The position numbers and the translations under genes were made by a program. DNA of 64,000 nt from Rhizophagus irregularis (taxonomy: Eukaryota > Glomeromycota > Glomeromycetes > Glomerales > Glomeraceae), in assembly GCF_026210795.1 (NCBI RefSeq), contig NC_089439.1:3100001-3164000 (forward strand), in the 5' to 3' direction. How positions within the stretch are numbered: the first letter of the stretch is position 1; each line of letters begins with the position of its first letter. A model generated the notes under the pieces. That model worked only from the letters and a program-made list of their open reading frames with translations. It had not been told where the DNA came from and ran no database searches. This document shows positions 1-64,000 of this stretch, piece by piece.

Positions 1-680
1 CAATGATCCTATTGGGAATCTAAAAAAAAAGGAAACCGATCAGCAAAAAAAAGAATGAAAGAATAAAATAAAATGATTTATACATACGTTCCTTCCCCGT
101 ATACAAATAATTGATTATCATGTAAATTAAAATTATTACAATAAAATACACATAAATAATTAATTAAATCATCTTTAGAGATCTTATTGAAATTTAAATT
201 TTCATATGTATTATTAGAAATTTTTTCAAAAGATTTTAAATTATTAATAGATTGTTCTGTTCTATGAGTCATTAATTTTAAGAATGTTTCAAATAAATAA
301 TTTTCATTATTATTATTATTATTAAAAAATTTTTCAATTAAAATTGTAACTCTTTTTAACATTTCTTCATCCATATTATTTTTTGATTTTTTATAAAGAG
401 GACAAAGTAATTTATGATGTGATATCCAAGATGATTTTTGACATGATCTATCGCAATAATAAACTCTTTGACATTTTGAACATGTTTGTAAATTATTTTC
501 CTTCTTTTTTAAACATTGATCACATCTAATTTTATTATATGTTAAAATTGGAAATGATATTAAAGGATGTGATATAATTATCGTTTTTCCTATATCAATT
601 TTTTTATTCGTAATTATTGAACGAAATTTATTTTCATTTTCTACTAATGATAATCCATTTTGAGATAAAAAAGTTTCCAT
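1..680 (-). CDS. SMYD-type MYND zinc finger / SET domain protein, 5' part
   Basis: This is the N-terminal part of a protein of the SMYD family (SET plus MYND; protein-lysine methyltransferases). Exon 1 is 680..88. A 68-bp intron (87..20, GTATGT...TAG) follows, and exon 2 starts at 19 and leaves the window at 1. The MYND finger is complete: C53, C56, C67, C70, C76, C80, H88/H89 and C93, counted from the ATG at 680. A SET N-terminal stretch precedes it, as usual when MYND is inserted in SET. Across the intron the frame reads GEGTFPIGSL, matching the SMYD motif just before the NHSC cofactor/substrate site, which would lie outside the window. I chose the ATG at 678-680; an in-frame TTG further up is not a credible start. 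Catalytic residues cannot be checked here, so activity is inferred from the family. Confidence 0.85.
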
Positions 681-1012
681 TTTTTTTTGAGTCAAAAAAA
701 AAAAATTTTTTTTAAACAGAAATCATTGTTACACGGATCGTGATATCACGTGTGTGGTATATAGCTTATTATCAGTAATTCAGTATCATAAAAAGTATAT
801 TTTAACTTATTGTTTCTTTTTACGAACTTCCTACTCTTTCTATGAAAGATACTGTACATTCGACGTTCTCGAAAAGCACATTCCCAAATAATGATCAAAT
901 TGGTCAAATCCTCGGATTAATGCATCTAAATTGGGGTGACAAATATTTTTAGGGGTTGTTGAAAATCATTAATAATTGGCGTAACTTACAGAAAAAAAAA
1001 AATTTCTGTAAA

Positions 1013-2572
1013 ATGTCTAACGAAGTATCCTCAAAATTAAATTTAATTATTTTAGAATGTTTTGATGATATATTTTCAAATTTTGAAAGGGATACGAAAG
1101 CATTATATTCATTTCTTTTAGTTAATCGGTTTTGGTGTAAAATTATAATTCCATTATTATGGAAATATCCATTTTCGATCACATCAAAAGGAAAAGAAAT
1201 TAAGACATTATCATCATTACTCACCGAGGAAGAAAAATTAGAAATTATTAAAGAAGGAATTAATTTACCACCAAAAGATTTCTCTTCAATGTTATTTAAT
1301 TATGCTTTATATATAAGAGAATATAATACTTCAACACTTTATCAATCAATTGAAGGATGGTATAAAGAAATTGTTTATAATGATTTTTATTTTAGAATTT
1401 CTTATACAACTCGTGTTAAAGCTCAATTAAAAATTATTTTTAAGGTATTTACAAAATTAATCATGAAAAATTCAACCAATATTAAAAATCTTTCCCTTTT
1501 ATCTCCTATTATTCAAAATGATATACCTGATGTCAATATTTTTATTAATTCTCAACCTGGATTTAAAAACATTGAAAATTTTGAATGGAATATTTCTTTT
1601 GATGCTCCTAATTTATTTTTTCTTATAAAATCACTTGAAAATATTTCTCATAACATTCAAGATTTAAGAATTTATGATAGTAATAGAATGTTATATAATA
1701 TAAGTAACAATGATAATTATATTGATTTAATTGTATCATTAATTAAAGCACAACATAATCTTACTTTTGTTTCATTTGATAGATTTGGTCCTGAGTTTGC
1801 CCCTATTCTTAAAATATTATCCATTCATTCAATTTCTTTAACCACTTTACAATTAAGTCATATTTCTAATGGTATATCATTAGCTCCAATTCAACAAATT
1901 AAAAATTTACAAAACTTTAGTTTATATAAATGTGATAATTTAAATGAAATTATTTTTAATGATTTTACTAAAACTGATTTTAATTTAAAATCATTAAATA
2001 TAGGCTTAGTAAAAGAAAATGTTTTTAAATCTTTTCTTAAATTAACTAATAGAAATTTAGAAAAAATTTCCTTTGTTCTTAATAATACTTCAAATAAGAT
2101 AGATGTTCAAGATCTTTTTATTAGATGTCCAAATATTTTTGATTTAAAAATTATGTTTAGATGTAAAATTGATTTACTTTTTTTATCAATATTGGCAAAT
2201 AATTTAACATACTTAACACATCTTACTCTTCATACTTATAATCATTATGGAAATGAAATTTTAATTGAATTAAGTAAACCTATTTTACCAAAATTAAAAT
2301 TTCTTAATATTAGATTACCTGAACTTAATATTTTAAAAAATTATTTAAAAATAACTATTTCACCTTTAGAAAAAATTTTTTTTATTTATAGTAGTAAAAT
2401 TAATATAGATTATATTAATATTTTATTGGAATTTTCTAAAAAAAAGAAAACTTTAAAAATAATTGGAATTAGTTTAAATTCTGATGATGATAATTTTAAA
2501 AATTTTGTAAAAATAACAAAAGATTATTTACGAATTATTAATATTTTTAATAATATATTTATAAAGATCTAG
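1013..2572 (+). CDS. F-box-type protein with leucine-rich repeats
   Basis: Single-exon gene of 519 aa starting at ATG 1013; the frame is open upstream only through a TTG. The first 45-50 residues have an F-box-like pattern: hydrophobic helix, then a LVNRFWCKIIIPLLW segment. That resembles the very large F-box families of Rhizophagus, in which the motif bridges to Skp1 in SCF ubiquitin ligases. The rest is rich in Leu, Ile and Asn with irregular LRR-like spacing (for example NLQNFSLYKCDNLNEI and NLTYLTHLTLHTYN), typical of a substrate-recognition part. The substrate is unknown. It is divergently arranged with the MYND/SET gene, with about 330 bp between the two starts. Codon use is as AT-rich as its neighbours. 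The F-box call rests on pattern only. Confidence 0.7.
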   Translation: MSNEVSSKLNLIILECFDDIFSNFERDTKALYSFLLVNRFWCKIIIPLLWKYPFSITSKGKEIKTLSSLLTEEEKLEIIKEGINLPPKDFSSMLFNYALYIREYNTSTLYQSIEGWYKEIVYNDFYFRISYTTRVKAQLKIIFKVFTKLIMKNSTNIKNLSLLSPIIQNDIPDVNIFINSQPGFKNIENFEWNISFDAPNLFFLIKSLENISHNIQDLRIYDSNRMLYNISNNDNYIDLIVSLIKAQHNLTFVSFDRFGPEFAPILKILSIHSISLTTLQLSHISNGISLAPIQQIKNLQNFSLYKCDNLNEIIFNDFTKTDFNLKSLNIGLVKENVFKSFLKLTNRNLEKISFVLNNTSNKIDVQDLFIRCPNIFDLKIMFRCKIDLLFLSILANNLTYLTHLTLHTYNHYGNEILIELSKPILPKLKFLNIRLPELNILKNYLKITISPLEKIFFIYSSKINIDYINILLEFSKKKKTLKIIGISLNSDDDNFKNFVKITKDYLRIINIFNNIFIKI

Positions 2573-3740
2573 TAGTATTATTTTTATATATTGTTTAAAT
2601 AATCTTACATTCTGTCAAGTTAATTTATATTAATTATAAGTTTATTAATTAGATTTTTTTTTTATAATATTAAAAAAAAATGTTTATTAATAATTTTAAA
2701 ATTATTTATTTGGTTATTTTATATAAAATTTTACAATTACTAATTTTTATTTTAGTAAAATTTGAATCAATTTTACTTTTTAAAAAAAGGAATAATTAGA
2801 AATAAAGGATTAAAATAAACAAAAGAAATAAATAAAGTTAAATGAAAAAAAATGAAGAAAAATAAAATTTGAACAAAAAGAAATAAAATTAAACAAAAAG
2901 AAATAAAAAGAAATAAAAAAAAACAATTAATAAAAAAAAAAAATTAGTTAATATTATTTTAAAATAAAATAATAAGAAAAAAAGTTTTATTTACTTTATT
3001 TTTTATAGTTAAAGTTATTTAAAAAGCCATTTCAAAATCAACTAAAAAGAATATAGTTAATAAAAGCAAATATAACAGAAAATAAATAAAATATTATCAG
3101 TATTATACTTCTCCGCTAATTAATTACATTGTATTTTGGCAAACGAATCAATTCACTATTTATTATAAAATTACTATGAATTAATTATGTCTGTCAAAAT
3201 ACATTACATCTGTCAAAATAAATTTAATTAGTATTTTGACATTTTGACGAAAAGTATAATCAGTATTTAAATTTTAATAATTGTAAATTATTTTTTTTCT
3301 GATTTATATAATTTTTATATCATTATTTATTTTTCTCTAAAGTTTTATTTTATTGCACCGTAATCTATAAATATAAAATTTAATATTATAAGTAAAATAC
3401 AATAATAATAATATTAAAAAATATATATACATACTAATAAATGATTTTTTTTTTAAAAAAAACAGCTCTTTTAATGCAATTTATATTAAAGGAATTATAA
3501 TATCAGTAATATACATTTTTTCACTTTATTTATTTATAAATTCAAGTGTAAATACTAAATTTAACTAATTATTTTCTCTAATATAATAATTTAAAATTGT
3601 AATATTATATTATTATAATAAATTATAATTCTTACACTATATTAAAAATATTTGTAGTAATTTTTTTAAGTTTTTTATCATTTTTTATTATGTATTAATT
3701 TTCTAAGTAAAGTTATTTCATTTTTTTTATAAAATTATAA
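2573..3740. other. AT-rich intergenic DNA
   Basis: Mostly A/T homopolymer runs downstream of the F-box gene. No ORF with recognisable content. Around 3125-3245 a motif close to TGTATTTTGGCA recurs in both orientations, possibly the remains of a small inverted-repeat element. Confidence 0.6.
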
Positions 3741-3742
3741 TA

Positions 3743-4995
3743 CAGTCAACTCTCTTTATAGTCACACATTTGGGACAGTCCATATTTGGTGATTATAAAG
3801 AGATGTGACTATATAAAAAATTTCTTATATTAGTATATCATAATTCCGGCCAAAAATTAACATAATTTTAGCTAAAATTATACTCAAAACTTTATTGTAT
3901 CGTAACTCCGCCAATATTAATCGTAGAGAGATGATCTTACCGCCATTCGATTCGTCTTGATGAGACGGTTCTAATGGTATAAAATACATCGAAATCCAAT
4001 CACTAGATTAATTTCCGAAATTAAAAAATATTAATGGTTTTTGTGTAATAACTCTGCCAATATTGATCCTAGAGAGACAATCTTACTACCATTCGATTCG
4101 TCTTAATGCGACGAATCTAATGGTATAAAATACATCGAAATCCAATCACTAGATTAATTTCCGAAATTAAAAAAATATTAATGGTTTTTGTGTAATAACT
4201 CTGCCAATATTGATCCTAGAGAGACGATCTTACCGCCATTCGATTCGTCTTGATGAGACGGTTCTAATGGTATAAAATACATCGAAATCCAATCACTATA
4301 TTAATTTCCGAAATTAAAAAATATTAATGGTTTTTGTGTAATAACTCTGCCAATATTGATCCTAGAGAGACAATCTTACTACCATTCGATTCGTCTTAAT
4401 GCGACGAATCTAATGGTATAAAATACATCGAAATCCAATCACTAGATCATTTTCCGAAATTAAAAAATATTAAATGGTTTTTAAGTAGTAACTCCGTCAA
4501 TATTGATCACAGAGAGATGAGCTTACCACCATTCGATTCGTCTTGATGAGGCGATTCCAACGAGCTATTAATCGTCTTTTTACAATCACTAGGTACTGAG
4601 AAATTTAGCAAAATGTTAAATGGCGCAGTAAACGTAAATCAAGAAATATAATAATGCCGATGCTTAACATTTTGTTGAATAACTCATCAGCCAGTGATCG
4701 CAAAAGGATAAAACTACCACCATTCGATTCATCTCAGTGAGACGATTCTAACAAGCTATGATACATCTTTGTACGATTATTAGATGCCAAGTTATTTAAT
4801 ATATTCTTTATATAACTGTGATTATAAACGGTTCTTTTTAATATAAGATTTTTGAGGATAGGTGTGATAGTGACTATAGATAGATTGTGACTATATAGGA
4901 TAGTTTTTAATAATAAAGTGTTTTGAACATTCAACTGGTGTGACTATATAGTAGAATGTGACTATAACGGGAGTGACTATAGAGGGAGTTGACTG
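3743..4995. mobile_element. TA-flanked non-autonomous inverted-repeat element, copy 1 (1253 bp)
   Basis: The ends form terminal inverted repeats: CAGTCAACTCTCTTTATAGTC at the left and the complement of CAGTCAACTCCCTCTATAG at the right, flanked by TA on both sides (3741-3742 and 4996-4997). CAGT ends with TA duplication are typical of the Tc1/mariner-pogo group. It has no transposase, so it is a MITE-like passenger. Inside are about five tandem units of 144-149 bp (see the repeat entry). An inverted, shorter copy lies at about 18351-19312. Confidence 0.85.
3900..4600. repeat. Tandem array of ~145-bp units in an A-B-A-B order
   Basis: Units begin near 3907, 4051, 4200, 4345 and 4494, each with a core close to CCATTCGATTCGTCTTGATG followed by a near-palindromic GAGACGG. 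Units 1 and 3 resemble each other (CTTGATGAGACGG), as do units 2 and 4 (CTTAATGCGACGAATC). This points to duplication of a dimer of about 290 bp. Confidence 0.85.
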
Positions 4996-4997
4996 TA

Positions 4998-6080
4998 TTG
5001 TTTTTTAATTAAAAAAGTTTAATAATTATATTTTTTACTGGTTTTCTAAATTGTTTATGTATATTTTTTATTTTTTAATATTAAATTATTATTAATATTA
5101 TATGATCCTAAATATTAAAAATAAGATTATTTGGCTAAGAATAACTCATTTTAAATAATATCTACCTATTGAGTTACTCATCACTCAACAGTATATAGTA
5201 ATAATAGTATATAAAATACAATTATATATAATAATAGTAGTTTTTAGATTATTATTTTTATGTATATTTTTCTATTACCTTTTACTTTAATAAAATTGCA
5301 AATAAACTGTAATAGAAAAAAAAAATTATTGTTATTACTAATAATTCCATTAGCTAATAAAATTTTCATATTAAATTTTTTAAGATCAAATACTTTTTAT
5401 ATTTTGGTAAAGTTTGATTAAAAGAAAGTTAAATCTTATAAAAATAAAAATTATTAAATTATAAATATTATTATAAGTAATTTTACCTTTTTGAAGGTGT
5501 TTTTTATATAATCTATATTTTTTTTTTTATTGCTATTGTAAAATATGAATTAAACCAAAATTAATATATTTGAATTTTAAAAATATATAATATAAATAAT
5601 ATATATACCATTTTAATACTTCTTATCTATCTATACTTTCAAACGAAAGATTAAACTGGCACAATAAAATTTATTAGTTCAGCTGATAATATATTTTATT
5701 TTATATTTATGCATGCATATATATCAGAATATGACAATATGTAAAACTATAATTCCCAGACGGCCGTACTGTGAATAATAATTTTACATATCTTTCAAAA
5801 AATATTCTTCACTGTTTTCCACAGGCTCAAATATTTTATTAAATAAATGTGCCATCATCATTTAGCATAAATAAAAAATATTTTGAATAATATTAATAAA
5901 TAATTTACCTGTTTAAGAATATAAGAAAGTTTTCTATTTTATTACCATTAAATAAACCTATATTTTATAAATTATAAAACCATAGAGTTATTAATTTCTA
6001 TATTCTAAATAAAATTATATTTATCTGCAATATATAATTTTTACTTATCTTAATTTGCTTTAGTATTATAATTTAAAACA
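4998..6080. other. AT-rich intergenic DNA
   Basis: No coding signal. Simple A/T runs, with one short GC-richer patch near 5757-5775 (CAGACGGCCGTACTGTG) of unknown meaning. Confidence 0.5.
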
Positions 6081-6084
6081 CCAT

Positions 6085-6200
6085 AATTAATTTGGAATGC
6101 CAATTTGGAATGCCATAATCAATTTGGAATGCCAATTTGGAATGCCATAATCAATTTGAGGTGCCATAATTAATTTGGAATGCTATGATAATTTGGGATT
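6085..6200. repeat. Short tandem repeat of AATTTGGAATGCC
   Basis: The motif AATTTGGAATGCC, alternating with CATAATCAATTTGGAATGCC, recurs about six times with small changes. This is a local minisatellite in non-coding DNA. Confidence 0.75.
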
Positions 6201-7224
6201 TGGGATTTACCTAATATATTTTTGGTAGTATGGTGATTGTAAATAATATTTATTAAAGAAAATTTTTCAAAAAAAAAAAGATTTTAAGAAATAAAAATAA
6301 GCAATAAGTAATAATATTAGATTCATACCTGTATTCCAAAAATATATTTCTACTATCTATCCTAGTTGGCTAATATAGAAGCAGATACTTTTGTAAAAAA
6401 CCCATTTATATAATGGCCAATCTGCATATCAACCATTTTTTGAAACCTTTGGCATTTTGATAAGATGTAGTTACTTTGAATCCTTTATTTTGAATAAGAT
6501 TTCACAGGATCTTTTCTTAATATATGACCATTCTGTATAACTCTAAGAACTTATTTATAATCTCTGCTTTTGATTATAAATTGGAGTTGTACGAAAATTT
6601 GGCTGATAAAGCTGACGATTTTGAATTAATGAGAGGGTGGCATTGTTTGACCATTGAATGTAAAAATTTACAACTCCAATTCCACCATCAATGTAAAGTT
6701 GATTGAAGTGTAATTGCCTTCCTTTAAAATTGAAAATACCCATATTTTCATGTATAATTTACCCTCAATATATATTATCCAGTAAATAGTTTACTATAAT
6801 CTCCATCTCCTTTTCACTTCTCTTTACCAAAATTATTATGATTCACTTACAGCAATGTGTTGATTTATGATAATGTGAATGTGTTTTTTGGGTAAAAGAA
6901 AGGTGCAAGATTAAATAAATAAGTATTCAGTATTATTGAAAAAAAAATTAAAATGAAATAATTCTGTTCTTTGTTTTCGAAACTTGTATAAAAAATTCAA
7001 TAAGAATGATGAATATAATTCAGTAAAAATGAACGACTATTTAAAAGGAGAATCTAACCTGAGAGTTGAAATTTGAGTATATATATAGAAATTCGAGTAT
7101 ATATAAGAAAAACCTATTGTTGTACAAATCAGAGACACTACGCAAATATAGTATAATTACGGGTGTAATAGCAACTGCACCGCGAGTTCGACACGTGAAG
7201 ATGCTTTATTTGATATACTGCGCC
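6201..7224. other. Gene-poor DNA with short uninformative ORFs
   Basis: Contains open frames of 60-75 codons on both strands, several starting at non-ATG codons and none with a recognisable domain. I see nothing I would call a gene. Confidence 0.4.
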
Positions 7225-7337
7225 GCAAATGTATCGTTCTTATACGATCAGCTGCTATGTTCTTATACGACGTTATGTCACATAATATAGGTCGTATAAG
7301 ATAGTATGTCGTACACGTATAAGAACGATACATTTGC
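7225..7337. repeat. Nested palindrome with perfect 22-bp arms
   Basis: The arm GCAAATGTATCGTTCTTATA+CG at 7225-7246 is perfectly complementary to 7316-7337. Inside, CTTATACGAC at 7262-7271 pairs with GTCGTATAAG at 7292-7301. The core TTCTTATACGA therefore occurs four times, two in each direction, and could fold as a two-tier hairpin or bind a dimeric protein. The surrounding 7140-7350 is visibly richer in GC than its flanks. Confidence 0.85.
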
Positions 7338-10300
7338 TACTGCGCCAGACCTTTGCTGTGCCGTTACATGTGACGAGATTCATGTGATCATGACGAAAGA
7401 TCAATATGCCAAAATATAACAAGAAGAGTAATATGTTCGTTTTATTTTGTAATATCTTTATAGCCGAAAAATGGTTAGCATCGTGATGACATGTTTCAAG
7501 AAGATAGCCGAGTATTAAAATCAGACATACCTTATATTGCTTTGCAAAATATATTCGTTCGTATGATTGTAAATATCGATGATGCATATAATGATAAGTT
7601 AGATTGATTTGATTAGTTTCGTTCGATATTATTTTTACTTGCATGAGGTAGATAAAAGGATTCACTAACCAGGACATCACCTTTTTATATCATTCGTAGG
7701 ATCGAAATTACGTTAATATAATCACATCACGAAATCTGATCAACGTTAATTAAACTTAATGCTATTCATAAGAAAAGAACTTCAACGGTTAACGTTAATT
7801 CATACGGCAAATCTTTAGGAAAAAAGGGACTGATGGGTATTTTTCTGATGGTCGAGCATATGTCACAAGGGCGCAGAATAAATTTCGAATACATGTGACA
7901 CCTGCGGACACCTTAGAAATCTTTAAATTAGTAACTATACTGCATATAAACTTACCTTCACATAAAATAAATACTGCATATAAACTTACGGATCTGATAA
8001 AAATTTAGTAACATTTTAAAACAATTTAATTACTAATAATAAATTAGTAGATCCAGCAATTTGGTTTATTAAGAAAGAAATATTTATATAAACTAACCGT
8101 ATTTATTTATAATAGTACATCGATCAATACTTGGTTATTGTTCAGTTGAGACATCCAATGTTAAAATCGTTATTAGTAACATTTAATTCCTATTGGTCAC
8201 CACAGTATTCCTAATGACAAAACTATAATTTAATTATTGGAGGGATATCAGTCGAAGATCGAACCCCATCCAATAACTATTTATAAATAAATTTTTATGA
8301 GAATCACTAAAAGCTTAACATAATAACGCTACAATATTACATTGTCGTAAACAACTTTGTGGCAGACAACTTTTGTGGCTTGTTGCGTGACACATTGCGC
8401 AGTATGCACGAATCTGCACATTAAATCTTTGACACTGGACCGTTAAATCTACCAATGAGTAAAGAATGGTATTAATATGACAACAATGTACATCAAATGG
8501 AATAATCATAAAACTTTTTTCAGAGATTTTGATTCTTTATATATAATCGAAATAATTCTTTATGAATCCGGAGTTTCAAGTCCATTCATTAATTTCATTT
8601 TCATATTAGGTAATTTAGTTCTTATATTAATTATTATTACTGTGGTCAAGATTGATCAAATCCTTTGTCTTTAATTATTTCATTTAGTCTTTCAAAGAAA
8701 GAATACTTTAGAAATTCTTTATATCATAATAAAAAAGAAAAATGGGTATCATTATTATCAAAATAATAAAAAAAAAGAATTGTTATTATTGATAATATGA
8801 AACAATTAAATACATAATTACTATCAACAAAAAGCCCGAATGAGGACCAAAATAAACTTTTATTTCCTTTTTGAAAATATTAAGGTAGAAAAAAAGAATT
8901 AATGCATAATAATCCTCAGCAAAAAGGTAATCTAAAAAAAGGAATGGAAAAACTAAAATTCCAATTCCAATTAATAAATACATCATCAGCATATGAAGAA
9001 GATGAAATACACATATCTAAGGAGTTATTTTTAGAGAATTTTTATTAAGAGGGAGATAAAATAATGATTGACAAAAAAAACTAAAATCGCGGAAAATCGG
9101 TGTAACAGCAAACAAATTACGCCATTTACGTCATTCATAATTCAAAAAATGAAGATTTGATTGGGTACGGCATAAAGATTCAACCGAAAAGATATCTAAA
9201 AATTAACCGGATGATCCGAATACTGCGGAAAATGAAATTTTTTATTCTTTCAATAAAGAAATGTTTTTCTTTTTTTAAATTTATTAGAATTTTTAATTTT
9301 TAAAATACAAATGACAAATTTTGAATTGTTTTTACTTCTTTTTTTTTAAAAAATAAAATAAATAAAAGAATAATAAATTAGTAAAAAAAAAATAAAAAAA
9401 AAAGAATAATAATTTAATAAAAGGAAGAAAAAAAAAAAATCATCCAAAAAATATTACATCATTATATGAAGAATGATTTTAAGGAATATTATTGAAAGAA
9501 TGAAAAACATTTAAGTGGGTTTCTAATCTATATAAATAAAATAAAGTATATTATTAATCCTCGGTAACCTATTAAACACAAATTTACATTTATAGAATGC
9601 TTACAAACCCAGCCAGCTTATCAATTCATAATTATTGTATATCTATATACGTTGTATAAAGAAAAATACTATATAACTGATATAATATTATATTATATAT
9701 ACCGTATATATATAATTTTTACTGTAATAAACTTTATACTAATACAAATTAAAACAAACAAAAAAATATTTATCCGATCTGATAACTTTTGCAAATTTTC
9801 ACGCAGTGATCAATTTTTTTTTTTAGAGGTATGAAGAGATGTTTTTGTAACGGTGTAACCATATGTCATTTGGCATAATTAGAGAATGTTTACTATTATA
9901 GAAAAAAAAAAAAGTAACAAAAAAAAACCCCAACAAATTATTAAAAAATATGCAAGATAGATTATTTTTGGGTTGATCTGTACTGCGGTTATTTTAAGAA
10001 GATTCTTTAATATTAAAACCGATTTTTTATTTATATTATTATAAATCTATCTTGGCAAAGTAAACATTACTATAAAACTTTAAATTTTTTTAGAACCAAT
10101 ATTTTTACGATCATCGTGTTACCTTGACTGAATAAGTAAATAAATGAAAATTAAATCTCCTATCAAATTTTTTTTAGGGGTGATTTTCATTTCTTTCATT
10201 TTTTTTTTTTGGCGTTAATTCATTGATCAATATAATATGAATAAAATAAGAAATACGAATTAATTAGTAAATTTTATGATTTTATGATGTATTTTCGGAA

Positions 10301-11371
10301 ACTAAACTGCGATAATATTTATTCAATTTCCTTTTATATTTTTTAGAGTTTAAAATATGAAATGATATACAACTTACTCTACACATGAATTATGCATGAA
10401 ACACGAATTAAGATTCACCGCAGAATCAAATGATTTACTAATTGAGTTAATTTGTTCACAAGAAAATTCTTTACATTGTTTTCCCCAAACAATTTATTTC
10501 AATATAAAAAATTTTATTATAATAATACGTGTATATATAATATACGTGTATAATATATATTATATACGCATATACATATATAATTATACTGTACATACAT
10601 ATACATATATTATATATACAGCATACCTATTGTATTTTGTACTCTAAATAATTAAAACAAAGAAAATAATTCAAAAATGAATCACAACATTTTCCGCAGT
10701 ATCCATTGCCAATACGCAGTACATTAACCATAATCAATAAAAACAATGTTATTTATTATAAATCTTAATATATTTTGTATCACAGAAATTTGTCAAATTT
10801 TAGAAGTGAAATTCGGAAAAGTGAAATAATTAATTAACCTAATTTAGAGTATTATGAAAGATATTTAATTTTAATCTGATAAAAAAGAATTTAATGGAAG
10901 CTTACGACATTTCACGTGTTCATTACGTGTTTAATTTGCATGTTCGCTTTGAATAAAAAAAAATGATGAAAAAGTAAAGTAATTCATTCGAAAGCAAAAC
11001 ATACGTGTTATATAAGGTTTTAATAATCTTTGTTTTTTTTTAATTCTTATTCTTAGATTTTTTTTTGGTGTTTTTTCTTTTTTTTTTCTTTTTTTTTTTA
11101 GGATAATTATTTTACACATATATTCTATCTATTAATTAACCGGGAAAAAAAAAAACATATACATACGTAAAAAAAAGGTTAAAAAATAAAGGGGAATTAT
11201 ATACATTCTCAATGTCCTTCATACTATAAAACATATAAAATTCTTAAATATATATATATAAAAACTAAAACTAATAAAATAATCAATTATCAATCGAAAT
11301 TCTCGCGTAAATAATAATATATTCGTTGATTCGTCTTCATCGTCGTTTTTATTCGTCGTTTTTTCTGAAAT
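7338..11371. other. Long gene-poor stretch
   Basis: About 4 kb of AT-rich DNA. Short ORFs such as those near 7273-7680, 8315-8509 and 10396-10647 are low complexity or overlap repeats. A small inverted repeat, TTATTGGA at 8234-8241 with TCCAATAA at 8269-8276, encloses GATCGAACCCC, which resembles a hAT terminus. No gene is supported. Confidence 0.5.
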
Positions 11372-11872
11372 TTATTTGCTGTTCGAATATGTTGTCATCA
11401 AAATTGATGCTAATCTCGGCATACCACAAAATTCGTTAGTTATTTCGGTATATTCTTCCAAATCACTTTGTAATTCTTGACAAATCATGAAAATATCCCT
11501 ATTATCATTTATCATAACGCTTGAAGTATCGCGAAAAGGAATAAAAGGCGGTGGATTCCCGAGTTCTAATTGAGGAATGATATTATCGAGAATGTCGCAT
11601 AACGCAATATCTAAAGTTTCACGTATAATTGGGTTTGGTATCGTTTTAATATTTTGACATGAACAGACAGCTTTGAGCATCCATCTGAGATACTTTCTTG
11701 TTTCGGTTGAAACGCTTTGTGCGTCTTCGAACGTTTTCAATTTCAATTTTAAACAATATAAATTTCGTGCTATGTTTTGGATATTTGGTCCGTGAGATCT
11801 ATTAAGTGGGAATGGATTTGGAATATCCCAAGGTACCCACATCGTATAATTTTCTTGACTCCAATATCCCAT
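11372..11872 (-). CDS. Orphan 166-aa hypothetical protein
   Basis: Single ORF from a true ATG (11870-11872) to a stop at 11372. I do not recognise a family. The protein looks real: mixed composition, complex sequence, and clearly less AT-biased codon use than its flanks (GC-richer third positions such as CCG, GCG and ACG). It begins MGYWSQENYTMWVPWDIPNP and is rich in Trp and Pro at the N-terminus. The rest is predicted mainly helical, with Cys residues scattered and no zinc-binding spacing. No signal peptide and no membrane span. It lies about 2 kb beyond the 3' end of MAF1 on the same strand. It could be a lineage-specific gene, or one exon of a longer one. Confidence 0.6.
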   Translation of the reverse strand: MGYWSQENYTMWVPWDIPNPFPLNRSHGPNIQNIARNLYCLKLKLKTFEDAQSVSTETRKYLRWMLKAVCSCQNIKTIPNPIIRETLDIALCDILDNIIPQLELGNPPPFIPFRDTSSVMINDNRDIFMICQELQSDLEEYTEITNEFCGMPRLASILMTTYSNSK

Positions 11873-13696
11873 AATTTATATTTTTTTATAAAAAAGAAAG
11901 TAAGAGACGATTTCGCTCGAAATAATTTTTTTTTTATAATATATATATATCTATATATATATTTTTTTTATTTATCTATATTTAATTAATTTTCGAAGAG
12001 AACAACAGAAAAAAGATAAAAAAAGTTGGATATACTTTTGATTGTAATTTTAGTTTGAATTTATATTTTTTTTTTTTCGATTACATCATATCCTTAAAAG
12101 GAAGGTATTTCATGTATTATGTGTAACGTTCTAGTTTATTCCATTCTCTTTAAAAACTGAGTCATACTTTTTTTTTTTAAATTCAAATTTCCTCTTTCCG
12201 ATCCAAGCCGCTTATTATATTAACAAAAATAAAAAAAAAATAATCGGAATCCCCGGAGCTCTCTAAAATTAGTTTATGCATAATAATATAAAAAGTAAAA
12301 ATACAAAACGTGGTGAATACTTTGTGGCTAGAGTACATTCAGTTAGTACCTTTTTTTTTTTTTTGATTAACATTAAGGAACCGTTATTCAATAATGAAAT
12401 TTTTTATCATTTTGTAATAAAGTATAAAGTTTTTTCCGCCACTTTTAAGCCACTTTCTAATTTTCATTATATTAAAAAAAAAAAAAAAAAGAGAGGAAAA
12501 TATATATATATATATTCATCTTTTTACGACTGTATAATTTACACGGATTTTTTTTTAAAAAAAATATTGATTTTTTTATTTCCTAATTTCCCATCAAAAG
12601 GAAAGAACATAATAAAAAAAAATTTACAATAAAAAAAATAAATAAAAAAAATCTTTGTTTCACTTGGCAAAAATTCACGGGGGATCCAGTAAACAAATCA
12701 ATTCATAACAACTGTTATTATAAACCTCGTTAAATAAACATTCGGGTCATATTACGGAAAATTCGGTTAATTATGATACCGATCCGAATCTAATATAGCT
12801 ATCTAGTAAGCCGAAATTCCATGTCGATTTTCTTTCTTATCTCAAATTACTTCTTCATTTCCAAATTTCCTAAAATTCTTAAAATTTTGTGCGTGTGCAA
12901 AAATCATGCTTATAGATTTACTTGGTCATATGCATTTAATTAGGTTATTTTAAAGAAAATTAAATAATAATAATAATAATAATAAAATATTGCACATAAT
13001 GACACATCTTTTGTAGGTTGTCTAGTCGGTAACGCTAGGGATGTATAAACGGTTTATTCCATTTGATATCTATTAAATAATTCCCATGATCGGGATGTTT
13101 AGTGCACGTTATATAATTTTATTTTTTTATTCGTTGAGAGTGTTCAATTTGATTGGTCAAAAAAAAATACTATTAGTCATTTTAGTCAGATTCTTTCAAC
13201 AATTACGTCATATCAATTTTTTACTGAAAATAGAAAACTGGAATGCCGTATATTAAACTTGATCAAAAACTTTTGATACTCTTTATTTGAAGATTTTTAA
13301 ATAACAATTATAACTAAAATAAAAAAAAACAATAAAATATATAAATAGAAACTAGACAAGAATGTATTTGAAGAAGATTGTACTTCAGAAAAATTAATCT
13401 AGTCGAAATTATTCCACAAAAAAAAAATATATATATAAAGTTTATTCGTTCTAAGTTTATATCAAGGAGTTATTGAGCAAAATTTGTAGTACGTAATTTC
13501 TGTTTTGAAATATACTTCTAATTAAATCGCACTTACTTATACTCATTCGAAATAATAACACGCTGCTATTACATTTCAATATCTCCCATCACATATTCTT
13601 CATATGACATTCCACTATATATATATATATAACATATATCATTCCATTAGAATCCGATTGTAAACTAAATAAACTACTTTCATTGTTTTAAATTAC
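11873..13696. other. Intergenic AT-rich DNA
   Basis: Homopolymer-rich DNA with microsatellites: (AAT)n near 12967-12985 and TA runs near 13614-13631. No supported gene. Includes the upstream region of the 166-aa ORF and the 3' flank of MAF1. Confidence 0.5.
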
Positions 13697-14843
13697 TTAC
13701 ATTACGTCGCTACCCGAGTCAGAAAATGTATCCAAGGGTTCTTCATCTTGTAAAGGTGCATTAATACTACAAAATAAACATTTTTTTTTTTAAAAAAAAA
13801 AGGTGATAAACATAACTATCAGAAAAAAAAAATTTAATTTAATGTGTTACCTTAAACATTTTACAGCGAAAAACAATATTCGTTTTAATTTTTTATTGTA
13901 AAAGAAGAAATTGAATGACCATCTATAAAACAAAAATTGGGAAAAAAAGAATAATCAAGTAAGAAGATGAGCTTGTATGTACAGAGGCCCATGCAAATTT
14001 GAAGAAATTATCTGAAAAAGTATTCCAAAAAATATGAGTCATTTTTTTGTTACTTAACGAAAAATGATATTAATTTTACATACATAGCACCATCTTCCGC
14101 ATTCGGGTCAGAATCATTATCGGGATTGAATGAGTAAACACTACATTCGTCTAACTCAATAATCTCATCTATTACCTTCCATAAAGCCAAATTATTGATT
14201 ATATAAGCATGGCCTAAATTAAATAATGTATTGTTTATATAATTGCAAACCATAGGAACTGACTGATGTTTGGTGAATTGGTCGGGTTTAACGTCACTAT
14301 AATAAACAAATAAAGGTAAGTTCAGGAAACAACAAATAAATCTATGTGTTAAACACGACATAAAGAGAAATACAAACGAAAAGTCATAATCAGGATAGGA
14401 CGCGTTTAATGTTGCTATTAAATTAAATAACATCCTGCGAGAAGAAGGTTGATCCATTGGACCAAAAGGTGATATTATGTCGTGAAGAGAATGATTATGG
14501 TCAGGTGAAACACTTTCGGAAAGGTCTGAATTCCATTGACTTTCAAGATGCTTATAAAGTTTTTTGTCAACACCCGCAAGTTTGCCTGTAAAAGAGAAAA
14601 GAGAAAATACACTTGTTTAAAATGATTTTTTTTTTTTTTTTGGACGATCAGATATGTCAAATATGACAGTGGAAATATGAAAGTCCCAAGTTGTTTTAAA
14701 TGCATTAACCACTCCGTCACCCCCCATTTTTTACCCTACTTACAGGAGTAGGTCTCTATTCGACCCACAACCCTGCACTCAGGATTTTCAAATACCAACG
14801 CGGTATTAATGGGGTCGAGAGAAGCTATATCTAGAAATTTCAT
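13697..14843 (-). CDS. MAF1: Maf1, repressor of RNA polymerase III
   Basis: Five exons give a complete 220-aa Maf1: 14843..14744, 14585..14378, 14296..14084, 13922..13851 and 13766..13697 (663 nt, frame intact at every junction). Maf1 binds Pol III and TFIIIB and shuts down tRNA and 5S synthesis under stress or TOR inhibition. Family hallmarks are visible: ETYSCKLAGVDKKLYK across intron 1, PSSRRMLFNLIATLNASYPD, then SVYSFNPDNDSDPNAEDGAI and WSFNFFFYNKKLKRI across intron 4. The protein ends in an acidic tail (DEEPLDTFSDSGSDVM), as in many homologues. The N-terminal residues are MKFLDIASL. Length is normal for the compact fungal/animal form, without the long low-complexity insert of the S. cerevisiae protein. 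Introns are 71-158 bp with normal GT-AG ends. Confidence 0.95.
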
Positions 14844-17800
14844 ATTTTTAAACTTTTAAACTTTTGAAATCTATATTTACAAAAGACTGTATGTATATTA
14901 TAAAATTAAAAAAATGGTTTAAAAGTTAGAAATATCTAACTTCGCTTAAAACGATTACAGTCAAACCCTTCTTTTAAAATGTACGAAGGGAGTTTTTTTT
15001 TCCTTTTTATACGTTAAAAGGAAGGAAAAAAAAAATTTCGGCAAACTTATAAAATAAGAAATAAAAGTAAAATTTATTAAAATAAGAAACAAAAGTAAAG
15101 TTACTAAGTATTAAAATAAGAAAGAATGAGAAAATCAGTTTGTTTTTTTGGTGGGAAAGGGATAGAACGGGGGAATTTTTATAAATAAATTCGCTAATCA
15201 TATGATGCCTTAAACACCGCCCGATACTGCCTTTTTGATAGTTTTGTGAGACTTTGAATTAATTATGTTAAATACTATTAAATGCTAAATTAGGGTTAAA
15301 CTTAAAACATAGTTCCTGATAAAGAAGTTCACCAGAATGATATCATGCATGTAAATCCTCACTTTTGTAGTAGAGAGGTGAATTTCAAAAAAAAACTGAC
15401 AATGAACTACGAGAACTTGACTTTGTCGCTTTATGGGAAATTCTAGGCAAGTCTTCAAATTATTATTCTATTTTTCCTATTTTGATTCTTTTGTAGTTCT
15501 AAATATGCGATCTTGTATTATTTCTATTAGGAGAAAAATGGTTAACTGAATGCCATTTTTCATTCTTGGGTCTTGTTATAAAGCTAAAGGCCGTGTCTAA
15601 AGCTAATATAGAATAACAGGCACGGCGATTTCCATTTCGGGGTTAGATTGTAATAGTAGTTAAGATTATCTGAAGTTGTATCTAAGAGTCCGCTTTGTCT
15701 ACAAAATTTTTTGATTTCACACGAAAAGTTCCGATTAATTGTTCAGATGATGTTCGAAAAATGTCCGGAAAATATTCCTTGTTTCACAACATAAAAATAG
15801 AAATAAAATAAAGAAATAAAGAAAGCCAAGAAAGCCTTTTGGAGTATATGATATATTTTGTACTTATTCTTTATCATTCGATTCTGATATTTGTGGGTTT
15901 TTTTTCAGTTGCAAGATTGTCCGTCAACTGAAAAAATGATCATTGCAGATCCTTCATAGATAATCCGCACGGGCATTTTGTGACTTAAATTACCACGGAC
16001 CAGAAACTAAGTCGTCACACACTTACGTAATCAAAATACACGTTCATCAACGATGAATATTCTTTTTTTCAATACAAACTTAACAAATTTTTTGTGTGAT
16101 TTATATTTTGTTAATTTGTTTCTATTGATCTTTATATTCTTGGCATTTTTAGTAACAATCATTTTAGTTCAATTTAGTTCGGAAAACTCTTTCTACTCTG
16201 TAAAAATTTGTCCGAATATTTCCATGATATCTCATGATATCTCTGTATATGATGAATAATTCTATGATAATTCCGTAAAATACATTTATAACAACAGATA
16301 CGGGAATGCTATTTGTATGATAATACTGCATTATTATTTGGAACCTAGCAACCTAGCAGCCTATTTTGACCGAGAATCTCACCTGATGTGATATTAGAAG
16401 AATGTTGGGAAAATGCGGTCCTAAATTTGGAGTATTATAACTATTTCCATAACACAAATCTTTTAACCATGTACATGTAAATCAGGAAATTCAAACTATA
16501 AACAATGCAACCGAGATAATGGTATTTAGTTGGGCGTTAGAATTATGCAAGATATGCAAGATATGGTGAATGGAATAAAAATATTTAAGTTGTGATATGT
16601 CAAGCAATTTAACAACAACAAATTAGTGTTTTGCGTCAAAAAAGGAGGATTCTTAACTTATCGAATCTGTCGGATGTAAACCCGAGGGTGCAAACTGCAG
16701 ACTGTACCCGTTTAGATTTGATTGGTTCAAATGTGGTACAGCTGACTGTATCATCAGCCACAAACTTTTGTGAAACATTTAGAATTAATTTTTCTAATAG
16801 ATTGCCAGTATAATGAAAAGTCTAAAAATTTAGCTATCTATCAAGAAACTGAATGTTAATATCCTTTACAGTGGTTGAAAAAGTAATTGGAATTGCAACA
16901 AATGCAATAAATAAAAAACCAGTAATTAAAATTGCTTCAAATTTTGTAGATTTTTTTATTATTATTTGTATTGAAATTTCAGCTTTTTATCTTATTTTCT
17001 TATCTTACGGTAATTCAAAAAAAAAGGTCAAATATTTTATAACCTATAAAAATTCTGAAAATTTTGATACAGCATTTTAAATTATAGCTTATTAAAAGCT
17101 GAACAATTATAAATTAAAGTTTATATCATGTTAATTTTATTAAAAAAAAATTTCAGTTATTGAAAAAATTAAAATTAAAGTTTTTTTACTGTATTAATTA
17201 TTGTAACTCTATTACAACTTGGCTCAACTTTTTTAATATTAGTAAAAAAAGCGAATAAAATTCAAAATTAAATTTAAATTATAATAATTATAAAGGTTAT
17301 AAAGGATAAAAGAATTATAATAAAATCTATTTAATATTAAATTAATAATATTAAAAATATTTTGTTCCCTCTGTATAATATTAAAATTTTACATTTTATA
17401 ATAAAAAAAGAAATTCTTAATATATAAACTTTTTAAAAATGTTTACTATATATATTTTTTCTTACTTTGCAAGTTTACTTAAAACATTAAAATGGATTAA
17501 CTTTTTTTTCAGGTTTTTTTTGTTAAATTGCATAACATATTTAATTTTAGCTAGAATTAAATAATCAATATACAAATATACTTTTTTGAAATAATCTAAA
17601 TTTACTTTGCTATTAAAATATTTAATTAAAATAAATTAAATATATTTAATTTTTATTAACTTTAATTTTAATTTATAATTAGGTGAATATAGCTCATAAT
17701 AATTTGTTTGTATGGTATATGAACTTAATATCAATAAAGTATATATAGATAATAGATCATTAAAAAAAAAAAATTTTAATTTATAGAAAAATTAACTAAT

Positions 17801-18350
17801 ATAATACTTTTAAATTTTAATAAATCAATTACAGTTAATTTTTAATATTTAAATATAATATTAAATTTTAAATATATTAAAAATTACCAGTAATAATTAT
17901 CATTGTAGCTAAAAATTATAATTTTAGCTAAAATTAAAAAAAGAAAATAACTATATTTAACTAGAAGAAAAATTTCTTTTCTCTATTATTTATTAGAATT
18001 AATTAAATTAAAATTATATTAGAATTAGGTTTATTTATTATAATAAATTACACTTTCATGATCTTTATTTTTATTAATTAATTTGAATTTTTTGTATTAA
18101 AAATCCTATTTATCATCTTTTATTTATTATAGGAGAAATTTATCTTTCAGTTAAAATTAGAAATTTTTTTTTAATAAAATATATTATAAATTTTTTTAAA
18201 TATATAAAATAAATTTAAATAAATCTAAAATTTTTTTTATTTATAAAATCAAACTTTTCTGTTTAGTCAAAATTTAAAATACCAGTTTATAATTTAATCA
18301 GAATAACCAAATAATAAATATATTAACAAATATTAATTGTAGATTTGTAA
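14844..18350. other. Gene-poor DNA upstream of MAF1
   Basis: Two short open stretches, 16631-16813 (non-ATG start) and 16853-17080 (hydrophobic), are less AT-rich than the surroundings and may be a gene relic, but neither shows a family motif. 16053-16259 is a hydrophobic ORF of low complexity. The rest, especially 17080-18350, is A/T runs. Confidence 0.4.
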
Positions 18351-19312
18351 GACAAATAACTCCCTCTATAACACTCCCGTTATAGTCACATTCTACTATA
18401 TAGTCACACCAGTTGAATGTTCAAAACACTTTATTATTAAAATCTATCCTATATAGTCACAATCTATCTATAGTCACTATCACACCTATTCTCAAAAATC
18501 TTATATTAAAAAAAACCGTTTATAATCACAGTTATATAAAGAATATATTAAATAACTTGGCATCTAATAATTGTACAAAGATGTACCATAGCTTGTTAGA
18601 ATCGTCTCACTGAGACGAATCGAATGGTGGTAGTTTTATCCTTTCATGATTACTGGCTGGTGAGTTATTTAACAAAATGTTAAGCATCGGCATTATTATA
18701 TTTCTTGATTTACATTTACTGCGCCATTTAACATTTTGCTGAATTTCTCGGTACCTAGTGATTATAAAAAGACGATTAATAGCTCGTTGGAATCCCCTCA
18801 TCAAGACGAATCGAATGGTGGTAAGCTCATCTCTCTGTAATCAATATTGACGGAGTTACTACTTAAAAACCATTTAATATTTTTTAATTTCAGAAATTGA
18901 TCTAGTGATTGGATTTCAATGTATTTTATACCATTAGATTTGTCGCATCAAGACGAATCGAATGGTAGTAAGATCGTCTCTCTAGGATCAATATTGGCGA
19001 AGTTATTACACAAAAACTATTAATATTTTTTTAACTTTGAAAATTAATCTAGTGATTGAATATCGATGTATTTTATACCATTAGAACCGTCTCATCGAGA
19101 CGAATCGAATGGCGGTAAGATCATCTCTCTACGATTAATATTGGCTGAGTTACGATACAATAAAGTTTTAAGTATAATTTTGGCCAAAATTATGTTAATT
19201 TTTGGCCGGAATTATTATATACTAATATAAGAAATTTTTTATATAGTCACATCTCTTTATAATCACCAAATATGGACTGTTCCAAATGTGTGACTATAAA
19301 GAGAGTTGACTG
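18351..19312. mobile_element. TA-flanked inverted-repeat element, copy 2 (~962 bp, inverted)
   Basis: Reverse-orientation copy of the element at 3743-4995. The right end reads GAGAGTTGACTG followed by TA (19313-19314). The left end near 18351 is decayed (AAATAACTCCCTCTATAAC instead of CAGTCAACTCCCTCTATAG). It is about 290 bp shorter than copy 1, the size of one internal dimer. A 66-codon frame is shared by both copies but starts at TTG and is explained by their DNA similarity. Confidence 0.8.
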
Positions 19313-19314
19313 TA

Positions 19315-21239
19315 CTTTTAAAAATTTAGATCAGATTAGAATTTTAGTAATTTGATCTGAATCTAATAAATATTATCTTATGATCTAGTAATTGGATATT
19401 AATGATTATTTTTTTGTTTTGTAAATCATATTAAGCTGATCAAAATAAAAAAAAGTTTATTAAAATTAAACTGTTAGATTATGAGATATTTATAAAAAAT
19501 AGTTTTTTTAATGATTAATTTAGGTTTTACCATATTACTAATTTGATCAAATCAATTTGTTAGAAGCCTTAATTAATTGATATTAACCATAATAAATAAT
19601 AAAATTTTTTGTAAAGTAAAAAAATAAAAAATTAAAATTTTCAAAATATTTTTTATTTAAATCATTGGGAATGATCATCACTGTTGGTCAGATTTGCTAG
19701 TTGATCATTATAATTTCAGTTACTAGTAATTATCACCCCTGATAATAGTTAAAAAAATTCTTTTTTGTAAATTTATATATAAAATAATTATTTAATATAT
19801 ACAGTCAGATTTCCATATAATCATTTAATTAATTTTATTAAAATCAGAAATTAAATTTATCAGAAATTAAAATTCCAGTCAGAATTATAATTATATTAAA
19901 ATTCTGGCCAAATATAATACTAATTAGAATTACAAATTTAAAATTACAGTTTATAATCCAAAATTATAATTTGTAATTTTTGATTTTTAATTAAAAAATC
20001 ATAATATATGAGAATCCCACTTACTTTTAATAAAAGTTTCTAAATAAAATTTTAAATTTATTGGTAATTTTACCAACTTTTTTATTTATAATTTTAATAA
20101 TAATCTTTTAAAATAATTATATTAAATTTTACTTTATATTTTTAGAGACAAATTTTTTAATATTAAAATATTTTATAATAGTTTAATATTATGTATTTAT
20201 TTAAATAAGATTTTAATTATTATAAAAGTATTAATTTTTTATAAATAATACATTTATTATACAAAAAATAAATATAAAAATTTGTTTATTTTTAATTAAC
20301 ATTAACAAAAATAAAAAAAAAATCATAAGTTTTTTTATTTGCATTTCTTTAACATTTTAGCTTCTACTTTATTTTTATTTTTTATTTTTATTTAACAGTA
20401 ATAGTTAGCGAATACAAAATTTATAAACATATCAAAAATGAAAAAGTAAAATAAAAAAAATGAACTAAACTATTTAGCTTCTACTTTATATTATCCTTTA
20501 AACTGTTTTGCAGAAAATTTGCCTATAATTTTATTTTTTAATTAAAATACTTTTAAGTATTTTAAAATATTTTATTAAATAAACCAATATTTTTGTAATA
20601 AATTCTATGATATTTTCTAAGTAAAATAAAAATCAATAGATTATAATAAATAATAATTAAATTTTTAAATTGAAATATCTTTTTATTTATTAATTCTAGA
20701 AATATAAAATTATCACTATTTGATGTGTCTTAATGAAAGAATCTAATAGAATAAAAATTGTCTTTATAAATATTATATGGCAGGATATTTTATAAAATCT
20801 AAAAATTTAAATTAATATAACTTTCTATTTATCAATTTTAAAGATATAATTTTATTATCATTAAATACATCTTAATAAGAGGAATCTAATAAACTTAATT
20901 TTATTTTTCTATAATTACTAAATTTTAAGGTATTTTAAAAATGCAAAAATTTTTAAAATTAATTTTAGTTTTTACAGTTTAAAGGGTATTTTCTAAAAAT
21001 TTGGCATTTTTTTTTTAAAAAAAAAGAAATATTAACAGTTATATTTTTTAATGAAAACTAATTATATAAATAGATTAGATATTGTTTATTAAATTTTATT
21101 TTTTTTTATTCAAAGCAAGATATAATTTTTTTTTTTAACTGCAATGTATTTGAAGGTTTATTAGATTATTAAAAGCTAAAGTATATTACAAAAAGTAATA
21201 AAACCCTAAACTAAAATCTAATATAATTGATCTTTAAAC
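19315..21239. other. AT-rich DNA with diverged element remnants
   Basis: No gene. At 19800-19825 there is a solitary TA-CAGTCAGATTTCCATATAA end of the pogo type without a visible partner. Near 20713-20750 and 20860-20905 there are strongly diverged matches to the ~145-bp unit of the 3743 element (TCTTAATGAAAGAATCTAATA). Confidence 0.45.
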
Positions 21240-21241
21240 TA

Positions 21242-22402
21242 CAGTCCCCTTTTAATATAACGAACCCTATGTTCCAACCGATCAGGGCTTCATTATAAGC
21301 AACTTCGTTAACACCATAACAAATTATTTGGTATAGGTATATCGGTCATATAAATCATGTGACTTGTTGATCTGATTACCGATAATTCAATTACTAACAT
21401 TTTTTTATTTTTTTTTATTGTAGTGAACTTTCTGGACTTCGAAATAGGCACCTAGAACGAGAAGTAAGTGGTGATAACTCATTTTTTTTATTAATTTCAT
21501 TTAAGAATATTTACTAATGTTCTTTTTTTATTTTTTTTATTGTAGTAAACTTTCCGGACTTTGAAATGGATGTCTGAAATGAGAAGTAAGTGGGGAACTC
21601 ATTTTTTTTATTAATTTTGTATAACATTATTTACTAATATTTCTTTTTTTATTTTTTTATTGCAGGGAATGCTTCCTGAAGTGTTTTACTTTTTTTTGTA
21701 GATTTTAGCTTGAGACTTGAAAATGGAGACCGATGAGTATTTTTAAAGGGTTGGAAGTGGGTTTTTAATTTTTTTATGTAAAAATGTTTATTATAATTTT
21801 TTTTTTGTAGGAAATAATTTAATGTTGTTTACAATAACTGACTATATAATAAATAAATAATTATTGTTTTTTAATATGTTAATTTAACTAGAAGTATTCT
21901 TTAGGGTCCTATTACCACTGTGATAAATATAAATTAATAACAACTTATATTGAATCCTAATACAACTGAATTAATGTAAATTAACATAATTCTGCCTAAA
22001 TATTAAATAAAATAGCCAGAATTATCAATTCTAATATGATCCTGATATGATTCTGATCTATAATTTAAATATAAAACACGGGGATGATGTTTAATGTCAT
22101 ACAATATTTTGTGCATCAATCTAATTATTAATAGAATTATTTAATTACATACAATCAAAAACTGCAAAATTTGTCGTTATACTAAAAAAAAAATTCATTA
22201 TAAAAAAAATCTGTTATATCAAGAGGTATTTTTATATAAGCAATTCATACACTTTACTTCATACTACATTATATGGTAAATAAATAGTAAACTTCGTTAT
22301 ATCAAGATTTTTTTTATATTTAAAATCGGTGCCATACTGGAAATCTGTTATATCGTATTATTTGTTATATAGAGGTTCGCTATATGTAGAGAGGGGGGAC
22401 TG
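21242..22402. mobile_element. TA-flanked non-autonomous element (1161 bp) with 120-bp internal repeats
   Basis: Termini CAGTCCCCTTTTAATATAAC (left) and the complement of CAGTCCCCCCTCTCTACATA (right), flanked by TA at 21240-21241 and 22403-22404. Both arms continue into a CGAACC motif. No transposase. Contains a tandem array of 120-bp units at about 21405-21790. Confidence 0.8.
21405..21790. repeat. 120-bp tandem repeats bearing splice-signal-like ends
   Basis: Two close units and a diverged third, spaced exactly 120 bp. Each has TTTTTTATTGTAG, then about 45 bp starting GAACTTTC(T/C)GGACTT, then GAGAAGTAAGTG. The layout looks like acceptor, mini-exon, donor. Confidence 0.75.
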
Positions 22403-22404
22403 TA

Positions 22405-22999
22405 CTTATCATATTTAAAAGCACTTTACATATATATTGTTGGATGGAAGTTTTTACTTAAAGGATAGAGTTATTTGAAAATAGCTTATTTTAGCTCTCT
22501 TTTTACACAAGGTATCTATAGAATTCACAAAGTAAGATATAATATATACTATATAAAATCAATCACAAAAATGATAACTGATCAAAAGCATTTATTTAAT
22601 AATATACCATAAATAAAAAATATATATTTGCAATATAAAATCAAATAATTTAAATTATTGCTTATTATTATATAATTGAAGAAAAGATGATTAAAATTAT
22701 ATTTTTATTCATATTATTCACATTATTCATATTGTTGCATTGTTATATTTTTTTTAAAAAAATTTTATTTAGAAAAATAATTTCTAAAATAGCCATTAGC
22801 CATTTTTTACAGATTTTCAAATTACCATTTTTTATTAAGTCTTCTGACATGCTTTATATTTCTGAATTTCTGAAACATTTTTAGAAAAATCCTTTAAATA
22901 TTAACTATTATTCATTACCATTTACTAGGAATTTAATTGTAGTACAGAGATTTCTAATTATTGAATTTATGATTCTAGCCATTATCCTTTACTCCTAAA
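22405..22999. other. AT-rich spacer between two elements
   Basis: One 65-codon hydrophobic, Phe-rich frame at 22687-22884 has no recognisable feature and is probably chance. Otherwise no signal. Confidence 0.45.
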
Positions 23000-23007
23000 A
23001 ATAAAAG

Positions 23008-23572
23008 TAGAGTTCCAAATGGGTCAGGTCAGGTCAGGTCAGGGTCATATCAGGTTATCTATTTGACCTGACCTGAACTGAAACCTGAAAATTTTCAGGA
23101 TTTATATTAAAAATATCAAAAAAAATGGTACAAAACATTTTTTTTTGAAATATTGCGATTCAGTTTTTTATATTAAAATCGTATAAAAAGGTGAATCGCA
23201 ATACCCCAACTAACTTTTTAAATATAAAATCAATATAAAAAAGTGAATTCCGTTACCGCAATTCACTTTTTATATATAAAATCGATATAAAAAAGTGAAT
23301 TCTGATACCGCAATTCACTTTTTATATATAAAATCGATATAAAAAAGTGAATTCCGATACCGCAATTCACTTTTTATATATAAAATCGATATAAAAAAGT
23401 GAATTCTGATATCGCAATTCACTTTTATTATATAAAATCATAGTTTCAGGTCAACAGGTCATTCAGGTTATATTGATGTTCTGATGCTGAATTGCAATTG
23501 CTAAACCTGACCTGAAAAATTCAGGTCAACCTGTCAGGTTACCTGAATTTGGTCAACCTGTTCGGAACTCTA
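23008..23572. mobile_element. hAT-type MITE (565 bp) with perfect 8-bp target duplication
   Basis: Ends TAGAGTTCC at 23008 and GGAACTCTA at 23572 are inverted, and AATAAAAG is duplicated immediately outside (23000-23007 and 23573-23580). Subterminal regions are packed with AGGTCA/TGACCT motifs, the kind of arrangement hAT transposases bind. The centre (about 23155-23435) holds four to five near-palindromic units of about 62 bp. Confidence 0.9.
23155..23435. repeat. ~62-bp tandem units, each near-palindromic
   Basis: Units of the form TATAAAATCGATATAAAAAA then GTGAATTCTGATACCGCAAT then TCACTTTTTATA, where AAGTGAATT can pair with AATTCACTT inside each unit. The same unit family forms the core of a different element at 43060-43285. 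Confidence 0.85.
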
Positions 23573-23580
23573 AATAAAAG

Positions 23581-24326
23581 CAATATTTATTATTATTTTT
23601 AAAATAAAATAAAAAACTATAGTTTATAGCTATACCATTTTTTTTATATTGAAAGAGCAAAAATAATATACAACATATAAAGCAATCTACAGTGAGCAAG
23701 AAATGCTGTAAAATAAGTTCAAATTGACTTGAGATTTTGTTTGACATATTTTCACCTAATTGCAGATTATTTTTTAAAATAAGTTCATTCTATTTAAAAA
23801 TCTGTTTATAGTATTTTCTAGACTTTTAATGACAGTTAATACAGGAAGGTTTGGGAGATTTGAAACTTCAGTAGATAATTCCTTAAGGGCATTGGAAATA
23901 GCTTAAGATTTGGTATAGCCATTTTTAATTTTTCTACTTGAAAAAGGTAGAAGCTTAGTAAAAAGAAGAAAGGGAAACTGGAGTATTTATATATGCAAAG
24001 ATCACAAAAATAATCAATTATTACTCATTAGATTATTTATTAAAAAGGCAATTAATGTTACAGTCGCTTTTTTAATATACACTGATTACAGTAAGTACAT
24101 ATTTATTATAATAATATATTATACTATAATTAATTTTTAATCTTAAATATTAAAATATTGTATTAAGATAATATACATAGTAAAAACTGATTATTATTAA
24201 AGTCCAACCAGTCCGAAAATAATACAGATAATATACAAGTAAAAAAAAAGAATTAAAATACATTGATTACATTGTAGAAATACATTAACTTTCTAAAATA
24301 CATATATAATTATTAAAATTATTAAA
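23581..24326. other. 3' flank of the myosin gene
   Basis: AT-rich, no gene. A 64-codon frame at 23553-23747 overlaps the MITE end and is not supported. Confidence 0.5.
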
Positions 24327-27300
24327 TTAATTTGATGAATTCGATGAGGCAGAAGCAGATGAATATACTGAATATACTGATGTCATAGAATTTCTTCTTC
24401 CAAGACGAGACTTTGTTTTCTCAAGTTCTTTTTCAAGTCTATTAACGATAAATATGTAAAAGCGTTATTAAATAGGTAATAAATACGCTAAAATAAAATA
24501 AAATAAAAATAAATTGACCAAACACGTACTACATTAATTACCTAACAATTCTTTCTTTTGCTTCATGAGCTTCACGTTCTGCGCGTTTCTTACTTAATTG
24601 CAAAGAACTTTCAGAACTTTGCTAATTACGATATATTTTAAATAAAACCATTTAATACAAAACCAATCTTATATTCAAAACCTCAAAATAAAATTAATTA
24701 GTAAGCTTACCATTTCTTCAATAGTTTCTCTCAACTTTCCAACCTTTTGTTCATATTTGCAAATTTCCTGTTCAAATCTTAGTTTTGACTTATCATTTTC
24801 TTCCAATTGAAATTGTAATTCACGTATAGTTCTATTAGCTTTACGTAAATTACTTATAGATTCATTCTTTTCATTTGTTTCATTATTAATTGCTAATGTC
24901 AATTCTTCAAGTCTTGTTTCAAGTCTTTTTAGATTTTTTGGTGAAGTACTTAATTTAGTTTCCAATTCAGCTACTTTAGCATTTAGTTCTGTAATCTGTT
25001 TTTCCAATATTATCTGTAATAAAAAAAAATTATAAAGTAATAGCTTCAGTAAATTAATTATTTTAATACATATATATAATAAATTATGTTTCTACCTTTG
25101 ACTTTATTAGCTCTTGGTTCTCTTCTTTTTCTTTTGCCAATTCATTTTGGGAATCCGCCAAACTAGCATCAACTTTTCTCAGTTTCTCACTTAAAGCATT
25201 AGCAGCATCTTGATGTTCTTCAACTAATTGTTTCAGATCAAAAACTTCTCTATCTAAGGCTGATAAGTTTTTCTCTGCTACATGTTTATTTTGACTAGCA
25301 TCATGGTATTGTTCATGGATTTCATCAAGTCTATCTTCAAGATTCTTTTTCAATTTTTCCAATAACATTTTTTGTGTTTCAGTTTCTTCCAATGCCATTT
25401 TTAGTTGGCTCATTTCAATTAACAAATTATTAACCTGCGTTTGAAGTTCATCATTAGAAACTGATATTTCATTATATAATTGACTTAATTCAGTAATTTG
25501 ACCTATCAATTTTTCTCTTTCACCCTCAATTAATAACGGATAACTTTCGTTATTATTAGTTAACAAATCTTTAAGTTTCAAAGATAATTTTTTATTCTCC
25601 TCTTGAAGGTTTAACATATTAACTCTATCTAATTCAATTTCCTCATTAAGTTTATTCATTTCAACTTCGTACTTTTTCCTAGTTTGTTCAAGAGTATATT
25701 GTGCATCATCAATTTCTTTTCTATATTTTTCTCGTTCTTCCTGAAAATCTTCTTGTATTCTTTGTTGAAGTAAACCAAAATCTGCAATTTCTGCAGCATC
25801 ACTTTCGGTCTTCGCTTCCAATTCTTTGATATATAATTCAAGAGATTGAACATTTTCTCGAGAAGTCTTTAATTCATTAGTAACATCTGATAATGATGTT
25901 TCAAGTTTACTAACTTGATATTTTATTGAGCCTTCAATGGTCTCAAATTTAATTCTAGAAAGTTCTGCAGCCTCAAGTTTTGATTTTATTTCATCTAACT
26001 TAATCTTATCCTTTTTTCTCTCTTGAACCTCATCTTCATATTTACTCCTCATTTCTTCAAACTTCTCTTGTAATAACTGATTGGTTTGTTCAAGCTCTAA
26101 TAATTGATCCTTTGAACCAGGTTTAGTAGAATTATATTCATCAATGTTTTCAGGCTCCTCTGTAAGTCTAATTTTCTGTATCAATTCGTCCTTCTCAAGC
26201 GACAAGGATCTTTCATTGTGAAGAAGTTCTTCAAGAGTTATCTTCTCAACTTCCAATTCTACATTAGATGACTCCAACTTCTGTTTTTCCTGTATCTCGT
26301 GCTGTACTTTTTCTTCCAATTCTTTTATACGTTCTTTCAATAGTCTAATCTGCTCATCTTTTTTACTTGGTAACATTGGCCTAATTTGGTAGTAAAGCTT
26401 CCACCAAGGATTTTGTTTGAGTTTGTTAATTGCTCGTATATTCCTTTGAATAACAAGAGCAGCGGAAGTTTTTTCTGAAAGTTTACTATAATCTTTTCGC
26501 GAAAGTTTTCCACGACAATGCGCTTGAAATCTCGTAAACACAAAAGATAATTTTGTATCTCGGACTTCTTCCAATTCAGCCAACTAGTTCCGTATAAATA
26601 ATTGGTTAAAAATGAATTTAAAATAGATCAGCTAACTTGATTCTAAGGAACAGTACATACCACGCCAGCACGAAAGAAGATTTTACTCAAACCAATACGA
26701 TATTGGTCACTCTCAAGTTGAAAGGCTTCCAACAATTTCTGTGCAGCTTCTCGTCCATTAACATAGCCATTTGGAAGAATCTTTGGAGCCAAGATTTCAT
26801 ATCTTTGCCTAAATTCAATAAAACCTAATCGGTTAGGAAATCCCGCACGACATATACGAATACCTTCTAGAACACCATTACATCTTAATTGATCTAGCAC
26901 AAGTGGTACGTTGATTTTTCCAGCCATTTTTTCATCATTAGGCACAATACAACGAACAAAATGAGGATGAGTTGAATAAAGTTGCTGCATTAATGAATGT
27001 AATTGTTCTTTATGCCTACGACCAACCGTGCGGAAAACTCCGCGTTTAACACGATTCTTTGTACCATAATCTGTAGTATCACCAAGGAAATCGGTAAAGA
27101 GTGAAGCTATATATGGCTGTGAAGAATGCGCCAAAAGTTTAGTAACATTCTCATTAAGAGGATCCTTATTCTTATTAAGCCATCCTGAAGTTGTATATTC
27201 CACTTTTGCGGCATAATGGTTGAGAATGAATCCTTGTTGAAATCGAGGTACACCATACTTTGACGATTTATTTTTCCAAATACTATGTAATTTCTCAACA

Positions 27301-29531
27301 AATGTCTTGTCACTAGCCTTTGGCATAACACATTCTTCGTCTAAACAAGCCAATATACCAACAGGCTGAAATCATAACATAATTAATATAAGAAAGATTT
27401 AAATTTTAAAAAAGTGCAATATATATTGACATACTTTAGCTTTTTCAATCAAATCAATTGTTGGTTGTAGGTCTAGTCCGAAATCAATAAAATTCCATTC
27501 AATATTTTCGAGTTTGTATTGTTCTTGTTCCAATACAAACATATGTTGATTGAAAAATTGCTGTAATTTTTCGTTGGTATAGTTGATACATAATTGTTCA
27601 AATCCATTTGTCTGCAATAATTAAATAAAAATAAATTTGTAAAACTTTCAAAGTAAAAAAAAAAATGCATATGCATATATATATTAAAAACCAACTTTGA
27701 ATATTTCAAAACCAGCAATGTCTAGAACTCCGATAAAATAAGCTTTATTTGATGGCGTATCAATTGCTTTATTAATTCTTTCAACCAATGCACCAAAGCT
27801 TCTCTCATATAATGCCTTTGCCAAAGCCTCAATTGAATACAAAACTTGTTCCTTAGTTCTAGCTTGAGCAACCCACTCGCGACCCGCCTTTACTTGAGGC
27901 CTAATAAGTCCTTTTATAAAAGCCTCTGTTGGAATACCCAATACATGACATACTTTTTCAGCTGCAGAAGTGTCCGAAATATAAGCTTGATCGTCTCTTC
28001 CGGAAGTTACATTAATATTTCCGAGATGAAGAACAGATGCTATTATACGAAAAAGGTCAATTTGTTCATCTTGTGAAATACCAACAACATTCATGGCGTT
28101 CTATAAATAGTTAAATGCATTAGTAAAACAATAATTAAATTATTTTAATATAAATATTATACAAACCAAGAGTATTTCGAATTCAGCAGTATCATCCACA
28201 CCATCAATATTTTTTTTTGAATGTTTTGTGAACCTATAATCATCCAATGAACCATCCAATAGAAATTTATCTACGTAGAGATGTGAGTAAATAAATTATT
28301 TACATTTTAATTATCGTAATTTAAGTGACATACCTTTAATTGTGGGTGAAGCTCCTTTCAACAACTGATAAAATATATGAAAATTTCGTTCCTCAGGCGT
28401 CTGATAAGTTACACGTGACTTTTCCAATAAATATCGTTCGATATTCGCACCAGAAATTTGACCAGCCGAACTGAATTCAATACGAATAAATTTACCCTGT
28501 ACCAAGAAATTGAATTATAAACAATTCTAATTAAAACGGAATATACATATATTATCAAAATGAAAACTTACAAAACGAGAGGAGTTGTTATTTCGAATTG
28601 TTTGAGCATTTCCAAAAGCTTCCAATATCGGATTGGCTTGTAGGATTTGTTGTTCGAGTAGTCCATACTTCTTAGTGTTAGCGCTATCACTGGCTATTGT
28701 CGCTATATACTGAATAACCTTTTTCGTATTTTCAGTTTTTCCTGCACCAGATTCACCACTATATATATATATAATATTAAATGATGACAAAGATCACTAG
28801 ATATATAAAAGAAAAGTACTCACGTTATAAGAATAGATTGATTTTCACGCTCTTGTAACATGTCATGATAAGCTGCGTCAGCGACTGCGTAAATATGAGG
28901 CGGCATTTCGTACCGTCGTTTATTTTTATAGGATCGTATTATCTCATCCGTGTATATTGGGAGCGGGTGATATGGATTGACGGCAACCAAAAAAAGCCCT
29001 GAATATGTCTATTTATGGACATAGATGCGTTAGCGCTATCCGAAATAATAGATTGATTTATATTATAACTTACATATATCATATCAGATAAATATCGTAA
29101 TCGAAGGTTATGAACTACAGATGATTCATTTAAATGTGTTAAGTCAGCCATGTCTTCCACCTTATCAAATTTAGGTGGATTCATTTTTTCTGTTTCGTTC
29201 ACATTAACAACACGGGACTAAATTATAATTAAGTAAAAAATATAATAAATATAACAATTCATTGAAAAATAGTTGTTAGAGCGAAATAAATCATTGGATT
29301 TACCGAATTATCATTAAAGTGGACTTCCACTTTTTCGCCCATTTCCTTCGTTATGTAACCGGCGATATATCCCGCTTCTTTATCCTCGACCCAAACCCAT
29401 TTTTTTTCATTGAAAGCAGCATGGGCTACGACGTCAACTACTCCTGCACCACGAGAACTGGTTGAAAATCGTCGAAAAACTTCTCCGCCGGGCAAATATG
29501 TAGAACTTTTTCGTGAATTTTGTGTCGTCAT
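24327..29531 (-). CDS. myo2: Class II (conventional) myosin heavy chain
   Basis: Thirteen exons give 1426 aa: 29531..29304, 29217..29074, 29008..28824, 28758..28572, 28496..28334, 28270..28167, 28100..27696, 27611..27435, 27365..26661, 26583..25096, 25013..24711, 24621..24542 and 24438..24327. Order: SH3-like N-terminus (about 30-80); motor with P-loop GESGAGKT (187-194), switch I NNNSSRF (242-248), switch II LDIAGFE (463-469) and SH helix [20 protein letters not shown]; one IQ motif (about 780-795); WWKL at 826-829, typical of class II; then coiled coil to about 1395 and a Ser-rich end. It is an actin motor. Yeast counterparts (S. pombe Myo2, S. cerevisiae Myo1) drive the contractile ring. 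The tail is shorter than in animal myosin II but similar to fission yeast. Introns are 63-103 bp; donors GTTGGT, GTTTGT and GTAGAA are atypical but frame-consistent. All P-loop and switch residues are present. Confidence 0.95.
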
Positions 29532-31016
29532 TGATAAGTGAAATATATATATGATAAGTGAAATATATATATAACAAGAGGATATTTTTCTTTTCTTTAA
29601 ACGGTTAAATATAATCGTGGTTTACACAACAAGAAGGAAATTGCAAAAAACCAAAGGGGTAAGAATAATGACTTCAAAGACGGAAAATTTGTAAAAAAAG
29701 TTATTTATTTATAGATTTTGATTATAGGTATATTCCTAAGGGGGTTTGTTTATTATCATAAGATCCTTGCCATATTTGTGGAATTTAGAACACTTGGTCA
29801 GGACTCAGGAGAACTATGACGTACTGGACTTTCCTCTCCACGCGTTTTTATAACACTTTAAATTTCAACACCCGACTTTGAAGAATATTCTTAATTCTTT
29901 TTATTATAAAATATAATATGTTTATAACAAATATAACAAATATAACAAATATAATAACAAATATATCAGATGTGAATGAACTTTTTTTTTTGTATAACAG
30001 AGAGGTTATAGCATTCATTTTCACTGATTTTCCATAAATAAAAATTCGAATCTCGAATATTCTGAATAATCACGTCACAGTCGTCACACGTTAATCTTCC
30101 TTTTTATAAAGTTATACGCTATTTAAATCATAATAGCATCCATATGGTTTCCATTTTATCATCGGCATTGTTAATCTTTCTAGCCTATTTGGAAACTAGT
30201 ATGAATAATGATTAAAATTAGAATATAGGGCTGGCATAATATGGTCCAGCTGGCATTAAGTGTGGCGCACGATGAGTGACAAATAAATTTCGCTTAACTT
30301 CAAAATCAAAAATAGGTAGAGCGTAAAGGGTGTGAAACGGTGTTACGCAAATACACCTTATACGGTTACGCAGGGGAAAATTGCACTTTTAATGAAATGC
30401 CGCCAAGTTTATCCAAAGCCATTAACGGTTTTCTTTTTTTTTGAATATCATGTTAGGTAAACCGTGAATATTTAAAAAATATACTTATCACTCTCAAAGG
30501 TACGAAATAATTTTAAGTTTTATACGTAAAATTGTCTTTATTAAAAGGTTTCGCCCTGCATTATTTCTTACTGAAATATTCATACTTAGTTATAATAAAT
30601 TAACTTTATGGACGGCAGATAAAATTTATTATATTAATATAGGAATATATTAAGAGGTATGTTTCGATTTTGACTTTTATAATTGAATATCTCGATTAGG
30701 GGATCATATAATATCGAATTTATTTATGGATTCAAAGTTTAATTTTTGAATCTTACGGGTCTCGAAGAAAAATTTTGGGAATGATCCTAGAGTTTTTTAT
30801 GTTCAATTTGTAGGATTATGTTTAATGACATTTTTTTCGCGTAATTTTTATTATAATGAACTATTTACAATTTCATAATTTTTTATTATTTTAATTTAGC
30901 TCTTTACTTATGGTCTTTTCCAGTAATCATAATACTTAAATAAAAAAAAATTAATCATCTTATGATATATTAAATCTAATAATAATAATTATAATTTATC
31001 AGTTAATCATTGCAAC
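29532..31016. promoter_or_regulatory. Shared upstream region of myosin and MDM1-like genes
   Basis: The two genes are divergent, so this 1485-bp gap must hold both promoters. A patch at 30220-30420 is GC-richer than the rest, with repeated TTACGCA-type words (GTTACGCAAATACACC, GGTTACGCAGG). No TATA box or binding site can be assigned. Confidence 0.5.
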
Positions 31017-34000
31017 ATGATATCCGAATCATTATCAGATCATATTGATCAAAATACATTAATTAAAGACTTGGATGTTGTAAATAGCCAGGAAAATGAA
31101 CTTAATAAGACGCCGGAAGTAAATAACAATAACTTAAAATTTGAAAAAAATGATAATGAAAGCGATACTTCATCAGAAAAACAGTCCGATAAAGCAAAAA
31201 CCAAAACAATTAATGTAATCTCAACTCTACAAGATAAAAGTATAGTTTCCGAAAATGTAATGCAACCAACTTTATCATCTAGTATGGGACCAGTAGAATT
31301 ATTCCAATATTTTGTTTCATCAACACCAAGAATGCTTTTTATATTATATTTACTTATTATTTTCACTTGGAGTTATTTACAAAGATCTCCTTTACTATTA
31401 CTTGTTCTTGGTGTAGCATTCGGTTATATGCTTAGGGCAAATACAGTTACAAATGAAATAAAGGAAAAAATCGTTATGGTAAAAGACACAAATATATCGA
31501 GGAATTTAAGTTCAGAGGTAAATTTTAGAGATAACTTTGTATTTGAATATTTATTATATTACTATCTAATATGTATATGTATTTTTTTTAATTGAAGGCC
31601 TTAAAATCAGCAGAAAAAGTTAAGATGACAGAGCTAGCAATTACAGCTAATATCGATAAATCTTTAGATAAAGTGTTTAAATATATTATACGTGATATAG
31701 TGGACTTCTATTATAGTCCAATAAATCCTAACGAATGTCCAGAATTTTCAAATCAAGTTAGAAATGCTATGAATGTAATGGCAATGAATTTATCTTTATG
31801 TTTCCAAAATTTAGATAAAGTAGAATTAGGCGTTATGTCGAGCTTTGCAATTTCAAACACATTTATAGTTCATTTGGTATGTATATAACTCTTGTTGCGT
31901 ATATTAATTTGTCATCTAGATATTAATAAATTAATTATTATCATCATCATTATTTAGCGAGAATATAGAAAATTTATAGTGACAAATACACCTTTAAGTG
32001 TCTATTGTAGCCAAAATGAATCTTCTGTTCTTACACAGTCAACAAATAGAGTAGCACAAGCACAAATCCTTCGTTCAGTATCTCATTTGATGCTTATAAG
32101 ACTATTACCTTCATCAGAAATTCATAGTCATATTTTAATGACCTTTTTATCTGATTTGTGGGCCAATCTAATTTTTCAAGCAACACTCAATACTATTTGT
32201 GACCCTGACTGGATTAATCGTACCATTGTTGAATATCTAACGGATATCTCTCCAATAGATGCAATTGATGAGCACGAAGCTACTCTATTCCATGAATTGG
32301 CAAATTCGATAGAAGCGGCTGAATTAGCTGAAAAATTAGAACAACAACAACCTTCTGATTCATCTAACTTTGTAAACCCCGCACCTACAGTACCTCATGA
32401 GTCTTCAGGTGAAAATCGGACGTCTATTTCGAGTAATGGTTCAACGACTACTCAACTAAATCAATCATTAGCTACACTAATGCAAAAAAATTTGTCTGCT
32501 GATTCTAAAACAGAAATCAGCAATGAACCAATAGAATCAGTTGAAGAAAATCATGCAGAATCTAAAAATGAAATTACAGTTAAGGAAAACGTTTCACCAG
32601 CGGTATCTCCTACAGTTTCTCCTACAGTTTCTCCTACAGTTTCTCCTAATTGCTTATTTTCGCGGTCCAATAAATCAATTAATTTACAAAATATTTTAAA
32701 TAATCGGGGAGAAACTTTTGCGGAATTTATGGCTTTTCTAGAGGAAAGAGAATCGGCCAATTTACTAAGGTTTTGGCTTCAGGCAGATTCATTTCGGAAA
32801 ATAGCAACTCAAGAAGTTGATGTTAATCTGATTCAAGAGGATGCTTTAGGAATATTTAAAACTTATTTTGGTAATACCGCAACATATCATGTAGTTGTTG
32901 TTGAAGAGGGATTGGTTGAACAATGTGTTACGGAGATATTGAAAGCACCGTCAAGTAATTGTTTTATGATGTTACAAGAATACGTTTTTGTCGTTTTGGA
33001 GAGAAATTATTTTGATGATTTCATAAAATCTATGAAAACTCAGGGTGAAGACATGAGTTTCTTGATTAAAGATGAACACCCACCTGATAAATCAAGCTCC
33101 TTATCGGAAGAAACATCAATTGAAGAAAAGGTTTTAAACCGACCAAACACATTGGGTGATTCCGTTTTATCTTCAACTTCGGAATTCCTTGATAATAGTT
33201 TACCTAGGGAAAATGATTCTGAACATTTGCAAGCCAATCCAAGAAGACGATCTATGTCTTGGTCAAATGGCATATCGGTTGAGGCTCTGGGAGAATTGAC
33301 TAAAAATATTTCTGAAAATTCCGATGCAAAGCCTTATGAAGTTGACGACACGACGGAGAGTAATCGCGAATTATTAATTGACCAATCAAAACCTCCGATG
33401 ATGGATTTAACGGGAATACGTATAAGAATGACTGAAGTTTCTGAGGCGCCGAATAAGTATATTGTTTTAACAAAATCTTTAGGTTATATGATTGAAGTTG
33501 AGCAACCTGGATCAACAGGATGGATTATGACACGAAGTTATACAGATTTTGAAAAAATGCATCAATCTTTAGTACAAGCTTTTCCTAAAGTCGATAAAGT
33601 GACAATGCCTCGGCTAAAGTTTAAAAAAAATCATGAGGCTTGCGAAGCATTAGAAAGATATTTGAATATTTTACTAAGTGATGTTATACTTTGTGAAAGT
33701 GATGCTTTACAAAAGTTTATGAAAAGAGATGGGTTACCAAAAAAGAACTCGGAGATGCCTAATTTGAAAAAAACAAGAGGATTGTCAATCTTATCAGCAA
33801 AATCTATGTCTATGGTGAATCTTTTAACTAATAATAGCGATTCAAAGAATCAACATGATAAACGGAATCAAAGTTATGATGAAGCATTTTTACCGAAAAA
33901 ATCCTCCGAGATATTAAGGTCATCGGAAGCAGCTTTTAAGAAAATTTCCGACTTTTTACCAAGAATTTCCACAGAATTATCAAAGATTCCTGAAGAATTA

Positions 34001-34723
34001 TATGGAAAGAATTCGTCTTCTACAATGGTTACACAACCCAGCATCGAAACAGTTAATTCAACAGCATGGGGATCTAATCGAACCACCCCAACATCTACAA
34101 GTGAAAGTGATACATCTTCAATTGTTATGGTGGATGCTCCTTCAAATCGATCTTCAATTGCAGATAATGATGCTACATCAGACTCAGATGATACAAATTT
34201 AATATCAAAACATCGAGTAAGACCAAATAAACAATTAACAGGTCAAGATATTGATCTTTTAATTGATACAATTTTTGCCGTAGTCGAAGAAATATTTGAT
34301 TTATCAGTTAAATCTCAGTGGCATCTTCGTAGGACTGTATTATCAGTTCTAAGAGAGGTTGTTAGAAGATCATATACGGAAGCAATTAAAACTTCATTTT
34401 TAATGTATATTGATACTTTATCCACTGAAGAAAAGGTGACATCTATAATTGACAATTTTACAAATTCGTTTTGGCCAAATGGCACTTGGACAGGAACATC
34501 ATCTTTACGCACTGAAGAAGAGAAATTAAAAACAAAAGAGGAAGTAAAAAAATTACTTTTACAAAAAGTTGTACCAAGTTCAATAAAACAAGTTATGGGA
34601 TTTGAAAATTCTCGGATTATGATTGGTAGATTAGTTGATGGATTTTTAGCTGAAAAAGAAGTTATTAGGGGTATGGGTGTTAATATATTGGAAAGTATTA
34701 TAAAACTTATTATTGCTGAATAA
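31017..34723 (+). CDS. MDM1: Mdm1/SNX13-14-25-type sorting nexin (PXA-RGS-PX-nexin C)
   Basis: Three exons, 31017..31517, 31598..31876 and 31958..34723, give 1181 aa. Order: acidic N-terminus; a hydrophobic double span at about 103-141; PXA domain (about 168-360, spanning both introns); RGS-like domain (about 500-630, with ETFAEFMAFLEERESANLLR); PX domain (about 742-860, SYTDFEKMHQSLVQAFPK) for phosphoinositides; nexin C-terminal domain (about 1020-1170). This is the layout of yeast Mdm1 and animal SNX13/14/25, ER-anchored proteins that tether ER to vacuole/endolysosome and lipid droplets. The linker carries four near-identical SPTV repeats from a 12-bp coding minisatellite (about 32608-32645). 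The RGS-like domain in this family need not have GAP activity. Confidence 0.92.
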
Positions 34724-34773
34724 TTTAGTCTTTTTTAATGTAGATAAATTTAAGAATGTTAAGTATACATATA

Positions 34774-34894
<121 letters not shown>

Positions 34895-36329
34895 TTTATT
34901 AGAATTAGAATATAATCAAGTTATAGTATTTCAGTTTGGCCTTTATTAGTTTATAATTTACTTACTTTGAAATTAATCAAAATATTCATTTAAAATATAT
35001 TTAAATTAGAATGGGATGAATTTATAATCTAGTAATATCAAAGTTTAAACTATTATAACTATTATAATTACCTTAATAGTATGGCCAATTTTATAATTAT
35101 TATCAGATATTAATAAAAAGAAAATTATTTTAATTTTTTTCAGTAAAATAAATAAAAACTATTATATTAATACTTTTATAAATATTATATGATAAATATC
35201 TTTTAATATCAATTTTAGCAAATATAGTTTAAATATGCTTTTAATAAAAAAAAAATTCAACAAATTAAATTTAATATAATTTAAAAGTAAAATTTTAATT
35301 ATAGAAAATTTCTTAAATTATACTAGGTATTCATATCTTTTCCAGTAATACTAACAAATTTCTACTTCACATAACTTAAAAATATTTATTACTATTATTA
35401 CATCCATAACATTTTTACTATTTATATTTATTTAAAAGACAGTTTTTTTTATCTTCCAAAATTATTTTTTTTTACATCTTTTTAAATATCACTAGTCATG
35501 TAAAAGTAGAATTTTAATTATAAAATTATTGGTATAATAATAGTAAATAAATGCTTATACATATATCATGTGATTAAAAAGTTATATAAAAAAATTTTTA
35601 ATAAATATAATTTTTAAAATATACAGTATATGTATTTTTATTTATTCTATAAATTTATATTACATTTATTTGTTTTTATTTTTTCCTTTCAAATTTAACT
35701 TATAATATATAATTCATGAATAGTAAAATTGGTTTAAATAATACCAAATAAAATGGAGTGATACAAAAAGTTGATTGGTGACTGATTGATGCCTGATTTT
35801 TCACTTTTTGACTTGTGTAAATTTGATGCTACTAAAATATTAAGACGATTTTAATGTTCATTAGGAATGAAATTTACCAGAGGGTTATATTTTACCAGAA
35901 GTAAATTTCACTAGATAAAATTATAAAATTTCACCATATTATGTGACTACAAATTTTATTAAAAAAATTTCTTTAATGAATAAAACTGAGTACAAACTTG
36001 CAAAATTTTATTAACAAAAAGTTTTTTTTAAATTATAGAAAATTTAACTTTAATTAATCCTACACACTATTTCCATCACTATTTATTCCAATAATTTTTG
36101 CTTATTGTAATACACTCCTTTATAATGTAATTAAAATTATCAATTAATAATAATGCGCATTATTATAAAATTTTATAAATAAACAAGAGAGTAAAATGGA
36201 TAATAGAAGATAGATAAAAAGAAATAAAATAAATGATAAAAAAAAAATGAAATAAATAACAAAAATTAAAGGAAAAAATAGTAGCAAAAAATGAAAAAAA
36301 TGATGTAAAAAATAGGGAGTGAAATGAAT
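34895..36329. other. AT-rich intergenic DNA
   Basis: No gene. TGAAATTTACCAG at 35868-35880 is the exact inverse of CTGGTAAATTTCA at 37443-37455 and may mark the ends of a decayed larger element enclosing the minisatellite and the foldback MITE. Confidence 0.4.
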
Positions 36330-36850
36330 GATAAAAAACTATATAGAAGTGGAAAAAATAATGAAAAAAAATAGGTGCAAAAGTGATGCGTGATGAAAAA
36401 TGACATAGAAGTAAAAATGATGATTGATATTGGCATGAAAGTAAAAATGATGATGGAAATAGGCATGGGAGCGAAAGTGATGATGAAAAATCAGTGTAGA
36501 AGCAAAAACAATAACAAAAATTGGCATAGGAGTGAAAGGGATAATTGAAATCAGCATGAAAACAAAAGTGATAACAGAAATTGGTATAGAAGTGAAAGTG
36601 ATGATGAAAATTGATATGGAAGCAAAAGTAATGACAAAAATTGGCATGAGAGCGAAAGTAATGATAAAAATTAGTGTTGGAGTAGAAATGATAACGAAAA
36701 ATAGCATAGATGTAAAAATAATAATAGAATTCGGTATGGGAGTAAAAAATGATAATGGAAATTGGCATAAGAGCAAAAATGATAATGTCAAATAATATAT
36801 ATGCAGAATGATAATAGAAATCGGTATAGAAGCAAAAGGGATGATAGGAA
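36330..36850. repeat. 30-bp minisatellite (about 15-17 copies)
   Basis: Imperfect units of exactly 30 bp, of the form GGAGTGAAAGTGATGATGAA then AATTGGCATA. The period is divisible by three, so several frames on both strands stay open for 60-200 codons and encode decapeptide repeats. These ORFs are a by-product of the repeat, not evidence of a gene. Confidence 0.9.
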
Positions 36851-37010
36851 ATAAAGGAAATAATATAGAAAATGAAAAGGAAACAAATAGGAAAAAAAAG
36901 GAATAAAAAGATTATAGAAAAAAAGAATACTGATTAGTATCATTTTAGTAACAGAAAACAATTGAATAAAACAGTAAAAGGATGAGTTCTACCTTAAATT
37001 CCCTGAAGTC

Positions 37011-37318
37011 ATTTAAATAGGATCCCAGACATCTCTTATAGAACTTACAACTGACTTTTTGCCAAAAAAGGCCCAATTTGCTCTTTTTTATTTTCCGTTT
37101 TTGCGATTATCTCAGTATCCAGTAATCTGATTCATGCAGAATATTTTTATTTTGTAGAGCTCAATGAGAACTATAAAACAAAAAAAAAATTCATACAAAT
37201 TAGACTACTGGATGCTGAGATAATCGCAAAAAACTGATTTTTTTTTGTGAAATTTAGGTCAATCTGCGAAAAAGTTGCCACTGAGTTGTATATGTAATGT
37301 CTGGGGTTCTACTTAAAT
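37011..37318. mobile_element. Foldback MITE (308 bp)
   Basis: Nearly the whole segment is an imperfect palindrome. The outer arm ATTTAAATAGGATCCCAGAC (37011) mirrors ATTTAAGTAGAACCCCAGAC read from 37318. The inner arms TTGCGATTATCTCAGTATCC (37101-37120) and GGATGCTGAGATAATCGCAA (37210-37229) pair with one mismatch. The loop is about 70 bp. No clear target duplication was found. Confidence 0.8.
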
Positions 37319-39290
37319 TATCATTATCTAAAGAAGAAAAAATTAGCAAAGTAAAGTAACAAAAAAAAATAAAAAAATCCAAGTTGTCTTGGAAAAAAAC
37401 AAAAAACGCATGTAAAAAATATTTTGCATAGTACAAATTCACCTGGTAAATTTCACTGAAGTAAAATTTAAAATTTTTAATGTATTGCAGATCATAGTGA
37501 AATTTAAACTCGTTGAATTTTTTAAATTCAGTGGTAATTTTTAAATTAATCCAAAATATTATTATATTTTCTGAAACAATATAATAAAAATCAAAATTAT
37601 ATAATTAATTAATTATATCACATTTAAAAAATCTAAATAATAAACTTATTCCGAATAATTAGTCAATAATATGATGACTATCTCTCTAAGTTTATTATCT
37701 CGTTGGAGTTTTGGTACCTTTTGATATGTTCATGCCTATGATTTTACAATTTTGTATTATTCTTGAGATCAAAAAATAATTCGATTATTGGCCATATATG
37801 AGTTATTCAAAGTAATTATTATATTTTTTCATGAACTTACCAGTATTAAGTGATAGATATATTTTCAGCTTATATGGTATTTTTTGCGAAATATTATTAG
37901 TGCAAATTAGTGTGAATGAGGACAAGAGTAAAAAAGAATTTTATTTGTAAAAAAATATTGAGGTAGGGTATACATCATAGGTGCAATAATCACCTAATCA
38001 CTACGCCTCTCTAACCGTGAACACTTATCATCTGAAATAACGTTACATTTTTTATATATATTAGATTGGCTCAGATAAAGATGTTAGTTTACTTTGTAAA
38101 CACACATCATTACACGTGATTCATTTCTCATATACTGATAAAATAATAATAATACTTTATTTATGAAATAAAGAATATTGCCAGAGCAACTGATACATAA
38201 AAAAATAGCGCAACGAAAACACTGCTCACTACTAGGATGTTTGAATTTTTAAATAAATTATAATATGAATATTTTTTTCAGAAAGTTGCTTAAGAAAATA
38301 ATCAAAAATATTGAGCATTGAAATCAACGTCTGTTCTTCATTCTGTCTCCTACTATTCATGCTTATCATCACTCCTTTAGCATTAACTAATGCTAGCACT
38401 TTATCTGAATTTAAGGAAATTCAAATTCAGTAATTGGAATATTATTAAATTAGGGAGTATATTCTTTTTTAATTTGTGATTTGAGAGAATGGACAGATTT
38501 TTTGTTATTAATTTTAATTGTAATGACATGTTGTTATGTAATTCTCCCAACTGAATTACTAGGAATAATAAGACAATTAAGCCTGATTTCTGACATTTTG
38601 CTTTTTCTAAATGTAAATGTTTATAGTGAATAAAGTTTCATTCATACAGATGCAATAATCCTTTGAAACATTTTTTTCTAAAAATATACAAAAAATATAT
38701 TACCTTAAAATTTTGTGAAAAAGTTAGCTGAACTTCCATATACACCTATATGCTTTAAAAAAGTTAAGGAGATATGAGTCATGATTAACATTGTCATATG
38801 ATGCCAGGAGCTTTATGGCTGAAGGTATTAAAGCAAAAGCATATGTAAATAGAATCTTCATACCTTTTTACATGTAGATTTATCAGAAAGAAACATAGTT
38901 GATCTTACGCCTGGTGATCTTGAAATTGTGAGTCCCTCAATCTTTTACAACATATGCTTTTGCCATCACTATTTACTTTTAGAGCTGGTTTTGTGTTGCA
39001 ATTAAACCTCCTTTTACATTTTTCTCACATTTGTTTGGAGAAAAAAAGATAGAAGCAAATATATAAAATTAATATATCACACAAATCCTGCCTGATGATT
39101 GGCTATTACATCATTGCGCAGAAATCTGTGCTAAGTCTTCTGAGCTGGTGATCACTTCTCCGAGGTTGATGAGCAGTATTCTGAACTCAGAAATTTTCAC
39201 ATAAATATATTACTTTATTATAACAATCATAGCAAATAATAATAATAATTCTAAAACGCTTGATTAATTATATGAAGTGCTATTATATTA
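37319..39290. other. AT-rich DNA without a supported gene
   Basis: Scattered less AT-rich patches (37960-38040, 38320-38420, 38800-39180) look like old coding relics with many stops. No motif could be recognised. Confidence 0.35.
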
Positions 39291-39561
39291 GAAGAAGGAT
39301 ATAATAGCTATTCAGGAAAAACTTGGTATTAGTGGCAATGCAAATCAAATGGCAAATATCAAAGCGAAATGGTGAAAAATACCTGCTGATTCATATGAGT
39401 TGTTGTTAGATTTGATGGAGGATATAATACGAGACTTAGGATTAATAGCAATCCCATTCTAGAAGAGACGCTCTAAAGCAATAAAGCTTATGAAACTTCT
39501 ACGAATATTTCATATGGAAAAATATTTAATTTGCTTTTATGTTTAGAAGACGATATAGTGA

Positions 39562-39569
39562 CAATTTAG
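39562..39569 (+). repeat. hAT target-site duplication, left copy
   Basis: CAATTTAG, identical to the copy immediately right of the element at 42681-42688. Confidence 0.9.
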
Positions 39570-42500
39570 TAGGAGTTCGATCCGATTTTTTAGAGATAAT
39601 CCAGATCAAATTCGGATTCCCTTTAATGTATTTGCCAAATCTGGATAATAATTCAGATTTGAAAATTTTATGGATAATCCGTAAGTTCCAGATCAACCCG
39701 ACCATCAAATTTAAAAAAATCAAAATTTATTATTTTTATTAATTTATATTTCGCAAAAATAAATTATTTTAAATATTATAATTAATTTTCATTTAATAAT
39801 TTTAAAAATTATACTTTTTAAAACTTTATTGAAGCAACTTTATTGAAAAAACTTTACTGAAAAAATTTTATTTAAGAAACTGAAACCCTTAATCTATCTC
39901 AATATGACTCGTTTCATCATCCCATTCTGATGCAAAAACATGCATTGTATTAAGATTTCTTTTTAAAAAAAGCATTTTAGCTGCCAAATTTGTATTTAAA
40001 CTTGTCCTTTTAGTATTAATAAGATTTCCGGCATCTGAAAATAACCGTTCACTTGATACCGACGTTGCTGGTACTGCAAGATACTTTCAGGCAATTCTGG
40101 CAAGTTTTGAAAACATTTGTAATCGTAATTTCCACCAATCTAAAGGATTTTCAGTTTCCAATGCTAATGGTAATGACAAATAATTTGTAATTTCATCAAT
40201 AATTGGTGTATTTGGATATGATTTATCCCCTCTTTTATTTTTCATTTGCCGCTGTTGATGATACTCTTTATGTGAATGCATAGAAGATTATGCATTAAGT
40301 GGAGTTGATGGATTGTTTAATGGTTCAGATGTTGATGTTTCTACTCCACCCAATTCACTGCGGAGTTTTTGGACAATTCGTTGTTTCTCATCAGTCATCA
40401 TCTAGAAAATCTAAGTTTTTATAACGAGAATCTAATAAAGCTGCCATTAAGCCAAGATCGTTTGGAATATCCCAGTAATATATCAATGCATTGTAAATAT
40501 TTTGTTTTATTTTTTCCAAAATACTTACTGTATTTAATGGATTTTTAATTGAAATCTTCTTTTTTGTAATATTATTTATAACTTCATCGTCATTAAAGTC
40601 AGTCTGTTGTATTTCTAGGGCTTTCGATCCAAATATGGTATACTCATTCAAAAAATCATCATTATTTGACAGTACTTCAGTAGCTAAATCAAAAATCATT
40701 TCTTTAATTATTGGAATAACTCAGCTTAAAGTAATATATGAATTTCCAGAAAATTCACGAGTTGCTTCTTCAAATGGCATTAGCAAATCAACAAGTTGGT
40801 CCAGCAACTCCCATTCATCATTCGTAAGTAACAATCTCTTCAATCTATTTTCATCTTTTTTGATTTCACGATCTGTTGATGTGAATAAATCGGCCTGAAG
40901 TTGAGTAATAGCATCCTTTAAAAAAAATAAACGATCCTACGCATAGTACAATGAATTCCAACGTGTAGATACATCTTGAATACAACGCAAAATATCTGTA
41001 TAGTCAAGTTTTCTCTGCACCTGCTCTAATCTTTCCACTTATTTTTGATATTGAAAAAAATTAATTAGTCTCCTTGCGCATGCTACCAAAATTTCTGCTG
41101 GAGCTAATCCCTTTCCAATTGCCAACTGGAGAGTGTGTGCTGTACAAGGAAAACGTCAGATATTTTCACATCCATTTTTCTGATTCAATAAAGGAAAAAT
41201 TACTACCATATTAGATCCATTATCCATTGTGATTGAAGTCACTTGATTTCCAAGATTCCATGTTTCAATACACTTATGAAGTTCATTGGCAATAATGTTA
41301 CTAGTATGTGGAGAAGGAACATATTTATTTTCTAGCATTGTATCTTTGATTTCAAATTTTGACGTAATCCAAGTTGCAGTAACTCCTAAATACCCATGCT
41401 TGGCTCTACTGGACTAGAGATCAATTGTAAGAGAAACATTCTCAGCAGTTTCGGTAAGGAGATTCTGCAAATTTTCCTGATTAAACTTGTAACTCTTAAC
41501 AACCATTGTTCTAATTTTTTTTTCTCCTGGAATAATGAAGGAAGGATCGAATTCTGCCATTTTTTCTTTATAGGCTTCATTAGTAACTGCAGAAAGGGGT
41601 TGATTTGTAAGTAACATCTATTTAAGGGTTGCTTCTTCACGTCTTTTTTGAATATGTTTAGGATGAGGTTTATGATTTTGTGCAAAATCAGTAATTTTAG
41701 AGTTGCGTGGCTAAAAATTAACAATATGACAGTATTTAAAAAAAATTTAATGAATACATAACGGTCAACAGCTGTATTTACCTTTTTTGAAATATCTGCA
41801 TCATCAGATGATACAATGTTATGTTTGTCTCTAAGATGCACGATAAGATTGCCTGTTGAACTTCCACTCTTTCCGCACTTATATTCTTGGCCACATTTTA
41901 TACTACTTCCGTCTAAAATATTGCAAATTCGAATGTCTTCACCTTTATCATTAACCTCCTTTTCAAAATATTCCTGAGTAAATGATGGTTTTTTACGCTT
42001 ATATTTACTATTAATCTCAGGAAGCTCAACTCCTTTGCCTAGATAAAAAACAATTACATCAATAAAATAAATAATAATTTATTGCAATTTATAATTTTAA
42101 AATTTAAACTTTAGTACCTTTTTCTTTGTTTCCTGAAGATATTGTGAAAAAGGAAAGGGTTCTTTGAACGACAGGTAGTTTTCTAGTAACTACTGGTTCA
42201 TGCAAAATTTCTGAACTTCCAGGTGTTTCGATTTGCTGTTCCAAGATAACATCTGGTATTTCAAAGTTAAAATCTTCATCAGGATAAAAATCTGAACTAT
42301 CTGCCATAGTAAAGGTTTTAAAATTCAGAAAAAAAAATAGCAAAGTCCCGTAAGGGGCTAAAGGAATGAAATAGGAATGGTTTGAGGGCAAAAGGAACAT
42401 GATAAAAATAGGGTCCAAAATGAGAAAAATGAATTGCAAAAAAAAAATAAATTTAATGCTAAGATTAAAAGACTGACATAATTTTAAAATTTTTTTAATT

Positions 42501-42680
42501 TTTTTTTTCGATCCTTTTAATTTATATTATTACAATCCAGATTATAATCCGGATGATCTGCAATCCTTAATCCGATAAATTTATGGATCCATCTGTCAGA
42601 AATCATCGGATAAGGATATCCAATTTTTATTCAGATGAGCGGATCAATCTGAATTTACCAGATTACGGATCGAACCCCTA
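39570..42680 (-). mobile_element. Complete hAT transposon (3111 bp), transposase dead
   Basis: Ends TAGGAGTTCGATCCG (39570) and CGGATCGAACCCCTA (to 42680) are inverted repeats of the TAG...CTA hAT type, with a perfect 8-bp duplication CAATTTAG outside. Subterminal DNA on both sides is rich in GGAT/ATCC words (AATCCAGAT, AATCCGGAT), likely binding sites for the transposase. The encoded gene on the minus strand is a pseudogene (separate entry). The intact duplication argues for a fairly recent insertion, although the gene carries several stops. Confidence 0.95.
39889..42306 (-). pseudogene. hAT transposase with BED zinc finger, broken
   Basis: Reads from ATG 42304-42306 to a stop at 39889. Two introns are frame-consistent: 42117..42039 and 41781..41711. 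Order: acidic N-terminus, BED finger (CGQEYKCGKSGSSTGNLIVH and HLRDKHN), catalytic core with ATWITSKFEIKDTM and SITMDNGSNM, CTAHTLQLAIGKGL, STRWNSLYY, and the C-terminal hAT dimerisation block (NPLDWWKLRLQMFSKLARIA, then VPATSVSSERLFSDAGNLIN). This is the ZBED/hAT layout. At least six in-frame stops interrupt it, near 41618, 41415, 41155, 41040, 40940, 40715 and 40082, so no functional transposase is made. All key regions are still easily readable, so decay is recent. Confidence 0.93.
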
Positions 42681-42688
42681 CAATTTAG
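42681..42688 (+). repeat. hAT target-site duplication, right copy
   Basis: CAATTTAG, matching 39562-39569. Confidence 0.9.
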
Positions 42689-42818
42689 GATGAACTCAGT
42701 ATTATTGGTTTATATTCTAATCAAGAAAGGGCAGAAGAAGTCAATGAAAAAGTAAGAGCATATTTCCAAAAGTTTGAGGAATTCCATGGTCCATTAGAAG
42801 ATGATCCAGATGTGAATT

Positions 42819-43444
42819 TAAGGATGGTAAAGTCCTAGGTCCTGGACCTAAAGACCTGGTCCTAAGACCTAGTCTGCAGATCTTTAAGTCTAAGCGGACC
42901 AGGTCCTAAAAAGTCCTAATCATTATATATAAACATTAAATGTGTAGGTTATGAGAGATCTATATAAAATTATATTATGTTTAAATTATATATGTATAAA
43001 TTGTAAATTTGATTTTAAGTAATAATAAATTATAAAAAATGCACTGCAATATTGCAATACAATTTTTATATTGATTTTATATAAAAAAAGTGAGTTGCGA
43101 TATTGCGATTTACATTTTTATATTAAAATCATATAAAAAGGTGAATCGCGATACGGCAACTCACTTTTTTTATATAAAATCAATATAAAAAAGTGAATTG
43201 CAATACCGCAACTCACTTTTTTTAATATAAAATCAATATAAAAAAGTGAATCGCAATACCGCAAATCACTTTTTTTATATTTAGTTATCATTAAATTCAT
43301 AAAATCTATAAATAACTTAGTCAGGATCAGGTCCTGGGACCAGGTCCAGGACTGGTCCTAACAGGACCTGGTCCGCAGGTCCGTTCAATAGGACTTATAA
43401 GTCCCAGGACCAGGACCGGACCAGGACCGACCTAACCATCCCTA
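42819..43444. mobile_element. MITE with GGTCC-rich arms (626 bp)
   Basis: Left end TAAGGATGGTAAAGTCC and right end GGTCGGTCC...ATCCCTA (read inward TAGGGATGGTTAGGTC) form terminal inverted repeats. Subterminal arms are full of GGTCC/GGACC words (GTCCTAGGTCCTGGACC). Flanks TGTGAATT and GTGTGATA look like a diverged 8-bp duplication. The core (43060-43285) consists of the same ~62-bp units as the MITE at 23008-23572. Confidence 0.75.
43060..43285. repeat. Tandem near-palindromic ~62-bp units
   Basis: Three to four units such as TCACTTTTTTTATATAAAAT then CAATATAAAAAAGTGAATTG, then CAATACCGCAACTCAC. Homologous to the array at 23155-23435. Confidence 0.85.
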
Positions 43445-43614
43445 GGTGTGATATTACCGAAATATGGTGAAATGGGAGTAGAGAAAATTAGGGTTACTGG
43501 AGAGGGACTTCCGCTATTTCCAAATCTTACTCCTCAACAATTGCACGAAACATTCGTCAAAAATTTACCAATTAACATCGGTAATCAGTGCCCATGTCTA
43601 AAACTGGTTAGCTA

Positions 43615-43840
43615 ATCTACATTTTTTTGTCACACAGGAGGCTCAGCAAAAAATCTCCCGAGCCGGGCACTTCTCCGGACTAGCTAGTACCACCATTCTG
43701 TAGAGTGCTATGATAATTCCTGATTAAGAAGGAAATAAAATGAGCCTGTCTAAGATAACCACTATATGTGGCAATAAGATCGGGAACAATCTTATCCCTA
43801 AAAAACTTAATATGAATGAATTAAGTTGGTCTACCGCTTT
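43615..43840. other. GC-richer segment, possible 3' relic of a retroelement
   Basis: The segment containing GAGCCGGGCACTTCTCCGGA and a short hairpin (GATAAGATTGTTCCC / ATCTTATT, near 43775-43798) is clearly unlike its AT-rich flanks. It joins directly to the broken 3' end of the LRR fragment. I suspect the tail of a LINE-type element that truncated the LRR gene, but no reverse transcriptase is visible here. Confidence 0.35.
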
Positions 43841-43849
43841 TTACCTAAT

Positions 43850-44191
43850 ATTACCGCACCCTTCCAGATCAAGATATTTTAAATTGAGACATAAACGAGC
43901 AATTTGCCCAATAGTAAAATCGGTAATTTTGCAAAAGCTAAGGTCAAGATGTTTAAGCATTGGGCAAGAATAAATAATGTTACAAATCGATATTTCAGTA
44001 AACTCTCTGTTTAGATATTCTAATTTATGACATGACTGCGCTATTGCAGATAGACCTTTATCAGTTATCGGTTTAGAAGTAAAGTTTTTATTGAGATCCA
44101 ATTCAATGTCGCCCAAATTTAGATACTTCAAATTTGGATATGTGTTCTTCAATTTACATTTGGGCGGAATATTTTTTATATAGAATTTCAC
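43850..44191 (-). pseudogene. Truncated leucine-rich repeat (AMN1/F-box-LRR type) fragment
   Basis: About 114 codons of LRR sequence without an ATG; the frame opens at a GTG at 44191. Four to five cysteine-containing LRRs are visible: [68 protein letters not shown]. This spacing is that of the AMN1/FBXL group, used for substrate binding in SCF ligases. Homology stops at GCGNI, where the GC-richer segment begins, so the 3' end has been replaced. The 5' end (F-box) is also missing. It is unlikely to be functional. Confidence 0.7.
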
Positions 44192-44199
44192 TTGGTTTG

Positions 44200-44933
44200 A
44201 TTAAATAAATCATATTAATACGTACTAAAAAAAATGTATCATACGTCACCATAAAAATAATATGTTTCTCACGATTATATTTGTAACAATCGTTTATACA
44301 CCTATTTAGTTATGCAATCGTGATATTGCGATATCGAAAAAAATTATGTGCAGACTTTCAGCAGTAGTAACAACTTCGAGGTTATATTTCATTAGAAATT
44401 TCATTAGAAAAAGATAAGTCCTTTTTTTAATTTATAACATACGAATTGACTAAATGTATACTGGTTTTTTACACTACACGCTACTATAATAAGCTTGATT
44501 CTAAAAACTTTTGTTGATTAATGAAAAAAAAATTTCTCCTTAAAAATTATATTGGCGTTTGAAAAAAAATAACACAATTTTTTCTATTAATTCCTATTAA
44601 AATAAAAATCACTCGTACGTTGAGTGATTCATTTTTAGAATTAGTTCAATTGATTTTATCAATTGATGTCTAAATTTAGTATTAATTTTCTTGATGAGAT
44701 CAAATCGTAAATCGATAAGCCACCCGATTAGCCAATCGTACAACATGATATAAATAAAAAATATTTTGATTAGTTTTAATAAATTGGAGAATCGCAATGT
44801 AAAAGTAATGATTATTATTATTCTGATAAATGTAATTGTTGCATCGGGTGATTTATTAACCATGCATCAGTATATTAGAATCAATAAACCGATATACCCA
44901 AACAATTTCTCTTTTTTTTCTTTCTTTCCAATT
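44200..44933. promoter_or_regulatory. Upstream region of the four-exon orphan gene
   Basis: No gene. Just before the start codon, 44909-44930 is a pyrimidine tract (CTCTTTTTTTTCTTTCTTTC), common near fungal transcription starts. Open frames on both strands around 44609-45017 are short and unsupported. Confidence 0.4.
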
Positions 44934-45696
44934 ATGTCAAATCCTTTTGAATACATTCGCAATAGAGGTATATTTTTTCCTCAAGTAAAATTTTGTGAAT
45001 CTTGCGACAGTTTTTAAAGTATAACCATATTCTTATTGTAGTACAACAACACAACATTAATCAACTTGCAAGAATTTGTAACCAAGGTATTTGAACGCTA
45101 GAAGTTTTGATGATTTATTGCATAAAGTTTTAATGAGTTTGTTAAATAGTATTATAAAAAAATTTATTGCAGACCAGTTATTTCTTCACTATTTAATATA
45201 TATGTTTAGATCTTCCTGCAATCCTTCAAGATCCTCACATTGCTATTCTTGTTTTTAAAGTATCAAAAAAATTTAGTGATATGCCTGCCATTGTAATCCA
45301 GTGGAATAACGGCGGTTTTAATGATGTGCCCATATCACCCAATAATCGAAACGGTATTGCTGGACAGAACAAAAATGCAATAATCAACTTTTTGACAGCA
45401 AATGGAGCAGTAAATTATCATGATACCGTTTTCTTGTTTAGAGATGGTCCAGCACTTGCCACATGTGAACATAATCTACCTCAATGGTATGAGAAATTTT
45501 ATTAATATATATTTATAACTATTTAACTTCAGATAACACATTTTTTCTTTCCCTTATTTACAAAAGGGTCCGTCATCAGACTGCAATTCCTGATGTATGT
45601 ACCGCAGCAATTAGAGTTAATTGTATAACTGTCAAAGGTTTATGTGGTGGAAGTCGAATTGAATTTGAACCTTTTGATCAAGCGTTTAATAGATAA
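44934..45696 (+). CDS. Orphan four-exon protein of 161 aa
   Basis: Reconstructed from splice signals: 44934..44967, 45042..45086, 45210..45486 and 45567..45696. The 486 nt keep frame through three phase-1/1/2 introns (74-123 bp) with GTAT donors. Start MSNPFEYIRNR, junctions R-V-QQHNINQ, NQ-D-LPAILQ and PQ-W-VRHQTA, end FEPFDQAFNR. I recognise no family. There is no signal peptide or membrane span. The C-terminal third has four Cys (CEH, VCT, NCI, GLCGG). Exons 1 and 2 are only 34 and 45 nt, so automatic callers would likely miss them. Codon use is less AT-biased than flanking DNA, and the perfect frame across four exons argues for a real gene. Confidence 0.75.
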
Positions 45697-45891
45697 TTGT
45701 AACATGAAAGGATCATAAAGATGTATTACATTATTAATATATAATTTCGTCAAAGCTATAACAAAATTTATTTGCATTAACATCTTTATGAGCTTAAATA
45801 TAAAAAAACAATATTTTTTACAATCTAAATTTTCAAATATAGAGTAAACTTTAAATGATCAGATGCGATTTGTGAATTAAAAAATATTCTT

Positions 45892-46499
45892 ATGCTGTTC
45901 AGAGAAAAAGGGGTTGGGATAGATAGAATTAATAAGTTAGTCACTTATAGCGCAAGTAATATTTCTAGATTAAATAATACTCAAATTCAAAATATTATAG
46001 ATTATGTGGATGATCGGGTTCATGTAATTTCGAAAACCATTACCAATGGTAACGATCAGAGTCATGTGACTTTTGCAGAAATGATTTCATCAGTCACATC
46101 TCAAACAAGTAGGACTAATTCAACTTTTGACTGCATCTATTTTCGCAACAAAACATTGGATCAATATTCTACTTTATATAGGGAATTTAGTAGTGAAAAT
46201 TTTGATTATTACGGAATTACTGATGAGAAATTATGTCCATTATGCAAGTTGGGGCATGGTGAAGAAGAAAGTATAGAAGGTAGATATACATCTGAATCTT
46301 ACTTTATTAAATGTGAACAGCGTAAAATTGAGGGAAGCAAACTTGAGCCAGTTCATAATTGTTCAATCGGCTTTTTTTGGTCATGTTACACTAATCTTTA
46401 TGATCAAAGTTGTTATGGCTTTGTTTATTTTTGTCAGTATTTTTGTCTACTCAACCAAAACGACCTATATTTTTGGTGGTTCACATTGAACGGTTAGTT
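45892..46499 (+). CDS. Unknown protein with CPLC zinc-ribbon-like motif, possibly a fragment
   Basis: ORF of 201 aa from ATG 45892. I do not recognise the family. The first 100 residues are Asn/Ser/Thr-rich with NTQIQNIIDYVDDRVHVISK. Residues 110-145 contain KLCPLCKLGHGEEESIEGRY and SYFIKCEQRKIEG, a CxxC with a later Cys that resembles half of a zinc ribbon. The last 40 residues are aromatic, Cys-rich and hydrophobic and may be out of the original frame. The frame extends upstream through codons reading SDAICELKNIL to a TGA near 45854, so the ATG may not be the ancestral start and the gene may be truncated. It could belong to a repetitive Rhizophagus-type family (inference). Confidence 0.45.
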
Positions 46500-47310
46500 G
46501 ATAAATTTATTGGTCTGAATTTTTAGTGCAACCAACCAAATATCCCGTTCAATCAATTATGAACTGGCCTATTCTAATTTGATTAAAAAACTAATTTATT
46601 GTTATTGCTAAATATAAAATCAAAGTAGGTGTAAAATGAATTATTATTATTTAATTTTTAATAATTCAGGGTTAAATATTAAATTAACAAAAATTTTGTT
46701 TACTTTATTACATTTAAAAGTGTGATTTTTTTGGTTATTAATGTAAATATTAATCATTAATTAAAGTAATTTTTAAAAATACAAAAAATATTTGTTATAT
46801 TGTCATTTCCAAAGTATTTTTAGAACAATTTTTGTCACATTATTTATCAAATATTCACATAACTAATGCCACAGTAAATTGTTATAACTCCGGCTAGAAA
46901 GTCACGTGAAAGTTTGTTGGTGTAATTATACAAAATGACAATATATTTCTCTATTTTTAGTGAATTACCTGTTATGCGGTAATATTATTCTTTGTAATTC
47001 TCTATTTTTTCCTTTTTTTTTGTTATAGATGTGTAAATTCAATCATATTGTTACATTAAATTTGATTGAACCAATTAATTATATTTGTTTGGTATTTGTT
47101 TACGTCGTGCTGAATTTAAAACAAACTTATATAAATTATTTTCACATTGCAATTTTTTTTTTTTCAAAATTCTTTTTTTTCCATTGATTTTATTATTTCC
47201 TAACTTTGTAAGTTGGATATAATACTGTTTATGCGCATTGAATGATTTTACATCTTATTTAATACTAAGACTTTTACAAAAGACGAATAAAATAAAAAGA
47301 TATAAAAATT
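46500..47310. promoter_or_regulatory. Upstream region of the SHOCT-like gene
   Basis: AT-rich, no ORF of note. Contains a CACGTGA word at 46903 and T-rich runs before the next gene. Confidence 0.4.
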
Positions 47311-47703
47311 ATGTCCGGACTCTCTCTCATTGAAAAGCTCCGTGAACTCGAACAATGTAAACACCTTCTGACTAGTAAAGAATATAAAACAACAAAAAGA
47401 GCGATCTTGGATCAATTTATTGGAGGTAGGTTAAAGTTAACATCTTTGTATGAATAAGATTGATATTATTTATTTATTCGATGTGATTTTTCTTCATTTT
47501 GCATATTTATAATCTCACGAAACTTTATAATAAAAGTTGAGAGACAAAAAACATTCTTTAAAAAATTGTATGAAAAGGCGTGCCGGGTCGGTATAATCTT
47601 CATTCGACATTTGGTATTTCCTATTCTTACCAGCATAGGAGTATCCTTGCTGGGAGGACCGGTCGCCGGAGTTGCTGCGGGTTTAATTGCGAGCGCCTTT
47701 TAA
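47311..47703 (+). CDS. Small two-exon protein: SHOCT-like N-terminus, hydrophobic Gly/Ala-rich C-terminus
   Basis: Exons 47311..47425 and 47537..47703 (intron GTAGGT...AAAAG, phase 1) encode 93 aa. Residues 5-37 (LIEKLRELEQCKHLLTSKEY, then KTTKRAILDQF) follow the SHOCT pattern: Leu-rich helix, T/S-x-x-E-Y/F, then a Lys-rich helix with IL. SHOCT is a short oligomerisation motif best known from bacterial membrane proteins. Residues 57-93 are hydrophobic with small-residue packing (ILTSIGVSLLGGPVAGVAAG) and end LIASAF, like a tail-anchored or pore-type segment. There is no N-terminal signal. The coding DNA, above all 47630-47700, is far GC-richer than anything nearby. Function unknown. Confidence 0.7.
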
Positions 47704-48304
47704 AACCCTCCATTTTATAGTCCAAGCCAAATCCTTAATGCTTTGAATTTTTCAGCATTCAACAATTCATATACGTATGAAAACAATTTACTGAAAGTTA
47801 TTACTTAATAGTAATTAATATACATATAAAAACATTTTACTGAAAGTTATTACTTAATAGTGATAGAGAAATTTTTTTTTTTAAAAAAAAAACAAGGTGC
47901 TTGCAAATAGATGCTTAAACTTTTGCTTTGTATTCTTTATAGTACTTGTACATCACGCTACCCTGCGTCATATTTAAATAAATCAGTATCTCTTGTAATA
48001 CGTCTTGTTTTTCACATTCTTCCTGTATTCTGTAAATAAAATGACACTCCACACTCTCATTCAAAAGATAAAAAACTAACAATGATTTGTGTATCTTGGC
48101 GTTTTAGAATCAATTCATTTTCTAACTTTATATGTTGTATAATGTATTAAGATAAAATTGGTTAGAAAAATTAATTTAATAATAAGCGTGGTAATTTACG
48201 TAATTGTTGCGGTCTGTAGATCTGTTATTTAAGGCTGATTGACAACCCTGACCCACATTTTAAGCGGAAATCCTTTTTACTACGCAAAAAAAGCAAGGAA
48301 TACA
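47704..48304. promoter_or_regulatory. Spacer and upstream region of ZNHIT2
   Basis: Contains an imperfect direct repeat of about 45 bp (CATTTTACTGAAAGTTATTA near 47832 and a similar copy near 47785). No gene seen. Confidence 0.5.
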
Positions 48305-50064
48305 ATGTCGGAATTATTTAATATAACATCTCATGATTTAGATGAAGAAAATACACAAGAAGGAAGTAAAGCAAGAAATTGTGGCATGTAAATTTTATTT
48401 TTAATAAATTTATTATAAAAAAGCTTCATTTAAACTCGTTTCAAACTTACTTAATTAATTCGTTCTTTAGTTGTAAGAAACAAGTATCAAAATATACTTG
48501 TCCTCGATGTGATATTAAATATTGTTCTTTAGATTGTTATAAAAATGAGGTAAGATTTATTTTACACTTTAAGATATTTAAGATGAATACTTTTTTTTTA
48601 AATAGATACTAAATATCCTTGTTCTATTTAGATTCATTCACATTGCACGGAATCTTTTTATAAAGATAATGTGATTGAAGAAATAAAATCTCAACGTGTA
48701 GATGATGATCAAAAACAAAAAATGTTAAATATGTTGAATAAATTTGAAAAAGAAAATGATGAGATGGCAAGGGAAGAAATGGAATCAAACGATAAAGGTA
48801 GGAAATTGGTTAAGATTAAATAAATTAAAAAACAAGGAGTAATATATAATATATAAACACCTCTCCTTTAAAGATTTAGTTGATAACGATATATCAGAGC
48901 GATTTAGAGATATTGATCTTGGTAAGAATGATTTGATTGATTTTGATAAATTTTTTTTTTTATAATCAATATTATTTAACTAATTAATATATTATAGCTT
49001 CTGCAGATTTTGATACAGTTTGGAGTAAATTAACGCCAGCAGAAAAAGAAGAATTTGAACAAAAATATGTTAATGGAAAATCAGATCTTTCAGAATTATC
49101 AGATGAATTACTTTTATGGAAACCATGGTGGGAAATAACGACAGAATATAATAATCGTAAAAAAGAAGTTTTATCATCAAAAATAATTGAATTAAACGAA
49201 GATGAAAATGATCTCGAATATGAGAGTGATGATAGTGGTGGTGATCTTGCTGATAGACCCCTTATTATAACGGATATTAAGAATTTAGAAGATTTAATTA
49301 AAACAACTCCAAATCCTGCAATATCCTTAAATTTATTAAATATACTGTATCCTTTCTGCATGATATTATGTTGCACGATTATGATATTTTATTATCTTAA
49401 CCAAAAATTTTTGATCTTTTAAATAGATATGCTTATGCATATACTTGTCGCACTTTTAATGGGGATATTTTTGAACATCCTGAAGAATCTTGTAAGGTAT
49501 TATGGGATTTATCACCCATTTTAGCAAATAATGACAATCTGGTATATGAAAGTATTTCTCAAGCTATTGCTGCAAGTTCTTCGTTAACTTTTCAGGTTTG
49601 ATTAAATTTAATTTTTTTTATTTTTGATTCATTTAATCGACTTTAATCGATTTTTTTTTTAGAATCCTATTTATAGTCAACCGCAAGAGTTTTCATATCT
49701 TATTTTAGATGATATCGTTAATTTACTTTCTTCAACCAACAATGTTTTGGCGGCTTTGTCAGATCTATATAGATTATTTCAACAAGTTGGAAGTGAAACG
49801 ATAACAAAAAAGTCTGCTAGACAAAGAAAGATTGAACAAAGATTATTTTCAACGGAAAAGAAGATTTACTTTTATATAGTATATGTTAATTATTTGTCTC
49901 AACAACTAGGTTCATCATTTTTAGAAGCTTTAAGAGAAGGTATAGAATTAGAAAGGCAAGAACAGTTAAAAGAAATAAAGGATTATAAGAGAGATCAAAA
50001 AACTATTGAAATGTTAATGAAGAATGAAAATAAGCAAGAAATCAATCTAATTCAGGAAATTTAA
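48305..50064 (+). CDS. ZNHIT2: ZNHIT2-type HIT zinc finger protein
   Basis: Seven exons: 48305..48387, 48471..48549, 48632..48797, 48874..48921, 48998..49346, 49427..49595 and 49663..50064 (1296 nt, 431 aa). The HIT finger spans introns 1 and 2: CGICKKQVSKYTCPRCDIKY, then CSLDCYKNE and HSHCTESFY, giving the CxxC...CxxC...C..C...HxxxC ligands. It is followed by an acidic linker, a conserved WSKLTPAEKEEFEQKY block, LLWKPWW, and ADRPLIITDIKNLEDLIKT with PNPAISLNLLNIL. That order is ZNHIT2, a cofactor that links the R2TP/RUVBL complex to U5 snRNP (PRPF8/EFTUD2) assembly and related RNP biogenesis. All seven exons were needed for continuity, and introns are 76-84 bp. Its 3' end is about 255 bp from the convergent LIM gene. 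Confidence 0.9.
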
Positions 50065-50318
50065 ATTAAATGATTTGAGAAGGTATTTTATTTAGAATAA
50101 GTAAACTATCATATAATTAACCATCTAGTCAACCTTATCATAATTATTACAAACATTAAATATAGTAATTTTATGTTAATGATTAATTTTTTTTTATAAA
50201 TTGTTCGATATATATTTTTCGATATATATTAATAAAATAATTTGATAATAAACCAATATAAGAATAATACTTTTATACTAAGATATTGTTTCTACATATA
50301 ATCAATGTCAATATATAT

Positions 50319-52140
50319 TTAGTTAATGGATAATAGATCTCTATAATGTTTATCACAGTATGGTTTTCCCTCAGAAACGTAATAATATGAACTAAAAAAA
50401 GGTTCTTTACAAGTCTATAAAAAAAAAGGAGAAAAATTAACAAAACAAATAAATTAATTAATAAGCAAATGGCATAAAAAAAAAAAATTTACAAACCATG
50501 CAAACAAAGCACTCTCTATGCCACATTCCTTCTAAAGCGCTCATAAATTCTCCTCTAATACCTTCATTGCATCCTTTACACTTAGGAGCTAAATTATTTT
50601 TTTTTAAAAAAAAAAAATATTATATATATTTTTCCCTCAAAAAGAAACGATTATAATACTAACCAAATAATTTCATCCAATCTTTTTCACAATATGGAAA
50701 ACCTTCATGAACCATGAAACCATTCTCAAAAGGATTACCACATTCTCTACAAAAGAAATGCTCCGGGTGCCATGATTTTCCAAGGGCATTTATAGCTTGC
50801 TATTAAATAGATTATTATGAAAATATTTTAGTTAATATAAATTCGAATAAAAAATTAAGTAATATAAATTCAAATTATTCAAATTAAAACTTACTCCTTC
50901 AATAGGTGTTTCACAGTATCCACATTTAGGACTAAATAATTCATGAAAATCCAAGTGACAATAAGGGACACCATCCTTTTCAAAGAATGCTACATGTTCT
51001 AAAGTGATACCACACTTTTTACAAACAAAATGATCAGGATGCCATTTTTTACCCATAGCAGATAATACATGACCCGATATAGCCTTTCCACAGGAAGCAC
51101 AATGTAATGAAGAAGTTGGCCGAATTGTTTGTCTATTATTTGATGGTAAAGATGTTAAAGGTTCTCCCGCGTTTTTATTTTGTAAAGGAGGAGGAGGAGG
51201 GGAAGAAGAAGAAGAAGGAGGAGAAGGAAGTTCTTTATCTTTTTCAAATTTATTTAAAGGAGGAAATTTTTGTTGAGCTTCATCATAACGAGCATTCCAA
51301 TTTATATCGGAACGATTTTGTAATTCTTGTATTGTTGAATCACGTTGTTTTTTATTTGAAGCTATTTCAAATTGTTCTTGTTTCGGTGAAGGTTGAATGA
51401 CTGGCTTCTTTATGCTCGGTGTTCTGGAAGCAGCACTATAAGATGATTTAAAGGCAGCGGACAAAACATAACTTCCTTTTGTTGGATCATCAGCTCCTTT
51501 TGCAGATGGAATATTATTATTATTACCTTTAGATTGAGGAGGAGAAGGAGTAGTAGTAGTGTTGGTAGTATTAGTGGCGGTAGTGGTGGTGGTGGTGGTA
51601 GTAGTAGGTTTAAATGATAATTTAGTTTCCATAGGATAAGAAAGATCATTAACTATATCATCAATACTTTTATAATTTGACCTTTTTTCATCATTACTAA
51701 TATTAGAAGTAACAGTTGATTTAGTTGAAGAATTATCTGAAATTGAATCATTTATTGTTGATTCAATAATTGGAGCAGGTTTAATTTCATTTAATGAAGA
51801 ATTCTTATTATTTTCCATAATATTATTACTAAAAACTGAAGCTCTAGGTGAAGTAGTAGCAGTTAAACTACTTCTCTTAGAAGTAGGAGGAGATCTTGGT
51901 CCATGAAGAGCTCCAACTTTTCTTTCATCAGTTGATATTGATGAAGAACTAATTGCTGATGCACTTAATGGTCTAGTTGGAGACTTTAAAGAAGTAGTTT
52001 TTGGATTCTTTGATGCTAAATCTTTTACGTATTTGTCTATAATACGAAAATATAAAATATTAATAAAAAAAAACAAAGATCTTTACATAAAAAAAAGAGA
52101 GTTTTGTCTTACCAAGTTGTTCTTTCGTTAAGAATGACAT
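50319..52140 (-). CDS. PXL1: Paxillin-like protein with three LIM domains
   Basis: Five exons: 52140..52113, 52036..50895, 50799..50664, 50588..50497 and 50414..50319 (1494 nt, 497 aa). The first about 310 residues are low complexity (Ser/Thr/Pro; a run of Thr/Asn near 160-175 and PPSSSSSPPPPP), after a conserved start MSFLTKEQLDKYVKDLA. Then come three LIM domains: CASCGKAISGHVLSAMGKKW to HLDFHELFSPKC; CGYCETPIEGQAINALGKSW to YCEKDWMKLF; CKGCNEGIRGEFMSALEGMW to YCDKHYRDLL. All Cys/His/Asp zinc ligands look present. A low-complexity N-terminus with three C-terminal LIMs matches S. pombe Pxl1, which stabilises the contractile ring and binds myosin II and calcineurin. Alternative: another fungal LIM protein of similar layout. 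Introns fall inside each LIM domain. Confidence 0.85.
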
Positions 52141-54116
52141 ATTGAAATTCAAAAAAAAAATAAAACTGAGAATTATGAAGAAAATAACGAGATTTTAATT
52201 TAATATTTATTTATTTTAAAAAAAATCGAATGGAGATCTATGATATCACAATTCCTCGGCAATTAAAACCAATTTGAGCCAAGGTTAATAATAAAATTAA
52301 AATTTGACTTGGCCACGATTTTATTCTTTACCTTGATAAGGTAAAGGAGTCATGGCGCATGAGATGACCCTATTTTTCATTAAGGAACATAAGAAAGCAT
52401 TACGTCATAGTTTTTTTTTAGTAAATGACTTTTATCCCGTAAAATTCCAGTGAATTCCGCAGTTTTAATTTTGTTTCTACAAAAGGTTAATAAGTTATAC
52501 GGAAAATCTCGATGTAACACTTACTTTAATTTTTTTAATTGATGATTTACATATGATTGAGAAACAAAAGCCAGTATTTTAAGTATTTTAAGGAAAGAAT
52601 GTTGCAAAGAAAAAATATATATACAGTAATCGAGATAATTGACTAATACTTTTAAAATAGCGAAGGCGTTTTTTTACCAAAATTTACAAATTTTTAAATA
52701 TTATACTAGACTATATCTAATGTACGAAAAAAAAACCAGATTTCATATAAAGTATGGTACATACGCTATGTTTATGGGAGAGGATGCACTATCATAATAC
52801 ATAATAACTACATTTGATTGGATTAATAATCAATTATACCAAAAAAAATATGATGATTTACAAAATGAAATAGTAATAAAATATTGAATAAAAATAAAAA
52901 TATAAAAAGCTGAAGAAAAAATAAAAATAAAAAAATAAATATATTCTGAACCAAATTTTTGTTTCAAGGAGATGATCTTTTCATTTTAAGGAGAACATTT
53001 ACATTTACTAATAATATCAGATGTTTATCAATCACTTTTAGAAAGAAAAACAAGAATTTTGAAAATTTTCTCTCCTTGCTGCATACCAACAGCGCATTAT
53101 CTATCATATATCTCAAAAGGATTCAAGGAAGGGTATTCAAAAGGGTGCAGTATTCACCATCTAAAAATGAAATAGTTAAGAAATGTATATAGATGCTCAA
53201 TATAGTAAATAATATTCATATCTTGTTTACTTGTTATATATTGAATATACCTTATTAATTATATTATTTCAAATTCAAATTGTTCTGTATTAAGAAAGTA
53301 ATTGTTTGGATAAAAAAACCAATTATATTTATTCTTGTAATTATATATAAAAAAAGAACCTTTAATAGGAACTTGAGGTTGGAAAAAATATGCTTTTATT
53401 TTAAATTTGTAAATCATTACCTATTTTTTTATACTGTTTTACTCTCCGAAGTTCCAGAAATTTCATTAAAGTAATTAGGTACGTAAAAATCTTGTTACCT
53501 TTTTTAATCCTTTACAGTATTAAAAATAAAGAACAATGTAAACTTATTGCAGCGGAAAATTATGATAATAATAAATAATCATATATTTTTTACTTTTTTT
53601 ATACTAAACTTTAGTCTTCCCGAATTTTTCGGCCTTTATTCTTGTATTATTAAAGGCTTTGCGTACGATTTACTAAAATTGGTTACATTTATAAAAAGCC
53701 CCCAATTTTTTTTCACAAGTATTTATTCATTTTTTATCTTTTTTTCATGTAATTTTTTCCCTTTTTCTTAAATAAAAAAAAATCAAAAAAAAAAAAAATC
53801 AAAAAAAATCAAAAAAAAAATTTTTCCAAGTCTTTTTTTAAAAAAATAAACAAGAAACAAAAAAATTTATTTTTTTAATTTTTCTCTCTCTATAACAACA
53901 AAAAAAGAGTGAAAAAAGTATTAAAAATATAAACATCTTTTCTTTTTTGTTTATTTTTTTACAATTTTTTTTTTGAAAAAAGAAAAAAGGAAAAAGAAAA
54001 ATATTTTAAAAAGAAAAAAAATATTTTTTTTTTGTTTTTTCTTTTTTAAAAAAAAAAATTTTATTACTTATATTATACATATAAATTTATACATACATTA
54101 TTTTTTTTCCGAAAAC
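52141..54116. promoter_or_regulatory. Divergent upstream region, LIM gene and dsRBD gene
   Basis: About 2 kb with both promoters. 53760-54115 is dense poly-T/poly-A and pyrimidine tracts (TTTTTCTCTCTCTATAAC), probably the 5' UTR and transcription start zone of the dsRBD gene. Frames at 53280-53771 are low complexity and unsupported. Confidence 0.45.
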
Positions 54117-56381
54117 ATGTATAACAACAATTCAAATCAAATGTACCCTTCCAATATGCACGCAAGTCGTTCGGCCGTGGATGCTCTATTAAAAGATTTA
54201 GGGGCCGAGCCACTTTTTTCTTCTATTAACGATCCTCCTCCCGGTATTCCTGTTTCTTATAACAATTATAATCCCGTTCAATCATCGGAACAAAATGCTT
54301 TCTCTGAAGCTTTTATATCTCTGTTACAAAGAATTAATCAACAAAACGCTCAAAATTTACCAAATACACAAAACATACAAAACATACAAAACTTACAAAA
54401 TCAACAGCAATTACATAATTCTTCACAGATTTTTGGTCAAAGTATACAACAACAACAGCAACAACAAAATCAGAATTTAAATTCAAATCAAGTTGGTCTT
54501 CCAAATCCAATATCAATACTGAATGAAATGCATCAAAGAAATAGAGGATCTAGTATTCCACCAAAATATTCTTTTACTATCGATCCTAATACTGGAAATT
54601 TTTATTGTCAACTTGAAGTTTTTGGTAAGGTATTTAAGACGGAACGTCCAACTTTAAGAAAACAACAAGCAAAAGAAGAAGCTGCTTTAATGGCTTTACG
54701 AAATCTCGTGAATGAAAATAATTCATCTGATGGCAATAGAAGGGTTTTAGGTTCTGATATAATGAAACTTTATGAACCTTCTTTTAGTAATTATCCTGAG
54801 AATCGTACCGAAATTATTTCAAAGTCTGAAAGTTGGTATAGAAAACAATTAAATGAGTTCCCCGGAAAACAACCTCGTGTGATACTTTTGGAATTTTGCC
54901 AAATGCATCGTTTATCGACTCCTTCATATCAACCTCTCAATGATTATAATGGCCATACTTATTATGAATGTAGTGTAGGGGATAGACGTTTTAAAAGTGA
55001 TAAATCATTTGTAAAATCAAGTGAAGCAAAAGATTATGTAGCTCATATCGCATTTGAAATTTTATTTAAAGAAATGTGTGAAAAAGAACGTAGGAATGAT
55101 GTGGGACAAGTTGATACTAGATCAATTTTAAATTTTATTGAAAATCATATTACATCAAGTCCTAGTTCAAATATTAATAGTTCTCATTCAAATTTTGGTA
55201 GTCCTCTTTCAAATATTAGTCCTCATTCAAATCTTGGTAGTCCTCATTCAAATCTTAGTAGTCCTCTTTCAAATCTTGGTAGTCCTCTTTCAAATCTTAG
55301 TCCTCATTCAAATCTCAATAGTCCTCATTCAAATCTTGGTAGTTCTCATTCAAACATTAGTAGTCCTCATTCACTTATGAATAGTTCACATTCTGATGTT
55401 AAATTGAATGTTGGTAGTTCACATTTAAATGTCACTAATCCTTATTCGAATTTTGGTTATTCTCCTAATCCTCCTCCTCATTTAAATAATTCAAGCCTCA
55501 CCGGTCTACATAACCCGCAATCAGGTGTCACCAATTCACATTTGAATATGGGTAGCCTGCATACAGCCATCAATAATCTACATTCGGGTCTGAGTAACCC
55601 ACATTCAAGTGTCACCAATCCACATAACCCACATTCAAGTGCACATAATCCTTATTCAAGTGTCACCAATCCACATAATCCACAATCAAGTATCACTAGT
55701 TCGCACTTTAATATGAACACTAATCCACATTTGAGCATGGGTGGTCCACATTCAAACGTCAATAATTCTTCACATTTGACTATGGACAGCCCACGCTCAA
55801 ATGTTGATAGTTCATTTGCTACGAACATCACTAGTCCACATTCACACTTGAATAGTTCTTACCTGAATGTTAATAATCCACATACGAACAATAATAGTTC
55901 ACATCTGAATGAGATTACTGCCAGCCTGGTGTTACCTAATTATAGCCATGAAGTTTCAAATATCAAAATTGAAGAATCAAATCCATTAAGCCCGCAAAGT
56001 ATGGACATACCAATCATCAAACCAGAAGAAAGTAATATAAGAGATCAGCTACAAACTGCATCATCACCAATTTCTTATCATCCTTATCGTACAGTTGGAA
56101 GGGAAAGATTTCCGCAAAATCCATCGTACAATAATAATCAATTCATAAAAAAGAATACTGGATTTTGCAAAAAATTTACAAGTTTATTATATGAGATGTC
56201 CCAATCAAAACGTTGGACACCACCGGAGTTTAATTTTGAAAATGGAATTAATGGATTTATCTGTGTATGTAGTGTACAGGATTATATGTTTAGAGGTAAA
56301 GCATGTTCAAGAAAGGCGGATGCCAAAGAATCTGCTGCTGAAGAAGCTTATCGATTTCTGGCCAGAAATAACAGGGGTTAA
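54117..56381 (+). CDS. Protein with three double-stranded-RNA-binding-type domains and a Ser/His/Pro/Asn repeat region
   Basis: Single-exon, 754 aa from ATG 54117 (the frame stays open to 53973 through poly-A/T, but without a credible start). Residues 148-200 form a dsRBD (YSFTIDPNTGNFYCQLEVFG, KQQAKEEAALMALRNL); 239-325 a second, diverged one (HTYYECSVGDRRF, SSEAKDYVAHIAFEIL); 682-750 a third (CSVQDYMFRGKACSRKADAK, ESAAEEAYRFLARNN). Between the second and third lie about 300 residues of 6-8-residue repeats (SPHSNLGS, SSPLSNLG, NPHSSVT). A Gln/Asn tract (IQQQQQQQNQNLNSN) precedes the first domain. No catalytic domain, so it probably binds structured RNA as a cofactor or scaffold. A link to RNAi is only a guess. 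The repeats are likely length-variable between isolates. Confidence 0.8.
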   Translation: MYNNNSNQMYPSNMHASRSAVDALLKDLGAEPLFSSINDPPPGIPVSYNNYNPVQSSEQNAFSEAFISLLQRINQQNAQNLPNTQNIQNIQNLQNQQQLHNSSQIFGQSIQQQQQQQNQNLNSNQVGLPNPISILNEMHQRNRGSSIPPKYSFTIDPNTGNFYCQLEVFGKVFKTERPTLRKQQAKEEAALMALRNLVNENNSSDGNRRVLGSDIMKLYEPSFSNYPENRTEIISKSESWYRKQLNEFPGKQPRVILLEFCQMHRLSTPSYQPLNDYNGHTYYECSVGDRRFKSDKSFVKSSEAKDYVAHIAFEILFKEMCEKERRNDVGQVDTRSILNFIENHITSSPSSNINSSHSNFGSPLSNISPHSNLGSPHSNLSSPLSNLGSPLSNLSPHSNLNSPHSNLGSSHSNISSPHSLMNSSHSDVKLNVGSSHLNVTNPYSNFGYSPNPPPHLNNSSLTGLHNPQSGVTNSHLNMGSLHTAINNLHSGLSNPHSSVTNPHNPHSSAHNPYSSVTNPHNPQSSITSSHFNMNTNPHLSMGGPHSNVNNSSHLTMDSPRSNVDSSFATNITSPHSHLNSSYLNVNNPHTNNNSSHLNEITASLVLPNYSHEVSNIKIEESNPLSPQSMDIPIIKPEESNIRDQLQTASSPISYHPYRTVGRERFPQNPSYNNNQFIKKNTGFCKKFTSLLYEMSQSKRWTPPEFNFENGINGFICVCSVQDYMFRGKACSRKADAKESAAEEAYRFLARNNRG
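55150..55700 (+). repeat. Coding minisatellite, SPHSNLG-type
   Basis: Units of 18-24 bp such as AGTCCTCATTCAAATCTTGG with TCATTCAAAT/TCTTTCAAAT cores, about 15 recognisable copies near the start and decaying toward 55700. In frame with the dsRBD protein. Confidence 0.8.
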
Positions 56382-57732
56382 ATTTTTTTTTTTTTTTGTC
56401 AAAAACTTTTTACTATTCTTATTAGAAGGTTTAAAGCGAAAGAAATTCATATCATTAAAATAATAAAATTAAATTTACTGCTTTTATTTGGTAAATTTAT
56501 TATTACAATAATTCTATTAATATAATTAAATATAAGAATGTATCACATGTGTTCATTTACGTGATCATAATAATTTTAAAGCCAAAAATAAAAAAAAATA
56601 AAAATATTCAATTAAATAATTTTTTGGGAGTAAAATTTTAACCTCTCATAAGTAAAGCGCGACTTAAATAAATCCATAAATCAATTCTTTAAAAGAATAT
56701 TTTAAGATCCTTGCTCTACACATAAACCGGATCACCGGATGAACTTTTCCAAAGCTTCCAGAACCAATTTCCTGAAAATTGTTACCGGAGTTGGTTCTGG
56801 AATAAATTTCTAATAGCTTAGTAAATTTTGAGAAATTTTTATGGGTCATTTCAAAATTGACATTAATAACCTAAAATGGGTTGAATAGGCTATTAGAAGT
56901 TTTTCTCGTCCTTCTAGAACGGATTATTATATAAATTTATTTCGATGTGAATTTCTTGACATATCAAACATTCTCAACTGAACCAGCAGTCGAATTTGAT
57001 TCATTTCTTGAAAGATCAACAATCCAAGACATGATCAGATTCATAAATAGGGTCACCTCCACTTAAACGACTTCTAGCGATCCCTTTACTAATAAATTTT
57101 ATTCACTATAAGTATAACCCATTAAATACAAATATACCATAATTTAATCAATAACCATTCTTTTTGATTTCACTAATTTCGTTTCTTCGCGTTTATTTAC
57201 AAAGCCTCTCAACCAATTCGTTCCATTAGAAAATTCCAATACCTAGCGTGAGAAATCATTGTTTTTTCAGAGAAATTTATTGTTATAGAAATAAAACAAA
57301 TAAATTTGATATTATTTAATTGATTGACAATTTATTATAATCATGACGAATATGACGAATTATATAAATACGATGATGTTACACATTTTTAAATAATGGA
57401 GGTTTTTAAGAAAGTTCTTTTTTGTAAATATCATTGTGTCAATCGTAATAAAATTTGAACTAGAGGATTTGATGTTTCCATGGTTTATTTTTAGGTTAAC
57501 ACAAAAGAGTAAAGAAGATTTCTCAAATTTAATATATCTATAAATAATTCATGCATATTCTAATTATCCTTTAACTAAATATGCATTCTTAATTCCTAAT
57601 ATAACACAAATCCCCTTTAATAGTAAAGAAGAAAAAAAAATTTTTAATTATCAGTTCGATTTTTTTTTAATATAAATATCATTAATTCAATTTTTTATTT
57701 TAACCAATTTCTTCCAAAATCCTAATTAAAAG
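56382..57732. other. Intergenic, with a small kinase-like relic
   Basis: Apart from the relic at 56664-56849 there is no gene. 57400-57732 is the AT-rich upstream region of the MBOAT gene. Confidence 0.5.
56664..56849 (-). pseudogene. Protein-kinase glycine-loop fragment
   Basis: 61 codons from an ATG at 56849. The middle reads NNFQEIGSGSFGKVHPV, the ATP-binding glycine loop (IGxGxFGxV), preceded by a plausible helix. After about 17 more residues homology fades, with no VAxK lysine and no catalytic loop. Rhizophagus-type genomes have huge kinase families, so this is most likely a fragment of one. Not functional as a kinase. Confidence 0.5.
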
Positions 57733-58941
57733 ATGGCAGATAATTTTCCACCAGAATTGTCATTTGACAATTATAAACTTTTGTCCGATTTATTATTAAT
57801 TTCATTTATATTATTATCATTTCATTCCCCAAGATCTCTTCTTCATTTAATTATTTTAATTATCATAATAATTTGTTTTATAATTCAACCTATAATATAT
57901 AAAGGAAAATATTCAGCAATTGTACATTCAAGAGTATCATCATTTGCTATAACATTCGGATTTAAAATGTGTATTTGGTTAAAAAATTTTGTCAATATAA
58001 CTCACAATACAACCGTCTCTGATTTTCAACCATTTTTATATACTTTATTTTATTGGAGGAAAAATGTTACGAGCGGGAAAAAAGATGATTTTCAACCTAC
58101 AAATAAACTAATCATTAAAAATATTTTAGAAAGGATCGTATTCATGTTTATTAAATGGATAATTTATGAAGGTTGTTTTATATTAGTAGATATGTATTCA
58201 AATATAAATGAGATTCCGCCTTCTCCTTATTTTTTTAGAATATTTGATATGTTTATAAGTGGTAAATCCCCTATTACTATTAAATTATTATTACTTTGTT
58301 CTTTATACATGGTACTTGTTTATTTTATTATGAGTTTAACTTATGATCAATTTCTTTTAATTACTGGAATCATTTTACTTTTCTTAAATATTATTTTTCC
58401 TTTCCTATCTGACACCAATATCACCTTTTTTAAAAGGAAAATAATTACTATTAGAAGATGGTGTATCTCATTTTTATTTGATACACAATATATATTTAAT
58501 TCACCATGGTTATCAACATCTCCAAGAGAATTTTGGAGTTATAGATGGAATACATTTTATAATGAAATTTGGAAAGAATTAGGATATATTCCTTTACATA
58601 ATTATTTAATCACTTCTCATTCTTTTTCTTCTAATAACAAAAAGAAATTAATAAAAATGATGGGAGTTTTAGGAGCATTTTTTATTAGTGGTATATTACA
58701 TGAATATTTATTATGGACAGAAACAAACAAATTAACTTTAGAACAATTCAATTTCTTTTTATTTCATGGTATAATTTTTATTATTTGGGAATTTATTTCA
58801 ATTAAAAATGATTTTAAAGGTAGAATTATTTTATTTTTAATCTTATTTTTTAGTTTACCTTCTATGATTGAACCTTATCTTAGATATGAACAATGGATAA
58901 TACCATCTTATTTCATAAATATTAATAGAATTTCTTCTTAA
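57733..58941 (+). CDS. MBOAT-family acyltransferase, wax-synthase type
   Basis: Single-exon membrane protein of 402 aa with about eight hydrophobic segments: 16-55 (two), 135-155, 182-205, 207-225, 310-330 and 340-385. The motif FNSPWLSTSPREFWSYRWNT (about 256-275) and GILHEYLLW (about 320-328, with the conserved MBOAT His at about 323) match the wax synthase/MBOAT_2 domain. Family members transfer acyl groups to alcohols or other small hydroxyl compounds in the ER. The substrate here cannot be told. The length is normal for fungal members. Very AT-rich codon use, like its flanks. Start chosen at ATG 57733, 3 nt after an in-frame stop-containing leader. Confidence 0.82.
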   Translation: MADNFPPELSFDNYKLLSDLLLISFILLSFHSPRSLLHLIILIIIIICFIIQPIIYKGKYSAIVHSRVSSFAITFGFKMCIWLKNFVNITHNTTVSDFQPFLYTLFYWRKNVTSGKKDDFQPTNKLIIKNILERIVFMFIKWIIYEGCFILVDMYSNINEIPPSPYFFRIFDMFISGKSPITIKLLLLCSLYMVLVYFIMSLTYDQFLLITGIILLFLNIIFPFLSDTNITFFKRKIITIRRWCISFLFDTQYIFNSPWLSTSPREFWSYRWNTFYNEIWKELGYIPLHNYLITSHSFSSNNKKKLIKMMGVLGAFFISGILHEYLLWTETNKLTLEQFNFFLFHGIIFIIWEFISIKNDFKGRIILFLILFFSLPSMIEPYLRYEQWIIPSYFININRISS

Positions 58942-59645
58942 TGTATAAGTTATTTTAATTTATTTTTAATAATAATATAGATATTATTTTTATATTTTTT
59001 TATAATTTATTTAAATGATAATTAAAATAAATAAATAATAAATAATAAAAAATAATAATCTTATATAATTAAAGTATTTAACTTAACATTACCCAGAAAA
59101 ATAATTATAAAATAATTAAATATTTTGTAATAATCTATTTTATAATTTATTTATGATATAATAGTTTGTTTTTTTTTTCTTTTTCTTTATAATACATTTT
59201 TTATTTTTATTTATTTTATTTTTTTATAATATATTATATTAGTGTTTTTTTTTATATAATAAATTGTTAAAGTTACTACAAAAAAAATATTGATAATAAC
59301 TTTTAAATAATATATTAATTGTTATTTTAAAAGTAAGCAATATTCTTTTTTTAATTAACTACTGGTGAATATAAAATTAATCTTAAATTAATTTATTAAT
59401 TTTAGAAATCATCTGTACATTTTTTTTATATTTATATTTTTTTATTACATAATTTCATATAAAGTTTTTTCAGTAAGTTTCTTAAAAAATAAAGTTTTTA
59501 AAATTAAATAATAAAGTTTAAAACTGTGATTTTTTAATTGTATAAATTTTATTAAATATTACAAAGGTTATATTGTATAAAAAATTTGTATTATTATATA
59601 TATATAATATGAAATTTTACTATGAAAATCATTATAAATTTAATA
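58942..59645. other. AT-rich 3' flank
   Basis: Nearly pure A/T with homopolymers. Nothing else seen. Confidence 0.6.
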
Positions 59646-59647
59646 TA

Positions 59648-60175
59648 CAGTCAGATCTTTATATACCGATATAATATATACCGATATTTACTTATACCGA
59701 TAATTTTAATTTTCCCATTTTTCAACTAATAAAAAAATTTTATTATATTAATGTTTTATATGATTTTACGATATAACGTTATTCAATACTATTTCTTTAT
59801 CCCTCATATAGTAACGTATATATAGATCTGATTTATATACCAATATATTAATTATTTAAGGTTAGATTACATAAATGAAGTTATGCAATTTTTTCTACTT
59901 CTAATTCTTGATGTAATTATATTGATTGTAATTATATAATTGATACAATTTTAATCCCTAATGTAATACATAATTGATACAATTTTATTAATAAATTTTT
60001 TAAATTTTATAAATGTAGATTAAAGTTGTTTATATATATTAAAATATTTTATACCAATATTAATTATGTTATTTATAATAATATCGGCATATAAAATTTT
60101 TTTTATAAACCAATAATTTGATATACCGATGCTTTTTTCTAAAAATAATAATATTAGTATATAGAAGTTTGACTG
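59648..60175. mobile_element. TA-flanked MITE (528 bp) with ATACCGATA repeats
   Basis: Ends CAGTCAGATCTTTATATACC and the complement of CAGTCAAACTTCTATATACT, flanked by TA (59646-59647, 60176-60177). The motif TATACCGATA is repeated at least five times near the ends (59660-59702, 60122-60129). No coding capacity. Same end type (TA-CAGTC) as the elements at 3743 and 21242. Confidence 0.82.
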
Positions 60176-60177
60176 TA

Positions 60178-61284
60178 TAATAAAAAAATTCTATTTATAC
60201 CTAATGGATATTATATTCTAGTTATATGATATATAGCAAATATAATTAAAAATAAAAAATCTATTAATAAATTGACATTAATAAATAGTAGATGTGATCA
60301 TTGGTAGACTGGTATAGCAAGTCCTAGAAATGGTTACTAACTCAAGTTGAAACTATTACTCTATTACATAGTTCATCAGAGTGTGATGGAAGACTGTTGC
60401 CAAAGGTCCTATAGCATTTTAGTATTCAGGTAGCCCTTTGAGGTTATAATGGTAGAGGTAAAATTACCAACCACCATATGGTAGTCTACTAATTTGATAG
60501 AACTGTGAACATATTACAGTCGACTCTAACCTTATGGTAATATGAAGATTGTGGTAGTATTTGGCAAACTAACATATTATCCTTAAGAAATAGGAAGAGG
60601 TTAAAAGGTAAGTTTAGGATCTCTAAGATATTTTTAAAGGACGCTTTAAATCTTTTTTTAGAAAGCGAAGTCTTTTATCTTTAAATAGAATAACAAGATT
60701 AATAACCACAGTACCGCTAATAGATTAGTTTTTCACTACTTGTAATTGTTTACTTTTATTATGTTTTTTGTTATTAGTTACTTATCTCTCAGAAATAAAA
60801 TAAAATAAATAAATAATAATTTGATACTAAATATTGAATTATTATAAATATTAATTAAATATATTAAAAATTAAAGAATAGTACTTAAATAACAACTGTA
60901 ATTCAAACTGGTCTAACTGAAAACTCCTCATATTATTAAAATAAGTCACACTATAGCCTAAAATAAAGTTTACATATAAAATTCTTTAAAGATTCTACTA
61001 TAAAAGAAAATTTATGTTATATTATTATAATTTTTTTCCTTTTTGGTTAATTAACCAACAGAATTTAAGCAAATTCTAAAGTAAAGTTTCATATAAAAGT
61101 AAAATTTCTATCAGTAACATATCTTAATAATAAGCAAAATCCTTATAATTGGGCTTAAAAGCAGTCATTTGAGCCATTATTTAAATATATTTAAAATAAT
61201 ATTAAAATTTACTTTTTATTAGAAACTATATATACTGTATTTAACTATTTTTAATATTTTTCTAAGATTTATGTAAATTTCTAA
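60178..61284. other. Repeat-like DNA without a gene
   Basis: 60300-60620 is GC-richer and has an inverted pair GGTAGACT (60303) / GGTAGTCTAC (60480). At 60517 there is another TA-CAGTCGACTCTAACC end without a partner. Probably remains of one or two further elements. Confidence 0.4.
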
Positions 61285-61286
61285 TA

Positions 61287-62770
61287 CAGTCTGACTCTCG
61301 TATAATCATACCCTATGTAGTCACACTTCTTTATAAGCACCCATTTTTGTAAAATAGGATTTTGGTACTATTAAATTACCTCCATATTAGCTATAATCAC
61401 TATCACATAAAATTCTTAAATGATATATTACTTTTATTAGTCAATAAACCTCTCGTAATCACATAGTTTTTATTGGTGTATCAATTTGATTTTATAACAT
61501 AATTGATCATTCAATTTGTAATATATTAAATCATATAAATTCGCAGCAATAGATCATTGCTTAACATAAAGACACAAAAAACTCTCACTATGTCTCCTAT
61601 TAGATTCCAACTAAAACAATGCTGCACAATTGTAAGTAATGATGTTAAACATCAGATATGTGAGTAGTCGACAGCAAATAAGAGCAAGAGACATGAAAAT
61701 ATTGCAAACCACTTCAATGAAAAGTGTCCTAATTTGAATATTGAAAGGAGTACAATTTCAAAGATTCTGGCACAAAATGACAGGTGAAAAGCAATAAATA
61801 CTGAAGATTCAGTTCAAATATTTAGACATAAAAAAGTCATGTTTCTGGATATGAACATGCAATGACCTATGACGGTTAACATAACAGCTGGTGGTGTAAT
61901 ATTAACAGATTTATTAATAAAAGAAAAAGCAAGAACCTTTGGCGAAGCTTTTAATATTTAAGAAGAAGATTTGTCTTTTTCTAATGACTGGTTATATAAG
62001 TTTAAAAAATGTAATAATATTCATAAATACTGTATACACAGGAAATCAGGAAGTGCACTATTAGCATCTCTTTCAGAAGAGTGAGCAAGGTTACAAGAAG
62101 TATTAGGTTGATATTCTCTTAACTGTATCTACAACATTGATGAAATGGTAAGTTTTCTCTTTTTTTTTTATTGAAAATTAAATGGAAAGTGTTAAAAAAA
62201 CATTAATCAGAATGTAGCAGAACATTTTATATATCGATCATCTGCATAATCCCAATTAAATACATGCATAATGCATAATTTAGAAATTAGGAATGCGTAT
62301 AATGAACTTTATGAACAAAAATTAATTTTTTTTATTCCTTAAGGACTTTTTTACTATATGTCACCAAGTGAAACACTTTCATCAAAGTCAGTTTCCGGTT
62401 AAAAGAAGGACAAAATTGAGTTACTGTTCTTTTTAGCGTTAATGTGACAGGAACTGACAAGTTAAAGTTGTGGGTAATTGGAAATTTAAAGCATCCAAGA
62501 TTTCTTTCAAAGGTTAATTTGGAACGTCTTCCTGTCTATTATTAAGGTAATCCTAAAGCATGGATGAACTCATCAGTTTTTGAAGAAGTTTTTCATGAAA
62601 TGGATAGATGCTTTAGAATTCAAGATAAAAAAATCTTGCTTTCATATAGGCTGATTTGTTTTTACTCTGCATTAAAAAGAGTTATTGAATTGAATTTCAC
62701 AATTTTTGTTACTCAAAATTGTTTTGTAATACCAAAAAATCATCTGATTAATGATCACTTGACTAAATAA
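61287..62770 (+). pseudogene. Decayed pogo/Tigger-like transposase and its left terminus
   Basis: The left end TA-CAGTCTGACTCTCGTATAAT starts at 61287. From about 61680 the plus strand reads as a CENP-B/Tc5-type helix-turn-helix protein: IANHFNEKCPNLNIERSTIS then KILAQND, then ILTDLLIKEKARTFGEAFNI and EEDLSFSNDWLYKFKK. A DDE-type core follows: NIDEM before an intron-like gap (about 62149-62344), then GLFYYMSPSETLSSKSVSG, VTGTDKLKLWVIGNLKHPRF and NPKAWMNSSVFEEVFHEMDR. Stops and frameshifts break it at many points. The right terminus was not found in the window. It is a dead copy of a pogo-family transposon. Confidence 0.85.
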
Positions 62771-64000
62771 TAAGTTGAGCAAAAATTTACATTTGCGAAA
62801 CTTAAATTATTAAATGTAAAAAAGCTGTAAAAAAACTTATTTCATTAATAAAAAACCCATTTTTCATATATATGGAATTTTTAACATATATTATTAAAAA
62901 GTAAATATATTTTAATAAAATATAAAGTAAAATAAAAATTTATATAGTCTTAGTAGCTATAAATGTTTATAAAAGTACTCTCCATTAATATTGATGCTAC
63001 AAATATGAAATACATATCATTAGAATCCTCTCAATGAATTGAATCCAATCATATAAAGAATTAAAGATCATAAAAATCAAATTATTGGATGCAGAGTTTG
63101 TTAACTTTGAATTTTAATATTATTGTTTACTATAAAATCATATGACTATAACGTAATTTTGACCATTTTGACTTTTGGAGAAACCCAAATCAAAATTATT
63201 TTGATCATTTTGACCATTTCAAAGGTTAAAATTAACCAATTTCTATTTCATGTATAGTATCATAAGAGAAATAAAAAACAGTAATCTCAAGAATACAAAC
63301 CTAGAAAACTGGTATAACTGCCATTTATGGAATATAATATTTGACCGAATATTCAGAAATGTACAGGTAATGGCTATTATCAGATAATTTTTTACCTTTA
63401 AAAAGTAGCTTTTTTTGGTCTGACTAGATTTTTTTTACAATTAAAAAGGAAAAATACAAATGTGTTGATAGCAACGCATAAAAATAAAAAAGCTAAAAAA
63501 AAACTAGAGGAATATCAGAAAATTGGATGTAAAGGAGATTGGATACTTAGAATTGTAAACAATAGTAACAAAAATGGATTTAGGATGAAAGAAGTGGATA
63601 AAAATTAGACAAATAGATAGATATAAAACAAAATGCCTCAAGAAAATTGGCTTAAAACTTCCCAAAACGCTAAAAGATATGTTAATAAATTTTTGCAAGA
63701 ATCTATCAGATATTTATTGCTGACCAATAATTTAATTTTATAATATGTCTTATAATATTATTATTGATATATTTCAACAATCTGAAAAGATACATTTGCA
63801 AATTTTATTGTAATAACCTTATGGAAGTATTAGATATAGTTGAAAAAATTTGATTCAATTTTGACAATATTGGCATCTGTTTTAATTGCAAAAGTTAGTT
63901 GTATATTTTTCATTTTATATATATTTTAACTTACAAAACTGATATATTTGTAAATGTTATCTGCAATCTGAATAACAATAGAAATGGCTTAAACAAAAAG
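62771..64000. other. AT-rich DNA to the right edge
   Basis: No gene. 63010-63055 (CATTAGAATCCTCTCAATGA then ATTGAATCC) is a diverged match to the ~145-bp unit of the element at 3743. A run of TTTTGACCATTTTGACT-type words lies at 63150-63230. Confidence 0.45.

Follow-up and report, generated by a model that had tools for sequence, protein, structure and literature searches.

Different transposon ends around one and the same interior have been described for the CMITEs of Acropora corals. According to the accessible part of that report, six families of terminal inverted repeats (TIRs) enclose a single conserved interior, the origin of which the authors themselves term a mystery; an autonomous element that lacks most of this interior is linked to one of the families (PMC2872659). 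For the Cg_HINE elements of the Pacific oyster, the accessible text reports one group with related flanks around unrelated repeats (PMC7492417). Here we analyse two elements within a stretch of 64,000 nucleotides from the fungus Rhizophagus irregularis (the window), referred to as elements 1 and 2 and, together with their relatives, as types 1 and 2. A description of these two families was not found in the open-licence literature. The elements probably come from two hAT-type MITE families, in one of which the interior was replaced once, long ago, by a core block of several units that has since been co-inherited with its arms.

Two elements with different ends and a homologous core

The coordinates and ends given in the preliminary description (23008-23572 and 42819-43444) were correct, and the combination of different ends with a homologous core holds for both elements. 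Both are real non-autonomous hAT-type elements, whose parts are compiled in Table 1. Element 1 has TAGAGTTCC and GGAACTCTA as its inverted ends and is flanked on either side by the identical 8-bp sequence AATAAAAG, a perfect target duplication. Element 2 has the termini TAAGGATGG...CCATCCCTA; most of the type-2 relatives scanned carry TAGGGATGG. No target duplication is present at the site of element 2, the flanks agreeing at four of eight positions. A coding stretch on the + strand is apparently interrupted by this element (frames 42689-42838 and 43436-43615, both without Pfam match). Elsewhere in the window, tandem arrays of the same ca. 146-bp unit lie in opposite orientations at 3902-4557 and 18799-19160, ca. 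14 kb apart.

Table 1. Parts of elements 1 and 2, in positions of the window
Feature	Position	Strand	Remarks
Element 1, left target-site duplication	23000-23007		AATAAAAG
Element 1, left arm	23008-23149	+	TIR TAGAGTTCC, AGGTCA-type subterminal repeats, AT-rich stretch last
Element 1, core	23150-23441	+	left-edge unit and 52-bp imperfect-palindrome units from 23189, 23241, 23293, 23345 and 23397
Element 1, right arm	23442-23572	+	terminus GGAACTCTA
Element 1, right target-site duplication	23573-23580		AATAAAAG
Element 2, left arm	42819-42925	+	homologous to left end of the autonomous type-2 hAT L077
Element 2, AT-rich stretch	42926-43037	+	without L077 match in the alignments listed; for the most part beyond the segment common to both types
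Element 2, core	43038-43278	+	additional units on the left, left-edge unit starting at 43100, ca. 52-bp units from 43139, 43191 and 43244
Element 2, right arm	43301-43444	+	homologous to right end of L077; terminus CCATCCCTA

The core unit consists of a 28-bp imperfect palindrome and an AT-rich spacer of ca. 24 bp. Its measured period of 52-53 bp replaces the ca. 62 bp originally proposed, and the palindrome first quoted was an idealised form, since the units are mostly AAGTGAATTCCGATACCGCAATTCACTT-like in element 1 and AAGTGAATYGCRATACCGCAACTCACTT-like in element 2. The positions deviating from the palindrome, 7/22, 9/20, 12/17 and 13/16, are common to both types. Selection for a strand-specific RNA hairpin was considered because these four common mismatches would all be G-U on the minus strand; as four of four in the same direction have a chance probability of 1/8, no such claim is made. 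The folding of the arrays exceeds that of shuffled sequences with z -14.8 (element 1, + strand) and z -18.0 (element 2, - strand). Across the genome the core pattern matches 741 times in forward and 742 times in reverse direction, largely at the same sites because the motif is nearly palindromic; a reversed-pattern control gave no match, and the abundance is far beyond chance. The cores of elements 1 and 2 are 76.0% identical over 300 bp and, in another register, 86.6% over 186 bp; between element 2 and type-1 core blocks the identity is 72-88% among the matches listed.

Two end families across the genome

The search covered the chromosome-scale assembly (146,748,485 bases in 32 contigs). Exact left ends were found at 117 sites for type 1 and at 35 for type 2; since ends with mutations escape such a search, both numbers are minima. 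The sample of complete elements was built from loci L001-L038 and L056-L073 with both ends required within five mismatches; repeats of elements already included were omitted, and of two elements at L007 the second was used, so that the sample contained 47 of 48 rows. Three later additions brought the total to 50, 29 of type 2 and 21 of type 1. The choice of loci is biased: 8 + 30 are the best matches to the two window copies, 12 were taken in genome order, six were picked from a list of loci and three for a nearby hAT domain. A marker-based division of type 1 into long and short forms was imperfect (L075, L070, L072), and later counts are therefore given by arm type only.

Perfect 8-bp flanks occur in 20 of 29 type-2 rows and in 8 of 19 type-1 rows, window element 1 among the latter. 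Both families thus generate the 8-bp target-site duplications of hAT elements, with the copy of element 2 lacking one. They also have the attributes of MITEs, being short, bordered by TIRs, present in many copies and without a transposase of their own (the non-coding status was judged by eye from the sequence), even though the sampled lengths of 496-1487 bp exceed those of many MITEs. Twelve core arrays picked by genome order, on C1 and at the beginning of C2 (a small share of the genome), all lay within such elements, nine with type-1 and three with type-2 ends at up to six mismatches. In this small sample no free-standing array was present, which leaves the core satellite of the preliminary description unsupported as a free entity. 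Among 40 scored candidates whose places were compared by eye, 35 were at type-1 ends, one at type-2 ends and four at neither.

Two further type-1 arrangements were noted. At G000 C13:1079184-1079298 left and right ends are ca. 115 bp apart, possibly forming a very short coreless element. In L063 (1027-2505) a type-1 MITE, flanked left and right by CCAAATAC, sits inside a larger foldback-like element whose arms are of the CCAATCAGTCACC type.

An autonomous relative of type 2

Membership of type 2 in the hAT superfamily was substantiated by an autonomous partner, an insert-split copy at locus L077 (C18) in which type-2 ends 5.9 kb apart enclose hAT transposase frames and are flanked by a perfect 8-bp duplication, AAGACCGG. 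Between these ends the Pfam domains hAT-like_RNase-H and Dimer_Tnp_hAT were detected, as well as an N-terminal piece whose match to a zinc finger is weak and lies under the Pfam cut-off. The foreign insert (L077 1836-4245), which splits this copy so that no activity is claimed for it, contains two frames of 355 and 374 amino acids without Pfam matches. Three further copies of one transposase piece adjoin type-2 ends on C12, C27 and C23 (96, 92 and 84% identical); all have in-frame stops.

Most type-2 rows match L077 over 117-142 bp on the left, where L009 and L010 match less, and on the right over up to ca. 190 bp in pieces. A scan of L077 for the common form of the core unit (up to 7 mismatches of 28) gave no hit, and the core therefore looks foreign to the type-2 hAT lineage. 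In the type-2 family it occupies the place that the transposase gene has in the autonomous element. The right junction of the type-2 core falls into T-rich/ATAT sequence, which the parent has as well as the core spacer. Judged by these alignments, type 2 appears to be a family of hAT MITEs in which the core took the place of the former interior.

An autonomous type-1 parent was not found among the 150 of 835 hAT-domain candidates that were scored, so that the inverted ends and the 8-bp duplications are what assigns type 1 to hAT. L074, L075 and L076, where a hAT domain lies near type-1 ends, were rejected as parents because in all three a complete MITE lies next to an independent hAT copy. On C9, type-1 ends enclose a span of 4.1 kb, which is not taken as a parent either, given that the 1.1 kb read at its right end are MITE sequence adjoining foreign sequence.

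Arms and core compared between the types

Eight arm comparisons between the types yielded z values from -0.2 to 5.8, five of them not above 2.1, compared with z 21 for the core blocks. The remaining three (z 3.0, 3.5 and 5.8) may be due to common GGTC-type repeats; the highest, between the short left arm of type 1 and the right arm of type 2, lies above all 200 shuffles. The internal region is thus better conserved between the families than their ends, as in CMITEs. The long type-1 elements L058 (1135-1520) and L067 (1144-1540) have, on the left, an additional repeat region containing palindromes of the AACGTTTTTGCAACGTT type, which was not seen in the type-2 elements listed.

These values bear on common descent, according to which an ancestral MITE already contained the core and the arms later diverged past recognition while the core stayed recognisable. 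The GGTC-type motifs abundant in both arm sets, with their weak similarity of up to z 5.8, would agree with such an ancestry, and so would the TAGRG start, frequent in both types, and the 8-bp duplications that both make. However, the arms have to be recognised by the transposase and should not outpace the core in divergence. Here arms that barely align surround cores that are mostly 72-90% identical in the matches listed, and the counterpart of the type-2 arms is an autonomous hAT where the scan detected no core unit. That the two arm types are diverged forms of one family, which the preliminary description had named as an objection to its own proposal, is made unlikely by the contrast between hardly alignable arms and a core with z 21, and common descent as a whole is in our view an unlikely explanation.

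Inheritance of core units and arms

The left border of the array is marked by a particular unit. Its motif CATTTTTATATTAAAATC (up to two mismatches) occurs once in 38 of the 50 elements and twice in one nested element, and is absent in 11. In the tree of units, window elements 1 and 2 have their edge units in one branch with support 100/91, which comprises nine distinct units only, five of type 1 and four of type 2; the edge units of younger type-2 copies are placed among the other units of that type. Since both window edge units belong to one supported branch, the edge position seems to be older than the split of the types. Together with the presence of the edge unit in most arrays of both families, this branch suggests that the core moved as a block.

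The edge variants of the types differ by one base in length (GATTCAACATT versus GATTCACATT) and were placed relative to the ends for 100 listed sites of 132 in total, using the listed 100 of 117 type-1 left ends (up to C27) and the listed 100 of 165 type-1 right-arm starts (up to C16); for type 2, whole-element matches were also accepted. A type-1 edge was combined with type-1 ends at 76 sites and a type-2 edge with type-2 ends at 15, no site was crossed, and nine had no listed end nearby. The core variant hence tracks one arm type at all 91 placed sites, and exchange between the families does not look ongoing. Such constant co-inheritance had been set against the idea of modular assembly from the outset; it speaks against free exchange but not against an old capture.

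The units also cluster by type, with 16 label changes compared to 55.1 after shuffling (168 distinct units) and 11 compared to 39.2 (122 units), and well-supported branches require at least five label changes between the types. The 51 type-2 units as one clade were rejected in the AU test (p 0.0009), computed after collapsing duplicates and leaving out 61 units with more than 10 mismatches to the reference. Bootstrap values of the unit tree had not settled, and its 52 columns separate few forks. Among 299 units there are 17, some of these near the consensus, whose nearest neighbour of the other type is as close as, or closer than, every unit of their own type; the pair L009/L010 was not compared with each other here.

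Repeated independent capture of a satellite-like core, or continuing exchange with it, would be compatible with the rejected clade and the 17 units with close neighbours of the other type. It is nevertheless improbable given the complete absence of edge/arm mismatches at the placed sites, the same left-edge unit in both families and the lack of a free array among those taken in genome order. Rejection of the clade is expected if several unit lineages moved jointly, and equally with more than one transfer, so that several transfers may be an alternative to one old block transfer. A third source of the core outside both families is also possible. A further thought, to which we give little credence, is that the palindromic array is a transmissible cassette which changes its carriers, its hairpins and AT-rich spacers favouring template switching into any hAT under gap repair; if so, the array would ride on the transposase of its host family as a parasite of parasites. 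A twofold origin of palindromic AT-rich arrays by convergence is conceivable inasmuch as numerous species have tandem arrays within small DNA transposons, as far as the accessible text of PMC9659126 reports, but can practically be dismissed in view of the recurring off-palindrome positions and the common edge unit.

Proposed history of the core

For the preferred reading, one old transfer of a block, we propose the following scenario. Each family would be moved in trans by the transposase specific for the ends and subterminal repeats of that family. Comparison with L077 suggests that type 2 arose as an internally deleted derivative of the autonomous hAT, in which the gene was swapped for a preformed block comprising several palindromic units of 52 bp. 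A likely route would be that the repair of a gap left by hAT excision switched templates into another element, at its AT-rich hairpin array; the T-rich/ATAT right junction and the strong folding of the arrays support this route. After this event, slippage or unequal exchange may have altered the number and sequence of the units in either family, while core and arms presumably stayed together. Of the modular assembly originally suggested, the different arms and the homologous core are retained, and continuing exchange and a free satellite are not.

Comparison with known systems

Where the interiors of MITEs come from is an acknowledged question, and an autonomous hAT without detected core can here be compared directly with its core-bearing derivatives, the transfer history being recorded in the positions of the units. 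For these reasons the capture model is testable across Rhizophagus strains.

Related arrangements are described in the accessible parts of three reports. Tetris, Xstir and miDNA4 likewise carry tandem repeats inside small MITE or foldback DNA transposons, but their repeats also yield satellites (PMC9659126), whereas all 12 arrays in genome order were bound to elements. Cg_HINE resembles the present families as a non-autonomous element with tandem repeats as a module, but is a Helentron and not a hAT, and the change is visible from the flank side instead of as one core in two end types (PMC7492417). By analogy, the coral CMITEs are a close precedent for a core common to two families, with different TIRs around one internal region and an autonomous relative mostly without it (PMC2872659). 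The parallel concerns the way of working and not membership because the present elements make 8-bp duplications and not the TTAA duplications of the piggyBac-like CMITEs, which are ca. 100 bp long with one 75-bp internal region (PMC2872659) in contrast to the tandem palindromic array of the hAT-type elements. New with respect to these precedents are the hAT elements, the fungal host, the tandem palindromic core and the identified autonomous frame.
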